DNA of 64,000 bases, taken from contig JAGVTU010000023.1 in the NCBI GenBank assembly GCA_019136655.1, forward strand, positions 1 through 64,000, in the 5' to 3' direction. A program made the position numbers and the translations under genes. This DNA is from Bacteroidota bacterium (GTDB taxonomy: Bacteria; Bacteroidota; Bacteroidia; AKYH767-A; OLB10). Under the pieces are notes generated by a model that saw only the letters and a program-made list of their open reading frames with translations, had not been told where the DNA came from and did no database searches. Below are positions 1-64,000 of this stretch, one piece after another. The first letter of the stretch is position 1. Every line of letters begins with the position of its first letter.

Positions 1-3000
1 AAGTCATAATTTGCTGTACCTCCACTGGCACCAATTGTAACTTCTCCGTCACTTCCTCCTATACAACCTACATCCTGATAGTCTATAATAGTCAACGTTG
101 GATTTGGATTTACAATTACATCAATTGTTGATGTAGCAGTACAGCCATTGCTATTGGTCACCACAAGGGTATAAGTTCCGCTGTTGGCTGTACTTGCATT
201 ATTAATAATTGGATTTTGATTATTACTTGTATAACTGTTTGGTCCTGTCCATGCAAATGTATTTCCGCTCGATTGTCCGGGTGCAAAATTATCACCTGTT
301 AAATAGATAGTTGCTCCCTCACAAACATCACCACCTGATGATGCTACAGGTAATGGAATATCCAAAACAGTAACTGAAACGCTTGAAGATTGGGTACAGC
401 CTGAATTCTGATCTGTTACTACAACATTATAAGATGGGCTTCCGGAAACATTCATAGCAACCGGATTGCTGATTGTTGTAGAACTTAAACCGGCACCTGT
501 CCACAAATAGGTGAAATTACCTGATGATGGAGGCGGTGTAAATGTATACACTTGTCCTGTTGCAGGTTTTGTACCTATTGTTGCTGTCTCCGTTACTGTT
601 GATGTTGTAGGTGAAGCTGATGCATCACTTAATGAAATAAATTCACCGTTTGCAGTACCTGCCAAGCCAATAGATGCAGATGGGGTACCATTAATTGCTC
701 CGGCTTCCTGACGATACACACATTCAACTACACCGGTAGCTTCATACAATTTTACCTGGAATGAAATCACTGCTGAAGAAGCAAGATAATTCCATCTCCA
801 GTTCAACCATTCCATTGTGAACACTCTGTTACCTGGTGAACCTGTAGTAAGGTAAGACGCTGCTCCTCCTGCACCGGACAAATCATCCCATAATGGTGCA
901 ATAATTGGCCGTCCTGTTCCTGTATTTAAGCTGTTTGTTAAAGATGAATTAGCAGCACCAAATGAAAGAATTCCATTTGAACTTGCATAAACCTGAGTAT
1001 AGTTTGTACCTCCAAAGCTGAAACTGAATCCAAGAGGTAAAGCTGCTGATGCTGCATCATCTGTAAGTATAGTTCCAACACTTGTGCCACCTACCAATGG
1101 TGTGAAAGTGCCACTTGATGCTGTAAATATATAACTTGATACACTCTGTGGATATGATGGTACTGCATTCAACTGAACATCTGACCCTTCGCATACTGTA
1201 TCCGGAGTTGCAGAAGTCAATACAACCATATTGTTGATTGTTGGTGTAATAACAACTGTATCTACTTCACCACAACCATCATACACTCCACCACTATTAT
1301 CAGTAGCCATTACAACGTAGCTTGTTGTTACTAACGGTGTAACAGTATGAGGACCTGCACCGGTTGCACTGAATCCTGGAGGAACTGAACTCCATGAGTA
1401 GCTATAACCTGAGTTACTGCTGCTCACACTTAAATCTGATGGATTGCCGGCACATGGTGTAAGCATGGTAGCAGAAGCCGTAATTATCGGTGATGCATTG
1501 ATTGTAGCAGTCACGGGCACACGTGTTCCTTCACATCCTGTTGTCAGCTTAAGATTATAGAAATAATACTGATAACTTGGGCTGAGAGCATAATCCATAG
1601 ATGCATAACCCGGCAGAACCCAAGGATATGAGTGTGTAGCTAAACCTGATCTCCAAGTACTTGGATTTGATGTGAATCCGATATAATATGTACCAATAGG
1701 TAATACCCAGTTCACAGGCACAGTTTGAGCAATTGTAGGATTACCTGAATTTTGAACTGTTGTAGTTCCGTTATATGACATAAAAGTAGGTCCGCTGGCA
1801 CTTCCTGTTCTTGCTTCTATACCGAAAGCAGTACCAATTGTTGCACTTGGATAAATATCCATGCTACTCAAAGTAAACGGCTGCAACACAGTAAGAATCA
1901 GATATGCACCTGTTATGGTAGTTGTCTGATATGCACCACTTGTTGTTACGTGATCCCAATCACCATCACCCGGTATGGTAACGTTAGGTTGGCCACCATC
2001 TGACGATGCAACATAATAGGTGGTGGTATTTGAAATATAAGGAGTAGTATAGCTACCACCAGTTTGAATTGACTGCCCACCTGATGGACTGGTGTACCAG
2101 TTAATTGTAGCACCAGGGTCTGCTGTAGCACCTAGTGTCAATGTACCTGCACCACATCTTGAAGCAGGTGTTGTACTGGTAATCTGAGGATTGTTTACAA
2201 CAACCTCTCTTACATTTGAGTAAACTGATGACAATTGGCAGGATACTTTCACCTGATACCATGTTGTTTGAGTTATTGTTCCCGGGGCATATACGCTTGA
2301 ATTGGTTCCTACATTTGTCCATGGACCACTTGAACTAACTGTTGACTGTTGCCACTGTATGATTCCACCATCAGCGCCAGTAACTGTTAAAGTAGGCACT
2401 CCAGACTCACAAAATACAGTATCAGAAGAAGAAACTGTACCACCTGCAAGCACTGAACCGGTAATAACCTCAACACTGTCTTTTATTGCACAACCATCGT
2501 TTACTCCTCCACTGGTATCAATACCGGTTGCTATATACCATGTAGAAACACCGGGGCTTACGTTATGAGGACCTGCTCCGCTTGCAGTGAATCCTGCAGG
2601 GTTGCTGGTCCATGAATAAGTATAATTTGGATCGTTAGCACTGCTTACTGATACTGTAGTTGTATTACCCGGACATAAAGTGGGATCGGCAGTAATCACA
2701 GACAATCCTGGAGCCGGATTTACAGTAGCTGTTACAGCCACACGTGTACTTGAACAACCAAAACCTGTAAATGGTATAGTCATACCGGGATTGGTATTGT
2801 CAATAGATAAATTGATGATTGAAAAATCAGTTAAATCATTATCATCAAAATTTCCTTGTCTTGAAACACTTTGTGTACTCAAAACATTTGTTATATCAAC
2901 TCCATTGCCACTCCACTGAGCACCTATGGTATAATTATTTCCTCCCATATTGATGGTAGCACCTTGAATATTGGCAGCAGGCCAGTTTAATGGTACAAAA

Positions 3001-6000
3001 TCTACTAACACATTGTTGTTATCCAAAATTGCAGCCCATCCTGAGTATGTTGGATATCCACCCGGATTCCAAAAAATATTACTTCCCCAATAATTTGGCT
3101 GTCCTGTCTGATCTGTCCATGACTTAGTATCGCCAGGATTCATTGTACCACTTAATGTCTGAATATTTGCATTAACAATTGTTATGTCAGAATAACTGTC
3201 GCTCAACACTACTCTCCATCCCGTTACATTAACAGGCAAGCCTGATACATTCTGAATTTCAATTCTATCGTTAGTTCCCAAATCCATTTCTGTAATAAGA
3301 ATAGGTGTTGCACCATATCCGCCACCAACATTTTCTTCAGCATAGAATGTAGTTGTGTTATTTACAAATGTGGTAAATGAAGAACCTGTTCCCACGAGGT
3401 TACCTGCAACAGGTGCATCATACCAGTCTATATTACCTTGTCCTGTACCTGTAGCACCAAGAGTTATATTACCAAATCCGCAACGTGAAGCTGGTGTTGT
3501 GTTAACAATCTGAGGATTTGATACTGTAACTGTATCTACCGGAGTTGTGGCATTAGCCGCATTACAGCTAACTACAGCCTGATACCAGGTGTTTTGAGTT
3601 AAAGGGGCACCGGGTGTAAAAGTAGTGCTATTGGTTCCTACGTTTGTCCATGGACCTGATGCACTTGTAGTAGATTGCTGCCATTGTATGTTACCGCTGC
3701 TTCCTGTTAAAGTAAGAGTAGGAGTGCCGGAAACACATAATGAAATTGGTGATGGTGTAATTGTGCCTGCAACAACTACAGCAGTTCTTGTGGCTGCAGT
3801 CATAGCATCATTTGTGTTGTTACCATCACTTGCCATGGTTGTAAATGCATTAAAGGTATAAGTTCCTATGGCAGACATATCCAATGTTGTTGACATTGTT
3901 ACGTTCATTGTTCCACCAACTGCCAGGGTACCTGTAGCACTGCCTGTAAGCACTGCTGTAGCTGCTCCCGTAACATTTACAGTTACCGTCAACGGATCAA
4001 CACTAAAATCAAGGGCAGTAGAACCATAGTTAAATATTGATACAGTTACCGTTTCTGCATTGGTAAAACAAGTTGCATCAGTAGGTGCAACTAAGGCGAT
4101 TGCACCGGCATCTTTCGGAAATACGGAATACTCATACGCTCCAGGATCAGGAGCTGTAAGGCTTCTTGGCGCATTTAATATATCATCCGTTACACTGGCC
4201 AATGGTGTACCCACATCATTCATCACTGAGCTTGTAGGTTTATAATTACCTGCACCGGGATTAATGAAATCAGGATCTGTACTCACACTTTGCTGATCCC
4301 ATGAGCCGCCATTGGCAGTTTGCCAGTTAGCCAATGTTGCATAAGCTCCGCTATAATATCCTACATTATTGGTTCCTGCAGGAGCGTTTATATATAAGTT
4401 ATTGTTGTTACTTGTGGCAGTATTGGTTGAACTCATATAAATACAATACTTAGCGCCTGTACCTGTGCGTGTGATGGATACATTATTATTCTTTATATCC
4501 AATCCGGTGCCGTAACCATAAATTCCATATACCGAACCTGAAGTTGATGTTGTGCCATCGAACGACAAAGTGTTGTGATAAAACTGTGCATAGTTATATC
4601 CCAAACAGTAAAAACCATAAATTGCTCCATTGCTGTTTATATCACTTACCAGGTTATTATACCATTTATTCTCTGAACCTGATGTTGCACTAACACCATT
4701 GTATAAACAATATGCTGATGAAGTACTTGTTTGTTGTGCTTCAAACAATTTACGTACACGGTTTTTTTCAATCGTACAGTTCAGCGAACCTGTTGACAGA
4801 TAAATTCCATAGGCTGTTGTTGTATTTGTACGGTTTGGTCTTTCAATTGTACATCCCCTGATTATGGTGTTCTGACAATATAAATGCCTGATTCCATAAC
4901 CATAAAAATCCTGCATAGTACAGTTGATAAACTGGTTATTTTGATTAAAGGGTGTAACTGACGAACCTAAAATTGAAGTCTGGTAATATCCTCCAATCAT
5001 GGTACAACCTGTAATAATATTATTATTACCTGAATTTCCTGAAGTTGTTACATCTGTTGGTGAACCATTTAATACAAATGCCGATAATAACGATGTCGTG
5101 GAAGTTATATTCACTTCAAATGTACAGTTGTTGAAAGCATTATTGTCAGCACCACCGTATAAGTGACATGCTATAGCATAGGTAGCATCTAGTCCCTTAA
5201 TATTAAGATTATTTATTATAAAATAATCAGCACCATTTAATGACAGTGTATTTGGCTGACCGGCATTACCTGTATAAGATAAGGTACGGCCATTTCCGTT
5301 AATGGTAATGGTATTTGCAGCAGAGGCTCCAGTGATAACCGGAATAACAACACTTTCATTATAAGGGCCACTGCCTGATGCCACATTAAATACTATAGGT
5401 GATGATATTCCACAACTTAAAGCATTGATGGCATCTGTAAATGTTTGGAAGTTGATACCACTTGTTGGCAATGCTGAGTTAATAGTATATGTACCGGACA
5501 AACCAACACATAGGAAATATGTATCGGTATTGTTGCTGCTAATTGCATCTGATCCTCCGTTAACACTTACAATATTCACAGTCATTGTTACACTGCTGGT
5601 CAGATTATACTGTGTGGTAAAAGTCAAATTCTGATTTGTACCACCTGTAATATTCAATCCTGTGAAGGTCTGACTTACAGGACCACTGCCTGCATCATAA
5701 GTTAAGGATACACTGGTAATAGTTTGGGCCTGCGTGTTATTTATATTAACAGTAACAGGATACAAACCAACTGCAGCTGGGCTGGTAGGGCTTACCCATG
5801 TGATGGCTGCATCCAAACCTCCTAAAGAAAACTCATAAGCACCCGGATCAGGAGTTGTTGCTGATCGTGATGCATTATTAATATCTGTAGTTACTCCTAA
5901 TGGCGCACCTATATCATTTACCAACCCATTATTAGGAGTATAATCATAAGAACCCGGTGCCAGATACATAGGATCTGCGCTAACGCTGTTCAAATCTTTG

Positions 6001-8147
6001 CCTGAACCGGCTTGCCATGCACTAAGTGTTGTATAAGCTGTTCCGTTATATCCAACATAACGTGAACCGGCTGCAGCATTCATAAACAAATCGTTATTAT
6101 CACTTATAGTTACAGCAGGATTTGTGTAATAAACACAATACTTGGTTCCGGTTCCTCCGCGTGATATTGATACAATATTGTTTCTAACATCTTTAGCTAA
6201 ATTACCGGTTGCATATATACCATAGGTTGCAGATGTAGCTGTGGATGTGGTTTGATCTAACGATATGGTATTATGATAAGCTTGCCAGTAATCAGATCCT
6301 ACCATATACATTCCATAGATAGTACCATTAAAATTCAGGTCAGAAATCAAATTATTAAAAAATTTATTTTCATTTCCTAAAGTGGCATCTATTCCGCAAT
6401 AGATAGTATAAATTGTGCCTGTAGAAGTTGGATTGGTAGCGTAAAGATTTCTGATTTTATTTTTTTCCAACAATAAATTTGTACAACCTGTAGTTACATA
6501 CATACCATAATAAATAGTAGTAGTTGTAGTACGTGTTGGACGAGCTACAGTATTACCGCTGAAAATCGCGCCATTCTGATATAAGGTATAAACACCATAA
6601 TAATAAGAATCAAGAATATTACAATTAACAAGCTGATTGCCGGTGCTTGCTAATGAAGAATTACCAGCCACAGTACAGCCATAATACCCACTATACATAG
6701 TACAACCTGTAACCACATTGTTGTTTCCGCTCACTCCGGATGTAGTAGCTGAAGTTTTGGAACCGGAAACCGAAAATGGCACCTGAAATGAAGATGTCCC
6801 GTTAGCAGGTGCATTAAATGTACAGTTATTAAATGAGTTATTATCTGCCTGATTCCACAAGTGGCAGGCAAAAGCATAGGTAGCACCTGTAGCATTAATT
6901 ACTAAATCATTTACTGACATATAATCAGTACCATTCAGCTCAAGCGTAGAAGGATTAGAACTTGATGTAGAATTATAAGTAAGAACGTTGCCATTTCCGT
7001 TTATGGTAATAGTATTTACTGCAGAAGTTCCTAAAATCTGACCAAATTCTACCTGTTCATTATACGGACCGCTTCCTGATACAACATTAACAACTATTGC
7101 ACCTGCAATACCACAATTCATTGCTGCTTTAAAATCATTAAAACTTTGGAAATTGCTACCACCGGTTGGCAAACCCGAATTGATGGTATAATTGCCTCCG
7201 GGCAGGTTTGGGTTAATGCCTACATATACCGGAGTTGAGTATGCAGTTCCACCTCCGGGATTAGTACAGGTAAGTTGGCAACGATAATATTTAGCCGTGG
7301 TTTGACTGGTAGCTTGGGTATAAGAGGTACCCAGATTGTTAACATTTACTGTAAAAGCAGCATCATCGGCACTTTGCCACTGGCGATCGATACCTGAATC
7401 GTAGGATGCACCTGATAAGGACAGAGTAAAGTTCTCACCCGGACAAACAGGAGTGTTTGAAGTAACAGTTGTTCCTGCTGTGGGTGTACCGGAACATGCT
7501 GCAGAAGGATAAACTTCCAACTGCATGTTGTTGTAAAAACTTAAAAGATTTCCGGTTGGCGGACTTGCAGGATCAGGGTTGGTTCCATCACTATAATAGT
7601 GTAAAGCTCTGTTAGTACCTGCTGTAGTCTTAAATACAGGTGTACTTCCTGAATAGTTAGGTTGATTCTCATCCACAGCAATTACTAAGTTACCATTTGC
7701 TGCTACATAGTTAAATGGTGTAGTCAGAGTCACTTCACATGTGTAACCTGCACCTACAGGCTCTGCTATAGTTCCTGAAAATACCTGTGTTAAACTTGCC
7801 AAAGGCACCCATGAAGAAGTCGAAGCAAAACTTGAATTAGATGTGTAACCCATAAACACAGTCCAGTTTTTTCCATCAGTTAGGTTTCCTACACCAAGCC
7901 AATAAAACCTTAACTTGGTAATAGTTCCATCCATTCCTATCTCTGAAGACAGAACAATCTGCTGAGTATAGGAGTAATACCAGAAATTATTTATTGGAAT
8001 CTGGTAACTGCTTGTTGATGAACTTGGATTTCCAATATTCACATTCACCTGTGCTTTTGTATTTGTCCACATCAACATTGACAGGAGCCAAATACAACAA
8101 TAAACTGAGGACCTTAAAAGCCTTCTGATTTTGTTTGTGTTTGTCAT
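1..8147 (-). CDS. Giant secreted adhesin-like protein (partial, C-terminus beyond the window)
   Basis: The reading frame is open from an ATG at 8147 to the window edge, giving at least 2,715 residues. An N-terminal signal peptide (residues 1-32, ending NTKA before QVNV) indicates export. After an N-terminal beta domain (about 33-220) and an Ig-like domain come two homologous right-handed beta-helix modules (about 320-765 and 886-1336). Each opens with YTINS.LPT.G.NFQ.F and closes with DPGAYE. These are followed by paired Ig_7-like domains (TTPASRCG..), a lamin-tail-like domain (about 1613-1716, ITEMDLGTNDRIEIQN), further Ig/PKD-like domains, and at the edge the start of a SprB repeat (GCIGGSDGEVTIGASGGT). 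This layout is typical of T9SS surface adhesins of Bacteroidota. The sorting domain, if present, lies outside the window. It is transcribed away from the response regulator gene at 8549. Adhesion is inferred from domains; no catalytic motif was seen. Confidence 0.85.
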   Translation of the reverse strand, partial: MTNTNKIRRLLRSSVYCCIWLLSMLMWTNTKAQVNVNIGNPSSSTSSYQIPINNFWYYSYTQQIVLSSEIGMDGTITKLRFYWLGVGNLTDGKNWTVFMGYTSNSSFASTSSWVPLASLTQVFSGTIAEPVGAGYTCEVTLTTPFNYVAANGNLVIAVDENQPNYSGSTPVFKTTAGTNRALHYYSDGTNPDPASPPTGNLLSFYNNMQLEVYPSAACSGTPTAGTTVTSNTPVCPGENFTLSLSGASYDSGIDRQWQSADDAAFTVNVNNLGTSYTQATSQTTAKYYRCQLTCTNPGGGTAYSTPVYVGINPNLPGGNYTINSGLPTGGSNFQSFNDFKAAMNCGIAGAIVVNVVSGSGPYNEQVEFGQILGTSAVNTITINGNGNVLTYNSTSSSNPSTLELNGTDYMSVNDLVINATGATYAFACHLWNQADNNSFNNCTFNAPANGTSSFQVPFSVSGSKTSATTSGVSGNNNVVTGCTMYSGYYGCTVAGNSSLASTGNQLVNCNILDSYYYGVYTLYQNGAIFSGNTVARPTRTTTTTIYYGMYVTTGCTNLLLEKNKIRNLYATNPTSTGTIYTIYCGIDATLGNENKFFNNLISDLNFNGTIYGMYMVGSDYWQAYHNTISLDQTTSTATSATYGIYATGNLAKDVRNNIVSISRGGTGTKYCVYYTNPAVTISDNNDLFMNAAAGSRYVGYNGTAYTTLSAWQAGSGKDLNSVSADPMYLAPGSYDYTPNNGLVNDIGAPLGVTTDINNASRSATTPDPGAYEFSLGGLDAAITWVSPTSPAAVGLYPVTVNINNTQAQTITSVSLTYDAGSGPVSQTFTGLNITGGTNQNLTFTTQYNLTSSVTMTVNIVSVNGGSDAISSNNTDTYFLCVGLSGTYTINSALPTSGINFQTFTDAINALSCGISSPIVFNVASGSGPYNESVVIPVITGASAANTITINGNGRTLSYTGNAGQPNTLSLNGADYFIINNLNIKGLDATYAIACHLYGGADNNAFNNCTFEVNITSTTSLLSAFVLNGSPTDVTTSGNSGNNNIITGCTMIGGYYQTSILGSSVTPFNQNNQFINCTMQDFYGYGIRHLYCQNTIIRGCTIERPNRTNTTTAYGIYLSTGSLNCTIEKNRVRKLFEAQQTSTSSAYCLYNGVSATSGSENKWYNNLVSDINSNGAIYGFYCLGYNYAQFYHNTLSFDGTTSTSGSVYGIYGYGTGLDIKNNNVSITRTGTGAKYCIYMSSTNTATSNNNNLYINAPAGTNNVGYYSGAYATLANWQTANGGSWDQQSVSTDPDFINPGAGNYKPTSSVMNDVGTPLASVTDDILNAPRSLTAPDPGAYEYSVFPKDAGAIALVAPTDATCFTNAETVTVSIFNYGSTALDFSVDPLTVTVNVTGAATAVLTGSATGTLAVGGTMNVTMSTTLDMSAIGTYTFNAFTTMASDGNNTNDAMTAATRTAVVVAGTITPSPISLCVSGTPTLTLTGSSGNIQWQQSTTSASGPWTNVGTNSTTFTPGAPLTQNTWYQAVVSCNAANATTPVDTVTVSNPQIVNTTPASRCGFGNITLGATGTGQGNIDWYDAPVAGNLVGTGSSFTTFVNNTTTFYAEENVGGGYGATPILITEMDLGTNDRIEIQNVSGLPVNVTGWRVVLSDSYSDITIVNANIQTLSGTMNPGDTKSWTDQTGQPNYWGSNIFWNPGGYPTYSGWAAILDNNNVLVDFVPLNWPAANIQGATINMGGNNYTIGAQWSGNGVDITNVLSTQSVSRQGNFDDNDLTDFSIINLSIDNTNPGMTIPFTGFGCSSTRVAVTATVNPAPGLSVITADPTLCPGNTTTVSVSSANDPNYTYSWTSNPAGFTASGAGPHNVSPGVSTWYIATGIDTSGGVNDGCAIKDSVEVITGSVLAGGTVSSSDTVFCESGVPTLTVTGADGGIIQWQQSTVSSSGPWTNVGTNSSVYAPGTITQTTWYQVKVSCQLSSVYSNVREVVVNNPQITSTTPASRCGAGTLTLGATADPGATINWYTSPSGGQSIQTGGSYTTPYISNTTTYYVASSDGGQPNVTIPGDGDWDHVTTSGAYQTTTITGAYLILTVLQPFTLSSMDIYPSATIGTAFGIEARTGSASGPTFMSYNGTTTVQNSGNPTIAQTVPVNWVLPIGTYYIGFTSNPSTWRSGLATHSYPWVLPGYASMDYALSPSYQYYFYNLKLTTGCEGTRVPVTATINASPIITASATMLTPCAGNPSDLSVSSSNSGYSYSWSSVPPGFSATGAGPHTVTPLVTTSYVVMATDNSGGVYDGCGEVDTVVITPTINNMVVLTSATPDTVCEGSDVQLNAVPSYPQSVSSYIFTASSGTFTPLVGGTSVGTILTDDAASAALPLGFSFSFGGTNYTQVYASSNGILSFGAANSSLTNSLNTGTGRPIIAPLWDDLSGAGGAASYLTTGSPGNRVFTMEWLNWRWNYLASSAVISFQVKLYEATGVVECVYRQEAGAINGTPSASIGLAGTANGEFISLSDASASPTTSTVTETATIGTKPATGQVYTFTPPPSSGNFTYLWTGAGLSSTTISNPVAMNVSGSPSYNVVVTDQNSGCTQSSSVSVTVLDIPLPVASSGGDVCEGATIYLTGDNFAPGQSSGNTFAWTGPNSYTSNNQNPIINNASTANSGTYTLVVTNSNGCTATSTIDVIVNPNPTLTIIDYQDVGCIGGSDGEVTIGASGGTANYD

Positions 8148-8548
8148 TTTATTTGGTTTTAATATTAATATAAAGTTTAATTATCAGTATCAAATACATT
8201 ATACTTCGAACAAATACCAGAAACCAGGTATAACTAAATACCCCGGAATGAAATTTCACCTAAGGAATATTCTTCTGATAGATTTGGTTTGAAATATGAT
8301 GCGGTTATAATCATTAATAAATTCAGTTTTGGTATTACTCAATTTGGTTTTGCAGGTTCAAAATAAACATATTTGAACTATATTTAATGTAGATTAGCAT
8401 CTACACAGTCTGTATTATTTTAATTTAATGTTCTTTTTCAGACGAATTTGGCAATTATCCCAATTCAATATATAACTGCAAATTTTATTAAATGCTCAAC
8501 ATTTAATAATTTTATGCACTTGACACAAATTCATTTTTAATATACAAA
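8148..8548. other. Divergent intergenic region between adhesin and response regulator
   Basis: About 400 nt of AT-rich sequence separate the two divergent start codons, and no coding sequence is visible. A TAnnTTTG match (TAGATTTG, 8279-8286, + strand) would leave a leader of about 260 nt for the response regulator, so it is only a weak promoter candidate. Two short inverted repeats lie close together at 8356-8378 (GTTCAAA / TTTGAAC) and 8388-8405 (TGTAGAT / ATCTACA). Their position suits regulator binding, but this is inference. Confidence 0.4.
8388..8405. repeat. Inverted repeat TGTAGAT-N4-ATCTACA
   Basis: This is a perfect 7-bp inverted repeat with a 4-nt spacer, about 145 nt upstream of the response regulator start. 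A second 7-bp inverted repeat (GTTCAAA-N9-TTTGAAC) lies at 8356-8378. In AT-rich DNA such short repeats can arise by chance, so an operator role is only a suggestion. Confidence 0.35.
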
Positions 8549-9193
8549 ATGTCGTATTCAAATATTTCACTGCTTATAGCTGATGACCATGTCATAATCA
8601 GAAGAGGATTAAAATTTTTATTGGAAACACATTTCGGAAAAATTAAAATAACTGAAACCGATTCAACAAAAGGAATTCTTTCGGCATTAAAACATACGGC
8701 ATTTACTCATTTGATTTTAGACATGCAACTAACTGATGGAAATATTCTGGAAATTTTTGGTCAGATTCATGAAAAATATCCGTCATTGCCTGTATTGATT
8801 TACTCGATGAGTCCTGAAGAAATTTTTGGTAAACGCATGTTGCAACTGGGTGCATCAGGATATGTAAACAAACAATGCAATGAAGATGAAGTCATACGCG
8901 CTATGGAGCTGTTTTTCAGTGGAAGAAAATATATCAGCCAGAATCTGACAAATCAGTTAAGCAATGAAAACAAAAAGAAAAAAGAAAATCCTTTTGAAAA
9001 TTTATCAGAGAGAGAAATGGAGGTTTTGCTGATGCTGCTAAAGGGGAAAGGTGTCAAAGAAATAGCTTCAAAACTTGTTTTGAAATCCAATACCGTTGCA
9101 ACTTTTAAAGCCCGTATTTTTGATAAAATAGGTGTTAACAATATTATTGATCTGCAAAATTCTGCAAGGCTATATAATCTTCCGGTGGGATAA
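8549..9193 (+). CDS. NarL/FixJ-family response regulator
   Basis: A two-domain DNA-binding response regulator of 214 residues. The receiver domain (about 5-125) has the acidic pair Asp12-Asp13, phosphoacceptor Asp58 (HLILDMQ), Ser86 at the switch position and Lys108 (GYVNK). A charged linker (about 136-148) leads to a LuxR-type helix-turn-helix (about 150-205, NLSEREMEVLLML.KGKGVKEIA). Its stop codon overlaps the ATG of the downstream sensor kinase by one base (taATGa), so the two are almost certainly co-translated partners. The kinase probably phosphorylates Asp58. The target promoter is unknown; the divergent adhesin gene is the nearest candidate. Confidence 0.92.
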   Translation: MSYSNISLLIADDHVIIRRGLKFLLETHFGKIKITETDSTKGILSALKHTAFTHLILDMQLTDGNILEIFGQIHEKYPSLPVLIYSMSPEEIFGKRMLQLGASGYVNKQCNEDEVIRAMELFFSGRKYISQNLTNQLSNENKKKKENPFENLSEREMEVLLMLLKGKGVKEIASKLVLKSNTVATFKARIFDKIGVNNIIDLQNSARLYNLPVG

Positions 9194-12100
9194 TGATATT
9201 AAGAAAAACGATTGCACTGTCACTAGGTTTATTGTTTTCATGTGCAGGATTAAATGCGCAGAATGACTTTCATATCTATAATTATACAACTAAAAACGGA
9301 CTACCGGAAAATAATCTGATAAAAATTCATCTGGCAAAAGATGGATATCTGTGGATAGCTTTTGGCAATGGTCTCTTAAGGTTTGACGGAAATAATTTTA
9401 AAAAAATCAATACCTCTGACACTCCTTTCCCAAACGTTTTCATCAATCAAACGCTCAACGGTGAAAAATACTTTATGGATGCGAGCGGATATATTATTCA
9501 CTTTGATAATGGCATTATTGACACACTTCGTAAAGGCAGCGACAATGCATTAAATTACCTGAATATAAAAGGCGTATTACCTGATATAAATACTTATCTT
9601 GAACTTACAACACCTCATGTGAATGAAACTGTTGACAAAGAATGGGACCTAAACCCTCTTATCATGTTTCCTGTCAACAGCAAAGAATATATCGTAAGGA
9701 CTAAAACCGGTGTTGCCTGGTTTAAAGGTAAAACTAAAATTAAAGAGTTAAATCTTGAGCAATATAAAGGCCGGAAATTTTTCAGTGTTTCAGATCACAT
9801 CTATTTTTTTCATGACAATAATCGTCTAAGTCGTTTAAACCTTACGACATGGCAGACTGAAGCGTGTATATTAAGCGGTAAGCTTAACCACTCTAATATT
9901 TCCGAGCAGAATATTATTCGCCTGTATTGGAATAGCAACAATTCTGACCCATGTTTTCAATACGATTATAGTCTTTATCAAATTGAAGCAGACAGTTTAA
10001 ATCCTAACCACATTATCACTGATGAAATAACTTCTTCACTTCCGCAGAACACATTAATAACGTCAGTTATTTACAATAAAGCAGATCAACTTGTGCTGAT
10101 TTCTACTGATATTAAAGGGCTTTATGTTTACAAAAGAAATTGTTTTAAAACACTGGTTTATGATAAACCTGAGGCAGGCACAAACAATTCCTATTTTTGT
10201 CAGGTTGCATTAGACAGCAATACCATTTACACAGAATGGAACCGTGAATTCACAATACATGGTGCCAAGAAAAGCCGGTTTAATCTCATCAGAAATTACT
10301 CAGAAAATATTTTTGTTGACAAAAGAAATAATTTTTGGTATGTACAGAATAGCGATTTAGTTCGTTTCGACCCTTCAACCGGAAGAAAAAAAATCATTTA
10401 TAACCCAACAGGTGAGATTCCTCTCTGTTTTTATGAGGAGGGCGACTCTCTTTGGGTGGGCATGGTAAAAAGTTTTGGTTGTGTTGTAAATGATTCCATT
10501 AAACATATTTACACTTTCGACAACAATCAGTCCAACTTTAATATTCTGCAGATACAACGACTTGAAAACAAACTTTGGATTTGCAGTTATACAGGCATTT
10601 ATCGCTACAATACAGCAACCGGAGCAATGGACACACTGCATGCTTTATCTTCTAAATTCACCTATCATTTTACAGACCTTGATGACTACATAATGATAAG
10701 CACTTTTGGAAGAGGATATTTCATGTATCATGATAACATTGTAAAGTTGATGCCTTCAGGCGAAAAAGATGCATTGAAACAGGTACATGCTTTTATAAGA
10801 GATAAAAATGACTTTATATGGCTGATGACCAATACCGGTTTATTTAAAACCAAATTCAGTGATCTTAAAAAATACTTTTCGGACACTACATATTCTATTC
10901 CATTTATTCAATATAATGAAGAAAATGGAATTCTCAATCCGGAATTTAACGGTGGCGGAGAGCCCACATATCTAAGGCTAAAAAACGGGTTTGTATCGTT
11001 ACCAAATGTTGAAGGTCTGGTTTGGTTTAAACCTGAAAATATTGTTGATGCACCAACTAACCTGTCAATACATATAGATAAAATATTAGTAGATGGTGTA
11101 GGTATTAAAAAAGATTCTGTCCCCTTGTTTCCTTCTAATACACAAACAATACATGTTGAGTTTTCAAGTCCACACTGGGGTAATGCAGAAAATTTAAATC
11201 GTGAATACATGCTTAAAGGCTTTAATGATCAGTGGGTAACCCTCCCTCCTACCCAAACTTCTGTGGATTTTTCAGGACTAAAATCCGGTCATTACACCTT
11301 TATTATACGGAAACAAAATGGCTTGAATGATGATTTAAAATTTATCACTGCATCATTCAATTTTACCATAAAGAAAAAATTTTATGAGCAGATTTGGTTT
11401 TGGCTGCTCATGATAATAGTTGCATTATTTATAATTGTTACTGCAGCAAGATTGTATGCAAGAAATATTAAAAGAAAAAACATTGTGCTCGAAACAAACG
11501 TACGCCTGCGAACTGCTGAGTTGATGAGAGTAAATGATGAACTGAAAAATTCAGTGAGTATTAAAGATAAGCTAATCTCAATTCTTTCACATGACATTGT
11601 TACACCCTTACGGTTTATCAGCATGGTTGCACGTAAAAGTTCCAATGAAAATGCCAAATTAGACAGCCATCAGTTACAAACTCTCCTCGGGGAAATACGT
11701 AACACCTCTGAAAAACTACACGATAATGCTCAGAATATTTTGCTATGGATCAAACAACAGAATAAAAGAATTGAAGTTAAGAAATCCAATGTTGCTATTG
11801 GAGCACTAACCGAAGAAATAACCGAACAGCTACAGGATATTGCTGCAAGCAACGGAAGCATTATAGTCAACTCTATTTCGTATGATGACATCATTCAGTC
11901 TGACGAAAATATTCTTTCAATTATCATTCATAATATCGTTTCAAATGCCATCAAATTTACAATGAATGGTAAAATTGAATTTTCGTCCAAAGAAAATTCG
12001 TCCAGTTATATAATTAGTATAGAAGATAACGGCAGTGGTATTTCCAAAGAGCAACTAAATCGAATACGAAAAATTCTGAATAAAGAAATTATCCCGGAGC

Positions 12101-12240
12101 CTGAGCAATCCAGTGGAAAACATGGATTTGGTCTGGGTTACATCATCATTTCCGAGCTGTCTTCTTTGATTAATATCACTGTTGAAGTAAACAGTGAATC
12201 TGACAAAGGCACTACTGTTACTTTAATAATACCGAAATAA
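9193..12240 (+). CDS. Sensor histidine kinase with two-component propeller and Y_Y_Y domains
   Basis: A membrane sensor kinase of 1,015 residues. It has a signal peptide (1-22, ending GLNA before QND), a periplasmic propeller with Reg_prop motifs (DGYLWIAFGNGLLRFDG near 51-67), and a Y_Y_Y domain (about 630-725). One transmembrane helix (about 730-756) is followed by a short coiled coil, a dimerisation domain with phospho-acceptor His800 (ILSHDIVTPL), and an ATPase domain with N box (Asn918, SNAIKFT), DNGSGIS and GFGLGY glycine boxes. All catalytic motifs are present. Unlike the hybrid one-protein sensors of Bacteroides polysaccharide loci, there is no fused receiver or AraC domain; the regulator is the separate protein encoded just upstream. 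The ligand is unknown. The 3' end converges on the phosphatase gene with a 6-nt gap. Confidence 0.92.
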   Translation: MILRKTIALSLGLLFSCAGLNAQNDFHIYNYTTKNGLPENNLIKIHLAKDGYLWIAFGNGLLRFDGNNFKKINTSDTPFPNVFINQTLNGEKYFMDASGYIIHFDNGIIDTLRKGSDNALNYLNIKGVLPDINTYLELTTPHVNETVDKEWDLNPLIMFPVNSKEYIVRTKTGVAWFKGKTKIKELNLEQYKGRKFFSVSDHIYFFHDNNRLSRLNLTTWQTEACILSGKLNHSNISEQNIIRLYWNSNNSDPCFQYDYSLYQIEADSLNPNHIITDEITSSLPQNTLITSVIYNKADQLVLISTDIKGLYVYKRNCFKTLVYDKPEAGTNNSYFCQVALDSNTIYTEWNREFTIHGAKKSRFNLIRNYSENIFVDKRNNFWYVQNSDLVRFDPSTGRKKIIYNPTGEIPLCFYEEGDSLWVGMVKSFGCVVNDSIKHIYTFDNNQSNFNILQIQRLENKLWICSYTGIYRYNTATGAMDTLHALSSKFTYHFTDLDDYIMISTFGRGYFMYHDNIVKLMPSGEKDALKQVHAFIRDKNDFIWLMTNTGLFKTKFSDLKKYFSDTTYSIPFIQYNEENGILNPEFNGGGEPTYLRLKNGFVSLPNVEGLVWFKPENIVDAPTNLSIHIDKILVDGVGIKKDSVPLFPSNTQTIHVEFSSPHWGNAENLNREYMLKGFNDQWVTLPPTQTSVDFSGLKSGHYTFIIRKQNGLNDDLKFITASFNFTIKKKFYEQIWFWLLMIIVALFIIVTAARLYARNIKRKNIVLETNVRLRTAELMRVNDELKNSVSIKDKLISILSHDIVTPLRFISMVARKSSNENAKLDSHQLQTLLGEIRNTSEKLHDNAQNILLWIKQQNKRIEVKKSNVAIGALTEEITEQLQDIAASNGSIIVNSISYDDIIQSDENILSIIIHNIVSNAIKFTMNGKIEFSSKENSSSYIISIEDNGSGISKEQLNRIRKILNKEIIPEPEQSSGKHGFGLGYIIISELSSLINITVEVNSESDKGTTVTLIIPK

Positions 12241-12246
12241 AAATTT

Positions 12247-15200
12247 TCAGTTTTTAACAAACCTTGACCGGGTTATATGCTGGCCTGTGTTGATGGCAAT
12301 AAAATAACATCCTCTGCCAAGTTGCGAAACATCCATCGAATAATGACCCTTTTCATCCTCAGAGTTGAGGCTCTCTGAAGCAACAATTTTTCCGCTAACA
12401 TCAATGATGCTTACCTGAACAGATTTACTTGTTGAATCTTCAAGTATAAACTGAATAATATCTTTTGCCGGATTTGGATAAATATACATGGATAAGCTTT
12501 CTCTTTCTGCTGCTTCAATACTTCTGGTGGTTGACATAGAAGAATTTGTAAATGGCAATGAGTAAGAGCGTATCAGTTTCATGGATGCTGCACTTGCATC
12601 ACAATCACTTAAACTCTTAACACTAATTATACCTCCTGTAAAACCTCCTAAAACATCTATTGTTACTGAATTGGTATTTTGTCCTGATGTTATGATTGTA
12701 TTCGGAGGAACAATCCAATCATAACCAATAGCACCGCTAACGGGATTTACGGAGTACACCAACGCGGTATTGCCTGCAATTGCTGCTCCGGGGCCTGAAA
12801 TGTAAGATGGTACAGATGGTTTAGATGAGAGTTTGATACAAGCTGCATCAATACTTCTCAGACATGATTCTGTGTTAGCAACACAAATTTTTCCATCTGC
12901 AAAACTGCTGTCGAAAGTTGCTGAAACAGTTTGCTGATTGAATATAATTACCGGAGGGGGCATTCCGTTTACATTTATACCCTCTGTAGCTCCCCAAAAG
13001 TAAGAGGCAAGTGAGGTTAATGAACTGATTGTAAAATTAAGTGTATCCTGTGCACAGGCAACTGATGGCCCACTCAAAACCAATGGGAAACTGCGATGAG
13101 ATGTGAGTATAATTGTGTCAGCAGCACTGCTTCCGCAAATATTATCTGCATAAACCCAAACCTGATAAGAAGGTTTAAATGAAGTAATGTCGAATTTCAA
13201 AATAGTATCATTTGCGGACGATTTGATATGAATATCACTCACTCCGCCCCAGTGATAATCATCTGCCTCTGCAACAGTATTGATGGTTAGTGTTTCGCCT
13301 TTTGATGGTGGACATACCCACAGGCTATTTGCCTGAATAGAAGGCATTGCAGGTGCTCCGCTTAGAACTTGTAGTGTAACCGAATCCGACACATTACAAC
13401 CCTGTGAATTTTGATATGTGTAAGTGATTTGATGAATTCCTGCACCTGCGGTTGAAGGATTAAATATTGAATCTGTTACACCGGTTCCGGTAAAAAATCC
13501 TCCTGAAGGCGTTCCTTGTAAAATAATCGAAGGATCACTCATACACAATTTTGTAAATGGCGTTATCAAATTTGCATTAATGTCACATTTCTTTACTATA
13601 CTGAATTCGTCAAGAACCTGAGGATTGTTTACCGTATTGTCAACAAACTTTACAGTAAGTGTGTCTGCATTTATTTCCAACAACAATGAACCAAGTGTAC
13701 TGTCATCATACGAGCGCATGGCAGGATGTGGCCAGTCTGGCTGAACATTTTCTACTACTCCCGAACAGCCTGCTTGCACCATTACAATCCCTTTGTAGTT
13801 ATTTGCAGATTGCTTTAAGTATGGCAAAGGAAGTGCACCATAAGTGCTGTCAACAATCATGCTTGAACTCAGGGTAGAAGATAATCCATAATGACCATCA
13901 AGGAAATAAGTCCGCTCATAAACATGACTATGACCACTGAGTACAGCATCCACTTTAAATTGCTCAAGAATGGGCATGATGTTCTGTCTGATTTGTATTA
14001 AATCATTTTCTGTGTCTGAATCATGCCCTCCCTTAGTATAAGGGGGATTATGAATAATAACTACTTTCCACTTAAGTGTAGTTGCAGTAAGGTCGTTAAC
14101 CAGCCATGTGAGCATTGGACTACTTGGGAGCAGAAGACTAGGCGTATTGGCTTCTAATGCTATAACATGAAGTTGTCCATAGTCAAATGAATAATATGCT
14201 TCACTGCCGGAAGGTACTCCTCCACATTCTCCATTGGCAGGTAAAGAAAAAATATCATAGTAAGGGCCTGTTTGTGTAAGCGCATTGGCAGTGTAATTCT
14301 CATGATTACCTGCAATCGTAAATAATGGAATATTTTTCAGGATCTCTTCGTAATGATTCTGAAAAAAAGCATCCTGATATTCCTGGTCTGTACCTGACAT
14401 GTATGCGTTGTCACCCAGCATCCAAAGCATGTCCAATGGCGCATTATTATTGAAATTCAGAAAAGCATCACGCACAGTATTCTGATCCAGTGTATTTACT
14501 CCCGTGTCTGCCATTATCCAAATTCTTGAATGCTTATTCTGACCTGAAACAGGTGCAGTAGGGAAATAATTAGAAGAATCGCCCTGCAATACAGTTGTCA
14601 AGTCAGTTACGGCATAGAAATATTTTTGTTGAGGTTGCAATCCGGTTATTCTCAATTCATGTTCTGTCACCAAAGCAGAATCTACCACATGCATCAGTAA
14701 TGAATCAGGGTGATTACCATACTTCACTTCTGAAAAACAGGGCACATCTGTTCTCCACCTGACCGAAACAGCATCAGAAGAAACTTTTTGCAAATAAGGT
14801 TGCCTAACAAGTAAAGGAACATAATAACCATAGCCCTTTAGTTCCATATCAAATGATAAATCAGAACTTGCCTGATCAAACTGATGAACCTCAACAGCTA
14901 TTACATTAACCCCCGACTGAAATGCAGTTGGTAGCAGTACAATTGTTTGAGGCACTGCTCCGTCATCTACTGCATCAGAATAGGCCGGAGTAGAATAACT
15001 GACTGAACTTGCTGTCATGTTTGACCGAAGCACTTCGTTGCCGTTCAGATAAACAATGGCTCCATCATCACGGTAAAGACTTAGGTGATACGAAGCAAAG
15101 TCAGATGGGTCTGAAATAAAAATAGCTTTCCTGAAATAAGTTGTAACATATTTGTCATTAGGATCAGAACCATAACTCACAACCGTATTTTCATCTCCAT

Positions 15201-15393
15201 CGCCATATCCTAATTCTGCAAATCCTGACGCCCATGATGAATCATTATATCCGATAGTTTTCCAGTTTGGTGCAGGCTCAAAACCTGCATCAAAATACTT
15301 CCAGTTATCATGTAACTGAACAAATGTGCTATCGGCAATAATTTCCTTCGAAAAAGTAATTAATATTACGAAGAACAGATATTTAATTTTCAT
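12247..15393 (-). CDS. Secreted purple-acid-phosphatase-like metallophosphoesterase with T9SS sorting domain
   Basis: The ATG at 15393 is preferred because it begins directly with a signal peptide (MKIKYLFFVILITFS); an in-frame ATG at 15438 would add 15 unlikely residues. The 1,048-residue protein has a beta-sandwich module (about 20-180, WKYFDAG.. and GDGDE..), a fibronectin-III-like domain (about 195-280), a calcineurin-like phosphoesterase domain, PKD/Ig-like domains, and a C-terminal type A sorting domain starting IYPNPAKD. The metal motifs of purple acid phosphatases are present in order: MADTG, LGDNAY, AGNHE, VIIHNPPY and SGHSHVYER. It probably hydrolyses phosphomonoesters at the cell surface. 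The substrate is not evident. Its neighbour at 15512-20371 has the same core architecture and is a likely paralogue. Confidence 0.9.
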   Translation of the reverse strand: MKIKYLFFVILITFSKEIIADSTFVQLHDNWKYFDAGFEPAPNWKTIGYNDSSWASGFAELGYGDGDENTVVSYGSDPNDKYVTTYFRKAIFISDPSDFASYHLSLYRDDGAIVYLNGNEVLRSNMTASSVSYSTPAYSDAVDDGAVPQTIVLLPTAFQSGVNVIAVEVHQFDQASSDLSFDMELKGYGYYVPLLVRQPYLQKVSSDAVSVRWRTDVPCFSEVKYGNHPDSLLMHVVDSALVTEHELRITGLQPQQKYFYAVTDLTTVLQGDSSNYFPTAPVSGQNKHSRIWIMADTGVNTLDQNTVRDAFLNFNNNAPLDMLWMLGDNAYMSGTDQEYQDAFFQNHYEEILKNIPLFTIAGNHENYTANALTQTGPYYDIFSLPANGECGGVPSGSEAYYSFDYGQLHVIALEANTPSLLLPSSPMLTWLVNDLTATTLKWKVVIIHNPPYTKGGHDSDTENDLIQIRQNIMPILEQFKVDAVLSGHSHVYERTYFLDGHYGLSSTLSSSMIVDSTYGALPLPYLKQSANNYKGIVMVQAGCSGVVENVQPDWPHPAMRSYDDSTLGSLLLEINADTLTVKFVDNTVNNPQVLDEFSIVKKCDINANLITPFTKLCMSDPSIILQGTPSGGFFTGTGVTDSIFNPSTAGAGIHQITYTYQNSQGCNVSDSVTLQVLSGAPAMPSIQANSLWVCPPSKGETLTINTVAEADDYHWGGVSDIHIKSSANDTILKFDITSFKPSYQVWVYADNICGSSAADTIILTSHRSFPLVLSGPSVACAQDTLNFTISSLTSLASYFWGATEGINVNGMPPPVIIFNQQTVSATFDSSFADGKICVANTESCLRSIDAACIKLSSKPSVPSYISGPGAAIAGNTALVYSVNPVSGAIGYDWIVPPNTIITSGQNTNSVTIDVLGGFTGGIISVKSLSDCDASAASMKLIRSYSLPFTNSSMSTTRSIEAAERESLSMYIYPNPAKDIIQFILEDSTSKSVQVSIIDVSGKIVASESLNSEDEKGHYSMDVSQLGRGCYFIAINTGQHITRSRFVKN

Positions 15394-15460
15394 AGCTTTT
15401 ATACGGGAAAAAACACAAATTGGTTCTCTCAATCTCAATAGATATTAACTGCTAATAAAC

Positions 15461-15491
15461 AAAAAACCGACCTGTTTTAGGTCGGTTTTTT
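15461..15491 (-). terminator. Rho-independent terminator of the 1,619-residue phosphatase gene
   Basis: A perfect 13-bp stem (AAAAAACCGACCT / AGGTCGGTTTTTT) with a 5-nt loop begins 21 nt past the stop codon at 15512. Read on the minus strand it ends in six T residues. The symmetric A/T tails could stop transcription both ways, but only the minus-strand gene needs it. The next phosphatase gene therefore probably has its own promoter. Confidence 0.85.
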
Positions 15492-15511
15492 GCTAAAGTT
15501 ATTCACATTTT

Positions 15512-18500
15512 CTACTCGGCAATCAGTCGTCTTGCCACTGTATTTCCTTCACCATCAATTATTTTTAGAATGTAAACTCCGGAAACTAAATCAGATCTAT
15601 CAATTCGTGCATATCCTTCTGCTGTTTTCAAACGTAAAATTTCCTTTCCTAAGATATCATACAACACAAGATCAGCATCAGAAGCATATCCTTTTAGTTC
15701 AACAACTGTATAAGAATTAAATGGATTCGGAGAAATTTTAATTGTTGGGTTGACTGTTACATTTTCATCCTTGCCATCTATCCTACAACTTACAAATGTG
15801 AGTTTAGACTTTGCTGAATAACGAGAACATCCATTATAGGTTTGTTTAACTCTATAGGTTCCTGACGTAGTAGCCTCATAAGTTTGTGCTGTTGCGCCAG
15901 TAATATCCACACTGTTCAGCTGCCATTGATATGTTACTCCTGAATAAGTATTAGAAGTGAGTATTGTTGAAGAGCCTATACAGATTGTTGTGCCTGCAGA
16001 AGAAGTGAATGTAGGAGTTGGATTTGTTTGAACATTTAAAACTGCAATAGTTGATGTTCTTTCCGGACATCCCCCGGCATTCACCTTAACATAATAACTG
16101 CCAGAACTAGTTGCACTGTAACTACTCGAAGTAGCACCTGATATTGCTAAATTATTTCTATACCACTGATAATTTGCACCAGACTCTGGAATTACTGATA
16201 AAACCTGAGATGCTCCACTACATACAGTAGTAGTGCCGGCAGGCACTACAGAAGTATCAGGGTTTATTACATTCACTGTAATGGTATTTGATAGCAGTGA
16301 TCCACATGTGTTAGTTACCATCACTGAATAATTTCCTGCTGATGAAGCTACTATTAAATATTGAGTTGAGCCACCAATTGCAATACCATCTTTCATCCAC
16401 TGATAGGAATATCCAACTCCGGTATCAGCTTGTAAAACAACACTACCCTCCGGACAAATTTCCGTTGAACCATTTGCTGTAATATGGGCTGTTATGTTTA
16501 TTTCACTCACTGTGACTGTAGCTGATGTAGCTGTTCCGCATGTGGTTGTTACTACTACTGCGTAATTGCCGGAACCGTTGGCTACATACGTCTGACCTGT
16601 TGCTCCTGCTATCGGAAGGCCGTCCTTCATCCACTGATAACTGTTCCCTGAACTTGCTGGTGTTATCGTAGCCTGTAAGTTACCGCCTGTGGTTACTGTT
16701 ATTATATTGGACACTGAAGTACATCCCTTCGTCACACTACACTGATAATCGCCAGCTATACTTACTGTATAATTCTGAGCGGTTGCTCCTGTTATCGCAC
16801 TGCCATCCTTTATCCACTGATACGTTGCTCCGCTTACTGTTCCTACTGTTAATGTTACCGAATCTCCATTACACAACGATGTGCTGCCTCCTGCCGTTAT
16901 TACTGCTGTCGGTCCGGGTGTGGTTGCAACTGCTATACCCGGTGATTTTTTCGAGCATCCATTTGCCGTTTGCTTTACTCGATACGAACCTGCTGTTGTC
17001 GCTGTATAGGTCTGACCCGTTGCCCCCACTATCACACTGCCATTCTTCTCCCATTCATACGTTACTCCTGAATATGTATTCGTTGTTAATTCTACTGTAC
17101 TTCCATCGCATATTACTGTTGGTCCATTGGCTCCTATCGTTGGTGTAGGATTGTTTATCATCGTCACCACTATGCTGTTCGACTGCCCTGAACATCCACT
17201 TCCCTGCGGTACTGTGATATAACAATGATACGTGCCATGGGATGATACGGTATAATTAGCACCCGTTGCTCCGTTTATCAATATATTATTCCTGTACCAC
17301 TGATAAGTGATTCCTGTGCCTGTGGTTGCTGATAATGTTACTGTGCTCGCTGCGCATATAGCCGTTGATCCGTTAGCTGTTATCGCTGTAGAACCCGATG
17401 TTGCCACTACTGTATTGGATTGTGCTGTACATCCTGAGGCATTGGTGATTACTACTGTATAATTTCCTGCCGTTGTCACCGACAAGGTTGAGTCTGTTGC
17501 TCCCGGCATATTAACTCCATCTTTCTTCCACTGATAACTATAACCTGCGCCATTGCCGGCTGTAAGTGTTACCGATCCTGAACATACATCTACAGGTCCT
17601 ACCGGTGTTACACTTGCCGTAAGTGTTGTTACATTCACCGTTACTGAATCAGATGTTGCTGTTCCGCATGCGGTTGTTACTACTACTGCGTAATTGCCGG
17701 AACCGTTGGCTACATACGTCTGACCTGTTGCTCCTGCTATCGGAAGGCCGTCCTTCATCCACTGATAACTGTTCCCTGAACTTGCTGCCACTGATGGTGT
17801 TATCGTAGCCTGTAGTTGTGTAACTGTAATTGTTGATGTGTCTGAATTTGTACAAAAACCATTTGTATAAGTATAAGTGATGGTATGAGTTCCTACACCT
17901 GCAACTGAAGGATTAAATGTACCATTGCTGACTCCAGTACCGCTGTAAACACCTCCGGAAGGTACTCCTCCGCTCATTGCAAATGAACTATCTCCTACAC
18001 AAACCGAATTAAATGTATCCAGTGTAACTACAGCATCGCACTGCTTAATAATTTCAAACTGATCATAGACTTGAGGATTAGGCAATGTATTATCTATAAA
18101 TTTAGCTTTCAATGTATCACCATTGATGTCTAACACCATGCTTCCGTATTTAGTTTCAGAATAAGAATACATTGCAGGATGTGGCCATCCGGATGATACT
18201 GCTTCAACAATACCACCTGTTCCTGCAACTGCATAAACAGTTCCATCAAAATTATTACTGGCCGATTTAATATAAGGCGTTGATACACCACCAGTACTGT
18301 CAACTTTGAAAGTATTGTTAAATGTATTTGAATAGCCAAAATGTCCTTTCATTAAAAAACTTCTTTCGTAATTATGGCTGTGTCCTGAAAGCACTAAATC
18401 AACTTTGTACTGTTCAAGTATTGGATTAAAATTCTCTCTCATTTCAATCATTGCCGACTCTGCATCTGAATCATGACTGCCTTTGGAATATGGTGCATGA

Positions 18501-20371
18501 TGGAAATATACCACTGTCCATTTTTGGTTATTGGCAGCCAAATCACTTTGCAACCATGTCATCATTGCACCTCCATTAACTCTGAAAGAAGCTGTTGTTG
18601 ATTCCAAAACAACAAAATGAATGTTGGCATAATCATAGGAGTAATAAGCTTTATGTCCTGAAGGTACTCCACCTGCCTCGCCATTGGTTGGGAAACTGAA
18701 CATCTCATAGTATGGCCCTGTTTCAGTAGTTGCATCAGATGCATACATCTCATGGTTTCCTGCTGAAGGCCACACTACTGTTTGTTTCAGCATTTTTTCG
18801 TAGCGGTTTTCAAATACATAATTCTGGTATTCCGCATCTGTTCCGGAATTATATGCATTGTCGCCCAGCCACAACCATAAATCGGTATAGGTATTGCCGG
18901 TATAATTGTAATAAGCATCTCTAACCTGATTTTGTTCCACGCTGCCAAAACCCATATCACCCAAAACCCAAATACGCGTAGGTTTTACAGTTCCGGCAAG
19001 AGGTGGTGTAATGAAAAAATTCTCTGTAGAATCATTCTGCAAAAAACTGTTATCCGCTTTTATTGCATAATAATATTTTGTGTTGGGTTGAAGTCCTGAT
19101 AATTGAACAATATGCTCAGTGGTTCCTGTTAGTAACGAAACGCTGTCGGTAAATACGGATGGCGTTGTTCCATATACAATTTTTGAAGATGTATTGATAT
19201 CGGTTCTGTATCTGATGATGATGCTGTTCGGTGTAGCTACATTCAGATATGCACCGCGTGTGATAACCGGCACAGAAGGAGGAGTTACACCCATACCTGT
19301 GAGTGACATATCAAAACTTAAATCTGAACTGTTGACAACAAACTGATGTACTTCTGCTGCAATCACATTGTTTCCATTAACAAAGTATGAGGTAGGAATT
19401 GTAGCGGTAAGTAAATCATCTCCATCATCAGCTGCATCATAATCTGCAAGAGTGTTGTACGAAACTGTTCCAGTTAAATTATCACGCCATACTTCAATTC
19501 CGTTTACATAAATCACAACCCCGTCATCACGCTTAACATCTAACTGAAAAGAAGTAAACGAACTTACATCAGCAATAGAAATTGATTTTCTGAAATAAGT
19601 AGTGATGTATTTATTTGAAGGATCCGGTCCGTAAGAAACAGTGGTTGATTCATCACCATCACCATAACCCAGTTCACCTGGTCCTGATGCCCACGATGCA
19701 TCATTAAATGATGAATCTCTCCAGGCTGTACCCTGATCTGTACCATTATCGAGATACTTCCACACAGATTGTAAAGGAAAAATTTCCTGATCTGTCGGGG
19801 GTAATCCTTCAATACCTGTCAAAGACAAACTAAAACTTAAGTCTGAGCTATTCGCAACAAACTGGTGTACTTCCACTGCAACTACATTGTCACCGTTTAC
19901 AAAATAGGAAGTTGGTATAGTTGCATTATAAACATCATTTCCGTCATCGGCTGCATCAGCATCTGCCAGAGTAGTATAACTGACAGTTCCGCTGATATTA
20001 TCTCGCCAAACCTCTACTCCATTCACATAAACTACTACTCCGTCATCACGTTTCACACCAATCTGAAAAGAGGTAAATGCACCTGTATCTGCTATGGTAA
20101 AAGTTTTTCTGAAATAAGTAGTAATGTACTTATTGTTAGGATCTGCACCGTAAGAAACAACAGTACTTTCATCTCCATCACCATAACCCAGTTCGGCATT
20201 GCCTGTTGCCCATGAAGCATCGTTAAAAGAAAGCTGTCGCCAAGCAGTTCCCTGATCACTGCCATTATCCAGATACTTCCATGATGTGTTCAGTCCAAAA
20301 ATAGTCTGGTCAGCCTTAGCATAAAAAGTTAATAAAATCAATAAGAATGTAAGATACTTTTTCATTTGCAA
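15512..20371 (-). CDS. Giant purple-acid-phosphatase-like protein with nine Ig-like repeats and T9SS sorting domain
   Basis: A protein of 1,619 residues; the ATG at 20365 (MKKYLTF..) is an equally good start. A signal peptide (ending YAKA) is followed by two tandem copies of a beta-sandwich module (about 25-180 and 205-365, both WKYLDNG..DQGTAWR). Then come a fibronectin-III-like domain, a phosphoesterase domain (about 463-680) with LGDMG, LGDNAY, AGNHE, FHHAPY and SGHSHNYER, a PKD-like domain, nine Ig-like repeats (about 850-1530, each with YQW and a GATG.TY turn), and a type A sorting domain (ISPNPFNSYTVV). The first and sixth Ig repeats are nearly identical in DNA. It is a likely paralogue of the adjacent phosphatase with a duplicated N-terminal module and a long Ig stalk, consistent with display away from the outer membrane. 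The substrate is unknown. Confidence 0.9.
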   Translation of the reverse strand: MQMKKYLTFLLILLTFYAKADQTIFGLNTSWKYLDNGSDQGTAWRQLSFNDASWATGNAELGYGDGDESTVVSYGADPNNKYITTYFRKTFTIADTGAFTSFQIGVKRDDGVVVYVNGVEVWRDNISGTVSYTTLADADAADDGNDVYNATIPTSYFVNGDNVVAVEVHQFVANSSDLSFSLSLTGIEGLPPTDQEIFPLQSVWKYLDNGTDQGTAWRDSSFNDASWASGPGELGYGDGDESTTVSYGPDPSNKYITTYFRKSISIADVSSFTSFQLDVKRDDGVVIYVNGIEVWRDNLTGTVSYNTLADYDAADDGDDLLTATIPTSYFVNGNNVIAAEVHQFVVNSSDLSFDMSLTGMGVTPPSVPVITRGAYLNVATPNSIIIRYRTDINTSSKIVYGTTPSVFTDSVSLLTGTTEHIVQLSGLQPNTKYYYAIKADNSFLQNDSTENFFITPPLAGTVKPTRIWVLGDMGFGSVEQNQVRDAYYNYTGNTYTDLWLWLGDNAYNSGTDAEYQNYVFENRYEKMLKQTVVWPSAGNHEMYASDATTETGPYYEMFSFPTNGEAGGVPSGHKAYYSYDYANIHFVVLESTTASFRVNGGAMMTWLQSDLAANNQKWTVVYFHHAPYSKGSHDSDAESAMIEMRENFNPILEQYKVDLVLSGHSHNYERSFLMKGHFGYSNTFNNTFKVDSTGGVSTPYIKSASNNFDGTVYAVAGTGGIVEAVSSGWPHPAMYSYSETKYGSMVLDINGDTLKAKFIDNTLPNPQVYDQFEIIKQCDAVVTLDTFNSVCVGDSSFAMSGGVPSGGVYSGTGVSNGTFNPSVAGVGTHTITYTYTNGFCTNSDTSTITVTQLQATITPSVAASSGNSYQWMKDGLPIAGATGQTYVANGSGNYAVVVTTACGTATSDSVTVNVTTLTASVTPVGPVDVCSGSVTLTAGNGAGYSYQWKKDGVNMPGATDSTLSVTTAGNYTVVITNASGCTAQSNTVVATSGSTAITANGSTAICAASTVTLSATTGTGITYQWYRNNILINGATGANYTVSSHGTYHCYITVPQGSGCSGQSNSIVVTMINNPTPTIGANGPTVICDGSTVELTTNTYSGVTYEWEKNGSVIVGATGQTYTATTAGSYRVKQTANGCSKKSPGIAVATTPGPTAVITAGGSTSLCNGDSVTLTVGTVSGATYQWIKDGSAITGATAQNYTVSIAGDYQCSVTKGCTSVSNIITVTTGGNLQATITPASSGNSYQWMKDGLPIAGATGQTYVANGSGNYAVVVTTTCGTATSATVTVSEINITAHITANGSTEICPEGSVVLQADTGVGYSYQWMKDGIAIGGSTQYLIVASSAGNYSVMVTNTCGSLLSNTITVNVINPDTSVVPAGTTTVCSGASQVLSVIPESGANYQWYRNNLAISGATSSSYSATSSGSYYVKVNAGGCPERTSTIAVLNVQTNPTPTFTSSAGTTICIGSSTILTSNTYSGVTYQWQLNSVDITGATAQTYEATTSGTYRVKQTYNGCSRYSAKSKLTFVSCRIDGKDENVTVNPTIKISPNPFNSYTVVELKGYASDADLVLYDILGKEILRLKTAEGYARIDRSDLVSGVYILKIIDGEGNTVARRLIAE
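16524..16677. repeat. Near-identical direct repeat, copy 1 (Ig-like repeat 6)
   Basis: About 154 bp matching 17652-17814 with two substitutions and a 9-bp deletion (three codons). It lies inside the 1,619-residue phosphatase gene and encodes SGNSYQWMKDGLPIAGATG and the strands that follow. Such high DNA identity, when the other Ig repeats are clearly diverged, indicates a recent duplication or gene conversion. Confidence 0.85.
17652..17814. repeat. Near-identical direct repeat, copy 2 (Ig-like repeat 1)
   Basis: The partner of 16524-16677, offset by 1,128 bp (376 codons). It carries an extra 9 bp (17788-17796, in frame). The offset equals five Ig-like domains, and neighbouring domains 2-4 resemble domains 7-9 in the same order, so the unit of duplication was probably a multi-domain block. 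Confidence 0.85.
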
Positions 20372-20392
20372 ACAATAAAATTTATGAAGTCA

Positions 20393-20400
20393 CAAAAGTA
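20393..20400 (-). promoter_or_regulatory. Candidate -7 box for the 1,619-residue phosphatase gene
   Basis: Reads TACTTTTG on the minus strand, a full match to the Bacteroidota -7 consensus TAnnTTTG, about 22 nt upstream of the start codon. No good TTTG -33 element lies at the usual spacing, so confidence is moderate. Confidence 0.4.
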
Positions 20401-20451
20401 ACTTCCGGCCGAGCGAAATAATGGCAATATTGGGTAAAAGATTACAGAAAA

Positions 20452-21738
20452 TCAGACGATTTCGGCCACTGTGAATGTGCTTCCGCCAACAAAAATCAAA
20501 TCGTTGGTAGCTGCATTCTGCTTTGCAGCATTTAAAGCCAGCCTTACAGAAGAAAAAACTTCACCTCTTAAACCATACTTCACCGCCTTAATTCTCAACA
20601 GATTAGCATCCATAGCTCGGGGGATTGCCGCCTGGCAGAAATAGTATGTTGCTTTTTTAGGGAAACTTGCAAGAACTGCACTCACATCCTTGTCTGAAAC
20701 CATTCCTAATACAACATGAAGATGATGAAACTTCATTGACTTAATTTGGCGAATGACGTATTTAATTCCGTCAATGTTATGAGCGGTATCAGCAATGATT
20801 TCAGGTTTATTGCCCAATACTTGCCACCGCCCCGAAAAACCGGTAAGATTTTGAACATTATTTAACGCCCTTCTCAGTTGCTTTTCTGTAATAGCATAGC
20901 CTGATTGCCTTAGCTGATTAACAGTTGCAATTACCGTAGCAGCGTTTTTTATCTGATAGTTTCCGGTAAGGCTCAGTTTATACTTTTCGCGGGTGGATGT
21001 TTCATGGTTTTTTACTTCAACCAGCAATGATGCTGCATTATTTTCTAATTTTTTCGGATGATATTTTCTGTCGGCAAATACAAGATCGGCTTTTTTATTT
21101 TTAGCAACTGCCTTAAATATTTTTGAGGTTACTGCACTGAATTCACCAATAACAACAGGCGTTTTTAATTTTATTATTCCGGCTTTTTCTTTTGCAATCT
21201 TAGTTAGTGTATTACCAAGTAAATGTGTATGGTCCCAACCTATGTTGGTAATAACAGAAATCAAAGGATGAATAATGTTGGTAGAATCTAATCTTCCTCC
21301 AAGTCCGGTTTCGATAACTGCAATATCTACTTTTTTATGACGGAAATAATCAAATGCAAGCGCAGTAGTCCATTCAAAAAATGATGGCTGAATATCTTTA
21401 AACTGTTTTTTATACTTCGTTACAAAAGCAGTAACGTATGCTTTCGAAATCATTTTTCCATTGACTCGAATGCGCTCACGAAAATCTTTCAGATGTGGTG
21501 AAGTGAATAATCCTGTTCGGTATCCTGCTGTTTGCAAGGTTGCAGCAAGCATATTTGAAACAGAGCCTTTGCCATTGGTGCCTGCTATATGCACAGATGG
21601 AAATGCTTTATGCGGATGACCAAGCAAAGTATCCAGTGCTTTAGAATTGTCTAAATTATTTTTGTAAGCAGCCGGACCAATGCGATGAAACATCGGTAAC
21701 ATTGAATACAAATAATCGAGCGTTTCTTTATACGTCAT
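20452..21738 (-). CDS. folC: Bifunctional dihydrofolate/folylpolyglutamate synthase
   Basis: A cytoplasmic Mur-ligase-family enzyme of 428 residues, the usual length. It joins glutamate to dihydropteroate and to tetrahydrofolate with ATP. The nucleotide loop is GTNGKGSVS (53-61), followed by the family motif FTSPHL (78-83), the central-domain motif IETGLGGRLDSTN, and DTAHNIDG in the C-terminal domain. The start ATG overlaps the stop of the upstream tonB gene by 4 bp (ATGA), so folC is the last gene of an exbB-exbD-tonB-folC run. This link is one of position; no functional tie between folate synthesis and the TonB system is implied. Confidence 0.93.
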   Translation of the reverse strand: MTYKETLDYLYSMLPMFHRIGPAAYKNNLDNSKALDTLLGHPHKAFPSVHIAGTNGKGSVSNMLAATLQTAGYRTGLFTSPHLKDFRERIRVNGKMISKAYVTAFVTKYKKQFKDIQPSFFEWTTALAFDYFRHKKVDIAVIETGLGGRLDSTNIIHPLISVITNIGWDHTHLLGNTLTKIAKEKAGIIKLKTPVVIGEFSAVTSKIFKAVAKNKKADLVFADRKYHPKKLENNAASLLVEVKNHETSTREKYKLSLTGNYQIKNAATVIATVNQLRQSGYAITEKQLRRALNNVQNLTGFSGRWQVLGNKPEIIADTAHNIDGIKYVIRQIKSMKFHHLHVVLGMVSDKDVSAVLASFPKKATYYFCQAAIPRAMDANLLRIKAVKYGLRGEVFSSVRLALNAAKQNAATNDLIFVGGSTFTVAEIV

Positions 21739-22601
21739 TGAACAACAAACACAAAGGTAATTGTACCTCTCTGCTCTTCAACACCTGCAGGGCTTTGACT
21801 GAATTTTGCTTTCATTGCTGCTTCTTTTGCCTTACGGTAAAGATTACTGCTGGTAGTGGTAGAACCTCTTGCTCCGGGAATTGCATCAATTACATTTCCG
21901 AATTTATCTACTTTAATTTCTACAACAACTTTACCTGTTTCCTGGCTGTTATCAAATATAGAGGGTCGTGTACGTACTGCCCGTCCTGCCAAATCATAAG
22001 AAAATCCCGGACCTGTACCACTTCCTTTACCCGGTCCATTACCATCACCCTGTCCGCCTCCACTTCCATTTCCTCCCTGACCTTGTCCTTTTCCCTGATA
22101 CAATGAAGCAGGATCTCCATCACGGGTACCCTGATCCCCGGCAGCAACATTGCCTGTACCTTGCGATGTGGAATTATTTTTTTTACCGGGATAAAGTGCT
22201 GCCGCATTTACTTTCGGCACTAGAGGTTCTGTTTTTTTAACTTCAGTTTTGACAGGCTGAGTGGTTGTTTTTATCTCTTTTTTTACTTCTTTCTTCTTTT
22301 CTTTACTTTCAATAGTGGCTGTTTCTTCTGTTTCCTGTGTTGTGTAATTCTGCTCTTTCACTTCAGCGGCAGGCTGTGGCTGTGGCTGCACCTGAGGGTT
22401 TTCTGAAACATTTTCAGAAAGGGGCTGGACATCACCGGATGACAATTCCACAAATCCTATATTGGCTGATTCTGCACCACCTCCACCACCAAAAGGAGGA
22501 ATCTTGGTGTGCATCACAAAATACCATAGCAGAAAAAATATTATTGCATGAAATAATATTGAAATGAGAAGTGAATTCCGCCTGATTGCAGGTGCTTCCA
22601 T
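21735..22601 (-). CDS. tonB: TonB-family energy transducer
   Basis: A protein of 288 residues with an N-terminal transmembrane anchor (about 8-29). A long periplasmic linker follows, rich in Glu, Lys, Pro and Gln (about 60-140) and then Gly (about 150-200), ending in a compact TonB-like C-terminal domain (about 210-288, GKVVVEIKVDKFGNV..). It should carry proton-motive energy from ExbB/ExbD to outer-membrane TonB-dependent receptors. It sits directly downstream of exbD (2-nt gap) and overlaps folC by 4 bp. The glycine-rich linker is unusually polar and repetitive compared with the Pro-Lys linker of enterobacterial TonB, but such linkers are common in Bacteroidota. Confidence 0.88.
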   Translation of the reverse strand: MEAPAIRRNSLLISILFHAIIFFLLWYFVMHTKIPPFGGGGGAESANIGFVELSSGDVQPLSENVSENPQVQPQPQPAAEVKEQNYTTQETEETATIESKEKKKEVKKEIKTTTQPVKTEVKKTEPLVPKVNAAALYPGKKNNSTSQGTGNVAAGDQGTRDGDPASLYQGKGQGQGGNGSGGGQGDGNGPGKGSGTGPGFSYDLAGRAVRTRPSIFDNSQETGKVVVEIKVDKFGNVIDAIPGARGSTTTSSNLYRKAKEAAMKAKFSQSPAGVEEQRGTITFVFVVQ

Positions 22602-22603
22602 GA

Positions 22604-23008
22604 TTACTTAATCGTATTGGTAGCAAGTACCATTTTAATTTTATTCCGTGCACCTATATCCAGCAAGTCAACCAGTTTTTGCACTTCAATAGTTTTGTCC
22701 ACTTTGAGAATAGCTGTCGGATCTTCTTGCCCCTGCAGTTGTGCCAACATAATAGGTTCAAGCTGATCAAAAGAAACAACCTCATTGTTTACAGCATACT
22801 GCAAATCTGCAGTTACTGATATGGTTATGGGATGCTTGACAGCAGGTTTGCTGGTTTTGGCATTCGGTAATAACAATTTCAAAACATTCGGTGTGGCCAT
22901 TGTCGAAGTGATGAGAAAGAACAACAACAGAAAAAACATGATGTCGTTAAGTGATCCGACAAACACTTCTCCTGTCATTTTATTTCTTCTTCTTAAATTC
23001 AGTGCCAT
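22604..23008 (-). CDS. exbD: ExbD/TolR-family biopolymer transport protein
   Basis: A 134-residue protein with a short cytoplasmic N-terminus, one transmembrane helix (about 19-38, NDIMFFLLLFFLITS) and a periplasmic domain. Asp22 in the membrane segment matches the conserved proton-carrying Asp of ExbD/TolR. The ATG lies 28 nt after the exbB stop, with tonB directly downstream, so the three form a complete inner-membrane energising complex. The first residues (MALNLRRRNKM) give the expected positive-inside topology. Confidence 0.92.
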   Translation of the reverse strand: MALNLRRRNKMTGEVFVGSLNDIMFFLLLFFLITSTMATPNVLKLLLPNAKTSKPAVKHPITISVTADLQYAVNNEVVSFDQLEPIMLAQLQGQEDPTAILKVDKTIEVQKLVDLLDIGARNKIKMVLATNTIK

Positions 23009-23036
23009 ATAGATGCCGGTTTAAAAATTTTCCACA

Positions 23037-23735
23037 TTACTTACTTGCAGGTTCTTCCAGAAGGTCAATAAACTCCACTGCATTTATTTCCATTTTATTC
23101 ACTGCACGATCTACTAACGCTATCAGATAATGATAGCCAACATAGGCTGCCACACCTACCAGCAATCCTGCAGCACTGGTAATCATTTTAACATAAAGTC
23201 CACCGGAAATGGTATCAATTTCCAAACTGTTTTCAAGCGAAATCTGATAGAAAATTTTTATCACACCAAAAATTGTCCCAAGGAAACCAAACATGGGAGC
23301 TATCCCTGCAATTGTCCCCAGAAAACTAAGGTTCTTTTCCATTTTATAAATTTCGAGTTTCCCGACATTTTCTATTGCCGATTCAATATCGCGAATGGGT
23401 TTACCTAATCTCATTAGTCCTTTTTCAATCATTCGTGCCACAGGATGATTGGTGTTTTTGCATAATGATTTTGCTGCATCCACATTACCGCTATGTACAA
23501 AATCTTTTATCTGATTGATAAAATTTTTATCAATGTTGGACGACTTTCGAATTGTAAAAAATCGTTCAAAGAAGATATAAACCGCAGCTACTGACAACAA
23601 AGCCAACGGAATCATGATAGGCCCTCCCTTCACTACCATGTCGAGAAGTGATATGGATTCTTCAGTTTTTACGGCAGGTTGTAAGGCAGCTGCACTGTCG
23701 GCAGCGCCAAGCATTGTTTGAAGCAATACACTCAT
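23037..23735 (-). CDS. exbB: ExbB/TolQ/MotA-family proton channel protein
   Basis: The 232-residue channel subunit of the TonB-energising complex. Three membrane segments are visible: about 37-57 (MIPLALLSVAAVYIFFERFF), about 132-155 (FLGTIAGIAPMFGFLGTIFG, the family signature) and about 178-200. A cytoplasmic stretch lies between the first and second. It is the first gene of exbB-exbD-tonB-folC. A near-match to the -7 box (TACTTTTA) lies about 30 nt upstream. The N-terminus (MSVLLQTMLGAADSAAALQ) is somewhat extended and could act as a weak signal or first amphipathic segment. Confidence 0.92.
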   Translation of the reverse strand: MSVLLQTMLGAADSAAALQPAVKTEESISLLDMVVKGGPIMIPLALLSVAAVYIFFERFFTIRKSSNIDKNFINQIKDFVHSGNVDAAKSLCKNTNHPVARMIEKGLMRLGKPIRDIESAIENVGKLEIYKMEKNLSFLGTIAGIAPMFGFLGTIFGVIKIFYQISLENSLEIDTISGGLYVKMITSAAGLLVGVAAYVGYHYLIALVDRAVNKMEINAVEFIDLLEEPASK

Positions 23736-23874
23736 ATTTCAGTCTGAAATTTAAAAAAGTAAAAGTATATTCCCTCTTGTTTTGATTTATGTTGAAATGA
23801 TGCTCTTATACACATTTTTGTGTTGATAAAGAGAACGCAACTCCCTGCCAAAAAGTATGCTTATAGAAGCTTAT

Positions 23875-24972
23875 TTATTGTGGGTTCTTTTCAATATATA
23901 CGGACGTACTTGGATAAGCAAAACCGCTGCCGTTAGCAGCAACAATATCCATAATGCGGAAGTTGATATCCTGCTTGGTAATGGCAAAGGTGTTGTAGTC
24001 GGAAGTGCGAACTAAATAAATGATTGTAACTATCAATGCACTATCTCCGAAAGTGCTGAAAAACACATTGGGATTTTCATCAATCATAGGATTTTCATCT
24101 AGCACAGCCTTAATCTCCTCCATAATTTTCCGAAGTTGATCTGCCGAAGTTGTATAAACCAATCCAATATTAAATCTATACCTATAAAATGTTCTTATGG
24201 TCTGATTTTCAAGTTCGGCATCAATCATTTTTTTATTGGGTACAATAATGAGTGTTTTTTCCAAGGTACGAATTTTTGTCGACCTGAAACCAACTTCTTC
24301 AATATGGCCATGTAGTTGGTCGGCTTTAATTAAATCACCAACTACAAATGGTTTATCCGCAAAAATGAGAAATGATCCTAGCAGATTTTCAAGTGTTTCT
24401 TTGGAAGCAAGTGCCAGAGCTAATCCTCCAATTCCCAAACCTGCAATGATACTTGCAACATTCAGTTTGAAAACTGCCCCAAGTACAAAAAACAAACTGA
24501 AAATTATCATTAAAGCTTTAATGGCTGAGATGATAAAAGGAACAAACAGGTCATCCATTTTTGATTCTGTCATTCTTGCCCGCTCCTTCATCACCAAACC
24601 AACATAATCAATAATTCTGAGCAATGTCCAGGTAATACAGAATATGAGAACTACAAGAAACAAACGGTCCAACATCATCCTTACGCCAAACTCTTTGCCT
24701 GATGCAAGGTGCCATTCTTCAGGGAAGTGTAAGAACTGGCAAGCAAAAAAAATGACCAAAACAAAAATGGTGAATGAAAATGGCCTGGTCGTAAGATCTA
24801 CAAGTTTCTGAACACCTATTGACTTAAAATACCTTCGTAATACATTGAACAAAATGAAAGAAATAAGTTTGGAGATTAAATTTTTGAAAATCAATCCCAC
24901 TAAAAAAATACCTGCAAACCACAGGTAGTTTTCAACTGTATTTCCAAGAAATGTCCATTGCAACTTATCCAT
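23875..24972 (-). CDS. MscS-family mechanosensitive ion channel
   Basis: A 365-residue inner-membrane protein with four or five hydrophobic segments in residues 10-180, the pore-lining TM3 region (GLGIGGLALALASKETLENLLGS), the beta domain of MscS (FVVGDLIKADQLHGHIEEVG) and a cytoplasmic alpha/beta vestibule domain. Such channels open on membrane tension and release solutes during osmotic downshock. The start lies 3 nt after the stop of the upstream amino-acid dehydrogenase, so the two are probably one transcript. A 139-nt gap separates it from exbB. Confidence 0.9.
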   Translation of the reverse strand: MDKLQWTFLGNTVENYLWFAGIFLVGLIFKNLISKLISFILFNVLRRYFKSIGVQKLVDLTTRPFSFTIFVLVIFFACQFLHFPEEWHLASGKEFGVRMMLDRLFLVVLIFCITWTLLRIIDYVGLVMKERARMTESKMDDLFVPFIISAIKALMIIFSLFFVLGAVFKLNVASIIAGLGIGGLALALASKETLENLLGSFLIFADKPFVVGDLIKADQLHGHIEEVGFRSTKIRTLEKTLIIVPNKKMIDAELENQTIRTFYRYRFNIGLVYTTSADQLRKIMEEIKAVLDENPMIDENPNVFFSTFGDSALIVTIIYLVRTSDYNTFAITKQDINFRIMDIVAANGSGFAYPSTSVYIEKNPQ

Positions 24973-24975
24973 TTT

Positions 24976-26202
24976 TTACAACAGTTTTTTCAATGCAATC
25001 TCAAATGCAGTAGCAGCAATTTTGGTACGTGAAGTATTTAATTTGTAAACATCATTCAGTGCGTCATGAATTGTTTTTGCCGTATCCTCAAAAATCAATT
25101 TATCGTTGATAACAGCATTTGCATTATGCAAATAAGCAAACACTCGAGCCATTCCGCAATTAGCAATAAAATCAGGTAATACACTGACTTTTTCGTCACA
25201 GAACATACCTATAGGTCCGAAGAAAATTTCTTTATCGGCAAAAGGAACATTGGCACCGCATGAAATCACTTCCAGTTGGTGTTTCATCAGTGATTCCATC
25301 TGTTCTTTCGTGACCAGTCGCGAAGCTGCTCCCGGAATAAAAATTTCAGCATCAGTGTTCCATATACGTGCATTCATTTCATCACGGCTCAACATACCTG
25401 ATGTATGTAACTGATTCCCTTTTCTTGTATTAAACAGATTTTTTACCTCATCAAAAGAATATCCGCTTTCATTAATAACACCACCTTCACGGTCAATGAT
25501 TCCTACAATTTTTACCCCCATTTGTGAGAGGTAAAATCCTGCAGCAGCAGCCACATTGCCCCAACCCTGAATGATGGCTCTTTTGCCGGAAACATTGCCT
25601 CCCCATATTTGATAATATGATTTTACTGCATTGGCTACACCAAAACCGGTAATCATATCAGCAACTTTATACTGTCTTCCAACATCAGGTGACAGAGTGC
25701 TGTCTTTAAGTTCAAGCGACACTCCCTGCTGAAGATTCTTAATACGTTTATGTATATTTTCTTCTCCGTCATTAAAATGACCGACTGCAGTTCCTTCCTG
25801 CGGGTGAAGTATTCCGAGTTTGTTGCAAACAGGTATTACATCATGTATTTCATCCACATTCAAATCTCCCCCTGTTCCATAGTAAGATTTTAAAAGTGGT
25901 TTAACTGCCTTAAACCAGCGTTCAAGCACCTGCGCTTTACGCGGATCAGAAGGGTCGAAATTGATACCGGATTTTGCGCCTCCAATTGCAGGGCCTGATA
26001 CAGTGAATTTAACTTCCATAGTTTTTGCCAACGATTCTACTTCACGCTTATCACATCCTTTGCGCATGCGAGTACCTCCTCCTGCAGAGCCATTGCGGAT
26101 ACTATTTATTACCAACCAGCCTTCGGCTTCGGTTTCAGCATCTTTCCATTCAAAAACAATTTCAGGGCGTTTTTCTTCAAACTTCTTCAGTAAATCAAGC
26201 AT
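24976..26202 (-). CDS. Glu/Leu/Phe/Val-family amino-acid dehydrogenase
   Basis: A 408-residue NAD(P)-dependent oxidative deaminase. The substrate-binding N-terminal domain carries GGGTRMRKG (41-49) and GPAIGGAKSGI (70-80) with the conserved Lys. The Rossmann domain carries GFGVANAV and IQGWGNVAAAAG, the dinucleotide fold. The enzyme interconverts an amino acid and its 2-oxo acid plus ammonia. Sequence alone does not settle glutamate versus leucine or another substrate. The length is slightly below that of typical hexameric glutamate dehydrogenases (about 420-450). The MscS gene follows after 3 nt. Nearby pruA also makes glutamate, but on the other strand and about 5 kb away, so a shared pathway is only suggestive. 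Confidence 0.88.
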   Translation of the reverse strand: MLDLLKKFEEKRPEIVFEWKDAETEAEGWLVINSIRNGSAGGGTRMRKGCDKREVESLAKTMEVKFTVSGPAIGGAKSGINFDPSDPRKAQVLERWFKAVKPLLKSYYGTGGDLNVDEIHDVIPVCNKLGILHPQEGTAVGHFNDGEENIHKRIKNLQQGVSLELKDSTLSPDVGRQYKVADMITGFGVANAVKSYYQIWGGNVSGKRAIIQGWGNVAAAAGFYLSQMGVKIVGIIDREGGVINESGYSFDEVKNLFNTRKGNQLHTSGMLSRDEMNARIWNTDAEIFIPGAASRLVTKEQMESLMKHQLEVISCGANVPFADKEIFFGPIGMFCDEKVSVLPDFIANCGMARVFAYLHNANAVINDKLIFEDTAKTIHDALNDVYKLNTSRTKIAATAFEIALKKLL

Positions 26203-26288
26203 AATTCTATCTAAAATTTTCGCGAAAGTATTAAAATAATCCTGTTTTTCAGGACTCTCTTTTCACTGAATTTCCCGAAACCTTTACA

Positions 26289-26318
26289 GAAATACAACAG
26301 TATAAACTGCTGTATTTC
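26289..26318. repeat. Imperfect 12-bp inverted repeat between dehydrogenase and small ORF
   Basis: GAAATACAACAG, a 6-nt spacer, then CTGCTGTATTTC: 11 of 12 positions pair. It lies 19 nt upstream of the small plus-strand gene at 26337 and 87 nt upstream of the dehydrogenase start. There is no T-run on either side, so it is more like an operator or leader hairpin than a terminator. Confidence 0.5.
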
Positions 26319-26336
26319 ATAATTAATTTCACTGAC

Positions 26337-26522
26337 ATGAGAAATCAGCGATTTGAAAATAAAAAACAGGAACGCAATACCTGGCATGATTACAATGACA
26401 ACATTGCCAAAAAACATAAAATGGCAAGTCATAAAAATGAACGTAACTGGAAAAACAAACTTTTTAAAGAAGATGACGACAAAATAGACGACAACTTCTT
26501 TCACTTTGATGATGAAAACTAA
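26337..26522 (+). CDS. Small highly charged protein, unknown function
   Basis: A 61-residue protein (MRNQRFENKKQERNTWHDY.., then a KNERNWKNKLFKEDDDK core and an acidic DDNFFHFDDEN tail). Basic and aromatic residues in the first two thirds give way to an Asp-rich end. There is no signal peptide or membrane segment. It has no overlapping real gene and lies on the opposite strand to both neighbours, so coding is supported mainly by its composition and a plausible leader. The opposite strand here has an open frame of hydrophobic low-complexity character that is best read as its shadow. No family was recognised. Confidence 0.55.
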   Translation: MRNQRFENKKQERNTWHDYNDNIAKKHKMASHKNERNWKNKLFKEDDDKIDDNFFHFDDEN

Positions 26523-26532
26523 AAAGTAAATT

Positions 26533-27588
26533 TTACTTCATCACAAAAACAGACCCTCCTGTTGAATTAGATGCTGCTCCGGTGACTGAACTGAGCGAAT
26601 TCGGCATTTCAGCTATTCGGAGATATCCTAGAAAAGCAAAAATCAGTGCTTCTTTAAAATCAACTATTCTTTCTTCGGGTATAATGATTTGAACAGAGCA
26701 ATATTGCTTCATCAATTGCTGCAGAAATGTGTTCCTTGCACCACCACCTGTTACCAGCATTTTTGAATGATCTGTATGTTTCAGGAGCAAACACTTACTT
26801 ACCTGATAAGCTATATGATGACAGAGGGTATGCAACTTATCCTCCAAAGTAATTTTACTTTGTTCAATTAATGGCAAAAACTCTGACTTAAACCATTCTG
26901 CACCCAATGATTTGGGGTAAGATTGATGATAAAATTTAATTCTGTTCAGGTTATCAAACAATTCCTGATTAAAACTTCCGCTTGCTGAAAGATTTCCATT
27001 CTTATCAAAATCAAACCCTCTTTCGTTAGCCAGCAAATTCAAAATCATATTTACAGGACAACAGTCAAATGCAATTCGTTCACCCGTTTTTTCGAAAGAA
27101 ATATTGCCAAAACCTCCAAGGTTAAGACAATAATCATATTCACCAAACAAGAGTCGGTCGCCAATCGGAACCAACGGTGCACCTTGCCCACCCAAAGCTA
27201 CATCAAGACTACGGAAATCGCTGACTGTTGTGACTCCTGTTGTTGCAGCAATACAAGCACCGCTGCCCAACTGAAAAGTAAATCTGTTGTCCGGTTGGTG
27301 AAATATGGTATGCCCGTGAGATGCTATGACTTCTGCTTCGGAATTATTCTTTTTTATAAAAACCTTACACAAGTCGCCTAGATAATTTCCATACTCATTA
27401 TGTAGTTTTAAAAACTCTTCGGCACTCAAACCGTTGCATGTTTTCAGTCTCTTGCTCCATACATCAGGATATGGAACTGTTTCCGCTGCCAATATTTGAA
27501 ATGAAATTGTTTGAACGCCCTCGAACTCAACTAAAGCCAAATCCACACCATCCAGTGATGTACCTGACATAATTCCAACAACTTTCAT
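26533..27588 (-). CDS. anmK: Anhydro-N-acetylmuramic acid kinase
   Basis: About 351 residues from the ATG at 27588 (MKVVGIMSGTSLDG); an ATG two codons earlier at 27594 is also possible. AnmK cleaves and phosphorylates 1,6-anhydro-MurNAc from recycled peptidoglycan to give MurNAc-6-phosphate. The N-terminal phosphate loop MSGTSLDGVD, SHGHTIFHQP, LGGQGAPLVP, NLGGFGNIS and TGGGARN motifs are all present, and the length is slightly short for the family (about 370). It stands alone on the minus strand, divergent from the hybrid kinase gene. A full -7 match lies at 27614-27621. Confidence 0.94.
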   Translation of the reverse strand: MKVVGIMSGTSLDGVDLALVEFEGVQTISFQILAAETVPYPDVWSKRLKTCNGLSAEEFLKLHNEYGNYLGDLCKVFIKKNNSEAEVIASHGHTIFHQPDNRFTFQLGSGACIAATTGVTTVSDFRSLDVALGGQGAPLVPIGDRLLFGEYDYCLNLGGFGNISFEKTGERIAFDCCPVNMILNLLANERGFDFDKNGNLSASGSFNQELFDNLNRIKFYHQSYPKSLGAEWFKSEFLPLIEQSKITLEDKLHTLCHHIAYQVSKCLLLKHTDHSKMLVTGGGARNTFLQQLMKQYCSVQIIIPEERIVDFKEALIFAFLGYLRIAEMPNSLSSVTGAASNSTGGSVFVMK

Positions 27589-27613
27589 GCTCACAAATAT
27601 TGAAAAATTTCAA

Positions 27614-27621
27614 CAAAGGTA
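27614..27621 (-). promoter_or_regulatory. Candidate -7 box for anmK
   Basis: Reads TACCTTTG on the minus strand, a perfect TAnnTTTG, 25 nt upstream of the start at 27588. No TTTG at -33 was found with standard spacing. Confidence 0.45.
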
Positions 27622-27727
27622 ACCTCTCGTCAGATTAAATCCGATATTTCTTGCAATGCTTTTTTACTTACCAAAATCTTCATCGCAAAAAACTTAAAAA
27701 TCATTCTGAAACGGATAACCAAAGCCT

Positions 27728-27735
27728 TATTTTTG
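27728..27735 (+). promoter_or_regulatory. Candidate -7 box for the hybrid kinase gene
   Basis: TATTTTTG matches TAnnTTTG. A TCTG (three of four matches to TTTG) lies 19 nt upstream at 27705-27708. The transcript would begin about 8 nt before the ATG at 27750, giving a very short leader. The wider string TTATTTTTGC recurs before pruA and the DUF5606 gene. Confidence 0.45.
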
Positions 27736-27749
27736 CGTATCAGATAAAA

Positions 27750-30700
27750 ATGGCATCCACCCAATTTAATTTGTTGAAACAGAACGGTAATTCTACTACC
27801 GATCTCACCTATTTCCGAATACTATTTGCATTACTCGGAATAGTGTATCTGTTTGCAGGATTCTTTCTGACAAGTTCATCAGTCACAGTATGGTTGCCAT
27901 TTTCGTGGTTAGCTGTCATTCCATTGGCGCTTCTTGCTATAACCTTTTTCGTGCCACTGTCATCAAAATATTTATCTGAAATGGCAGCTGGTATGTTTTT
28001 AGTGCTTACAATTCATTTGTTGTTTTTCTTATTCAAAAATCAACCGGGAGTTTACATTGCATTCTTCCTAATCGCAGTTATTTTGTTTTCTAACCTGCAT
28101 ATCACCAATGTCATTTATTTGCTGCTGTACAATGTTTTGGTTCTGGGTGCTCTGGAATATATTCTCATTGCAGGTAATGCGGGAATTACAAAACCTGTTA
28201 TCATGTTCTTCAGTGTTGTGTTAGGAATGCTGTTCAGTTTCATGATGCAATGGTTTAGAATAAAAAATAAAGATGCAGAGGGCAAGAAAGAAAAGTATCT
28301 GCAGAAGATTTTTCAGAATACTCCGGGTGCACTTGCAATATTCAGTAAAACAGATTTCAAATTAAGTGATTACAACATTGCTGCCGAATCACTTCTGAAC
28401 CTAAAGAATCAAAAGTCACCTACACTGCGAACACTGTTTTCACTTGATGACTACAGTGATGCTGAACTGTTGCGACTGGCTACTGCTGAAAATTTTAATT
28501 CTGTTCATGTAAAAACATATCAGCAAACTGAACTGGCACTTACATTAATTTCTCCTCCTGAGGAAAAAATTATTATTGCCGGTTTTACAACCACCGATCA
28601 GTTGCAGCCTAAAAAGGAAAACTCTTTTATACCGGGCAACTACTTCATCACAGATACAAAAGGCAGGTTACTCGCTTCAAGTCACGATGCAGAAGATTTT
28701 ATTACTGTTGATCTGGATGTACTCAAAGATTATTTTCAGAAATTTTTACATGACAATAAGGTTGTAAATGACTATACTCAGTTTAAAATAAATGAAAGTG
28801 ACCCATTCGTTTTTGAAATTTTCAATGGAGATTTTGAAGGTGAAAAAGCTTTTTTCTGGATGTTGGTCAAAAATATTTCTGTACAGAATGCTGACACCAT
28901 AGAATCAAACTTGCCTGCTGAAAACTGGAGTCAGTTGGTGATTGCAGAAAACAACGAACTGGTTTCATTCAGTCCCTCCTTCTTAAATCTCATTGGCTAC
29001 TCCGAAACGGAATTGGCACAAATTGACATTCAGCAAATCGTACACCCTGCCGACAGTGTCAAATGGAAAAATCTTTTACAGCAATGCCGCAATGTTAAAA
29101 AAGCTGATGACACTGTACGTTTCATTCACCGGTCAGGTGAAATTAAGTTTCTTAAATCTTTGTTCAGCAGCAATGGCTCGCAAACAGTAAAAATATTTGC
29201 TGAAGATATTTCAGATTCCATCCGATTGCAAAAAGAACTTTCTCTTGCAAGAGCAAACGTTTCATCTGTTATTGAAAATACCAATGACCTGATTTTGTCT
29301 TTGGATATGAATCATGTTGTAACAGTTATCAATACTGCAGGTGTCAATTTTTACAAACTATTGAGTGGAAAAACACTTAAGCCCGGAGATAATTACCGCA
29401 CCGTTATACCCGCAGATGAAATCAGCTCGTGGAACGATTATCATCAGCAAGCCATGAGAGGAAAAAAACCTGTCTTTATCAGGAATTTTGAAATTGCAGG
29501 AAAAAATATAACCATTGAGTTTTCTTTAAACCCTGTTTATGCAGACAATCAGATTATCACCGGCATTTCTTTATTCGGCAGAGATATTACACAACGAACT
29601 GCTTATGAAAAAGAATTGCTGAACGCCCGCGAGATTGCCGAAAATGCAACCGCTGCAAAATCACAGTTCCTTGCCACCATGAGTCATGAAATTCGTACTC
29701 CTCTCAATGGTATTGTAGGAATGCTGGAATTATTGCGTATGACTTCTCTACAAGATAAGCAAAGAGAATATGTAAGCACACTTCAACTCAGCAGTGAAAA
29801 CATGCTGAACATTATCAATGACGTACTCGATTTCTCCAAAATTGAATCTGACAAGATGGAACTGGAGAATGAGCCTTTTGAGTTGAGAAGAGTCATTGAA
29901 GAAACTTTCGATTTACTTTATTATCGCGCATTAGGCAAAAAGCTGGAATTGTTTTACAACATTGACGAAACTATACCCGCTTTTGTAATGGGTGACAGCA
30001 TGAGATTGAAGCAGGTTCTTGTAAATCTGGTAGGTAATGCTATTAAGTTTACTGAGCGTGGACATATTTTAATGAATGCACAACTTGTTCCGGCAAAGGA
30101 TGATAATCTGGAGATAAGATTTTCTGTAAAAGATACCGGTGCAGGTATTAGCGAAGAGCAAAGACAAAGGCTATTCAAATCATTTCAGCAGGCAGATGTT
30201 TCTACTTATAGAAAATATGGCGGAACAGGTTTGGGTCTTACCATCAGTGCCAAACTGGTTTCACTTATGGGAGGGGTAATTGATGTGGAAAGCACTCCCG
30301 GAAGCGGATCAGAATTTTATTTCACTATCAAAACTAAAGCTGCTCCCGTTGCTGCATCAAGAAATCTCAAAACCAATCTTCGTATTTTGAGAGGTAAAAA
30401 AGCACTTATTTTCTCTGTAAGTACCGATTTTGATTTACACCTCAGCGATTTGTTTAATGACTGGAACATTGTACATCATACCGTAAGTACACTTGAATCA
30501 GCAAAAGCCGAATTAACTGACACTACTTTTTATGATGCACTTATTTTGGATGCTCAAATGCCGGACTATCTGCTCTTTGCCGAAGAGTTGAAAGAATTGA
30601 TTCGTCAGTCAGGCATACCAATGTTTGCCTTCAATGCGAGGTTTTCATCGGGTGATGTTATTTACGGAAATAAACTTTTTGAAGCTGTACTTCCGGCAGG

Positions 30701-31565
30701 TGTTGATGCTATTAAAATATCCACCGTACTTATCAAATCATTTATTGAAAGTTCACAGAGATACAGTACTACAGAAAGTGAGGAACCGACATTTGACACA
30801 GCACTTGCAACAAGATTTCCATTAAGAGTTCTTATCGCAGAAGACAATCCTGTGAATCAGATGCTCACAGTTACGGTACTTGAAAAATTAGGATACAAAC
30901 CCGATGTGGCTGAAAACGGTAATAAAGTATTAACACAAGTAGCGTCCACAGCTTATGATTTGATTTTTATGGACGTACAGATGCCTGAAAAAGATGGACT
31001 TGAAACTACAATTGAGTTAAGAAAATCACCTGCCAACTCCAACATCATTATTATTGCAATGACTGCATTTGCAATGGATGATGATAAGAAAAAATGTGTG
31101 GATGCAGGAATGAATGATTATACAACCAAACCCATTCGAATCGAAACTGTTCAGGCTCTGATTGAAAAATGGGGTGCTGAAATCAATACCAAAAAATCTC
31201 AGACTTTAAATGAACCTGCCGTTGACAGAATAGTCATCAACAGACTTAAAGACCTTGCTCCTGAAAACGACAATGAATTTCTGAAAAATATTCTTGACCT
31301 GTATATAAAGCAACTCGACCGTTTGAAACAAGACATTTCTGCCTATCATAATGCCGGTGATTTGGAAAACCTCTATAAATCTGCTCATAAGCTCAAAGGC
31401 AGTTCTGCAAATATTGGTGCCAAATTGTTGGAATCAGCCTGCCGAACAGTGGAAGAAAAAGGAAAAAACGGTGATTCGAATTTGATTGGTGAAGATGTAA
31501 CTAATCTTTTGGAATCAGCTGCTAAAACACGTGCAGAAATTCTCGATATTTTAAAGGAATATTGA
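27750..31565 (+). CDS. Tripartite hybrid sensor histidine kinase / response regulator with HPt domain
   Basis: The ATG at 27750 (MASTQFNLLK) is preferred to 27651: the 33 extra residues look non-coding and a -7 box lies inside them. The 1,271-residue protein has about six membrane helices (20-180), at least two PAS-like regions (about 185-290 and 390-620), a kinase core with H box His646 (ATMSHEIRTPL), N box (NLVGNAIKFT) and DTGAGIS/GTGLGL boxes. A degenerate receiver-like domain follows (about 870-1010, LILDAQMPDY but no acidic pair). Then come a true receiver with phosphoacceptor Asp1075 (IFMDVQMPEKDG) and an HPt domain with His1213 (SAHKLKGSSANIG). This is a BarA/ArcB-like phosphorelay. 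No partner regulator is adjacent. The stimulus is unknown. Confidence 0.9.
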   Translation: MASTQFNLLKQNGNSTTDLTYFRILFALLGIVYLFAGFFLTSSSVTVWLPFSWLAVIPLALLAITFFVPLSSKYLSEMAAGMFLVLTIHLLFFLFKNQPGVYIAFFLIAVILFSNLHITNVIYLLLYNVLVLGALEYILIAGNAGITKPVIMFFSVVLGMLFSFMMQWFRIKNKDAEGKKEKYLQKIFQNTPGALAIFSKTDFKLSDYNIAAESLLNLKNQKSPTLRTLFSLDDYSDAELLRLATAENFNSVHVKTYQQTELALTLISPPEEKIIIAGFTTTDQLQPKKENSFIPGNYFITDTKGRLLASSHDAEDFITVDLDVLKDYFQKFLHDNKVVNDYTQFKINESDPFVFEIFNGDFEGEKAFFWMLVKNISVQNADTIESNLPAENWSQLVIAENNELVSFSPSFLNLIGYSETELAQIDIQQIVHPADSVKWKNLLQQCRNVKKADDTVRFIHRSGEIKFLKSLFSSNGSQTVKIFAEDISDSIRLQKELSLARANVSSVIENTNDLILSLDMNHVVTVINTAGVNFYKLLSGKTLKPGDNYRTVIPADEISSWNDYHQQAMRGKKPVFIRNFEIAGKNITIEFSLNPVYADNQIITGISLFGRDITQRTAYEKELLNAREIAENATAAKSQFLATMSHEIRTPLNGIVGMLELLRMTSLQDKQREYVSTLQLSSENMLNIINDVLDFSKIESDKMELENEPFELRRVIEETFDLLYYRALGKKLELFYNIDETIPAFVMGDSMRLKQVLVNLVGNAIKFTERGHILMNAQLVPAKDDNLEIRFSVKDTGAGISEEQRQRLFKSFQQADVSTYRKYGGTGLGLTISAKLVSLMGGVIDVESTPGSGSEFYFTIKTKAAPVAASRNLKTNLRILRGKKALIFSVSTDFDLHLSDLFNDWNIVHHTVSTLESAKAELTDTTFYDALILDAQMPDYLLFAEELKELIRQSGIPMFAFNARFSSGDVIYGNKLFEAVLPAGVDAIKISTVLIKSFIESSQRYSTTESEEPTFDTALATRFPLRVLIAEDNPVNQMLTVTVLEKLGYKPDVAENGNKVLTQVASTAYDLIFMDVQMPEKDGLETTIELRKSPANSNIIIIAMTAFAMDDDKKKCVDAGMNDYTTKPIRIETVQALIEKWGAEINTKKSQTLNEPAVDRIVINRLKDLAPENDNEFLKNILDLYIKQLDRLKQDISAYHNAGDLENLYKSAHKLKGSSANIGAKLLESACRTVEEKGKNGDSNLIGEDVTNLLESAAKTRAEILDILKEY

Positions 31566-31629
31566 TTTTTTTCTTCTTAAGCTGCTGAAAACAAATATAT
31601 GCTTAACATGTTATTGTAATGCTACTATT

Positions 31630-31643
31630 GTGATACGTATCAC
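31630..31643. repeat. Perfect 14-bp palindrome upstream of pruA
   Basis: GTGATACGTATCAC is fully self-complementary. With its flanks it reads TGTGA-N6-TCACT, one base from the Crp-type site TGTGA-N6-TCACA. It lies 23 nt before the -7 box of pruA, at or just upstream of the -33 position. An operator for a homodimeric regulator is inferred. Confidence 0.6.
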
Positions 31644-31665
31644 TATGCAGCAGTATAATAATAGT

Positions 31666-31673
31666 TATTTTTG
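31666..31673 (+). promoter_or_regulatory. Candidate -7 box for pruA
   Basis: TATTTTTG matches TAnnTTTG and lies 26 nt upstream of the pruA ATG. No TTTG -33 element is seen; the -33 area is instead taken up by the edge of the 14-bp palindrome, which would fit an activator-dependent promoter. Confidence 0.45.
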
Positions 31674-31699
31674 CAAAATCAATCAGAAAAAGTTTTACT

Positions 31700-33334
31700 A
31701 TGTCAAATGCAATATTCAATATTCCACCGGCAACCAATGAACCGGTTTTAAATTATGCACCCGGAAGTGCAGAACGAAAATTACTAAAAGAAGCAATCGC
31801 ACAGGCACGTTCAGTGCAGGCAGATATCCCTATGTATATAAATGGCAAAGCAGTGCGTACGGGCAAGACAGCAACTTTGCATCCTCCGCATGATCATAAA
31901 CACACCCTTGGGGTTTTTCATAAAGGCACAAAGGAACATGTAAAACAAGCCATAGATGCAGCTCTTGCAGCACGACACAAGTGGGCTGCTATGGATTGGG
32001 AACAACGAGCTTCCATTTTTTTAAAAGCTGCAGATTTATTAGCAGGACCCTATCGTTATAAAATGAATGCAGCTACCATGCTTGGACAATCTAAAAATGC
32101 TTATCAGGCAGAAATTGATTCGGCATGTGAGTTAATTGATTTTCTCCGCTTCAATGTACAATATATGCGAGAAATATACACTCAGCAACCTCCGGTAGTG
32201 GGCAAAGGCGTTTGGAACAGAACCGAACAGCGTCCACTGGAAGGATTTGTTTTTGCTCTTACTCCTTTCAATTTCACAGCTATCTCCGGCAACCTTCCTA
32301 CGGCACCGGCAATGATGGGAAACACTGTAGTATGGAAACCTGCAAATACACAAATTTATGCAGCACATCTCATCATGGAATTATTGATGGAAGCCGGACT
32401 GCCTGATGGTGTAATTAATCTGGTTTACGTTTCTGGACCTGAAGCAGGTGATGTTATTTTTAGTCATCCTGATTTTGCAGGTATTCACTTCACTGGTTCT
32501 ACGGAAGTGTTTAAAGGAATATGGAAAACCATTGGTGAAAATATGCCAAAGTATAAATCCTATCCACGTATTGTTGGCGAAACCGGAGGTAAAGATTTTA
32601 TCATTGCGCATCCCAGTGCCGATGTAGATGTTTTGGTGACAGCACTGGCAAGAGGTGCATTTGAATATCAGGGTCAGAAATGCAGCGCAGCATCGCGCAC
32701 ATATATTCCCAAATCATTATTTCCACAGGTAAAAGAAAAGTTGATAGCAGAAGTGAAAAGCATGAAGATGGGACCGGTGGAAGATTTCAGAAATTTTATC
32801 AATGCCGTTATTGATGAAAAATCATTCGATAAAATTTCAGGGTATATTGAAAATGCAAAGAAAAGCTCTGAAGTTGAAATTTTAGTGGGAGGTAAATACG
32901 ATAAGAGTAAGGGATATTTTGTTGAACCAACTATTTTGCTGACTACCAACCCTGCATACACAACTATGTGCGAAGAAATCTTCGGCCCGGTATTGACCAT
33001 GTATGTTTATGATGATGAACGGTTCGAAGAAACGCTTCATTTAGTTGATACAACAAGTGAATATGCCTTAACAGGTGCAGTGATTGCACGTGACAGATAT
33101 GCTATTGATATTGCAACAAAAGCACTGACTCATTCAGCAGGAAACTTCTACATCAATGATAAATGTACAGGAGCTGTAGTAGGACAACAGCCATTTGGTG
33201 GTGCAAGAGGTTCAGGTACGAATGACAAAGCTGGCGCAATGATTAATTTGCTTCGCTGGGTATCACCACGCACAATAAAGGAAACTTTTGTGCCGGCAAC
33301 AGATTATCGCTATCCATTTATGGAAGCAGAATAA
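31700..33334 (+). CDS. pruA: L-glutamate gamma-semialdehyde dehydrogenase (1-pyrroline-5-carboxylate dehydrogenase)
   Basis: A 544-residue NAD-dependent aldehyde dehydrogenase of the stand-alone PruA type. It oxidises glutamate semialdehyde to glutamate, the second step of proline (and ornithine) breakdown. Catalytic Cys328 (YQGQKCSAASR) and general-base Glu294 (IVGETGGKDF) are present, as are LTPFNFTAISGNLP and FTGSTEVFK of the cofactor site and the C-terminal PFGGARGSGTNDK. The stop at 33334 faces the NlpC/P60 gene with a 13-nt gap. No proline dehydrogenase gene is in the window. A palindrome and a -7 box upstream suggest regulation, possibly by a Crp-like or amino-acid-responsive factor. 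Confidence 0.95.
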   Translation: MSNAIFNIPPATNEPVLNYAPGSAERKLLKEAIAQARSVQADIPMYINGKAVRTGKTATLHPPHDHKHTLGVFHKGTKEHVKQAIDAALAARHKWAAMDWEQRASIFLKAADLLAGPYRYKMNAATMLGQSKNAYQAEIDSACELIDFLRFNVQYMREIYTQQPPVVGKGVWNRTEQRPLEGFVFALTPFNFTAISGNLPTAPAMMGNTVVWKPANTQIYAAHLIMELLMEAGLPDGVINLVYVSGPEAGDVIFSHPDFAGIHFTGSTEVFKGIWKTIGENMPKYKSYPRIVGETGGKDFIIAHPSADVDVLVTALARGAFEYQGQKCSAASRTYIPKSLFPQVKEKLIAEVKSMKMGPVEDFRNFINAVIDEKSFDKISGYIENAKKSSEVEILVGGKYDKSKGYFVEPTILLTTNPAYTTMCEEIFGPVLTMYVYDDERFEETLHLVDTTSEYALTGAVIARDRYAIDIATKALTHSAGNFYINDKCTGAVVGQQPFGGARGSGTNDKAGAMINLLRWVSPRTIKETFVPATDYRYPFMEAE

Positions 33335-33347
33335 AAGCAAACTTAAC

Positions 33348-33878
33348 TTAGTGGTTGGCTGTACTTCCTGCACTATTGAGGTTCAGCCTTCCACCTTTTA
33401 CAAAGCGTTTCTTGTAATACGCCTGGTTAATGTCGCTGACAATTACACCATTTGATGTACTGGAGTGCACAAATTTATCCTGACCTAAATACATCCCAAC
33501 ATGTGAAACTCTTTTCCCTCTTGTTCTGAAAAAAACCAAGTCTCCTGCTTTAAGGTTCGAAAAATTTACATGAGGAAGTTTGTGATACATATCGTATGAA
33601 TTGCAACCCAAATTAGCTCCTGTAAATGTGCGAATAATCGTATTTATAAACCCTGAACAATCTATACCGTTCTCATCTTTTCCCCCATATTTATAAGGCG
33701 TGTTCAGCCAGCTATCAATCAGATTAAAAACCTGATAGTTAAAAATATTCTGGACGTTATAACCCAATATCTGGCTATAATAACCTTTGGCGTTTTCGTC
33801 AATGACTGTTTCCTGAGCCTTAGCTCGCATTGAATAAATCAAGGAGAAAAACAATAAAATTATGGTTATTCTTTTCAT
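33348..33878 (-). CDS. NlpC/P60-family cell-wall peptidase
   Basis: The start at 33878 (MKRITIILLFFSLIYS) is preferred because it opens with a signal peptide ending RAKA before QET; an ATG at 33983 would put 35 residues in front and run into the terminator hairpin of the next gene. The 176-residue protein has an NlpC/P60 papain-like fold with catalytic Cys74 (GIDCSGF), His126 (VSHVGMYLG) and a third polar residue downstream. Such enzymes cut gamma-D-glutamyl-meso-diaminopimelate bonds in peptidoglycan stem peptides. There is no SH3b targeting domain. It is convergent with pruA. Confidence 0.9.
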   Translation of the reverse strand: MKRITIILLFFSLIYSMRAKAQETVIDENAKGYYSQILGYNVQNIFNYQVFNLIDSWLNTPYKYGGKDENGIDCSGFINTIIRTFTGANLGCNSYDMYHKLPHVNFSNLKAGDLVFFRTRGKRVSHVGMYLGQDKFVHSSTSNGVIVSDINQAYYKKRFVKGGRLNLNSAGSTANH

Positions 33879-33930
33879 TGCCTGCAAATATAAGGAACCA
33901 TTGAATATGAGACTGATTAATAGTTGATGA

Positions 33931-33966
33931 AATAAAAGAGCCGCTACGCTTAAAGCGTAGCGGCTC
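33931..33966 (-). terminator. Strong hairpin terminator of the 1,649-residue surface protein gene
   Basis: A perfect 13-bp GC-rich stem (GAGCCGCTACGCT / AGCGTAGCGGCTC) with a TAA loop lies 27 nt past the stop at 33993. On the minus strand it is followed by TTTTATTT. Its GC content stands out in this AT-rich window. Confidence 0.85.
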
Positions 33967-33992
33967 CGAAAAAATTGCGACAACTAAATAAA

Positions 33993-36900
33993 TTATTGTA
34001 TCTGAATCTTAGCCATTTTCACATTACCATCTGTTTCAATCTTCAAGAGATACGTACCTCTTGCAAAATTTTCAACTGAAATAGTATTGGTATTCTCTCC
34101 TTCATTTATCTGGAAACTTTGCTTATAAACTTCGCGTCCTGTCAAATCATATAAGACTGCTACTGCCGATGTTTTTGTCTTTGAATGAAGCAAGAATTCA
34201 ACATAAGTGGTTGCCGGATTCGGGAATATGGATATTTCTGTAGAAATGATTCCTTCTGTATTACTTCCTTCACCAAAACGTGCTGATGGTGTTGTAAATT
34301 GAACATAACTGGTCCATGCAGAATAAGTTCCTCCGCTACAACCTGATCTCACATACCAGCGATATGTTGTATTGGGAGTAGTTCCAACAGTTATTGAAGT
34401 AACTCCACTACTTAATGCACTGGATGTATAAACACTTCCATTATTCATGTTTTCCACTTTGAAATAATAATTCTGAGCTCCAACATAATCCCATCTTAAT
34501 TCAGCAGAACTTCCTGTAATATTGACTGTGTGAGGATTTGTTGGTATCGGGCAATTTGAACCACCGCCACAATTATTTACCGTCACTGCTGTTGCAGCAG
34601 AAGTGGCAGTACATCCATTGCTTCCGGTTACCGTAACTGAATAGCTTCCGGCAGTGCCTACACTAATTGTACGTGAAGTTGCTCCTGTATTCCATAAATA
34701 TGAACTTCCCGAACTTGATGTAAGATTAACAGTTGATCCCTGACAAATAGTTGTAGAACCGCTGGCAGATATTGTTGCCGTTGGAGCAGGTAATACTGTT
34801 ACAACAACAGGAGCTGATGTACCTACAATTCCTGTATTCAGTTGTGTTACAGTAACAGAGTAGGTTCCTGCTGAGCTCACTGTTATTTTACGTTTGGTTG
34901 ATCCATTACTCCATAAATAAGACGCACCTTTAGTAGCAGTAAGAACTACTTTTCCTCCACTACAGAAAGATAAATTACCACTCACTGTAATTGTTGGAAC
35001 AAATGATCCGTTGCTTACTGTTACAACAGTAGGTGCTGATGTTTTGCTGCAACCGTTACTATTGGTAACTGTTACTACATAACTGCCTGCTGATGTCACA
35101 GTGATTGATTTGGTTGTAGCTCCTGTTGACCAAAGGTAAGATGAACCGGTACTAGCTGTTAATGTTACACTGCCGCCTTGCGTTAAATTGGTTGAACCAC
35201 TTGCTGTTATGGTAGCAACAGGTAAAGAATAAACTGTCACACTTTTAGAAGCTGTGGCAGCACATCCACTGCTGGTTACTGTAACTGTATATGTTCCGCC
35301 TGTAGTAGCTGTAATTGCCTGTGTAGTAGCTCCTGTTGACCACAAATATGATGAACCTGCACTTGCTGTTAAATTTACAGCACCTCCCTGGCAGAAAGTA
35401 GTACTTCCTGAAGCAGAAATTGAAGCCGGTGTAGTTGCGGTTACTATTACGTTTACAGGAGGAGATGTTGCAGAACCTGATGCTGTTGTAATTGTACAAC
35501 TATACATTCCTGCAGTAGTAACAGTAATTGACTGAGTTGTTGCTCCTGTATTCCACAAGTAAGAGTTTGCAGCACTGCATGTAAGAGTTACGCTACCTCC
35601 CTGACAAAAAGTTGTAGGCCCGCTTGCCGTAATTTTTGGAGTTGGTACTGTGGTTGTAACAGTCACTGTCATTGCCGATGATGTAGCTGAACATCCGTTT
35701 GAATTGGTAACGATTACTGTATAATTTCCTCCCGTAGTTACAACAATTGACTGTGAAGTTGACCCGTTACTCCAGAGGTAAGATCCTCCTGATCCAGCAC
35801 TGGATGATGTAAGTGTTACACTGCCTCCCTGTGCAAAGGTTGTAGGACCATTTGCAGAAATTGTAGCAGTTGGCAATGAATTTACTGTTACAGTAACAGG
35901 TGCTGATGTTCCTGATCCTGTTGATGTATTAACTGTAACAGAATATGTTCCTGAAGTAGTTACGGTAATTGCCTGTGTTGTTGCGCCATTACTCCATAAG
36001 TAAGAATTGCCCGCACTTGCAGTAAGCTTAACATTTCCTCCTGCACAAAACGCCAATGGACCGCTTGCGCTAATTGTTGGCACAATTACACCTGACGTAC
36101 AAGGTGCCGGTGTAGAGTATATAGCACCACTATTTGTTGTTAGATGAATTTGATCTATTTCAAGATTGGTATTGGTTGGTGTAATTTTCAGTACATGATC
36201 ATTTAATGACGATACACCTGAAAATGATATTGGCTGACTATTCGCAACATTATAACGATACCATACCCAGTTTGTATCAGTTATACATCCAATCTGTTTA
36301 CTGTTAGCGCCATCTAAAGATATAGTCATTCCTGTAGTTTGTGCATTCTTTGAACGGGCACGAACCCACACATAATAAGTATAGTTAGTTGTTGATCTTG
36401 GTTGAAAATTATATGTAAGATCACTCACAGCATTAAACCCAACACAGGTAGTGAAATTGGTAAAGTCACCTGAAGCGGCACCTGAAGGTCTGGTTGTTTT
36501 AAGATATACATTGCTGTTGGTATTATCAAACAACTCTGCTTCTGTTTTGAAATCTTTTGACCAATAATAGGGATAGGTATTTTCATGCCATCCATCCAAT
36601 TGATAAAATACAGGAGCCGATGTATTTGTGTTATCGTAAATGTAAGTACTTCCCTGACGTCTAACTTTAAATTTCACCCAGTTGCCATCTAACTTAATAG
36701 TAGTATTACTTTCATCTTCAACAGCGCCCGTCATATTAGACATGGGCTGAACACTTCCTGTTATAGCATACTTGTTTTGTGAATTGTGTTTACGTACTAC
36801 TACTAACTTTCTTGGATCACCTGTACGGAACGAATATGCATTAAATGTAGGATTGGTCGGATCATTAGGCACATCACCCTCCATCAGATAACCATTACGG

Positions 36901-38942
36901 AATAAATCTTCATATCTTGAAGTTACAGCCTGCGCATACGGAGGTATAACCATTTGCCAGATGTAATTCTTAGGATTCTGATATGGAGTAGATGTAACGA
37001 AATAACCCGTTGTAAAAAATTCTGCACCTGTCATGCCCACTGCCTTCAAGAATCCTAACCACTGTGCAGGGCGTACGTTTTGCGTTTCATCGTTATCCCA
37101 ACCCGGTGACACAGCAGGTGAAAAATACTTATCACCAGACAATAACTGTTCTCTTCTCGACTCTACAACCCACTGCCATCCTTTCCATGCTCCTGACCAA
37201 TAACGCCAGTTGTAAGGCCAGCGCATATAAATATCCCCTGTTGCATAACTCGATCCATTCATCATCGTATTCACACTTCTTACTTCTGACCATTTCAAAT
37301 TCCATGTAGGTTGTCCGTCAAGTTGATAGTATGCAAACTTTGTGTTTGATAATCCACTTAAGCCCATGAACTGATCACGATAAGCTTTGATTTTAGTAGC
37401 TGCTCTTCTTCCTTCGTAAGTAAACCAGTCCAAACCACTGGAGTTTTTATCTGAAACCACATTAGGGTCACTTGTCATTACATTAGTATAGTACAAAAAT
37501 GGTACTACTTCTCCATTGTCAAATACATAATCTAGCGAACGTGTAAGTTTTGCCAATAGTTTTTGCAAATAAAACTTTTGAGTTTGTCCATCCAATATCA
37601 ATGAGTCAGGTGCTCCAGCCGGACTTAGATACTTGGTTGAGCTTGTTCCACCATTGGGATTCAGGTATTGTCCTGAACTGTTACGCAAATAATACTTATC
37701 CGGTAAACACTGACAGGTAGCATACGAAGTATTGCTTTTATATCCGGCATCAGATGGGCGTAATTGCGGCCAATAAGATAATGCGGATACTTTATATTGT
37801 GGATATTGATTAGCAAGGTTAATCCATGCATATGAAAAAGTAGAACTGTTATTATAATCACTATAGGCTCCGGTATTCTCAGCTGCCATGATAGTATAAT
37901 TAAAATTCTTCGCAAAGTCTGTTTGTAAAGTCACACTATTGGCAATAGCCGCAGAAGTAGATGACTCGTAAGTCTGATAGCCTGATAAGTAATAATATCC
38001 AACAAATGGATTATTCGGGAAAAGAGAATGTCCCGGTTTAAAACGAGGTACAGGGAAATTCTTTAATTGATCAATGGGCGTAAGAGACGGTGAAGGATGA
38101 CCGGGAGCATAATCGTTTATGTTTATTCCTGCACTAACAGGTGAAGGTGTCGGTGCTGTTACTGTTGGATTGGCAAATGAATAATGCTGACCTGCCATAA
38201 AATTCAAATAATGGGAATAAATAGAATTTCCACCTAAAGAATTGTAATATACAGCAAACTCATCAATCCCTCCCTGATACTTATAATAATTAGACTGGGA
38301 GTTAACCATATATTCCAGATTACCACTTTTGGCAAAACTTCCTCCCTGTATCGTCTTTGAAAATCCTGCGGGAAGCTGTCCGTCAATCCAAACTTCTTTT
38401 ATCCCTGATTTTGCGTTGTACTTGAAAACAATATGATGCCAGTTGCCATCAACATAATATCCATAATTCTTGCGACCAATACCATTTAACTCAATTTCAA
38501 AATCATCATACACTCCTGCCCCTGTGCTTGTAGTAACATTGGTCATAAAATTGATGGTTGGGTAACTGAAACGTAATTCAATGGCTCCATCCATTCTTTT
38601 GGCAAAAACTGTTGTACCAAAATAAAATCCAGGTTTAAACAGAAATTCAAAAGTTACAGCTGAATCTATTGCAAGTGTACCGCCTCTAATTATCGTTGAA
38701 TTTGAATCCAGCGTCATGTAGTTTTTAACACCAACACCTGCCGGGTTGCTGTTGATGGTATATCCGGATCGGTAGTAACTGGGATCCAAATCGAAATGGT
38801 TCATAGAATCTTTCATGGGCTTCGATCCTTCAAATGTATAATAGGATTTAGGAAGGTAGTTCTGTGCTGATAATAAAGCCGGAACTAACACTAACAACGC
38901 TATCATTGTTAGTCGAAGTGATTTGATTAATGGTTTAACCAT
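33993..38942 (-). CDS. Large T9SS surface protein: LamG, unassigned probable glycosidase-like region, seven Ig-like repeats
   Basis: A 1,649-residue secreted protein. A signal peptide (ending LLSA before QNY) precedes a LamG/concanavalin-like domain (about 30-245). Next is a region of about 470 residues (300-770) with many Trp, Tyr and Asp residues and segments such as YYQLDGQPTWNLKW and GWDNDETQNVRPAQWLG that recall a TIM-barrel glycoside hydrolase; no family could be assigned. A beta-sandwich that may bind sugar (about 820-965), seven Ig-like repeats (about 975-1460, each YLW[SN].GATT..I.V), a fibronectin-III domain and a type A sorting domain (IFPNPATTYVEF..) follow. Surface display is well supported; polysaccharide degradation is inference. 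It has its own candidate promoter (39053-39060) and terminator. Confidence 0.85.
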   Translation of the reverse strand: MVKPLIKSLRLTMIALLVLVPALLSAQNYLPKSYYTFEGSKPMKDSMNHFDLDPSYYRSGYTINSNPAGVGVKNYMTLDSNSTIIRGGTLAIDSAVTFEFLFKPGFYFGTTVFAKRMDGAIELRFSYPTINFMTNVTTSTGAGVYDDFEIELNGIGRKNYGYYVDGNWHHIVFKYNAKSGIKEVWIDGQLPAGFSKTIQGGSFAKSGNLEYMVNSQSNYYKYQGGIDEFAVYYNSLGGNSIYSHYLNFMAGQHYSFANPTVTAPTPSPVSAGININDYAPGHPSPSLTPIDQLKNFPVPRFKPGHSLFPNNPFVGYYYLSGYQTYESSTSAAIANSVTLQTDFAKNFNYTIMAAENTGAYSDYNNSSTFSYAWINLANQYPQYKVSALSYWPQLRPSDAGYKSNTSYATCQCLPDKYYLRNSSGQYLNPNGGTSSTKYLSPAGAPDSLILDGQTQKFYLQKLLAKLTRSLDYVFDNGEVVPFLYYTNVMTSDPNVVSDKNSSGLDWFTYEGRRAATKIKAYRDQFMGLSGLSNTKFAYYQLDGQPTWNLKWSEVRSVNTMMNGSSYATGDIYMRWPYNWRYWSGAWKGWQWVVESRREQLLSGDKYFSPAVSPGWDNDETQNVRPAQWLGFLKAVGMTGAEFFTTGYFVTSTPYQNPKNYIWQMVIPPYAQAVTSRYEDLFRNGYLMEGDVPNDPTNPTFNAYSFRTGDPRKLVVVRKHNSQNKYAITGSVQPMSNMTGAVEDESNTTIKLDGNWVKFKVRRQGSTYIYDNTNTSAPVFYQLDGWHENTYPYYWSKDFKTEAELFDNTNSNVYLKTTRPSGAASGDFTNFTTCVGFNAVSDLTYNFQPRSTTNYTYYVWVRARSKNAQTTGMTISLDGANSKQIGCITDTNWVWYRYNVANSQPISFSGVSSLNDHVLKITPTNTNLEIDQIHLTTNSGAIYSTPAPCTSGVIVPTISASGPLAFCAGGNVKLTASAGNSYLWSNGATTQAITVTTSGTYSVTVNTSTGSGTSAPVTVTVNSLPTATISANGPTTFAQGGSVTLTSSSAGSGGSYLWSNGSTSQSIVVTTGGNYTVIVTNSNGCSATSSAMTVTVTTTVPTPKITASGPTTFCQGGSVTLTCSAANSYLWNTGATTQSITVTTAGMYSCTITTASGSATSPPVNVIVTATTPASISASGSTTFCQGGAVNLTASAGSSYLWSTGATTQAITATTGGTYTVTVTSSGCAATASKSVTVYSLPVATITASGSTNLTQGGSVTLTASTGSSYLWSTGATTKSITVTSAGSYVVTVTNSNGCSKTSAPTVVTVSNGSFVPTITVSGNLSFCSGGKVVLTATKGASYLWSNGSTKRKITVSSAGTYSVTVTQLNTGIVGTSAPVVVTVLPAPTATISASGSTTICQGSTVNLTSSSGSSYLWNTGATSRTISVGTAGSYSVTVTGSNGCTATSAATAVTVNNCGGGSNCPIPTNPHTVNITGSSAELRWDYVGAQNYYFKVENMNNGSVYTSSALSSGVTSITVGTTPNTTYRWYVRSGCSGGTYSAWTSYVQFTTPSARFGEGSNTEGIISTEISIFPNPATTYVEFLLHSKTKTSAVAVLYDLTGREVYKQSFQINEGENTNTISVENFARGTYLLKIETDGNVKMAKIQIQ

Positions 38943-39052
38943 GATATTTAATTATTAATTATTAGACAATACATTCCCACTCACGATAAACTCTTCGTTT
39001 TTTCGTGCATTTTTTCACTAAATAAAATTCTCGGTTGACTGCTTTTCGCGGC

Positions 39053-39060
39053 CAAATATA
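39053..39060 (-). promoter_or_regulatory. Candidate -7 box for the 1,649-residue surface protein gene
   Basis: Reads TATATTTG on the minus strand, a full TAnnTTTG match, with GTTG 18 nt upstream (39079-39082) as a possible -33 element. The leader would be about 100 nt. Confidence 0.45.
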
Positions 39061-39129
39061 GAGCGAATTTTAACCCTGCAACAGGTTTTTTTAGGGTCGC
39101 TATATACCCTATTGATTTTTAATGATTTA

Positions 39130-39153
39130 GGTTATTAACAGTTGTTAATAACC
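39130..39153. repeat. Perfect 11-bp inverted repeat (24-bp palindrome with GT centre)
   Basis: GGTTATTAACA-GT-TGTTAATAACC. It lies 56 nt beyond the stop of the outer-membrane barrel gene and about 70 nt upstream of the -7 box of the 1,649-residue surface protein gene. No T-run follows on either strand, so an operator is more likely than a terminator. A second 10-bp inverted repeat (TTCGTTTTTT / AAAAAACGAA, 39165-39196) lies between it and the barrel gene and could form a weak terminator hairpin. Confidence 0.6.
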
Positions 39154-39208
39154 ATACTTTCACCTTCGTTTTTTAGCCTTTCACCCAAAAAACGAACACT
39201 TTCGCCCA

Positions 39209-39958
39209 TTAAAATTTGGCGAAAATTCCGGCTGAAAATTGGAATACTGAAACAGGTTGTGTATAAGGTTCAAGAGCCATTTTATTGTTATTTGAATCTT
39301 CAAGCGTAACATCATTATACTTGAACTCAGTATTAAAATAATCTCCTCCGAAAGTAATTCCGAAATGATTTGTTAAAGAATATTGTAGCTCAAAACCAAG
39401 ATTGATGGCCACTGAGTAAGTGGTTTCTGCATCTTCTGTCAAACTCAATGTCTTATTGCCATCATAACTCTGATAAACTCTTTTAGAATATTTGCCTCCA
39501 ACAACACCCAACATACCTTTTAAGTTAAATAATGTCTTCTCATTCATGTCGAAGGATGTACCTATACCTGCAGTAACACCTGTAACCTGCCAGGGGTATG
39601 TAGTAACTTTATATTGTGGTCCCGGAGGATTGTTATCGGTTATGTCATCTAAAAGTCCGTTTGGATCACAAGGGTTATAAAACCACAACAAATTAATTTC
39701 GGTAAAAAAAGCTCTGTTTATTCTGTAACTACCTTTCAATCGGGTGCTTAAGCCTGTCTTTGCCAATCCCAATTTATAGCTGTCAGTATTTTTATCGGCA
39801 AAATCGCCAAGTGGGAGACTTGCTCCGGCAGTCAGGGAAACAGTCCATTTTTTATCAGGTGTTGTTAAATCAGCAACCGAACCTTCCTGGCCGAAAGCTG
39901 ATAGTGAAAATACACATGATAATAAGATTAAACAGGCCTTTGAAAATTCTGTTCGCAT
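39209..39958 (-). CDS. Outer-membrane beta-barrel protein
   Basis: A 249-residue protein with a signal peptide (ending SAFG before QEG) and alternating-residue beta strands throughout: WTVSLTAGASLPLGDFADKN, STRLKGSYRINRAFFTEI, TAGIGTSFDMNEKTLFNLKG and a C-terminal strand ending in phenylalanine (FQFSAGIFAKF), as in outer-membrane barrels. It fits the outer_membrane_beta-barrel domain family (OMP_b-brl), usually 8-stranded, of unknown function. It has its own -7 box. Confidence 0.8.
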   Translation of the reverse strand: MRTEFSKACLILLSCVFSLSAFGQEGSVADLTTPDKKWTVSLTAGASLPLGDFADKNTDSYKLGLAKTGLSTRLKGSYRINRAFFTEINLLWFYNPCDPNGLLDDITDNNPPGPQYKVTTYPWQVTGVTAGIGTSFDMNEKTLFNLKGMLGVVGGKYSKRVYQSYDGNKTLSLTEDAETTYSVAINLGFELQYSLTNHFGITFGGDYFNTEFKYNDVTLEDSNNNKMALEPYTQPVSVFQFSAGIFAKF

Positions 39959-39989
39959 TTTGCTCTAAGAATATATTGCCCTAAAGTAG

Positions 39990-39997
39990 CAAATATA
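39990..39997 (-). promoter_or_regulatory. Candidate -7 box for the outer-membrane barrel gene
   Basis: Reads TATATTTG on the minus strand, a perfect TAnnTTTG, 31 nt upstream of the start codon. No clear -33 element. Confidence 0.45.
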
Positions 39998-40153
39998 TCC
40001 TTATCAAAAATTAAGCATTGCTATTTTTGTTTTCAGTTTATTAATTCTGGTTTTAACATGCCCGTTTTTGTCAAAACGTTCCACCAGATATGTCAGTAAC
40101 ATTATAGTCACGATCTGTTTATTTAGTCTGTTTATAATTATTCTTATTCCTAA

Positions 40154-40600
40154 TTACATTACCAGATTTACAGTACCCTTCTTAGTAAGAATTCTGCCAT
40201 TAATGGCTTTGGCCTGAATCTTATAAACATAACTTCCCTGTGGAGCAAGTTCACCCCTGAATTTGCCATCCCACTGCTCATTTATATCTGAAGATTCAAA
40301 TATTAACTGTCCCCAGCGATTATATACCTGCATGGTAAAATCCTTTACACCTTCACTATAAGCTCCAAAAGTTTCATTCATTCCATCACCATTAGGCGTA
40401 AATGTGTTTGGAACATAAATAGCCATATTAGGCGTTACAGTTGCCTCATTGCTCATACTGGTAATTTCATTCGCTCCTTGTTTATAAGCTATTACCCTGT
40501 ACTTTCTTTCGGCAATATTACTTTGGGCATTTACACATGTGGCTTTGAATATTCCAAGCACACATAAGATCATTAAACTAATTTCTGCAAATCTTTTCAT
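40154..40600 (-). CDS. Minimal secreted protein consisting mainly of a T9SS type B (gliding motility-associated) sorting domain
   Basis: The start at 40600 (MKRFAEISLMILCVLG) gives a signal peptide ending VNA before QSN; the upstream ATG at 40633 adds 11 unlikely residues. Of 148 residues, about 28-53 (KYRVIAYKQGANEITSMSNE) look like the last strands of a fibronectin-III domain, and about 60-148 are the CHU_C/gliding-motility C-terminal domain (YVPNTFTPNGDGMNETFG, NRWGQLIFES, QGSYVYKIQA). Type B domains target proteins for T9SS export and surface release or attachment. Here almost no cargo is left, so it may be a remnant of a larger adhesin by internal deletion, or a deliberate small exported protein. 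The frame is intact. Confidence 0.82.
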   Translation of the reverse strand: MKRFAEISLMILCVLGIFKATCVNAQSNIAERKYRVIAYKQGANEITSMSNEATVTPNMAIYVPNTFTPNGDGMNETFGAYSEGVKDFTMQVYNRWGQLIFESSDINEQWDGKFRGELAPQGSYVYKIQAKAINGRILTKKGTVNLVM

Positions 40601-40633
40601 ACTGTTTAAATATTTTTTACAGTTGATTTGCAA

Positions 40634-41189
40634 TTTGCCATCCGAACTTATCAGATTTCTGCTTAAAAAACCTTAATCGTAACGCATGTAAGAAAATAAA
40701 GGAAGGTTGCTACTAATTTCTTCTGTCCTCCTCGATAATTATGAGAAACCCTCTGAATAACAACATCAATAGCAATGACAGATTCATCGCATTCCCTGGA
40801 TTTTTATGATAAGAATGACTACAAAAGGCCACCAATTATAGTTGTAATGTCAATACCATTATCTTCTAAATACTGATTGACTATCTAAGAAAACATTTAA
40901 CCCGAATCATAAATACCAATATGCAAACAGAATAATTGTCGTTATTCATGGCCAACCCTTTTTAAAAGTGATAACTATGTAAATTTTTCAACAATCATTC
41001 CGAACTATTAAAATATTCCCTATCTTTCGGAAACATTTATAATTTATAGCCGGATGAGTAAATATACATTGTTGTTATATTTATTAAAGCTCAGGCAAGA
41101 GTTGAACTTTCACCTTAAATGTCGGGTGACAGATGTTCGGCTCCACAACACGACCAATCTTCCGATGTTTAATTTAAATTCTTCATACC
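40634..41189. other. AT-rich intergenic region without a convincing gene
   Basis: About 550 nt in which nothing longer than short chance frames is seen. A 49-codon frame (41054-41203, MSKYTLLLYLLKLRQELNF..) overlaps the start of the next gene by 14 bp and could be a leader peptide, but it is unsupported. TATCTTTC at 41021-41028 is a one-mismatch -7 box that could serve the coiled-coil gene. Confidence 0.4.
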
Positions 41190-41567
41190 ATGCATACTAT
41201 TGAGCAATTGCAAGACATGCTTGCCGAGCATAAAGAGTGGCAGGCAAAGATTAATTTCTATCGTTCGGAGATTGAACGAATGAAAGAAACACTTTCGAAA
41301 ACTCTTCAGGATGAGAGTAATCAGTACAACATGCCGCATGTGGAGCATTTCCAAAATCAGTTTATTCTGCAAAAAGATGTGCTGGATATTATGAGGCATG
41401 ATTTTAAACAACATGAAAATAAAATTGAAGCTCACAGTTCAAAACCGGTACTGAATCTTGCCGGTATGCATCAAAATGAAAGAGAAAAACTCATTTCTTA
41501 TGAGAAAATTTTCAAAGACTTGAGAGAGGAATTTCAGTCTTTTATACATAAGGACGCTTTTAGCTGA
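41190..41567 (+). CDS. Small coiled-coil protein of unknown function
   Basis: A 125-residue soluble protein with no signal peptide or membrane segment. It is Glu/Lys/Gln-rich with heptad-like stretches (MHTIEQLQDMLAEHKEWQAK, SEIERMKETLSKTL, and EREKLISYEKIFKDLREEF), consistent with a two- or three-helix coiled coil. His is frequent (HVEHFQNQF, MRHDFKQHENK). It stands alone between oppositely transcribed genes and is followed about 95 nt later by a strong terminator, which supports it as a real transcription unit. No family was recognised. Confidence 0.65.
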   Translation: MHTIEQLQDMLAEHKEWQAKINFYRSEIERMKETLSKTLQDESNQYNMPHVEHFQNQFILQKDVLDIMRHDFKQHENKIEAHSSKPVLNLAGMHQNEREKLISYEKIFKDLREEFQSFIHKDAFS

Positions 41568-41660
41568 ACATTCATCAGTTAAACCACATAAATAAATATT
41601 CTGCAAACTGATTATTTTTAATGTTTGTTTGTAAGGGGTGTTTATATATGAACACTTAAA

Positions 41661-41699
41661 AGCAAAAAAGATGAATGAATACATTCATCTTTTTTTGCT
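41661..41699. terminator. Bidirectional hairpin terminator
   Basis: AGCAAAAAAGATGAATG, a short loop, then CATTCATCTTTTTTTGCT: a near-perfect 17-bp stem with a single extra T. The T-runs in both orientations allow it to end the coiled-coil gene (+) and the small membrane protein gene (-). Confidence 0.8.
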
Positions 41700-41717
41700 T
41701 CAATTAAATTATCGTTT

Positions 41718-41751
41718 ATTATTGCTGAAATGAAATCATTTCAGCAATAAT
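41718..41751. repeat. Perfect 16-bp inverted repeat
   Basis: The arms (41718-41733 and 41736-41751, ATTATTGCTGAAATGA and its complement) are separated by 2 nt. It sits 19 nt from the terminator hairpin and 62 nt past the stop of the small membrane protein gene. No T-run follows, so its role is open: extra terminator stem, mRNA 3'-end stabiliser or protein site. Confidence 0.6.
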
Positions 41752-41812
41752 TACTATTAATTGATTTTAATGTGCAGTCAATACACTACAAAAATCAACC
41801 GGACAGTTTTAT

Positions 41813-41989
41813 TTATACAAACACCAGATAAACCAGATAAGCCATAAAGCCAAGTATCAGCAGTTCTTCTGCAAAAAACATCAGCATGGGCTGATGCTTG
41901 CCAAATAATGATTTTCTGAAATATTTAGCTTTTAAAGACTTCTCTTCCTGAGTGTGGTCATAAGTAATTACTGGGTCGTTGTTCATCAT
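41813..41989 (-). CDS. Small single-pass membrane protein of unknown function
   Basis: A 58-residue frame starting at 41989 (or the next codon, 41986) and preceded by AAAGGAAG, an unusually purine-rich stretch for this genome. The N-terminal half is polar (NNDPVITYDHTQEEKSLKAK), followed by YFRKSLFGKHQP and a hydrophobic helix (about 34-58, MLMFFAEELLILGFMAYLVY) running to the C-terminus. It points into the terminator region at 41661-41751. The composition and topology look like a real small inner-membrane protein. No family was recognised. Confidence 0.55.
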   Translation of the reverse strand: MMNNDPVITYDHTQEEKSLKAKYFRKSLFGKHQPMLMFFAEELLILGFMAYLVYLVFV

Positions 41990-42201
41990 AATCTTCCTTT
42001 ATTATGAATGCAAAATATCATCCCCCAAAAGCAAAAAGTGTACAAAACAGACTAACTGTTATACTTGTAAGGTTTTGAATGAAGTTGCTGCAGTTTTGCA
42101 CTGACAAAAACTGAGTTTTCAGAGTGAAAAACAACAATTAAGAAATAAAAAACTCCTTAAATTTTATTGAAAGAAAAATAAGCTACATGGAATTTTCCGG
42201 C

Positions 42202-42828
42202 CTATTTTTTAAAATCTTCTATAGAAAGAAACTTATTACACATAAAAAGTTCTTCTTTCACCTGGTTGGAACATACAATAATCAACCTGTCTGAAGAAAA
42301 TTTCCGAAGATATTTCTGATACCATTCTATCACATGGCTGTCAAGATTGGTACAAGGTTCATCAAGGAGCAGGATAGGTGTATCTGAAGTTATGGCAAGC
42401 AATAGTTTTACTTTTTGTTTCATCCCTGACGAAAAATCCTTCAATTGCTTGTCGGCATGCTTCTTCAAAAGTGATTCTTCAAGAAGATCGTCAACAGTTA
42501 TACCTCTTGCAATTTTTTTAAACCTGAAATAAAACTTCAACATTTCGCGCAAGGTATAATCTTCAACCAGAACCAGATAGGGTGATGCCAGTGATACCAG
42601 TTCATACACAGCATCAGGTTGAACATGCTTTTGATGATAGTTATAGGATATTGACCCCGTACTCACCGACATAAACCCTGACAATACCTGTAATAATGTG
42701 GATTTTCCGGAACCATTGCTGCCTGTTATACCTAAGACATCACCGGTTTTTAATTGTAATGACAGATTCTTAAAAATCCATTCGTTTCTGAATTTTTTTC
42801 CAATCTTATCTATATCAATGGTAACCAC
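42202..42828 (-). CDS. Orphan ABC transporter ATP-binding protein
   Basis: A 208-residue ABC ATPase with Walker A GSNGSGKST (36-44), the Q-loop region, a signature FSSGMKQKVKL near 134 and Walker B PILLLDEPCTNLD. The signature lacks the usual LSGGQ but keeps SSGM. No permease gene is adjacent. It is the last gene of the lipid A run, 23 nt after lpxA. In form it resembles short CcmA-type or exporter ATPases. A role in envelope export with a membrane partner encoded elsewhere is inference from position. Confidence 0.85.
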   Translation of the reverse strand: MVTIDIDKIGKKFRNEWIFKNLSLQLKTGDVLGITGSNGSGKSTLLQVLSGFMSVSTGSISYNYHQKHVQPDAVYELVSLASPYLVLVEDYTLREMLKFYFRFKKIARGITVDDLLEESLLKKHADKQLKDFSSGMKQKVKLLLAITSDTPILLLDEPCTNLDSHVIEWYQKYLRKFSSDRLIIVCSNQVKEELFMCNKFLSIEDFKK

Positions 42829-42851
42829 TATAGGTTGCTCCTGAATTTTAT

Positions 42852-43649
42852 TTACTCATCTTCACCCTCAGAAGGAGTAAATCCTCTCATTAATCCTTTG
42901 GGCGATTGTTCAATAAACTGAAGTATTTCTGACTTGTAGCGGCCTTCCGGTATTTCGGATTCAATTTCAGCAATTGCTTTTTTCATGTTGTTATTCTGAA
43001 CAAAAAGAATGCGGTAAATATCCTGTATGGTATTTATATCCTCATTGCTGAAACCTCTTCTCTTCAAACCAACACTGTTAACACCAATATACGACAATGG
43101 TTCACGCGCAGCTTTGGCATAAGGAGGAACATTTTTTCTCACTAACGAACTGCCCGCAATAAAACTATGTGCACCTATATGAATAAACTGTTGTACTGCA
43201 ACCAATCCTTCCAAAATTGCCCAGTCATCAATCTGAACATGCCCTGCAAGAGTTGCATTATTTGCCATAATTATATGGCTTCCTAAAATACAGTCGTGAG
43301 CAATATGTGCATAAGCCATCACCAGACAGTTACTTCCGATTACCGTTTTCATTTTATCTGAAGTCCCCTTATTCATGGTTACAAACTCACGAATGGTAGT
43401 GTTATCCCCTATTTCAGCTGTAGTTTTTTCTCCTTTGTATTTCAAATCCTGAGGAATGGCAGAAATTACTGCTCCTGGAAATATCCGGCAATTTTTGCCT
43501 ATTCGCGCACCATCATAAATGGTAACGTTGGATGCAATCCATGTTCCGTCACCAATTTCCACATCGCCATAAACCATGGTAAATGGTTCGATGGTTACGT
43601 TATTGCCTATGCGTGCCTTAGGGTCAATTACAGCCAGTGGTGATATCAT
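42852..43649 (-). CDS. lpxA: Acyl-ACP--UDP-N-acetylglucosamine O-acyltransferase
   Basis: The 265-residue first enzyme of lipid A synthesis; it moves a 3-hydroxyacyl chain from ACP to the 3-OH of UDP-GlcNAc. The protein is a left-handed beta helix of hexapeptide repeats (IGNNVTIEPF.., IGDGTWIASNVTI..) with the catalytic His in YAHIAHDC and the helical C-terminal cap. Its length matches the family. The ATG overlaps the stop of lpxC/fabZ by 4 bp (ATGA), indicating translational coupling. Confidence 0.95.
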   Translation of the reverse strand: MISPLAVIDPKARIGNNVTIEPFTMVYGDVEIGDGTWIASNVTIYDGARIGKNCRIFPGAVISAIPQDLKYKGEKTTAEIGDNTTIREFVTMNKGTSDKMKTVIGSNCLVMAYAHIAHDCILGSHIIMANNATLAGHVQIDDWAILEGLVAVQQFIHIGAHSFIAGSSLVRKNVPPYAKAAREPLSYIGVNSVGLKRRGFSNEDINTIQDIYRILFVQNNNMKKAIAEIESEIPEGRYKSEILQFIEQSPKGLMRGFTPSEGEDE

Positions 43650-45040
43650 CCTTTTTTAACTATTTGCGCCATCATTTCTGCTTCCATCACTACTTTGTCA
43701 CCTACGAAAGCCTGACCACCCATGTGACATAAGCCTCTTCTTATTGGTGATATTAATTCTAACTTAAATACAACTGTATCTCCTGGTTTCACCATCTGCT
43801 TAAATCTTGCAGTTTCTATTTTCAGGAAATATGTCCAGTAATTACTTGGATCAGGAACGGTATTCAACACCAGAATACCTCCTGTTTGTGCCATTGCTTC
43901 AATAAGCAACACTCCGGGCATTACAGGATTTCCGGGGAAATGTCCCTGAAAATACCACTCACTTGCAGTAACATTTTTTACACCCACAACACCGGTTTCA
44001 GACAGTTCAGTGATTTTATCAATCATCAAAAACGGGAAACGATGTGGAAGGAAAGATTCAATTCGGTTGATGTCGAACAAAGGTGGTTTATTGGGATCTA
44101 TCTGTGGAGCGCGAACTCTGGTTTTATCTTTGCGTATTACTTCCTTAAACTGTTTTGCGAATGCTACATTGGCAGCATGTCCGGGCCTGGCTGCAAGAAT
44201 ATGTCCTTTCAGGTGAACACCGAGTAACGCAAAATCACCAATAATATCAAGCAACTTATGACGTGCAGGTTCATTTTGGTAATGCAATTCCACATTATTC
44301 AAAAATCCTAAATGTTTTACTTCCACTTTAGGTTTTTTAAACAGAGTAGCAAGTTCGTCTAATTTACTTTGCGGCACTTCTCTGTCAACAAAAACGATGG
44401 CGTTATTGAGATCGCCACCTTTTATCAAATCATGTTTAAGAAGCATTTCCAATTCATGCAGAAATACAAATGTTCTGCACTTAGCAATTTCACTTTTAAA
44501 CTCAGTGATTTTATGCATCTGTGCATGTTGAGTTCCCAGCACAGGCGAATTATAATCCACCATCACCGTGATTCTGTAATCAGGGCTAGGAACAGCAAGC
44601 ATTTCTACATTTCGGGCAGGCTCTTCATAGGTAAGATTTTCTTTAATTTCGAAATAGGTGCGCGTAGCTTCCTGTTCGCGAAGTCCTGCTTTGGAAATGG
44701 CATCAACAAACTGATAGGAACTTCCATCCAAAATTGGAACTTCAGGGCCATCAATTTCAATCAATGCATTGTCAATTTCCATTCCTGCCAGAGCAGCAAG
44801 CACATGTTCGGTAGTACTTACCTTGACACCGTTTGCGCTGAGAGTAGTCCCCCGAGAGGTATCCACCACATTATCCACATCGGCATCAATCACCGGCTGT
44901 CCTTTTACATCTGTACGTTGGAATTTATAACCATGATTCTCGGGTGCCGGCTTTAAAGTAAGGCGTGCATTTACACCTGTATGCAAACCTGCACCTTCTA
45001 CTGTAATTTCTTGTTTTAAAGTAACTTGTTTAACACTCAT
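43646..45040 (-). CDS. lpxC/fabZ: Bifunctional UDP-3-O-acyl-GlcNAc deacetylase / 3-hydroxyacyl-ACP dehydratase
   Basis: A 464-residue fusion. Residues about 1-305 are LpxC, the zinc deacetylase that commits to lipid A: His79 (STTEHVLAAL), KLLDIIGDFALLG and GHILAARPGHAANV. Residues about 318-464 are FabZ, which dehydrates 3-hydroxyacyl-ACP: LPHRFPFLMID with the catalytic His, GHFPGNPVMPGVLLIEAMAQ with the catalytic acid. The fusion is a known feature of Bacteroidota and supports the taxonomic call. It couples lipid A and fatty-acid branches that compete for the same 3-hydroxyacyl-ACP. It starts 2 nt after lpxD. Confidence 0.95.
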   Translation of the reverse strand: MSVKQVTLKQEITVEGAGLHTGVNARLTLKPAPENHGYKFQRTDVKGQPVIDADVDNVVDTSRGTTLSANGVKVSTTEHVLAALAGMEIDNALIEIDGPEVPILDGSSYQFVDAISKAGLREQEATRTYFEIKENLTYEEPARNVEMLAVPSPDYRITVMVDYNSPVLGTQHAQMHKITEFKSEIAKCRTFVFLHELEMLLKHDLIKGGDLNNAIVFVDREVPQSKLDELATLFKKPKVEVKHLGFLNNVELHYQNEPARHKLLDIIGDFALLGVHLKGHILAARPGHAANVAFAKQFKEVIRKDKTRVRAPQIDPNKPPLFDINRIESFLPHRFPFLMIDKITELSETGVVGVKNVTASEWYFQGHFPGNPVMPGVLLIEAMAQTGGILVLNTVPDPSNYWTYFLKIETARFKQMVKPGDTVVFKLELISPIRRGLCHMGGQAFVGDKVVMEAEMMAQIVKKG

Positions 45041-45042
45041 TC

Positions 45043-46080
45043 TTATTCAGCAGTTTTATTTACCTGCGTTTTTTCAATTTCATTAATTTTTCTTTCCAGT
45101 TGAGGAAGCTTTTTAAATACAACATAGGTGCGTTTGTAGTCGCTGATGTTGAATGCAGGTGAACCCTGCACAATCTCGCCCTCTGTTGTGATACTCGTTC
45201 CTATGCCTGACTGAGCTGCTATCTTCACCCCATTGGCAATACTCAAATGCCCAACAATGCCTACCTGCCCCCCTATCATACAGTTTTTACCAATTTTGGT
45301 GGAACCTGCAACTCCTGTTTGTGCTGCAATTACGGTGTTCTCTCCTATCTCTACATTATGTGCTATCTGAATTAAATTATCCAGCTTAACCCCTTTGCGA
45401 ATAATGGTAGAACCCAATGTGGCACGATCTATAGTGGTTCCTGCACCTACCTCTACATGATCTTCAATAATCACATTTCCTATCTGAGGTACTTTTTTGT
45501 AATTGTTCTGTTCATTGGGAGCAAAACCAAAACCGTCAGCACCAATAATTACTCCTGCATGCAGGTTGCACTCCTTTCCAATCTGACAAAAAGAGTAAAC
45601 ACGGCATCCTGCAAACAAAGTCGTGTTGTCTTTTATCACCACATTATCGCCTACATAACACTGAGGGTAAATTTTTACACCATCACCTATTACCGAATTC
45701 TTTCCAATGTAGGCAAAGGCTCCTATATACACATCCTTGCCAATGGTTGCTGATGGGTCAACAAAAGACGGTTGCTCAATGCCTTTTTTATCATTTACTA
45801 TCTGATTGTAAATTTCAAGCAGCGATGCAAAACTTTTATAAGCATCAGCAACTCTTATCAGCGTTGCTTCTACAGGACTTTCAGCTTCAAAAGTAGAATT
45901 GACAATAACTATGGAAGCCTTTGTGGTATAGATATATTCATTATACTTAGGATTAGCCAGAAAAGATAAAGTTCCCGGTTTTCCTTCTTCAATTTTAGAA
46001 AGCCCGTTCACCTCGGCCTGTGGATTACCCTCTACACTACCTTTCAGCAACTCTGCAATTTGTTGTGCCGTAAACTTCAT
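45043..46080 (-). CDS. lpxD: UDP-3-O-(3-hydroxyacyl)glucosamine N-acyltransferase
   Basis: The 345-residue third enzyme of lipid A synthesis; it adds the N-linked 3-hydroxyacyl chain. An N-terminal uridine-binding domain (about 1-100) precedes a left-handed beta helix (about 105-320) with the catalytic His in [11 protein letters not shown]. The C-terminal helix is basic/acidic. It is the first gene of lpxD - lpxC/fabZ - lpxA - ABC ATPase, and a consensus promoter with both elements lies 46-76 nt upstream. Confidence 0.95.
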
Positions 46081-46125
46081 CCCGGGAAAATATGATAGTA
46101 TTTCTGTTGATTTTTACAATGTTTG

Positions 46126-46156
46126 CAAATGTACGAAGCCAAAAGGTTTATGCAAA
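46126..46156 (-). promoter_or_regulatory. Consensus Bacteroidota promoter of the lpxD run
   Basis: On the minus strand TTTG (46156-46153), a 19-nt spacer, then TACATTTG (46133-46126): a full match to TTTG-N19-TAnnTTTG. Transcription should start near 46119, giving a leader of about 39 nt. Confidence 0.7.
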
Positions 46157-46230
46157 AGACTTTGACAACCTTTTTCAGTATTGGGTTGTTAGCATTAATT
46201 CCAGAAAAATTCCTTTATAACACATTAGGA

Positions 46231-46263
46231 ACAAAAAAGGCTACCCTGACAATGGCAGCCTTT
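46231..46263 (-). terminator. Terminator of the 194-residue barrel gene
   Basis: AAAGGCT / AGCCTTT arms with an inner CC/GG pair and a small A/C mismatch, 22 nt past the stop at 46285. On the minus strand the stem is followed by TTTTTTG. Confidence 0.75.
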
Positions 46264-46284
46264 AATAATTTAAAAAATTATTCT

Positions 46285-46869
46285 TTAAAAATTCAAATTC
46301 AATCCCAATTTTAGGAAGGATATATCATATCCGACTTCTGCAAAAGCACCAAAGTTTGGTACGAAGTTGTATTTAGCTCCGACAAATAAACCGGATGTTG
46401 GGTTTACATAAGAGCGTGATTCATCCCAATAGCGATCTTTGGTATTCCTTATACGTACTCCAAATAATACCCCACCATAAGGATCAAATTTATTGTTTTT
46501 GTCAGCAAGTAATGTAAGGTGGTATGTTCCACGTACTCCTACAATCACACTGTTATCAGTATATTTATCTCCATTATTATATTTATAATAACGGTTTTTA
46601 ATACCGATTATACCACCAATACCAATGGTGCCGGGTCCAACTTCCTCAAAGAATCCATGGTCATAAGAAAAATTAATGGATGGAAAAATCGTCCAATTAT
46701 AACCATAAGTTGTGGCATAACTGTAATAATCACCAAAACCTATTGAAAGACCGATGGTATTTGAACCTTTTACAAAAGGAGGATCGCCACCCTGCGCTTT
46801 GGCTGCGTAGCTGAAACCTGTTATTAAAAGTACTGCAAGAGCGCTTTTAAGCAAAACTGTATTTTTCAT
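46285..46869 (-). CDS. Small outer-membrane beta-barrel protein
   Basis: A 194-residue protein with a signal peptide (ending YAAKA before QGG) and a run of amphipathic beta strands: SNTIGLSIGFGDYYSYATTY, FPSINFSYDHGFF, GTIGIGGIIGI, DNSVIVGVRGTYHLTLLADK and a final strand FLKLGLNLNF ending in Phe, the usual signal for outer-membrane assembly. Function unknown; similar proteins are annotated only as barrel or porin-like. It has its own -7 box and terminator, so it is probably a single-gene unit. Confidence 0.78.
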   Translation of the reverse strand: MKNTVLLKSALAVLLITGFSYAAKAQGGDPPFVKGSNTIGLSIGFGDYYSYATTYGYNWTIFPSINFSYDHGFFEEVGPGTIGIGGIIGIKNRYYKYNNGDKYTDNSVIVGVRGTYHLTLLADKNNKFDPYGGVLFGVRIRNTKDRYWDESRSYVNPTSGLFVGAKYNFVPNFGAFAEVGYDISFLKLGLNLNF

Positions 46870-46900
46870 TTTTTCTGTTTATAATAAATAATTTAGGCTG

Positions 46901-46908
46901 CAAATTTA
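46901..46908 (-). promoter_or_regulatory. Candidate -7 box for the 194-residue barrel gene
   Basis: Reads TAAATTTG on the minus strand, a perfect TAnnTTTG, 31 nt upstream of the start codon. There is no TTTG at the -33 spacing. Confidence 0.45.
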
Positions 46909-46984
46909 ACTCAAAAACAATTAAGCAGTAAAATGTTAATGATAAATATAAGTTCTTTATCAACTATCTGTTTTTCATAAAACA

Positions 46985-47006
46985 GAAAAGCCGGCTTTAA
47001 CCGGCT
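46985..47006 (-). terminator. Terminator of the 650-residue BNR_assoc_N protein gene
   Basis: AGCCGG / CCGGCT arms with a 6-nt loop, about 40 nt past the stop at 47048. On the minus strand it is followed by TTTTCTGTTTT. Confidence 0.65.
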
Positions 47007-47047
47007 CAAACTAATTTAACAAATTAAATTACGAATATTTTGGTGTG

Positions 47048-49000
47048 TTATTCAATTTTACTCATATCAGATAATGACAACTTGAAATTAGCTTTATCCA
47101 AATCGCCCATGCTGACTTTTACCTGATCCGTCACAAAAAAATCGGAAGACAGAATCACAGATTGAGAAGGATTCTCTTTTTTAATTGTAAGGTTACGGAT
47201 TGTTCCTTCTTTAGGAAAAGTAGAAAACCTGCCTGTTTCCTGTGGCGTGGTATTCATATAATAAACATAGTTGGCTCCTGAACTGAACTGACGCTGGCCG
47301 GTCATGATATTTCCTTCATCGGATATTGAAGAAATTCCTTTAGCATGTCCAATACATAAAGTGGCATAGTCTGACAACATGAATTTTCCTTGTCCTGTTA
47401 CCTGAAATGTAGCACACCACAATTTTGCATTTCGTTCCACTGTCATCATTCTTCCTTCTGCTATATCCCCCAACTTATTTCCTTTAAGAAAAATCTCTTT
47501 CTGTGGTTTGACTGAAACATTGCAAAGTTCAACCTGAGCTTTGTCACTTTGAGTCCAGCGAACACGTGTGTTTTCCATGCCCATCATATTGATAAAGGAC
47601 CCCTCATCTCTGGCATTATTCAGCAAAATTTTTCCTCCTGTGAGTGTTACATCTCCAAAAAGATTCAGAGTAGTGCGTGCACTTTCAGTGGTATTATTTT
47701 CAACATCTTTAAGCGTACCACCGGTTATCATAAACTCTCCACCTACATTCATCACTAATTTGCTGTTTACATTTCTTACCCCTTCAAAACTTCCATCTGT
47801 CATCACAAAATTCCCTTTGATTGACATTATAGCAACTCCTTCGGTATAAAGCGAACCGTTTCCTGTATTCCGAATTTCAAAATTTCCTTTTACACTATTA
47901 AATGCTTTGCCAATTTCAGCATCAGAAGCATCACGGGCATCAAAAGATACATTGCCCCAGGTAAAAGATTTTTGAAATGTCGCCTGACTGTATTTCATAA
48001 ACACCACATTGGATGTTGGAGAAAGGCTTGCATTTACAGGAGCAAACTCACCGTAAGTTGCATGAATGTAGGAAGCCCCATCTTCAAGTATTAATTTCTT
48101 TATCACAGCATTTCCTGCAGTCGCTTCATTAGCCTGAATCATACCTCCGCTATTTACAGCAAGTTCATTCATGTGATATTCTTTAGTTGCTACAAGCTTG
48201 CCGCTTTGCTCTACTGAAATAAAAGGTATTTCTGACGCACTTGAAAGTGTAACTTCATTACCTTTCTGAATAAAATAGCATGTATTTGCAGCAGGTAAAA
48301 TATCAGCATATTGGCCTTTACCCTGACGGTCGGAATTCCAAATGGAGACATCATTAAATGAGCCTGAACGCTGGGAATACATAACTTTATTATTACGAAT
48401 AACTTTACTTCCGGGAGGTGCTGCTATCATAGTTAATAACGAACTGCCATTAATAACCACATTTGAAACTTCAGCATCAATTACCTGGCCGGGAATAGCA
48501 TCTGATTTTATATCAGTAGTAATCCAGAAATAACTTATCCCTTGCGGAATGGTTCTGTTAATATCCACACGTTGCTGATTTTCTGCAGGAGCTATTCCGC
48601 TATAAACCATATTAGAAGGCGAAAAACTTTTTTCGCTGCCGGTGTACCATATTTTAATATTCTGTATGTTTTTGAAACAGGGTTTTGAGCTTCCCTGAAG
48701 CGAAAAGGAAATTGAATTGAGCTTTACAGATGCATTTCCGCCTTTTACATCTATGAGCAAACCAATAACCGGAATATTGCTACTTCCTCTGAATACAGAA
48801 TCACCAGTCTGAAAGGTTTCTGTGTTTATGGTTTGAATTCCCGTATAAGCGGCCTTCGAAACTTCGCGTTTTGTTATATTAAAAACTATCAGCAATAACA
48901 CTACCAATCCCGATACAGATGCCGCACCAACATACAGTGCCATTCTTAATCTGATGCGTGTTGAGGGTGCCTGACTTAGTAACTTTTTCCTTCTGAACAT
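47048..49000 (-). CDS. Membrane-anchored protein with BNR-associated N-terminal-like domain
   Basis: A 650-residue protein with a basic N-terminus (MFRRKKLL.., RIRLR) and one transmembrane helix (about 21-43), so probably a signal anchor. Residues about 60-200 (TGDSVFRGSSNIPVIGLLID, SGIAP..INRTIPQGISYFWITTDI) resemble the domain placed before sialidase/BNR repeats in Bacteroidota (BNR_assoc_N). The rest (about 210-640) is beta-rich with repeats such as GDVTLTGGKI and GEFMITGGTL, suggestive of a parallel beta-helix or autotransporter-like stalk. There is no sialidase catalytic motif and no T9SS sorting domain. Function unknown. Confidence 0.72.
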   Translation of the reverse strand: MFRRKKLLSQAPSTRIRLRMALYVGAASVSGLVVLLLIVFNITKREVSKAAYTGIQTINTETFQTGDSVFRGSSNIPVIGLLIDVKGGNASVKLNSISFSLQGSSKPCFKNIQNIKIWYTGSEKSFSPSNMVYSGIAPAENQQRVDINRTIPQGISYFWITTDIKSDAIPGQVIDAEVSNVVINGSSLLTMIAAPPGSKVIRNNKVMYSQRSGSFNDVSIWNSDRQGKGQYADILPAANTCYFIQKGNEVTLSSASEIPFISVEQSGKLVATKEYHMNELAVNSGGMIQANEATAGNAVIKKLILEDGASYIHATYGEFAPVNASLSPTSNVVFMKYSQATFQKSFTWGNVSFDARDASDAEIGKAFNSVKGNFEIRNTGNGSLYTEGVAIMSIKGNFVMTDGSFEGVRNVNSKLVMNVGGEFMITGGTLKDVENNTTESARTTLNLFGDVTLTGGKILLNNARDEGSFINMMGMENTRVRWTQSDKAQVELCNVSVKPQKEIFLKGNKLGDIAEGRMMTVERNAKLWCATFQVTGQGKFMLSDYATLCIGHAKGISSISDEGNIMTGQRQFSSGANYVYYMNTTPQETGRFSTFPKEGTIRNLTIKKENPSQSVILSSDFFVTDQVKVSMGDLDKANFKLSLSDMSKIE

Positions 49001-49138
49001 TTCTGAACTATTTTCCTTATTAACACCCTTTATACTTCATGTAAATAAATATGTTTCAGATATGTAAGGTTATTGCCAACTTTGGTACAACTCATTAGGT
49101 TGTGGAAAAACCATGGCTTAAACAGAACATTATTCTCT

Positions 49139-49146
49139 TATTTTTG
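49139..49146 (+). promoter_or_regulatory. Candidate -7 box for the DUF5606 gene
   Basis: TATTTTTG matches TAnnTTTG, 23 nt upstream of the ATG at 49170. The wider string TTATTTTTGC is shared with the candidate promoters of pruA and the hybrid kinase. A -33 element is not evident. Confidence 0.45.
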
Positions 49147-49169
49147 CCGCCTTTACAACATACGTATCA

Positions 49170-49670
49170 ATGAGTCTTAAGAAAATCATGTCCATTTCCG
49201 GAATGCCCGGTTTATACAAGGTAGTTGCACAAACCAAAAACGGTTTTATTGCAGAATCTCTGGTTGACAAAAAGCGTTTCCCTGTGCACAGCAATCAGCA
49301 GGTAAGCATGTTATCCGATATCAGCATATTTACTGAGTCGGAAGACATCAAACTTTCAGAAGTATTTAAAAAAATGAAGGCAATGCCTGAGGGCGATACA
49401 GATATAGATATGAAAGCAGATGGTGCAACGCTTTATCAGGCTTTTGAAAAAGTATTACCTGAATATGATAAAGAAAGGGTTTATCCTTCTGACATAAAAA
49501 AAGTATTTAAATGGTATAATCTACTTAAAAACGAAGTTGATTTTTCGGAAGAAGATAAACCGACAGCGACTGAAGAACCAAAACAAGAAACTAAAGAAGA
49601 ACCTGCTTCAGAAAAAAAACCGGCTGCAAAAAAGAAAACAAAAAAATCAGCTACTGACAAGGAAGAATAA
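49170..49670 (+). CDS. DUF5606-family protein
   Basis: A 166-residue cytoplasmic protein. The first 125 residues (MSLKKIMSISGMPGLYKVV, FIAESL.DKKRFPV, QVSMLSDISIFTE) match a family restricted to Bacteroidota (DUF5606), recognised here from memory. The tail (about 128-166) is low-complexity Glu/Lys/Pro/Ala. The opening resembles a small SH3/Tudor-like beta barrel (inference). The M3 peptidase gene starts 2 nt after its stop, so the two are co-transcribed. Function unknown. Confidence 0.82.
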   Translation: MSLKKIMSISGMPGLYKVVAQTKNGFIAESLVDKKRFPVHSNQQVSMLSDISIFTESEDIKLSEVFKKMKAMPEGDTDIDMKADGATLYQAFEKVLPEYDKERVYPSDIKKVFKWYNLLKNEVDFSEEDKPTATEEPKQETKEEPASEKKPAAKKKTKKSATDKEE

Positions 49671-49672
49671 GT

Positions 49673-51397
49673 ATGGCCATAGCCTTTGAAAAAATAGGAA
49701 CGGTACAACATCAATACCTGAAGAAAGGATTTTGTATTAACTCATGGGATGATTTAAAACCATACTATGAAGAGTTGAACAACAGAGTTCTGAATTCGGA
49801 GGAAGCAATGATGCAGTGGCTCAACGACCGCAACGAACTGGAATCGGCATTGCAGGAAGATTTTGCATGGCGATATATCAGAATGAGTTGTGATAATACC
49901 AATGAAAAACTGCAGAATGACTACTCAACTTTTGTCAGGGATATTGAACCATTTATTGCACCGGAAGAGAACAAGCTGAATCAAAAGCTGCTTGATTGTC
50001 CGTTTCATAAGCAATTGGCTGAAACCGATTACAAAAATTACATACGCAGTATCAAACAGCGTGTAGAAATTTTCAGAGAAGAAAATATTCCTCTTCAGTC
50101 TGAGCTTTCAGACAAGCAACAAAGATTTGGACAGATTACCGGCTCACAAACCATGGAACACAACGGGCAGGAATTAACCTTGCAGCAGGCAGGAGCATTG
50201 CTGAAAAGTACTGACAGAAAATTACGCGAAGAGATTTACCTGAAGATTACTGAGAGAAGACTGAAAGACAAAGACAACCTCGACAACTTATTTTCAGAAC
50301 TTACTGCATTGCGAAATAAGATTGCACTGAATGCAGGTTTTCAAAATTTTCGTGACTACTCTTTTGTAGCCATGAACCGGTTTGATTACACAGCAGAAGA
50401 TTGTTTTCGCTTTCATGATTCTATAGAAACTGCTATACTTCCTATTGTAAATGATTTGGAAAAACAACGCCAACATTTATTAGGATACAGTGAGTTGAGG
50501 CCATGGGATTTAGCTGTTGACCCTACCGGAAAACCTTCGCTAAAACCATTTGCCAACTCTGACGAAATGGTAAAAAAAACCATTCAGTGTTTGAATGATA
50601 TTGATGGTGATTTGGCACAATGTATTTCACTTCTTGATCAACTTAACCGTTTCGATTTAGATTCCAGAAAAGGTAAATCTCCCGGAGGATACAACTATCC
50701 TTTATACGAGAGTGGTGTGCCTTTTATTTTCATGAACAGCACAGGTCAGTTGCGCGATTTGGTAACGATGGTACACGAAAGTGGTCATGCCGTACATGCA
50801 ATACTGGCTCATGCACTTCCATATCATGAGTTAAAATCATGCCCCTCAGAAGTTGCAGAGCTGGCATCAATGTCAATGGAGCTTATCACCATGGAACACT
50901 GGCATCATTTCTTTACTGATGATGCTGAGTTGAAGAGAGCAAAACTGGAACACCTGAGCAGTGTGATTGATATACTTCCATGGATTGCACTGATTGATGC
51001 ATTCCAGCACTGGGTATATTTAAATCCATCACATACTGTTGCTGAGCGTGAGGCCATGTTTTCAAAATTACATTCTCAGTATTCAGGAAAAATAACCAAC
51101 TGGAGCGGATTAGAAAAAATAAAAGGCAATTTATGGCAGAAGCAAATTCATGTTTTTGACTCACCCTTTTATTATATAGAATATGGAATGGCACAATTAG
51201 GAGCCATTGCCATCTGGAAAAATTATCGTACTAATCCGAAACAAACTTTACGTCAGTATAAAAATGCTTTACGTCTGGGCTACACAAAGACAATTGGTGA
51301 AATTTATGAAGCTGCAGGCATAAAGTTTGATTTTTCTGCAAACAACATTTCAGAACTGGCACAGTTTGTCAGTGATGAAATTAAGAAATTAAGTTAA
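49673..51397 (+). CDS. M3-family oligoendopeptidase (PepF-like)
   Basis: A 574-residue cytoplasmic zinc metallopeptidase that cuts short peptides. The HExxH site is His368-Glu369...His372 (MVHESGHAVHAIL), followed by the downstream Glu region (CPSEVAELASMSMELI) supplying the third ligand. The length matches the family and no signal peptide is present. It probably completes degradation of peptides released by Lon/Clp-type proteases or imported. It is followed 58 nt later by a MATE exporter. Confidence 0.92.
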   Translation: MAIAFEKIGTVQHQYLKKGFCINSWDDLKPYYEELNNRVLNSEEAMMQWLNDRNELESALQEDFAWRYIRMSCDNTNEKLQNDYSTFVRDIEPFIAPEENKLNQKLLDCPFHKQLAETDYKNYIRSIKQRVEIFREENIPLQSELSDKQQRFGQITGSQTMEHNGQELTLQQAGALLKSTDRKLREEIYLKITERRLKDKDNLDNLFSELTALRNKIALNAGFQNFRDYSFVAMNRFDYTAEDCFRFHDSIETAILPIVNDLEKQRQHLLGYSELRPWDLAVDPTGKPSLKPFANSDEMVKKTIQCLNDIDGDLAQCISLLDQLNRFDLDSRKGKSPGGYNYPLYESGVPFIFMNSTGQLRDLVTMVHESGHAVHAILAHALPYHELKSCPSEVAELASMSMELITMEHWHHFFTDDAELKRAKLEHLSSVIDILPWIALIDAFQHWVYLNPSHTVAEREAMFSKLHSQYSGKITNWSGLEKIKGNLWQKQIHVFDSPFYYIEYGMAQLGAIAIWKNYRTNPKQTLRQYKNALRLGYTKTIGEIYEAAGIKFDFSANNISELAQFVSDEIKKLS

Positions 51398-51455
51398 ATT
51401 CAGTAAATCATTGTCATAAGGAGTTATTTCTGATAGCTCACACGAAAGTTATTGT

Positions 51456-52790
51456 ATGCAGGTAAAAGCAACCTATCATAATATCTGGCATATAGCATAT
51501 CCTATTATGCTTGGTGCAGTAGCTCAAACTATTTTAGGGCTTACTGATACTGCATTTCTTGCACGTGTTGGCGAGGTTGAACTGGGAGCCTCTGCTCTGG
51601 CAGGAGTGTATTACTTTGTACTTGTGATGCTGGGTATGGCTTTGTCCATCGGAAGTCAGATACTCATGTCGCGCAAGGCCGGTGAAGGAAACCGTCCTGC
51701 AATAGGAAATATATTTGATCATAGCATCATCATTCTGATGACGCTGTCATTAATTTTGTTTGCTGTGATGTATTATCTCACGCCACTTTTTTTCAGCAAG
51801 GTATTGAAGTCGCATGAAATAGCTGAAGCCTGCAACACATTCATACAATACAGAAGTTTCGGAATATTTTTTATTCTGCCTGTAAACTGTTTTCGCGCAT
51901 TCTACACCAGCATAAGCACTACACGATACATCACCTACACTTCTCTGGTGCTGACCATTACCAACATTATTCTGGCTTACATTTTAATTTTCGGAAAATT
52001 AGGTTTTGAAGCTCAGGGAATAGCAGGTGCAGGAAAAGCTTCTGCAATTGCCGAAGTTATTACCTGCATTTTTCTCATAGTAATTACTGCTTTGAAAAAA
52101 GACATCAAATCGTTTGGTTTATTCCGTTTTCAAAAAATTTCACTTGCACAAATTAATCATATACTCCTCATATCAGCACCCATCTTTTTTCAGAACCTGT
52201 TATCCATGGGTGCTTGGTTTTTGTTTTTTGTGTTTATTGAACAGTTAGGCGAACATCAACTTGCCATTTCAAATATTGTGAGAAGTGCCTACATGGTTTT
52301 GATGACACCTGTGTGGGGTTATTCCTCTGCGGCTAACAGCATGGTGAGTAACCTTATCGGGCAAAATAAGCCTGATGAAGTATTCAGGTTGATTAGGAAA
52401 ATAGTAACTCTAAGTTTACTTTCCATTGCAGGAATTTTTCTGCTCAATCTCATTGACATTCGCTTTCTGCTTGAAATTATGACTTCGGATAAACGCCTGA
52501 TTGAAGATTCGATTCATCCATATTTTGTAATCTGGTGCGGAATGTTCTTCTTCAGTGTAAGTATCGTTTTATTAAGTTCTATCAGTGGAACCGGTAAAAC
52601 TCAGGTTGCATTGCTTATTGAAACAGCAAATATTTTCATTTATTTGTCTTATGCATATTTGACGGCCATTGTATTTAAGACCAAACTGGAAGTGGTATGG
52701 TATGTAGAAATATTATACTGGATAACAATGGGTGTTTGTGCATGGTATTATTTACGCAGTAACAGATGGAGAAATTCAAAACCATTATAA
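51456..52790 (+). CDS. MATE-family multidrug efflux transporter
   Basis: A 444-residue inner-membrane protein with about 12 hydrophobic segments arranged as two similar halves. Typical motifs are YPIMLGAVAQTILGLTDTAFL at the N-terminus and AANSMVSNLIGQNKPDEVFR in the second half. MATE proteins export cationic compounds in exchange for sodium ions or protons. The substrate cannot be told from sequence. Its 3' end overlaps the next small lipoprotein gene by 25 bp. Confidence 0.9.
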   Translation: MQVKATYHNIWHIAYPIMLGAVAQTILGLTDTAFLARVGEVELGASALAGVYYFVLVMLGMALSIGSQILMSRKAGEGNRPAIGNIFDHSIIILMTLSLILFAVMYYLTPLFFSKVLKSHEIAEACNTFIQYRSFGIFFILPVNCFRAFYTSISTTRYITYTSLVLTITNIILAYILIFGKLGFEAQGIAGAGKASAIAEVITCIFLIVITALKKDIKSFGLFRFQKISLAQINHILLISAPIFFQNLLSMGAWFLFFVFIEQLGEHQLAISNIVRSAYMVLMTPVWGYSSAANSMVSNLIGQNKPDEVFRLIRKIVTLSLLSIAGIFLLNLIDIRFLLEIMTSDKRLIEDSIHPYFVIWCGMFFFSVSIVLLSSISGTGKTQVALLIETANIFIYLSYAYLTAIVFKTKLEVVWYVEILYWITMGVCAWYYLRSNRWRNSKPL

Positions 52791-53059
52791 TAATTATCAT
52801 CCTGTTTGCATCATGCAAACCAACTGCACAATCCCCCACTACATGTCTGGAGGTGAAAGTAGTGAACAAAACAGGTCTTGATGGTTGTGGTTATTTGCTC
52901 GAAACAGAAAATCAATCTTACCTGGAACCTGACAATCTGGAAAAAAAATATCATGTGGATGGATTGAAACTTTGCATTACCTATAAGAAAGTAAATAAAT
53001 TCTCTGTTTGTATGGCCGGTGAAATGATTACACTGACATCTGTTAAGAAAATCAAATAA
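52766..53059 (+). CDS. Small lipoprotein of unknown function
   Basis: A 97-residue protein with a hydrophobic signal (IIIIIILFA) and lipobox-like LFASC placing the lipid-attached Cys at 17. The mature part is about 80 residues with four more Cys (TTCLEV, DGCGYL, KLCITY, SVCMAG), possibly forming disulfides. It starts 25 bp inside the 3' end of the MATE gene and ends 6 nt before fmt, so it lies within the same run. No family was recognised. Confidence 0.72.
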   Translation: MEKFKTIIIIIILFASCKPTAQSPTTCLEVKVVNKTGLDGCGYLLETENQSYLEPDNLEKKYHVDGLKLCITYKKVNKFSVCMAGEMITLTSVKKIK

Positions 53060-53065
53060 ACAGAA

Positions 53066-54019
53066 ATGAGTAAGTTGAAAATTATTTATTCAGGCACACC
53101 AGAGTTTGCAGTTGAACCACTGAAAAAATTGGTTGACAACGGTTATGACATTGCCGCAGTTATTACCGCGCCTGACAAACCTGCAGGCAGAGGAATGCAT
53201 CTGCGTCACTCTGCTGTCAAAGAATTTGCATTAAAACACGGGCTTAATATTCTTCAGCCAACTAAACTCAAAGACTCCGGCTTTCTTGATTCAGTTAGAA
53301 AGTTGCATGCTGATTTGCATATAGTAGTTGCTTTCAGAATGATGCCGGAAGAATTGTGGAGTATGACGCCCATGGGCACTTTTAACCTTCATGCATCATT
53401 GTTGCCGCAGTACAGAGGTGCTGCACCCATTAACCGCGCCATCATGAACGGTGAAAAAGAAACAGGAGTAACAACGTTTTTTCTGCGACATGAAATTGAT
53501 ACAGGTGATATTATTCTATCGGAAAAAATACCAATTGGAGAGGATGAGACTGCAGGTGAGTTACACGATAAACTGATGATGACCGGAGCTGAACTTGTTC
53601 TGAAAACTGTAAGAATGATTGAAACGGGCAATGTTAAAACACATCCTCAGAATGCCGGTGCACCACTTAAAAATGCACCTAAAATATTCAAAGATGACTG
53701 CAGAATAAACTGGGAGAACTCAACTGAACAAATTTACAATCAGATCAGAGGTCTTTCACCCTATCCGGGAGCCTTTACAACCCTTATTTCGAAAGAAGGA
53801 AAAGAAACAGGATTGAAGATTTTTAAATCTGTCAAAACAGAGTCTGCTATAAAAACCAATTCTGGCGAAATTACTTCCGATCAAAAAAACTATGTAAGGA
53901 TTGGTTGCGCTAATGGAAGTCTTGAAATTACCGAAGTACAGTTAGAGGGCAAGCGCAAAATGAATATTCAGGAGTTTCTGCGCGGGTTCAGCTTTAAAGA
54001 TTATATTGTTAAAAAATAA
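53066..54019 (+). CDS. fmt: Methionyl-tRNA formyltransferase
   Basis: A 317-residue cytoplasmic enzyme that formylates Met-tRNA for translation initiation, using 10-formyltetrahydrofolate. The formyltransferase domain carries IIYSGTPEFAVEPL, the NLHASLLPQYRGAAPINRAI active-site segment with the SLLPxYRG signature, and TGVTTFFL..EIDTGDI. The C-terminal domain (about 200-317) is the tRNA-binding barrel with GLSPYPGAFT. The length is standard. It is one gene in a mixed run, with the sirtuin 54 nt downstream. Confidence 0.95.
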   Translation: MSKLKIIYSGTPEFAVEPLKKLVDNGYDIAAVITAPDKPAGRGMHLRHSAVKEFALKHGLNILQPTKLKDSGFLDSVRKLHADLHIVVAFRMMPEELWSMTPMGTFNLHASLLPQYRGAAPINRAIMNGEKETGVTTFFLRHEIDTGDIILSEKIPIGEDETAGELHDKLMMTGAELVLKTVRMIETGNVKTHPQNAGAPLKNAPKIFKDDCRINWENSTEQIYNQIRGLSPYPGAFTTLISKEGKETGLKIFKSVKTESAIKTNSGEITSDQKNYVRIGCANGSLEITEVQLEGKRKMNIQEFLRGFSFKDYIVKK

Positions 54020-54073
54020 TCAAACCTTTAACAACAGCCAAAGCAAACCCTTCTGACCTTTGCTGAAACAGAG

Positions 54074-54766
54074 ATGAAACACGTAGTAGTTTTTACAGGA
54101 GCAGGCATCAGTGCTGAAAGTGGCATCCGCACTTTCCGTGACAGTAATGGATTGTGGGAAGAATACCGCATTGAAGATGTTGCAACACCTGAGGCATGGC
54201 AAAAAAATCCCGTTTTGGTTACCAACTTTTATAATGAACGAAGAAAACAAGTGATGCAGGCAAAACCTAATGATGCACATAAGGCGCTTGCTGAACTTGA
54301 AAAACATTTTAAAGCAACTGTCATCACCCAAAATGTTGACGACCTGCATGAGAGAGGTGGTTCGTCAGAAGTAATACACCTGCATGGCGAAATAATGAAA
54401 CTAAGAAGTGTTCAGGACCCATCGTTAATTTATTCACTGAAGGATTGGGAAGTTGCTGCTGACGCACAGAATGAGAGCGGACACATTTTGAGGCCGCATA
54501 TTGTTTGGTTCGGTGAGATGGTTCCTAAAATGGATGAAGCCGTTTTTATGACTATGAAAGCGGATATATTCATCATTATCGGCTCATCACTTGAAGTATA
54601 TCCTGCTGCAGGTTTGGTGCAATATGCCCCTGAGCAGTCAGAAAAATATCTGATTGATCCTCATGCCAAAGAAATTCAAGGTGTAGAAAATCTAAAAATA
54701 ATTAAGAAAACTGCCGTTCAGGCAGTACCCGAATTGGTAAAAAAATTAATTGAATCTCATGTTTAG
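54074..54766 (+). CDS. cobB: Sirtuin-family NAD-dependent protein deacylase lacking zinc cysteines
   Basis: A 230-residue Sir2 enzyme that removes acyl groups from lysines, making O-acyl-ADP-ribose and nicotinamide. Motifs: GAGISAESGIRTFR (9-22), ITQNVDDLH (84-92), catalytic His104 (HLHG) and PHIVWFGEMVP. Tyr53 and Arg56 (FYNERRKQ) match the YxxR pair of SIRT5-like enzymes that prefer acidic acyl groups such as succinyl. The small zinc-binding module is shortened and has no Cys, unlike E. coli CobB. The family is certain; acyl preference is inference. A near -7 box (GACCTTTG) precedes it. It overlaps the next gene by 17 bp. Confidence 0.9.
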   Translation: MKHVVVFTGAGISAESGIRTFRDSNGLWEEYRIEDVATPEAWQKNPVLVTNFYNERRKQVMQAKPNDAHKALAELEKHFKATVITQNVDDLHERGGSSEVIHLHGEIMKLRSVQDPSLIYSLKDWEVAADAQNESGHILRPHIVWFGEMVPKMDEAVFMTMKADIFIIIGSSLEVYPAAGLVQYAPEQSEKYLIDPHAKEIQGVENLKIIKKTAVQAVPELVKKLIESHV

Positions 54767-55364
54767 TGCAGAATTTTTGCAAACCGACTTATACAACTGG
54801 GTTGTATTGCCTTTATTCATTTTTATTGGCAGGATGAGTGATGTGACTCTGGCTACATTGCGCAATATTTTTATTGCACGTGGTATCCGAAAAATTGTTC
54901 CGGTGATAGGATTTTTTGAAGTTCTAATTTGGTTACTGGCGGTAAGTTCTATCATTAAGAATCTGAATAACTTCATGTGTTATATTGCCTTTGCCGGAGG
55001 ATATTCAACAGGAATATTACTGGGAGTAAGCATAGAGAAACGGTTAGCCTTGGGCACACAACTCATCAGAATAATAACCAATAAGCAAAGTCAGAAACTA
55101 ATTGAAGCTCTAAGGGCTTCAAATCTTGGTGTGACAGAACTGGATGCAGTTGGCTCACAGGGACCGGTTAAAATATTACTGGTAGTTGCCAAGCGTAAAG
55201 ATATAGGCAAGGTGCTTGGTTTGGTGAATGAATTGCATGGAAGTTCCTTCTTTACCATAGAAGACATACTAACTGCTGAACAAGGTATTTTCCCTATGAA
55301 AACCGGAGAATCGAGGTTGCAGTATTTCAGGAGAATATTTCCCGCTTTTAAGGCAGGCAGGTAA
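54750..55364 (+). CDS. DUF2179/UPF0316-type membrane protein
   Basis: A 204-residue protein with about three membrane helices in residues 15-95 (WVVLPLFIFIGRMSDVTLAT, IVPVIGFFEVLIWLLAVSSI, YIAFAGGYSTGILLGVSIEK) and a cytoplasmic DUF2179 domain (about 110-200) with VVAKRKDIGKVLGLVNELHG. This layout matches the UPF0316/DUF5698 proteins, which are uncharacterised. Its ATG lies 17 bp inside the sirtuin gene, so it is probably translationally coupled. Function unknown. Confidence 0.85.
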   Translation: MNLMFSAEFLQTDLYNWVVLPLFIFIGRMSDVTLATLRNIFIARGIRKIVPVIGFFEVLIWLLAVSSIIKNLNNFMCYIAFAGGYSTGILLGVSIEKRLALGTQLIRIITNKQSQKLIEALRASNLGVTELDAVGSQGPVKILLVVAKRKDIGKVLGLVNELHGSSFFTIEDILTAEQGIFPMKTGESRLQYFRRIFPAFKAGR

Positions 55365-55425
55365 CATTCAGAATTCCTGATGAATTAACTTCTTTCATTG
55401 AAATCATATTTTCTAAAACTTATTT

Positions 55426-55456
55426 TTTGCTTTTCTGTTTGTAGGTTGTACCTTTG
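55426..55456 (+). promoter_or_regulatory. Consensus Bacteroidota promoter of the oxidase-subunit-III-like gene
   Basis: TTTG (55426-55429), a 19-nt spacer, then TACCTTTG (55449-55456): a full TTTG-N19-TAnnTTTG match. Transcription should start near 55463, giving a leader of about 16 nt. Confidence 0.7.
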
Positions 55457-55478
55457 AAGAGTCGGATTAGTGTAGGCT

Positions 55479-56102
55479 ATGTCAACGGATAAAACCAGGT
55501 CGAAGGAAAGAACCATCAGCATTTCACGGATAGAAAATATTCATCCGTATAAAACCATTTTATTTTTTGGGATCCTTGTGAGTACCTTAATAATGCTCAC
55601 GCTGACATTTCTTTTTCTGACAACTCTTTCTGAGAATAACACCAAACCTCCTTTGCTCCCTAAAGTGTTTACACTTAGTACCATCATGTTGCTGTTCAGC
55701 AGTTATTCCATTTCAAAAACATTAGCAGCTTTCAAAAAAGATTCGTTTGATCTCCTGCTTCAGTCAACTATCACAACTGCAGTTATTTCATCTTTATTCA
55801 TTCTGACACAGATTGTTGGGTTACATTCGCTTTATAAGACAGGCTATTTTCAAAGTATGCCTTTTAATTCATTGTATTTTACCAGTCTTACAGCTTTTCA
55901 TCTTGCACACATCATTATAGTTACCTCTTATCTTATTTACCTTACCTATAAAGCTTATCACCGTTCACATGATATGGTTGATTCGTTGTTGTTTTTTAGT
56001 GACAGTAACATTTTTCAGAAGCTGAACAGCGCAACCATACTTTGCCATTACAATAATTTCAGTTGGTTAGCATTATTTTTGCTTTTCCTTTTTTCATTTT
56101 AA
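55479..56102 (+). CDS. Orphan cytochrome c oxidase subunit III-like protein (five helices)
   Basis: A 207-residue membrane protein with a basic N-terminus and five hydrophobic segments (about 24-50, 64-86, 92-118, 128-157 and 187-207). It resembles heme-copper oxidase subunit III: HPYKTILFFGI at the start, PKVFTLSTIMLLFSSYSISK for the second helix, TQIVGLHSLYKTG, FHLAHIIIV and a final NNFSWLALFL segment. Classical subunit III has seven helices (about 260 residues); the five-helix form is known in bacteria. No subunit I or II is nearby. It has a consensus promoter and is followed without a gap by a YCF48-like lipoprotein gene. Confidence 0.75.
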   Translation: MSTDKTRSKERTISISRIENIHPYKTILFFGILVSTLIMLTLTFLFLTTLSENNTKPPLLPKVFTLSTIMLLFSSYSISKTLAAFKKDSFDLLLQSTITTAVISSLFILTQIVGLHSLYKTGYFQSMPFNSLYFTSLTAFHLAHIIIVTSYLIYLTYKAYHRSHDMVDSLLFFSDSNIFQKLNSATILCHYNNFSWLALFLLFLFSF

Positions 56103-57065
56103 ATGAACCGCTTCACGGTTTTATTTTTCATTGCTCTGTTGTGTTTTTCCTGCAAGAAAGAAAAATTGGATTTACCTTATGAAGTCATTAAAACAGATGC
56201 TTCTGTTGACATTAATAATCTCTATTGTATATCTTCTGACACCATTTATGCCTGTGGCGGTAAACAAGGAAAAGGAATTGTTCTGAAATCTGCTGACGGT
56301 GGCCGGACATGGAATACATTAAGCAATTCATTCAACTATGATCTTTACAGTATCATCATATTTCCCGATGGTTCCGGATTTGCGGGAGCTGATTCATCTT
56401 ATGTATATTCAACAACTGATGGTGGCCTGACCTGGTCACTTTATTTTGACTGGACTGGAATACCATTTCAATATCATTGCCCTCTTCGAAATGTTTACTT
56501 CGCAAATGCCGATACCGGTTTTTTTGCGGGTGGTCATTTTTTTGACAGAGGAATCATTTACTGCACTACCGATGGCGGAGTTCACTGGAATACTCAGGGA
56601 TTTGAGCATGAATTGCGTGCAATTTGCAAAACCGGAGAAGGAATAGTTTCAGCAGGGTATGGTGCATTGCTTACAGCATTTTCATCCACCACTTTCAGTA
56701 TTGTTGATGGTGAAAATGCTTTCTATACAGGATTGACAAGTGTAAATTCAGATAAAGTTTTTGCCTGCTCTTACAACGGAGGGATTTATGAAATGGACGG
56801 AAGAGCAACACTTATACAAATTCATCACAAGCCGAATAATGTTATTTCCTCCCGTGAACACTTTTTGTGTATAGATGCACAAAATGAAAATATCATTGCC
56901 TGTGGCTTATCCGGAATTGTATCTCTGAGTACCAATGCCGGTGAATCTTTTGATACGGGTTATTCACTCAATCAAAATCGAATAAATGCAGTGAAACTGT
57001 TGAATGATTCAATAGCACTGGCTGCAGGTGATGCAGGCCGGTTTTTCAGAATAAGAATAAAATAA
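56103..57065 (+). CDS. YCF48/BNR-repeat lipoprotein
   Basis: A 320-residue protein with a lipobox-like LLCFSC (Cys17), so probably lipid-anchored. It has Asp-box repeats of the photosystem II stability factor YCF48/sortilin type: SADGGRTW, STTDGGLTW, TTDGGVHW and STNAGESF, predicting a beta-propeller. Such domains in non-phototrophs are often scaffolds; YCF48 itself assists assembly of photosystem II. Its start immediately follows the stop of the subunit III-like gene, so the two are co-translated, which hints at a shared role in a membrane complex (inference). Confidence 0.8.
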   Translation: MNRFTVLFFIALLCFSCKKEKLDLPYEVIKTDASVDINNLYCISSDTIYACGGKQGKGIVLKSADGGRTWNTLSNSFNYDLYSIIIFPDGSGFAGADSSYVYSTTDGGLTWSLYFDWTGIPFQYHCPLRNVYFANADTGFFAGGHFFDRGIIYCTTDGGVHWNTQGFEHELRAICKTGEGIVSAGYGALLTAFSSTTFSIVDGENAFYTGLTSVNSDKVFACSYNGGIYEMDGRATLIQIHHKPNNVISSREHFLCIDAQNENIIACGLSGIVSLSTNAGESFDTGYSLNQNRINAVKLLNDSIALAAGDAGRFFRIRIK

Positions 57066-57096
57066 AATTTACAGGAAACAGATTTCTTTTGTATTT

Positions 57097-58173
57097 CTAT
57101 TCTTCTGCAATCTGCTTTTCAAAACTTAATTTTCCTGCTGTTACCTGATAAGCCAAAAGTTTTCCTTCAGGTGAATAAGTAGTTTCAATATTCACTTTTT
57201 GAAAGGTTACTCGCTTAACTATTCTTCCAAAAAGTGCCAGCACTTTCACTCTTTTTGTGTTTTCAGGCAAATCAATCTCCTGATTCATGGCTAAAGTATT
57301 TAGTCTTTTTACAGCCATTTCTCTCAATATCTCAGATACCTTTTCAGTCTTTTCAGGCTCAACAACTGCCATTGCATTTTCTAAGTTGCCATTAAAAGGT
57401 AAAATGGAAAGTTCTGATTTAGGAACATCAATTTCCGCTTTCAGCACAGCAAGTTCCTGAACATTTTCTAATTTTTCAATACTATGCGTTTCAACAGATA
57501 CAGGTGCCTGCATCTTGTTTCTTACTACTTTCTCTCTCTCTTCTTTAGAATTTGTAACTGCCGATGCCAGATTTTTTTCTGCACTTTTCATGTCCTCATG
57601 AATATTGACCGGCTGTGTATCTGTATTCGTAGTATTAACAGGAATTTCTTTTGTTACATTAACAGGAATTTCTGCAATTTGTGTATCAGGTTGATGATTT
57701 AAATACACAAAAACAACTGCAGTGATACATGCGGCTGCTGAAGCATACCACCATGCGCTGAGTGTTCTCACTTTGCCGGTTTCATGTTTTAACAGATTCT
57801 TATGAGCATACACTACTTTATCTTCTGAAGAGAATTTTGTTTGTGCAAACAAGTCATGTTCTTTTTTGTAAGCCGGGTTCTCCTGAATAAAATCCAGGTA
57901 TGATTGCTTCTGCTCTTCATTCAATGTGCTCTCCAGGTAACCTACTGCAAACTCTTCAAAATTTTCTGCACCAACAATATTTTTTTTCAGGCTCTTTTTA
58001 TTTTCAAATTGCACATCCTGATCGGGCAGTGTAATATTTGAAAAACTGTCGAACTCCAATTTCAGATCACTATTTTCTTCCAAAAACAACAACAGTTCTG
58101 CTGTTTGTTCCGGTGCAAGTTTACCGTCAAAATAATCAATAAACCAAATTTCGTAATTCTCTCTGTTTATCAT
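57097..58173 (-). CDS. Probable anti-sigma factor, single-pass membrane protein
   Basis: A 358-residue protein directly downstream of an ECF sigma factor gene (2-nt gap). The N-terminus is acidic (MINRENYEIWFIDYFDGKL, TAELLLFLEEN), resembling the sigma-binding part of Bacteroidota anti-sigma proteins, with no zinc-finger HCC motif seen. A transmembrane helix lies at about 141-161 (WWYASAAACITAVVFVYL), followed by a periplasmic part with Asn/Thr/Glu-rich linker and a more ordered C-terminus. The topology fits transmembrane control of the sigma factor. The signal it senses is unknown. Confidence 0.75.
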   Translation of the reverse strand: MINRENYEIWFIDYFDGKLAPEQTAELLLFLEENSDLKLEFDSFSNITLPDQDVQFENKKSLKKNIVGAENFEEFAVGYLESTLNEEQKQSYLDFIQENPAYKKEHDLFAQTKFSSEDKVVYAHKNLLKHETGKVRTLSAWWYASAAACITAVVFVYLNHQPDTQIAEIPVNVTKEIPVNTTNTDTQPVNIHEDMKSAEKNLASAVTNSKEEREKVVRNKMQAPVSVETHSIEKLENVQELAVLKAEIDVPKSELSILPFNGNLENAMAVVEPEKTEKVSEILREMAVKRLNTLAMNQEIDLPENTKRVKVLALFGRIVKRVTFQKVNIETTYSPEGKLLAYQVTAGKLSFEKQIAEE

Positions 58174-58175
58174 TT

Positions 58176-58658
58176 CTAAAGTACATTACTCATACTTCCA
58201 ATATATTCTTTTAGTGCCACACGACCGCGATAAATATACACTTTTACCTGTGACTCGCTAAGGCCTGTAATATCACCTATTTCTTTATAATCATACCCCT
58301 CATAATCTCTGAGCAGGATAACCGATTTCTGCACTGCAGAAAGTTTATCAAGTGCCTTGTGCAATATCTGTTTCAAGTCACTGTACTGCCTGTTGTGAGA
58401 TGGCTCATCGTGAAACTCTGTGAGAGTTTCCTGTCGCCCCGATTTACGTAAACTGTCAATCATGGTATGATGTGCTGTGGTGAATAAATAAGATTTTGCT
58501 TTTTCGTAAGTCACATTCTCATGATTCCGCCAGCATTTCTCAAACGTATCCTGAACAACATCTCTGGCATCGTCCTCATCCTTCATATTATGAAGAATAA
58601 AACGGTAAATACCATCTGCATACATATCAACACAAGTATTGTATTCCTTCGCTGTCAC
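58176..58658 (-). CDS. ECF-type RNA polymerase sigma factor
   Basis: A 160-residue sigma-70-family factor, the usual ECF size. Region 2 (about 5-75) contains DEDDARDVVQDTFEKCWRN, the core-binding and -10 recognition segment; region 4 (about 100-150) contains LSAVQKSVILLRDYEGYDYK and a helix-turn-helix with GLSESQVKVYIYRGRVALKE. It is paired with the probable anti-sigma gene downstream. In Porphyromonas gingivalis an ECF factor (SigP) controls T9SS genes; whether this one does is unknown. A Kelch/T9SS gene is divergent at 58854. Confidence 0.92.
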   Translation of the reverse strand: MTAKEYNTCVDMYADGIYRFILHNMKDEDDARDVVQDTFEKCWRNHENVTYEKAKSYLFTTAHHTMIDSLRKSGRQETLTEFHDEPSHNRQYSDLKQILHKALDKLSAVQKSVILLRDYEGYDYKEIGDITGLSESQVKVYIYRGRVALKEYIGSMSNVL

Positions 58659-58853
58659 AATTTTAGTTTAGTGTGTTTATTATTGGGACGGGCAAGTATT
58701 GGTAAAGTTACAGCTTATTACAAAAATTTTTATAATTTTTTATTTTCCGTCAATAATTAACATTTATAAGGTGGAATATCCCATTTTAATTCAAAAGATA
58801 TACTGATATTTGATGCACAAAATCAATCCGTTCTAAATCATTCACTCTTAATC

Positions 58854-60032
58854 ATGAAAAATATACTTTTTATTTCCTTATTACTCTTCAGTACGCAGTG
58901 TTATAGCGACATGTGGATACCAAAAGCCAATTTCGGAGGGCCTAACCGTGCCGATGCAGCAGGATGTGCAATCAATGGCAAGGGGTATTTGGGCACAGGA
59001 TACACCACAGGTTATTCTAAAGACTGGTGGGAATATGATACTTTAACCAATGCCTGGACACAAAAAGCAGATTTTATCGGCAACAGTACAGTAGAATCAA
59101 CCTGTATTGATATTATGGGAAAAGCCTACCTACTCCCTTTCAGTAATGGAAATAACTTTTATATGTATGACCCTTTAACTAATACATGGACAATGAAAGC
59201 AACTTTTCCAGGGTTGCAAAGACAGGGAGCCATTGGTTTTACCATTGACAATAAAGGATACTTTGGCTTAGGTGGAGTTAATTCCCCTACTCCACATAAA
59301 AATGATTTGTGGGAATACGACCCGTCAACCGACTCATGGAATCAGAAAGCAGATCTTCCTGCAGCAGCCAGAATGTTTGCTGCTGCATTTTCTATCGGCT
59401 CAAAAGGATATATTGGAACAGGTTCTTCGAGCAGCGGGACTTTAGATGATTTTTGGGAGTACGATGCCATTAGTGACACATGGACACAAAAAAGCAGTTT
59501 CCCTGGTGGCGTTCGTTACGAAGGGACAGCCTTCAGCATAGGAGGATTTGGATATATGGGAGGTGGATATGGCCCATTGCCCAAAAATGACTTTTGGCGT
59601 TATGACCTACAAACTGACATCTGGACGCCTATAGCATTATTACCTCACAATGGTGTGGTAGAAACTGTATGTTTTTCTATTGGCAACTATGCCTACCTCG
59701 GAACGGGATGGGATGGCATTAATTTTATGAATAACTTCTGGCAATATTCTACAGACAGTATTGTGGTATCAACACATGATATCAGCAAAAACAATTCAGA
59801 TATTATGGTGTATCCGAATCCGGCAAATAATTATCTTATCATCAAGTGCAATGATTTTTCAAAGTCATTGAAAGTTACACTCACCGATAACCATGGCAAA
59901 GTGGTTTTTAAAAACGATAATTACTTACCGTATGATAAAATCAATTTAATGTCATTCCCTGCAGGTTGTTATTTTGCAACTATTGAAAATAATTCTTTTA
60001 AGACTGTTTCAACCGTTGCAGTGATTAAATAA
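58854..60032 (+). CDS. Kelch-repeat secreted protein with T9SS sorting domain
   Basis: A 392-residue protein with a signal peptide (1-18), about six Kelch-type repeats forming a beta-propeller (GYLGTGYTTGYSKDWWEYD, GYFGLGGVNSPTPHKNDLWE, GYIGTGSSSSGTLDDFWEYD and similar, each with W.YD..T..W), and a C-terminal type A sorting domain (about 315-392, VYPNPANNYLIIKC). It should be exported by the T9SS and held at the surface. The ligand is unknown. It is divergent from the sigma/anti-sigma pair, and a near -7 box (GATATTTG, 58805-58812) lies in between. Confidence 0.88.
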   Translation: MKNILFISLLLFSTQCYSDMWIPKANFGGPNRADAAGCAINGKGYLGTGYTTGYSKDWWEYDTLTNAWTQKADFIGNSTVESTCIDIMGKAYLLPFSNGNNFYMYDPLTNTWTMKATFPGLQRQGAIGFTIDNKGYFGLGGVNSPTPHKNDLWEYDPSTDSWNQKADLPAAARMFAAAFSIGSKGYIGTGSSSSGTLDDFWEYDAISDTWTQKSSFPGGVRYEGTAFSIGGFGYMGGGYGPLPKNDFWRYDLQTDIWTPIALLPHNGVVETVCFSIGNYAYLGTGWDGINFMNNFWQYSTDSIVVSTHDISKNNSDIMVYPNPANNYLIIKCNDFSKSLKVTLTDNHGKVVFKNDNYLPYDKINLMSFPAGCYFATIENNSFKTVSTVAVIK

Positions 60033-60054
60033 ATTGACAAACTAATTTTAAAAT

Positions 60055-60687
60055 ATGATTAAAAACAGAATATTTATCTTCACGCTTTTTGTATTTAGTT
60101 TTATATCAATACAAGTATTTCCGCAAATGAACGGAATTTACCGTCTGACAGGAGTACCGGAAATGGCTTCCGGATTTAATTTTAAACCGGATAGCACATT
60201 TGAATTCTTTTATATTTATGGTGCTGTTGACCGTTTTGCGAATGGTACTTACGCTGTGAAGAATGACACCTTGCTGCTTTATAGTGATAAAAAACCGGGA
60301 GATGATTTTGAAATTATTGAACAAAGCATCAAGGGAAAAACCTATAAAGTAATTGTGCGTGATGAAAATGCTTTTCTGACACAAAAGGTTATTGCAATAA
60401 CATACTTCGGGGAGTTAAAGAAAATTTACGAAGCCAATGAAGAAGGTGTAATTGATATCAACACAAAAAACTGTGAGAAAATATTTCTGCAACACGAACT
60501 CTTTCCTGATGAAGCCACATTGATAAAAGACGAATTGAATGCGAATACTTTTTTCGAGGTGAAACTAAAACCCACTCTTCAGGAAGTAAGTTTCACTGGT
60601 GCATTACTAAAAATTAATGACAATAGTATCACCTGTAACATGCCTGAACTCTTCCCGCCAAATGCTCGTTTTGTAAGAGAAAATTGA
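60055..60687 (+). CDS. Secreted protein of unknown function
   Basis: A 210-residue protein with a signal peptide (ending QVFP before QMNG). The mature part has alternating beta-like strands (GFNFKPDSTFEFFYIYGAVD, FANGTYAVKNDTLLLYSDKK) similar in style to small lipocalin-like proteins that measure a response against a baseline, but no family could be assigned. It lies 22 nt after the Kelch gene on the same strand, so a shared transcript is likely. No T9SS sorting domain or lipobox is seen. Confidence 0.72.
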   Translation: MIKNRIFIFTLFVFSFISIQVFPQMNGIYRLTGVPEMASGFNFKPDSTFEFFYIYGAVDRFANGTYAVKNDTLLLYSDKKPGDDFEIIEQSIKGKTYKVIVRDENAFLTQKVIAITYFGELKKIYEANEEGVIDINTKNCEKIFLQHELFPDEATLIKDELNANTFFEVKLKPTLQEVSFTGALLKINDNSITCNMPELFPPNARFVREN

Positions 60688-60784
60688 ATCACTATACTGA
60701 CTTAGTTGGATTTTAACATTATTTTAAGAGAAGGCATTGATTTTTTAACAACTTTGCAGTCCTTAAAAAACAAAAATTATTACC

Positions 60785-62854
60785 ATGCGAAAAACGCTAA
60801 TACAATTGGTCTTTGCAGGAGGAATTATGACAATAGCATCATGCAGTCAATCACCTAAGCAACAGGAAAAAACCGAAGTTAAAGATACAGCTGCCGAAAC
60901 TGAGATAATGGCAGATCGTTTCGCAGATATTCAAGTGCTTCGATATACCATCCCAGGCTGGCAGGATTTAAGTCTGCAGCAAAAAAAGTTGGCTTATTAT
61001 CTTTATATGGCAGGAATGAGTGGTCGTGATATTTTCTACGATCAGAAATATCGCCATAATCTGCAGATAAGAAAAACTTTGGAAACTATACTGGAAACTT
61101 TTCAGGGAGACAAAACTGCAGATGATTATAAAAAGTTTGAAGTATATGCCAAGCGATTTTTTTTCAGTAATGGCATTCATCACCATTATTCAACTGATAA
61201 AATAATTCCTGAATTTTCAGAAGATTATCTCAATACACTTCTTTCAAAAAGTGATTTCAGTAAGATTCCTGCAGACGGTAAAAGCTTAGAAGAATACATC
61301 AACTTTCTAAAACCAATTTTATTTGACCCTAATATTGATGGGAAATGTGTTTCATTAGCTGCTGATACTGATATTGTAAAAGCATCTGCAAGTAATTTAT
61401 ATGATGGTGTTACACAAAAAGAAGTGGAAGCATATTACAAAAACAAAACATTGCAGGGAGTAAAAGAACAACCTTCGTGGGGACTTAATTCAAAGGTTGT
61501 AAAAGAAAATGGAAAAATAGAAGAGCGAGTTTGGAAATCAGGAGGCATGTATGGTGCCGCTATTGACAAAATTATTTATTGGCTGGAGAAAGCTACTACC
61601 GTAGCAGAAAACGATATTCAGAAACAAACGCTTGAAGCATTAATTAAATTTTACAAAACAGGTGACCTGAAAGACTATGACAACTATTGTGTTTCATGGG
61701 TAAAAGATACTGCCAGTCATATTGACATTGCCAACGGATTTATTGAAGTGTATTTAGACCCTATGCATCGCAAAGGTGCTTACGAATCGGTTCTTAGCAT
61801 GAAGGATCTTGAGGCAACCAAACGAATTGCAGCAATTGCAAAAGAAGCACAGTGGTTTGAAGATAATTCACCAATAATGCCTGAGCATAAAAAGAAAAGT
61901 GTAAAGGGTATTTCTGCAAAAGTTATAACCATAATCAATGAATGTGGTGATGCTGCACCTTCAACACCCATTGGAATCAATTTACCTAATCAGGAATGGA
62001 TACGTGAGAATGTAGGTTCTAAATCCGTATCACTTAGCAATATTGTAGCCTCTTACAATTATGCAAAATCAAAAAGTCCGATGATTGACGAGTTTGGTGA
62101 AAATCCTGAAGTAATTGAAAGAGCTAAAAAATATGGAGCACTTGCAGGTGATTTGCATACTGATATGCATGAAGTAATTGGCCATGCATCAGGTCAGATA
62201 AATGAAGGCGTAAGCGGAACAGATGTTACACTGAAAAATTATGCAAGTACTTTAGAAGAAGCACGCGCAGATTTGGTGGCGCTCTACTACATTTTGGATA
62301 AAAAGTTGGTTGATATAGGAGTGATGCCTACCATTGATGTAGGAAAAGCTGAATACGATTCTTATATTCTCAACGGATTAATGACACAGTTGTATCGGAT
62401 TAAGCCAGGAAACAATTTAGAAGAATCACACATGCGAAACCGACAACTGGTAGCATCTTGGGTTTATGAAAAAGGCAAAGCAGATAAAGTAATTGAAAGA
62501 ATTACGAGGAACAACAAGACTTATTTCAAAATAAATGATTACGATAAATTAAGAGTACTTTTTGGAGAGTTACTTAAAGAAATTCAACGTATAAAATCTG
62601 AAGGTGATTTTACTGCAGGAAAGAATCTGGTTGAGAATTTCGGAGTGAAGGTTGATCAGGATTTATTGGCAGAAGTACATAAGCGATATGAACCTTTGAA
62701 CATTGCACCTTACAGTGGTTTTATACAACCCAAATTAGTTCCTGTAATGAGTGGAGACAGTATCACTGATGTAAAAGTTGAATACAACAATGATTTCTTA
62801 CCACAGATGCTTGAGTTTGGCAAGGAGTTCTCGTTTTTACCGATACACAATTAA
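60785..62854 (+). CDS. M49-family dipeptidyl peptidase III, predicted lipoprotein
   Basis: A 689-residue zinc exopeptidase. The M49 signature HExxGH is His462-Glu463...His467 (HEVIGHASGQ), and the second motif EE.RAD lies at 491-496 (LEEARADLVALYY) where the family usually has EECRAE. The N-terminus is a signal with a lipobox-like TIASC (Cys20), so the enzyme is probably periplasmic or outer-membrane-anchored, unlike the cytosolic eukaryotic enzymes. It removes dipeptides from the N-terminus of short peptides. A near -7 box (CAACTTTG, 60749-60756) precedes it. A bidirectional terminator follows. Confidence 0.92.
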   Translation: MRKTLIQLVFAGGIMTIASCSQSPKQQEKTEVKDTAAETEIMADRFADIQVLRYTIPGWQDLSLQQKKLAYYLYMAGMSGRDIFYDQKYRHNLQIRKTLETILETFQGDKTADDYKKFEVYAKRFFFSNGIHHHYSTDKIIPEFSEDYLNTLLSKSDFSKIPADGKSLEEYINFLKPILFDPNIDGKCVSLAADTDIVKASASNLYDGVTQKEVEAYYKNKTLQGVKEQPSWGLNSKVVKENGKIEERVWKSGGMYGAAIDKIIYWLEKATTVAENDIQKQTLEALIKFYKTGDLKDYDNYCVSWVKDTASHIDIANGFIEVYLDPMHRKGAYESVLSMKDLEATKRIAAIAKEAQWFEDNSPIMPEHKKKSVKGISAKVITIINECGDAAPSTPIGINLPNQEWIRENVGSKSVSLSNIVASYNYAKSKSPMIDEFGENPEVIERAKKYGALAGDLHTDMHEVIGHASGQINEGVSGTDVTLKNYASTLEEARADLVALYYILDKKLVDIGVMPTIDVGKAEYDSYILNGLMTQLYRIKPGNNLEESHMRNRQLVASWVYEKGKADKVIERITRNNKTYFKINDYDKLRVLFGELLKEIQRIKSEGDFTAGKNLVENFGVKVDQDLLAEVHKRYEPLNIAPYSGFIQPKLVPVMSGDSITDVKVEYNNDFLPQMLEFGKEFSFLPIHN

Positions 62855-62875
62855 TAATATTGATAAAGAAATTAT

Positions 62876-62918
62876 AAAAAGCAGCGAGCGCCTCTTTCGA
62901 GGCGCTCGCTGCTTTTTT
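62876..62918. terminator. Bidirectional terminator between convergent genes
   Basis: A perfect 14-bp GC-rich stem (62881-62894 and 62899-62912, loop TTTC) flanked by A5 on the left and T6 on the right. It ends the M49 peptidase transcript (+) and overlaps the stop codon of the EF-G-like gene (-), so the latter stops translating at the base of the hairpin. Confidence 0.9.
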
Positions 62919-64000
62919 ACGACTGCAATGTTTCAGTCTTCTTATATTCTTCGTGTAATTTCTTCTGTAAATCACCCGGCACAGGCACATATTCGGCAAA
63001 CGAAGTTTTAATTTTAGCCTTACCCTGAGTAATTGATTTTAATGTAGTACTGTATCCATCCAATTCCAGTAAAGGAGTGCGCGCTTTAATGACTTGTTTT
63101 CCGTCTCTCGAATCCATTCCCATTATCAGGCTTCTGCGCGATTGCAGATCGCTCATCACATCACCCATCATCTCATCAGGTGTTTCCACTTCCACATCAT
63201 ATACCGGTTCCAACAGTTGTGGTTGGGCATTATGAAATGCTTCTCGAAAAGCCATCATTCCGGCAATTTTAAATGATATATCATTGGAGTCAACAGGATG
63301 CATTTTGCCATCGTACACTGAAACACGAATATCGCGCACAAAAGATCCTGTCAACGGACCTTCCTGCATTTTTTCCATAATGCCTTTTAAGATGGAAGGC
63401 AGAAACCGCGTATCTATTGCGCCACCGGTTATGCAATTATTAAACACCAGTTTTCCTCCCCATGGCAGTTTATGTTCTTCTTTATCTCTCACAGGAAACT
63501 CTGTTATCTCAGGCATCCCCTCATAGTAAGGTTCAATTTTAATATAAACTTCTCCAAACTGCCCTGCTCCACCCGATTGTTTTTTATGACGATAATTTGC
63601 CAAAGCGGCTTTTTGAATTGTTTCGCGGAATGAAATTTTAGGCTTGATAAATTCAACCGGCATTTTATAAACATTTTCTATTCGCCATTTCGTTACAGCC
63701 AAATGTAACTCACCCTGACCGTGAAGCAACACCTGTTTCAATTCACGGGAATATTCAACTTTAAGTGTAGGGTCCTGCATATTGATTTCTGAGAGAACTT
63801 CACTTAGTTTTTCATCATCAGCTTTATTTTTTGCTACAATTGCAACACGCAATTTAGGTTCAGGAAATTTTATCGGATCAATGCTCACCTGAATCCCTTT
63901 ACCACATAATGTATGATTAGTAGATGTATTTTTTAATTTAAGCGTACAACCCAAATCACCAGCCTTAAGTTTATCTATTGCATTCCTGTTCTTACCATCC
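62917..64000 (-). CDS. Elongation factor G-like GTPase (partial, C-terminal part)
   Basis: The frame is open to the window edge, and reading from 63999 gives DGKNRNAIDKLKAGDLGCTL, so the N-terminal GTPase domain lies outside. The 361 visible residues cover the end of domain II (DLGCTLKLKNTSTNHTL), domain III, domain IV (SGGAGQFGEVYIKIEP, GGAIDTRFLPSILKG) and domain V (TPDEMMGDVMSDLQSRRSLI). Compared with classical FusA it is divergent: LPWGGKLVFNN replaces the usual segment and the C-terminus is extended (GDLQKKLHEEYKKTETLQS). It is probably a second, FusA2-type copy rather than the housekeeping factor. That is inference; the family is certain. Confidence 0.88.
   Translation of the reverse strand, partial: DGKNRNAIDKLKAGDLGCTLKLKNTSTNHTLCGKGIQVSIDPIKFPEPKLRVAIVAKNKADDEKLSEVLSEINMQDPTLKVEYSRELKQVLLHGQGELHLAVTKWRIENVYKMPVEFIKPKISFRETIQKAALANYRHKKQSGGAGQFGEVYIKIEPYYEGMPEITEFPVRDKEEHKLPWGGKLVFNNCITGGAIDTRFLPSILKGIMEKMQEGPLTGSFVRDIRVSVYDGKMHPVDSNDISFKIAGMMAFREAFHNAQPQLLEPVYDVEVETPDEMMGDVMSDLQSRRSLIMGMDSRDGKQVIKARTPLLELDGYSTTLKSITQGKAKIKTSFAEYVPVPGDLQKKLHEEYKKTETLQS

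Follow-up and report, generated by a model that had tools for sequence, protein, structure and literature searches.

The locus raises the question of whether a 207-aa membrane protein, encoded immediately before a lipoprotein, is a subunit III of a heme-copper oxidase, and what such a protein might do there. The window, the whole stretch of 64,000 nucleotides that was analysed, is contig C24 of the source genome G000, which has a size of 2.96 Mb and is 99.96% complete. The locus contains the following elements.

55426-55456, forward strand: promoter-like element TTTG-N19-TACCTTTG, read from the sequence
55479-56102, forward strand: CoxIII-family paralogue of 207 aa with five predicted membrane helices, from the open reading frame call and profiles; referred to below as the copy
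55968-55997, forward strand: ten-residue insert HDMVDSLLFF of the copy, residues 164-173, between helices 4 and 5, from sequence comparison
56103-57065, forward strand: lipoprotein of 320 aa with YCF48/BNR-type propeller repeats, from the open reading frame call and profiles
56139-56153, forward strand: end of the lipobox, LCFSC, with Cys17 predicted from the sequence to be lipidated

Both reading frames lie where an earlier note on this DNA had placed them, and the TAA of the copy is followed directly by the ATG of the lipoprotein with no gap. The word "fused" in the title of that note does not apply, as an in-frame stop separates the two genes. The note had also put the pair behind a consensus promoter. 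As sequence the candidate element is there, with TTTG at 55426-55429, then 19 bases, then TACCTTTG at 55449-55456, upstream of the ATG of the copy at 55479, and we take it to be of the Bacteroidota promoter type. An element of this kind precedes the orthologue in three of four genomes of the genus (G000, G001 and G003, not G002), and a looser form is found upstream of the copy in G015 and G019; it is thus not a feature of the whole family. The looser pattern TTTG-N17-23-TANNTTTG, for which chance predicts about 0.008 occurrences per 200 bases on one strand, is not enriched across the window (4 found vs 4.9 expected). Convergent with the pair, at 57097-58658 on the reverse strand, lie a gene for an ECF-like sigma factor of the sigma-70 family and a 358-aa gene that has no match in Pfam.

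Taken alone, the window protein resembles subunit III weakly. It has no match in Pfam COX3, it matches CyoC (TIGR02842) at E=0.002 with 18.5 bits where the cut-off is 223.75, and as a single query it finds the short CoxIII of its own genome at E=5e-7. With a family profile (A1) built from 18 orthologues of the copy the similarity becomes significant. Against the PDB the only chains found below E=0.1 are CoxIII or CyoC, the best at 1e-12; 14 of the 18 family members match Pfam COX3 (PF00510) at E<=0.01, and all 18 match CyoC, which is the best NCBIfam match. The assignment of the 207-aa protein to the CoxIII family, as a paralogue unlinked to the oxidase genes, is well supported by these profile comparisons. 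Two AlphaFold models were made from shallow alignments of 2 and 3 sequences, with mean pLDDT of 57 and 34. The low-confidence model of the copy (mean pLDDT 57) has five long helices, in agreement with the five-helix description given earlier, and its top Foldseek match is CyoC at a non-significant E=0.24, with no match at E<=0.001. Since both models are poor, we base no claim of fold or contact on them.

The source genome carries an ordinary CyoE-CoxIII-CoxIII set, with tandem CoxIII, on contig C9, so the 207-aa protein is an additional copy. Genes on contig C12 we take to be CoxI and CoxII of caa3, and those on C13 are presumably norCB-like. A CoxI-family match at G000:C13:86693-87682 (L087) is interrupted by 8 internal stops, where G001, G002, G003 and G015 have open genes of 483-494 aa; it is probably a decayed oxidase-like gene. 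Sequence comparison makes the copy a paralogue of the short CoxIII with five helices that belongs to the caa3 system (PF00510; G000:C9 158426-158938), with which it shares the profile family and a conserved His/Trp/Gln core. It differs from that protein in lying outside an oxidase operon, in carrying ten additional residues before the last helix, and in having lost the signature of helix 1 and loop 1. Both lack a Glu at the place of helix III that we take to align with the DCCD-binding Glu. CyoC, subunit III of cytochrome bo3, is similar in length to the copy, which differs in having no partner oxidase genes nearby.

How widely is the copy distributed? Among 61 genomes searched, orthologues scoring clearly above the canonical copies are present in 19, all of them among the 24 genomes of the window's family. 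The five family genomes that lack it all belong to genus g5, and all five have CoxI. An order-level search of 42 genomes gave no match at the level of the copy outside the family, and the canonical CoxIII matches there score between 6e-26 and 4e-34. In a sample of the class, which we take to be Bacteroidia, 38 of 395 genomes match at E<=1e-35, 7 in the window's family and 31 outside it, in families f19, f20, f32, f41, f53, f66 and f71; the class-sample counts at this cut-off (38/395 and 27/395) are lower bounds. At two of the f53 loci the gene caller had chosen an antisense reading frame rather than the match.

We placed 41 copies in a tree with 31 canonical short and 9 long CoxIII sequences. 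All but two of the copies (39/41) form one clade (99/97), apart from the 31 canonical short sequences. The two that fall outside the main clade are from f71, yet they carry the ten-residue insert. The 18 intact copies of the window's family form a single clade (99/96, support read from the drawn tree), divided into subclade B with 7 members (100/98) and subclade A with 11 (98/85). The frameshifted copy of G001 was left out of the tree and was assigned to subclade A by its near identity to that of G000. A one-base homopolymer difference, from sequencing error or decay, disrupts this OLB10 copy (G001:C31:39268-39889; L039, L035). The sequence comparison places the copy in an ancient branch of CoxIII that stands alone and spans several families of one class. 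The suggestion of a "repurposed" subunit III agrees with such a clade, separate and unlinked, with an insert of its own.

The span from helix 4 to helix 5 is 29-30 residues in 41/41 paralogues and 19-22 residues in 31/31 canonical short CoxIII proteins, a set drawn mostly from the window's family (21 rows). By this comparison the insert is diagnostic of the paralogue family. The distribution of charges favours an N-in topology, which would place it in the cytoplasm. The copy family has kept the core residues of subunit III, namely P61, F64, F107, Q111, H141, H144 and W196, and has lost residues that are near-invariant in canonical helix 1 and loop 1, the first outer loop. For the H-x2-H motif and the C-terminal YWHFxDxxW, the window protein retains H141, H144, H190 and W196, with W189 replaced by C and D193 by N; in most other members from the window's family YWHFxDxxW is complete.

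Comparison of G000 with G003 gives dN 0.153, dS 2.06 and dN/dS ~0.074 for the copy, and dN 0.232, dS 2.16 and dN/dS ~0.107 for the lipoprotein, and because dS lies above 2, near saturation, the ratios are rough. No dS was obtained for the copy between G000 and G002. By this measure of codon change, both the copy and the lipoprotein are maintained by purifying selection.

If the copy acts on an oxidase, which one might it be? No match to CoxI, CoxII or CcoN was found near the copy at 19 loci of the family and 23 outside it; as a positive control, the same search matched CyoE at locus G030. The earlier description of a protein without subunits I and II is therefore right locally. The canonical CoxIII of G000 is likewise on a contig other than that of caa3 CoxI (C9 vs C12), which makes the non-linkage of the copy a weak test of caa3 function. 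In G004 a caa3-type gene is the sole CoxI-family match, so that among heme-copper oxidases caa3 alone is left as a widely shared candidate. G005, G006 and G009 have a caa3-size gene together with a cbb3-size gene of ~710 aa and no NorB-size match. Some copy-bearing genomes of the family lack the cbb3-size gene, some the NorB-size genes and some the CoxI-like gene of 566 aa found on C2, and each of these was therefore rejected as a general partner. Across the class sample a CoxI match at 1e-90 is present in 37 of 38 copy-bearing genomes and in 331 of 357 without a detected copy; with CoxI this widespread in the class, its co-occurrence with the copy proves nothing.

NorE is a CoxIII-like protein and, like the copy, is encoded outside an oxidase operon. 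A NorE-like role for the copy, as an accessory to nitric oxide reductase, would accord with the presumed norCB-like genes on C13 and with a review which, in the part available, states that norE may lie away from norCB or may be missing (PMC8139620). Against it, the copy is present in genomes lacking NorB-size CoxI-family matches (G004, G005, G006 and G009), and we regard such a role as very improbable.

The reading we prefer makes the copy a partner of the caa3 oxidase, either accessory or substitute, that was later joined by the propeller lipoprotein in one subclade. We hold this tentatively, at a probability of about 0.4. The copy would help to assemble or stabilise the caa3 oxidase, or alternatively would be a substitute subunit III that alters the docking or the protection of the oxidase. 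Published work on oxidases makes such a role plausible by analogy. In the portions of PMC8361435 available, a five-helix subunit III forms the contact in the structure of the Flavobacterium johnsoniae ACIII-oxidase complex, and many oxidases undergo turnover inactivation once subunit III is removed; the available portion of PMC8552683 is silent on subunit III. Counted in favour of the caa3 role are the profile match to CoxIII, the separate clade, the insert (in 41/41 paralogues and 0/31 canonical proteins), the dN/dS values, the standing of caa3 as the widely shared candidate, CoxI in 37/38 genomes, the fast evolution of the copy in G015, the adjacency of the pair in 11/12 genomes, and the five-helix contact in F. 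johnsoniae (PMC8361435, as far as available). Counted against it are an intact pair in G015 in the absence of caa3, the five CoxI-bearing family genomes that have no copy, the lack of CoxI or CoxII nearby, the lost residues of helix 1 and loop 1, and the replacement of W189 and D193.

The genome of G015 (99% complete; L230-L232) bears on this directly. PF00510 finds no match in it, nor is there a CoxI match of caa3 size near 1e-135, and its main aerobic oxidase has likely been lost naturally; it retains what we take to be CcoN/CcoO-like, NorB-like and other CoxI genes. A PF00510 match occurs in 49 of 50 copy-bearing genomes, a tally that counts the copy itself (in G367 it is the sole match) and is therefore informative for G015 alone, the only genome with none. 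Without caa3 and canonical CoxIII, G015 still keeps an intact copy and lipoprotein, the copy lacking H144 and H190. That copy evolves 2.7x as fast as in the sister genome G008; the corresponding ratios of G015 to G008 are 1.5x and 2.0x for two flanking genes and 0.73x for the lipoprotein. This can be read either as constraint lost after the loss of the oxidase or as a copy that can do without one, and one genome cannot decide.

The copy may instead work with no heme-copper oxidase, its fold serving as a membrane scaffold in its own right, for example for binding lipid or protein, and in the window's family together with the lipoprotein. Retention by G015, the absence of linkage to oxidase genes at the 19 family and 23 outside loci, the loss of the helix 1 and loop 1 signature and the gain of a conserved insert would all suit a scaffold. 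Against it stand the retained core (P61, F64, F107, Q111, H141, H144, W196) and the copy of G015, which is the fastest-evolving, as expected after loss of a partner. We consider the scaffold rather unlikely, and favour the accessory or substitute role on caa3 over it. We give still less credence to the fuller scheme in which the subunit III fold works alone in the inner membrane outside oxidases in several families of the class, with the cytoplasmic insert as a new contact site, one lineage having gained a periplasmic lipoprotein partner and the protein being kept despite the loss of caa3.

The lipoprotein next to the copy had been described as a propeller of the YCF48 type, and this is borne out by the presence of a lipobox and by similarity to YCF48/BNR profiles over the whole length. 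Of 13 aligned relatives, 12 have the lipobox Cys; it is missing from the G001 row. With the family profile, cyanobacterial Ycf48 is found at 4e-17 to 7e-17 (8am5_S at E=6.9e-17 over profile positions 3-311), and the window lipoprotein scores below the Ycf48 equivalog cut-off (34.9 vs 326 bits). Ycf48/HCF136 is an assembly factor of photosystem II, and the likeness to it is that of a lipoprotein with the same propeller-type repeats. In the part of PMC10403576 available, Ycf48 binds D1 through six Arg residues. In the profile alignment one of the six is kept, the R180 position corresponding to R172 of the lipoprotein, and the positions of R196, R215, R219, R220 and R237 are not Arg. The repeat type is thus common to both proteins and the D1-binding patch is not, and on this alignment family membership lends no support to the idea of a YCF48-like helper.

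In subclade A the lipoprotein lies directly downstream of the copy in 11 of 12 genomes, G010 having no lipoprotein, so the pair is conserved beyond the source genome. With the profile similarity to subunit III described above, neither of the outcomes that the earlier note gave as refuting its idea is seen. The stop-to-start spacing is -4 to +7 bases in the 10 subclade A genomes with intact genes, and the pair is kept though flanking genes differ, in G005 on both sides. In the 7 genomes of subclade B the copy is surrounded by different genes, with no such lipoprotein immediately next to it, and there is no full-length lipoprotein match elsewhere at E<=1e-10. In genus g2 of subclade B (G017, G019 and G013; L048, L050, L052) a BNR-repeat protein of 760-780 aa, of a sort common in g2 genomes, is encoded two genes downstream of the copy. 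Similar lipoproteins are found in 20 sampled genomes of other families, and outside the window's family no neighbourhood contains both genes (19/20 lipoprotein and 23/31 copy neighbourhoods examined). Since the copy is found without the lipoprotein in the sister subclade, and either gene without its neighbour at the outside loci examined, the pairing is a conserved arrangement of one subclade and is not obligate. In several families (L088, L215, L217, L224, L226) and at several subclade A loci the lipoprotein gene is convergent with a likely outer-membrane protein gene. This neighbour (families F15/F8, function guessed) is spread more widely than the copy.

The adjacency may reflect a shared transcript and nothing further, the two proteins having unrelated roles. 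This is a serious possibility, a little short of our preferred reading. Neither gene needs the other, and relatives of the lipoprotein outside the family adjoin other genes, such as the convergent outer-membrane protein gene; the near-zero spacing kept while the flanks of subclade A differ counts against unrelated roles. Alternatively, the pair could be a dedicated two-part helper for assembling a respiratory complex, with the lipoprotein binding somewhat as Ycf48 binds D1, a proposal that overlaps the caa3 reading. The tight start-stop coupling in the subclade A genomes, including G005 with both flanks different, and the YCF48 profile similarity would accord with a helper pair. In most lineages each gene occurs without the other, 5/6 Arg-patch positions differ, and the two genes have unequal relative rates in G015, and we judge it improbable. 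Beyond adjacency and fold type we found no support for a pair acting in this style, and nothing that ties the lipoprotein to a respiratory complex.

Under the preferred caa3 reading, the copy of the one subclade would be translationally coupled to the propeller lipoprotein, observed as its neighbour, which might perhaps bind on the periplasmic side to the same complex or to an assembly intermediate. LpqE is a lipoprotein of mycobacteria. The available part of PMC8523172 describes it as a removable extra subunit of the mycobacterial CIII2CIV2 oxidase supercomplex. It would be a precedent for a lipoprotein bound in an oxidase supercomplex, by analogy and not by comparison of sequences.

Subunit III is normally treated as a part of the oxidase without independent life. 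The insert provides a simple marker with which to find and name the branch described here. An unlinked branch under selection, with an insert of its own, would point either to a hidden assembly factor or substitute subunit of the main aerobic oxidase, or to reuse of the fold. Subunit III mediates the contact between ACIII and the oxidase in this phylum, according to the part of PMC8361435 available, and a second version of it could alter the make-up of the supercomplex.
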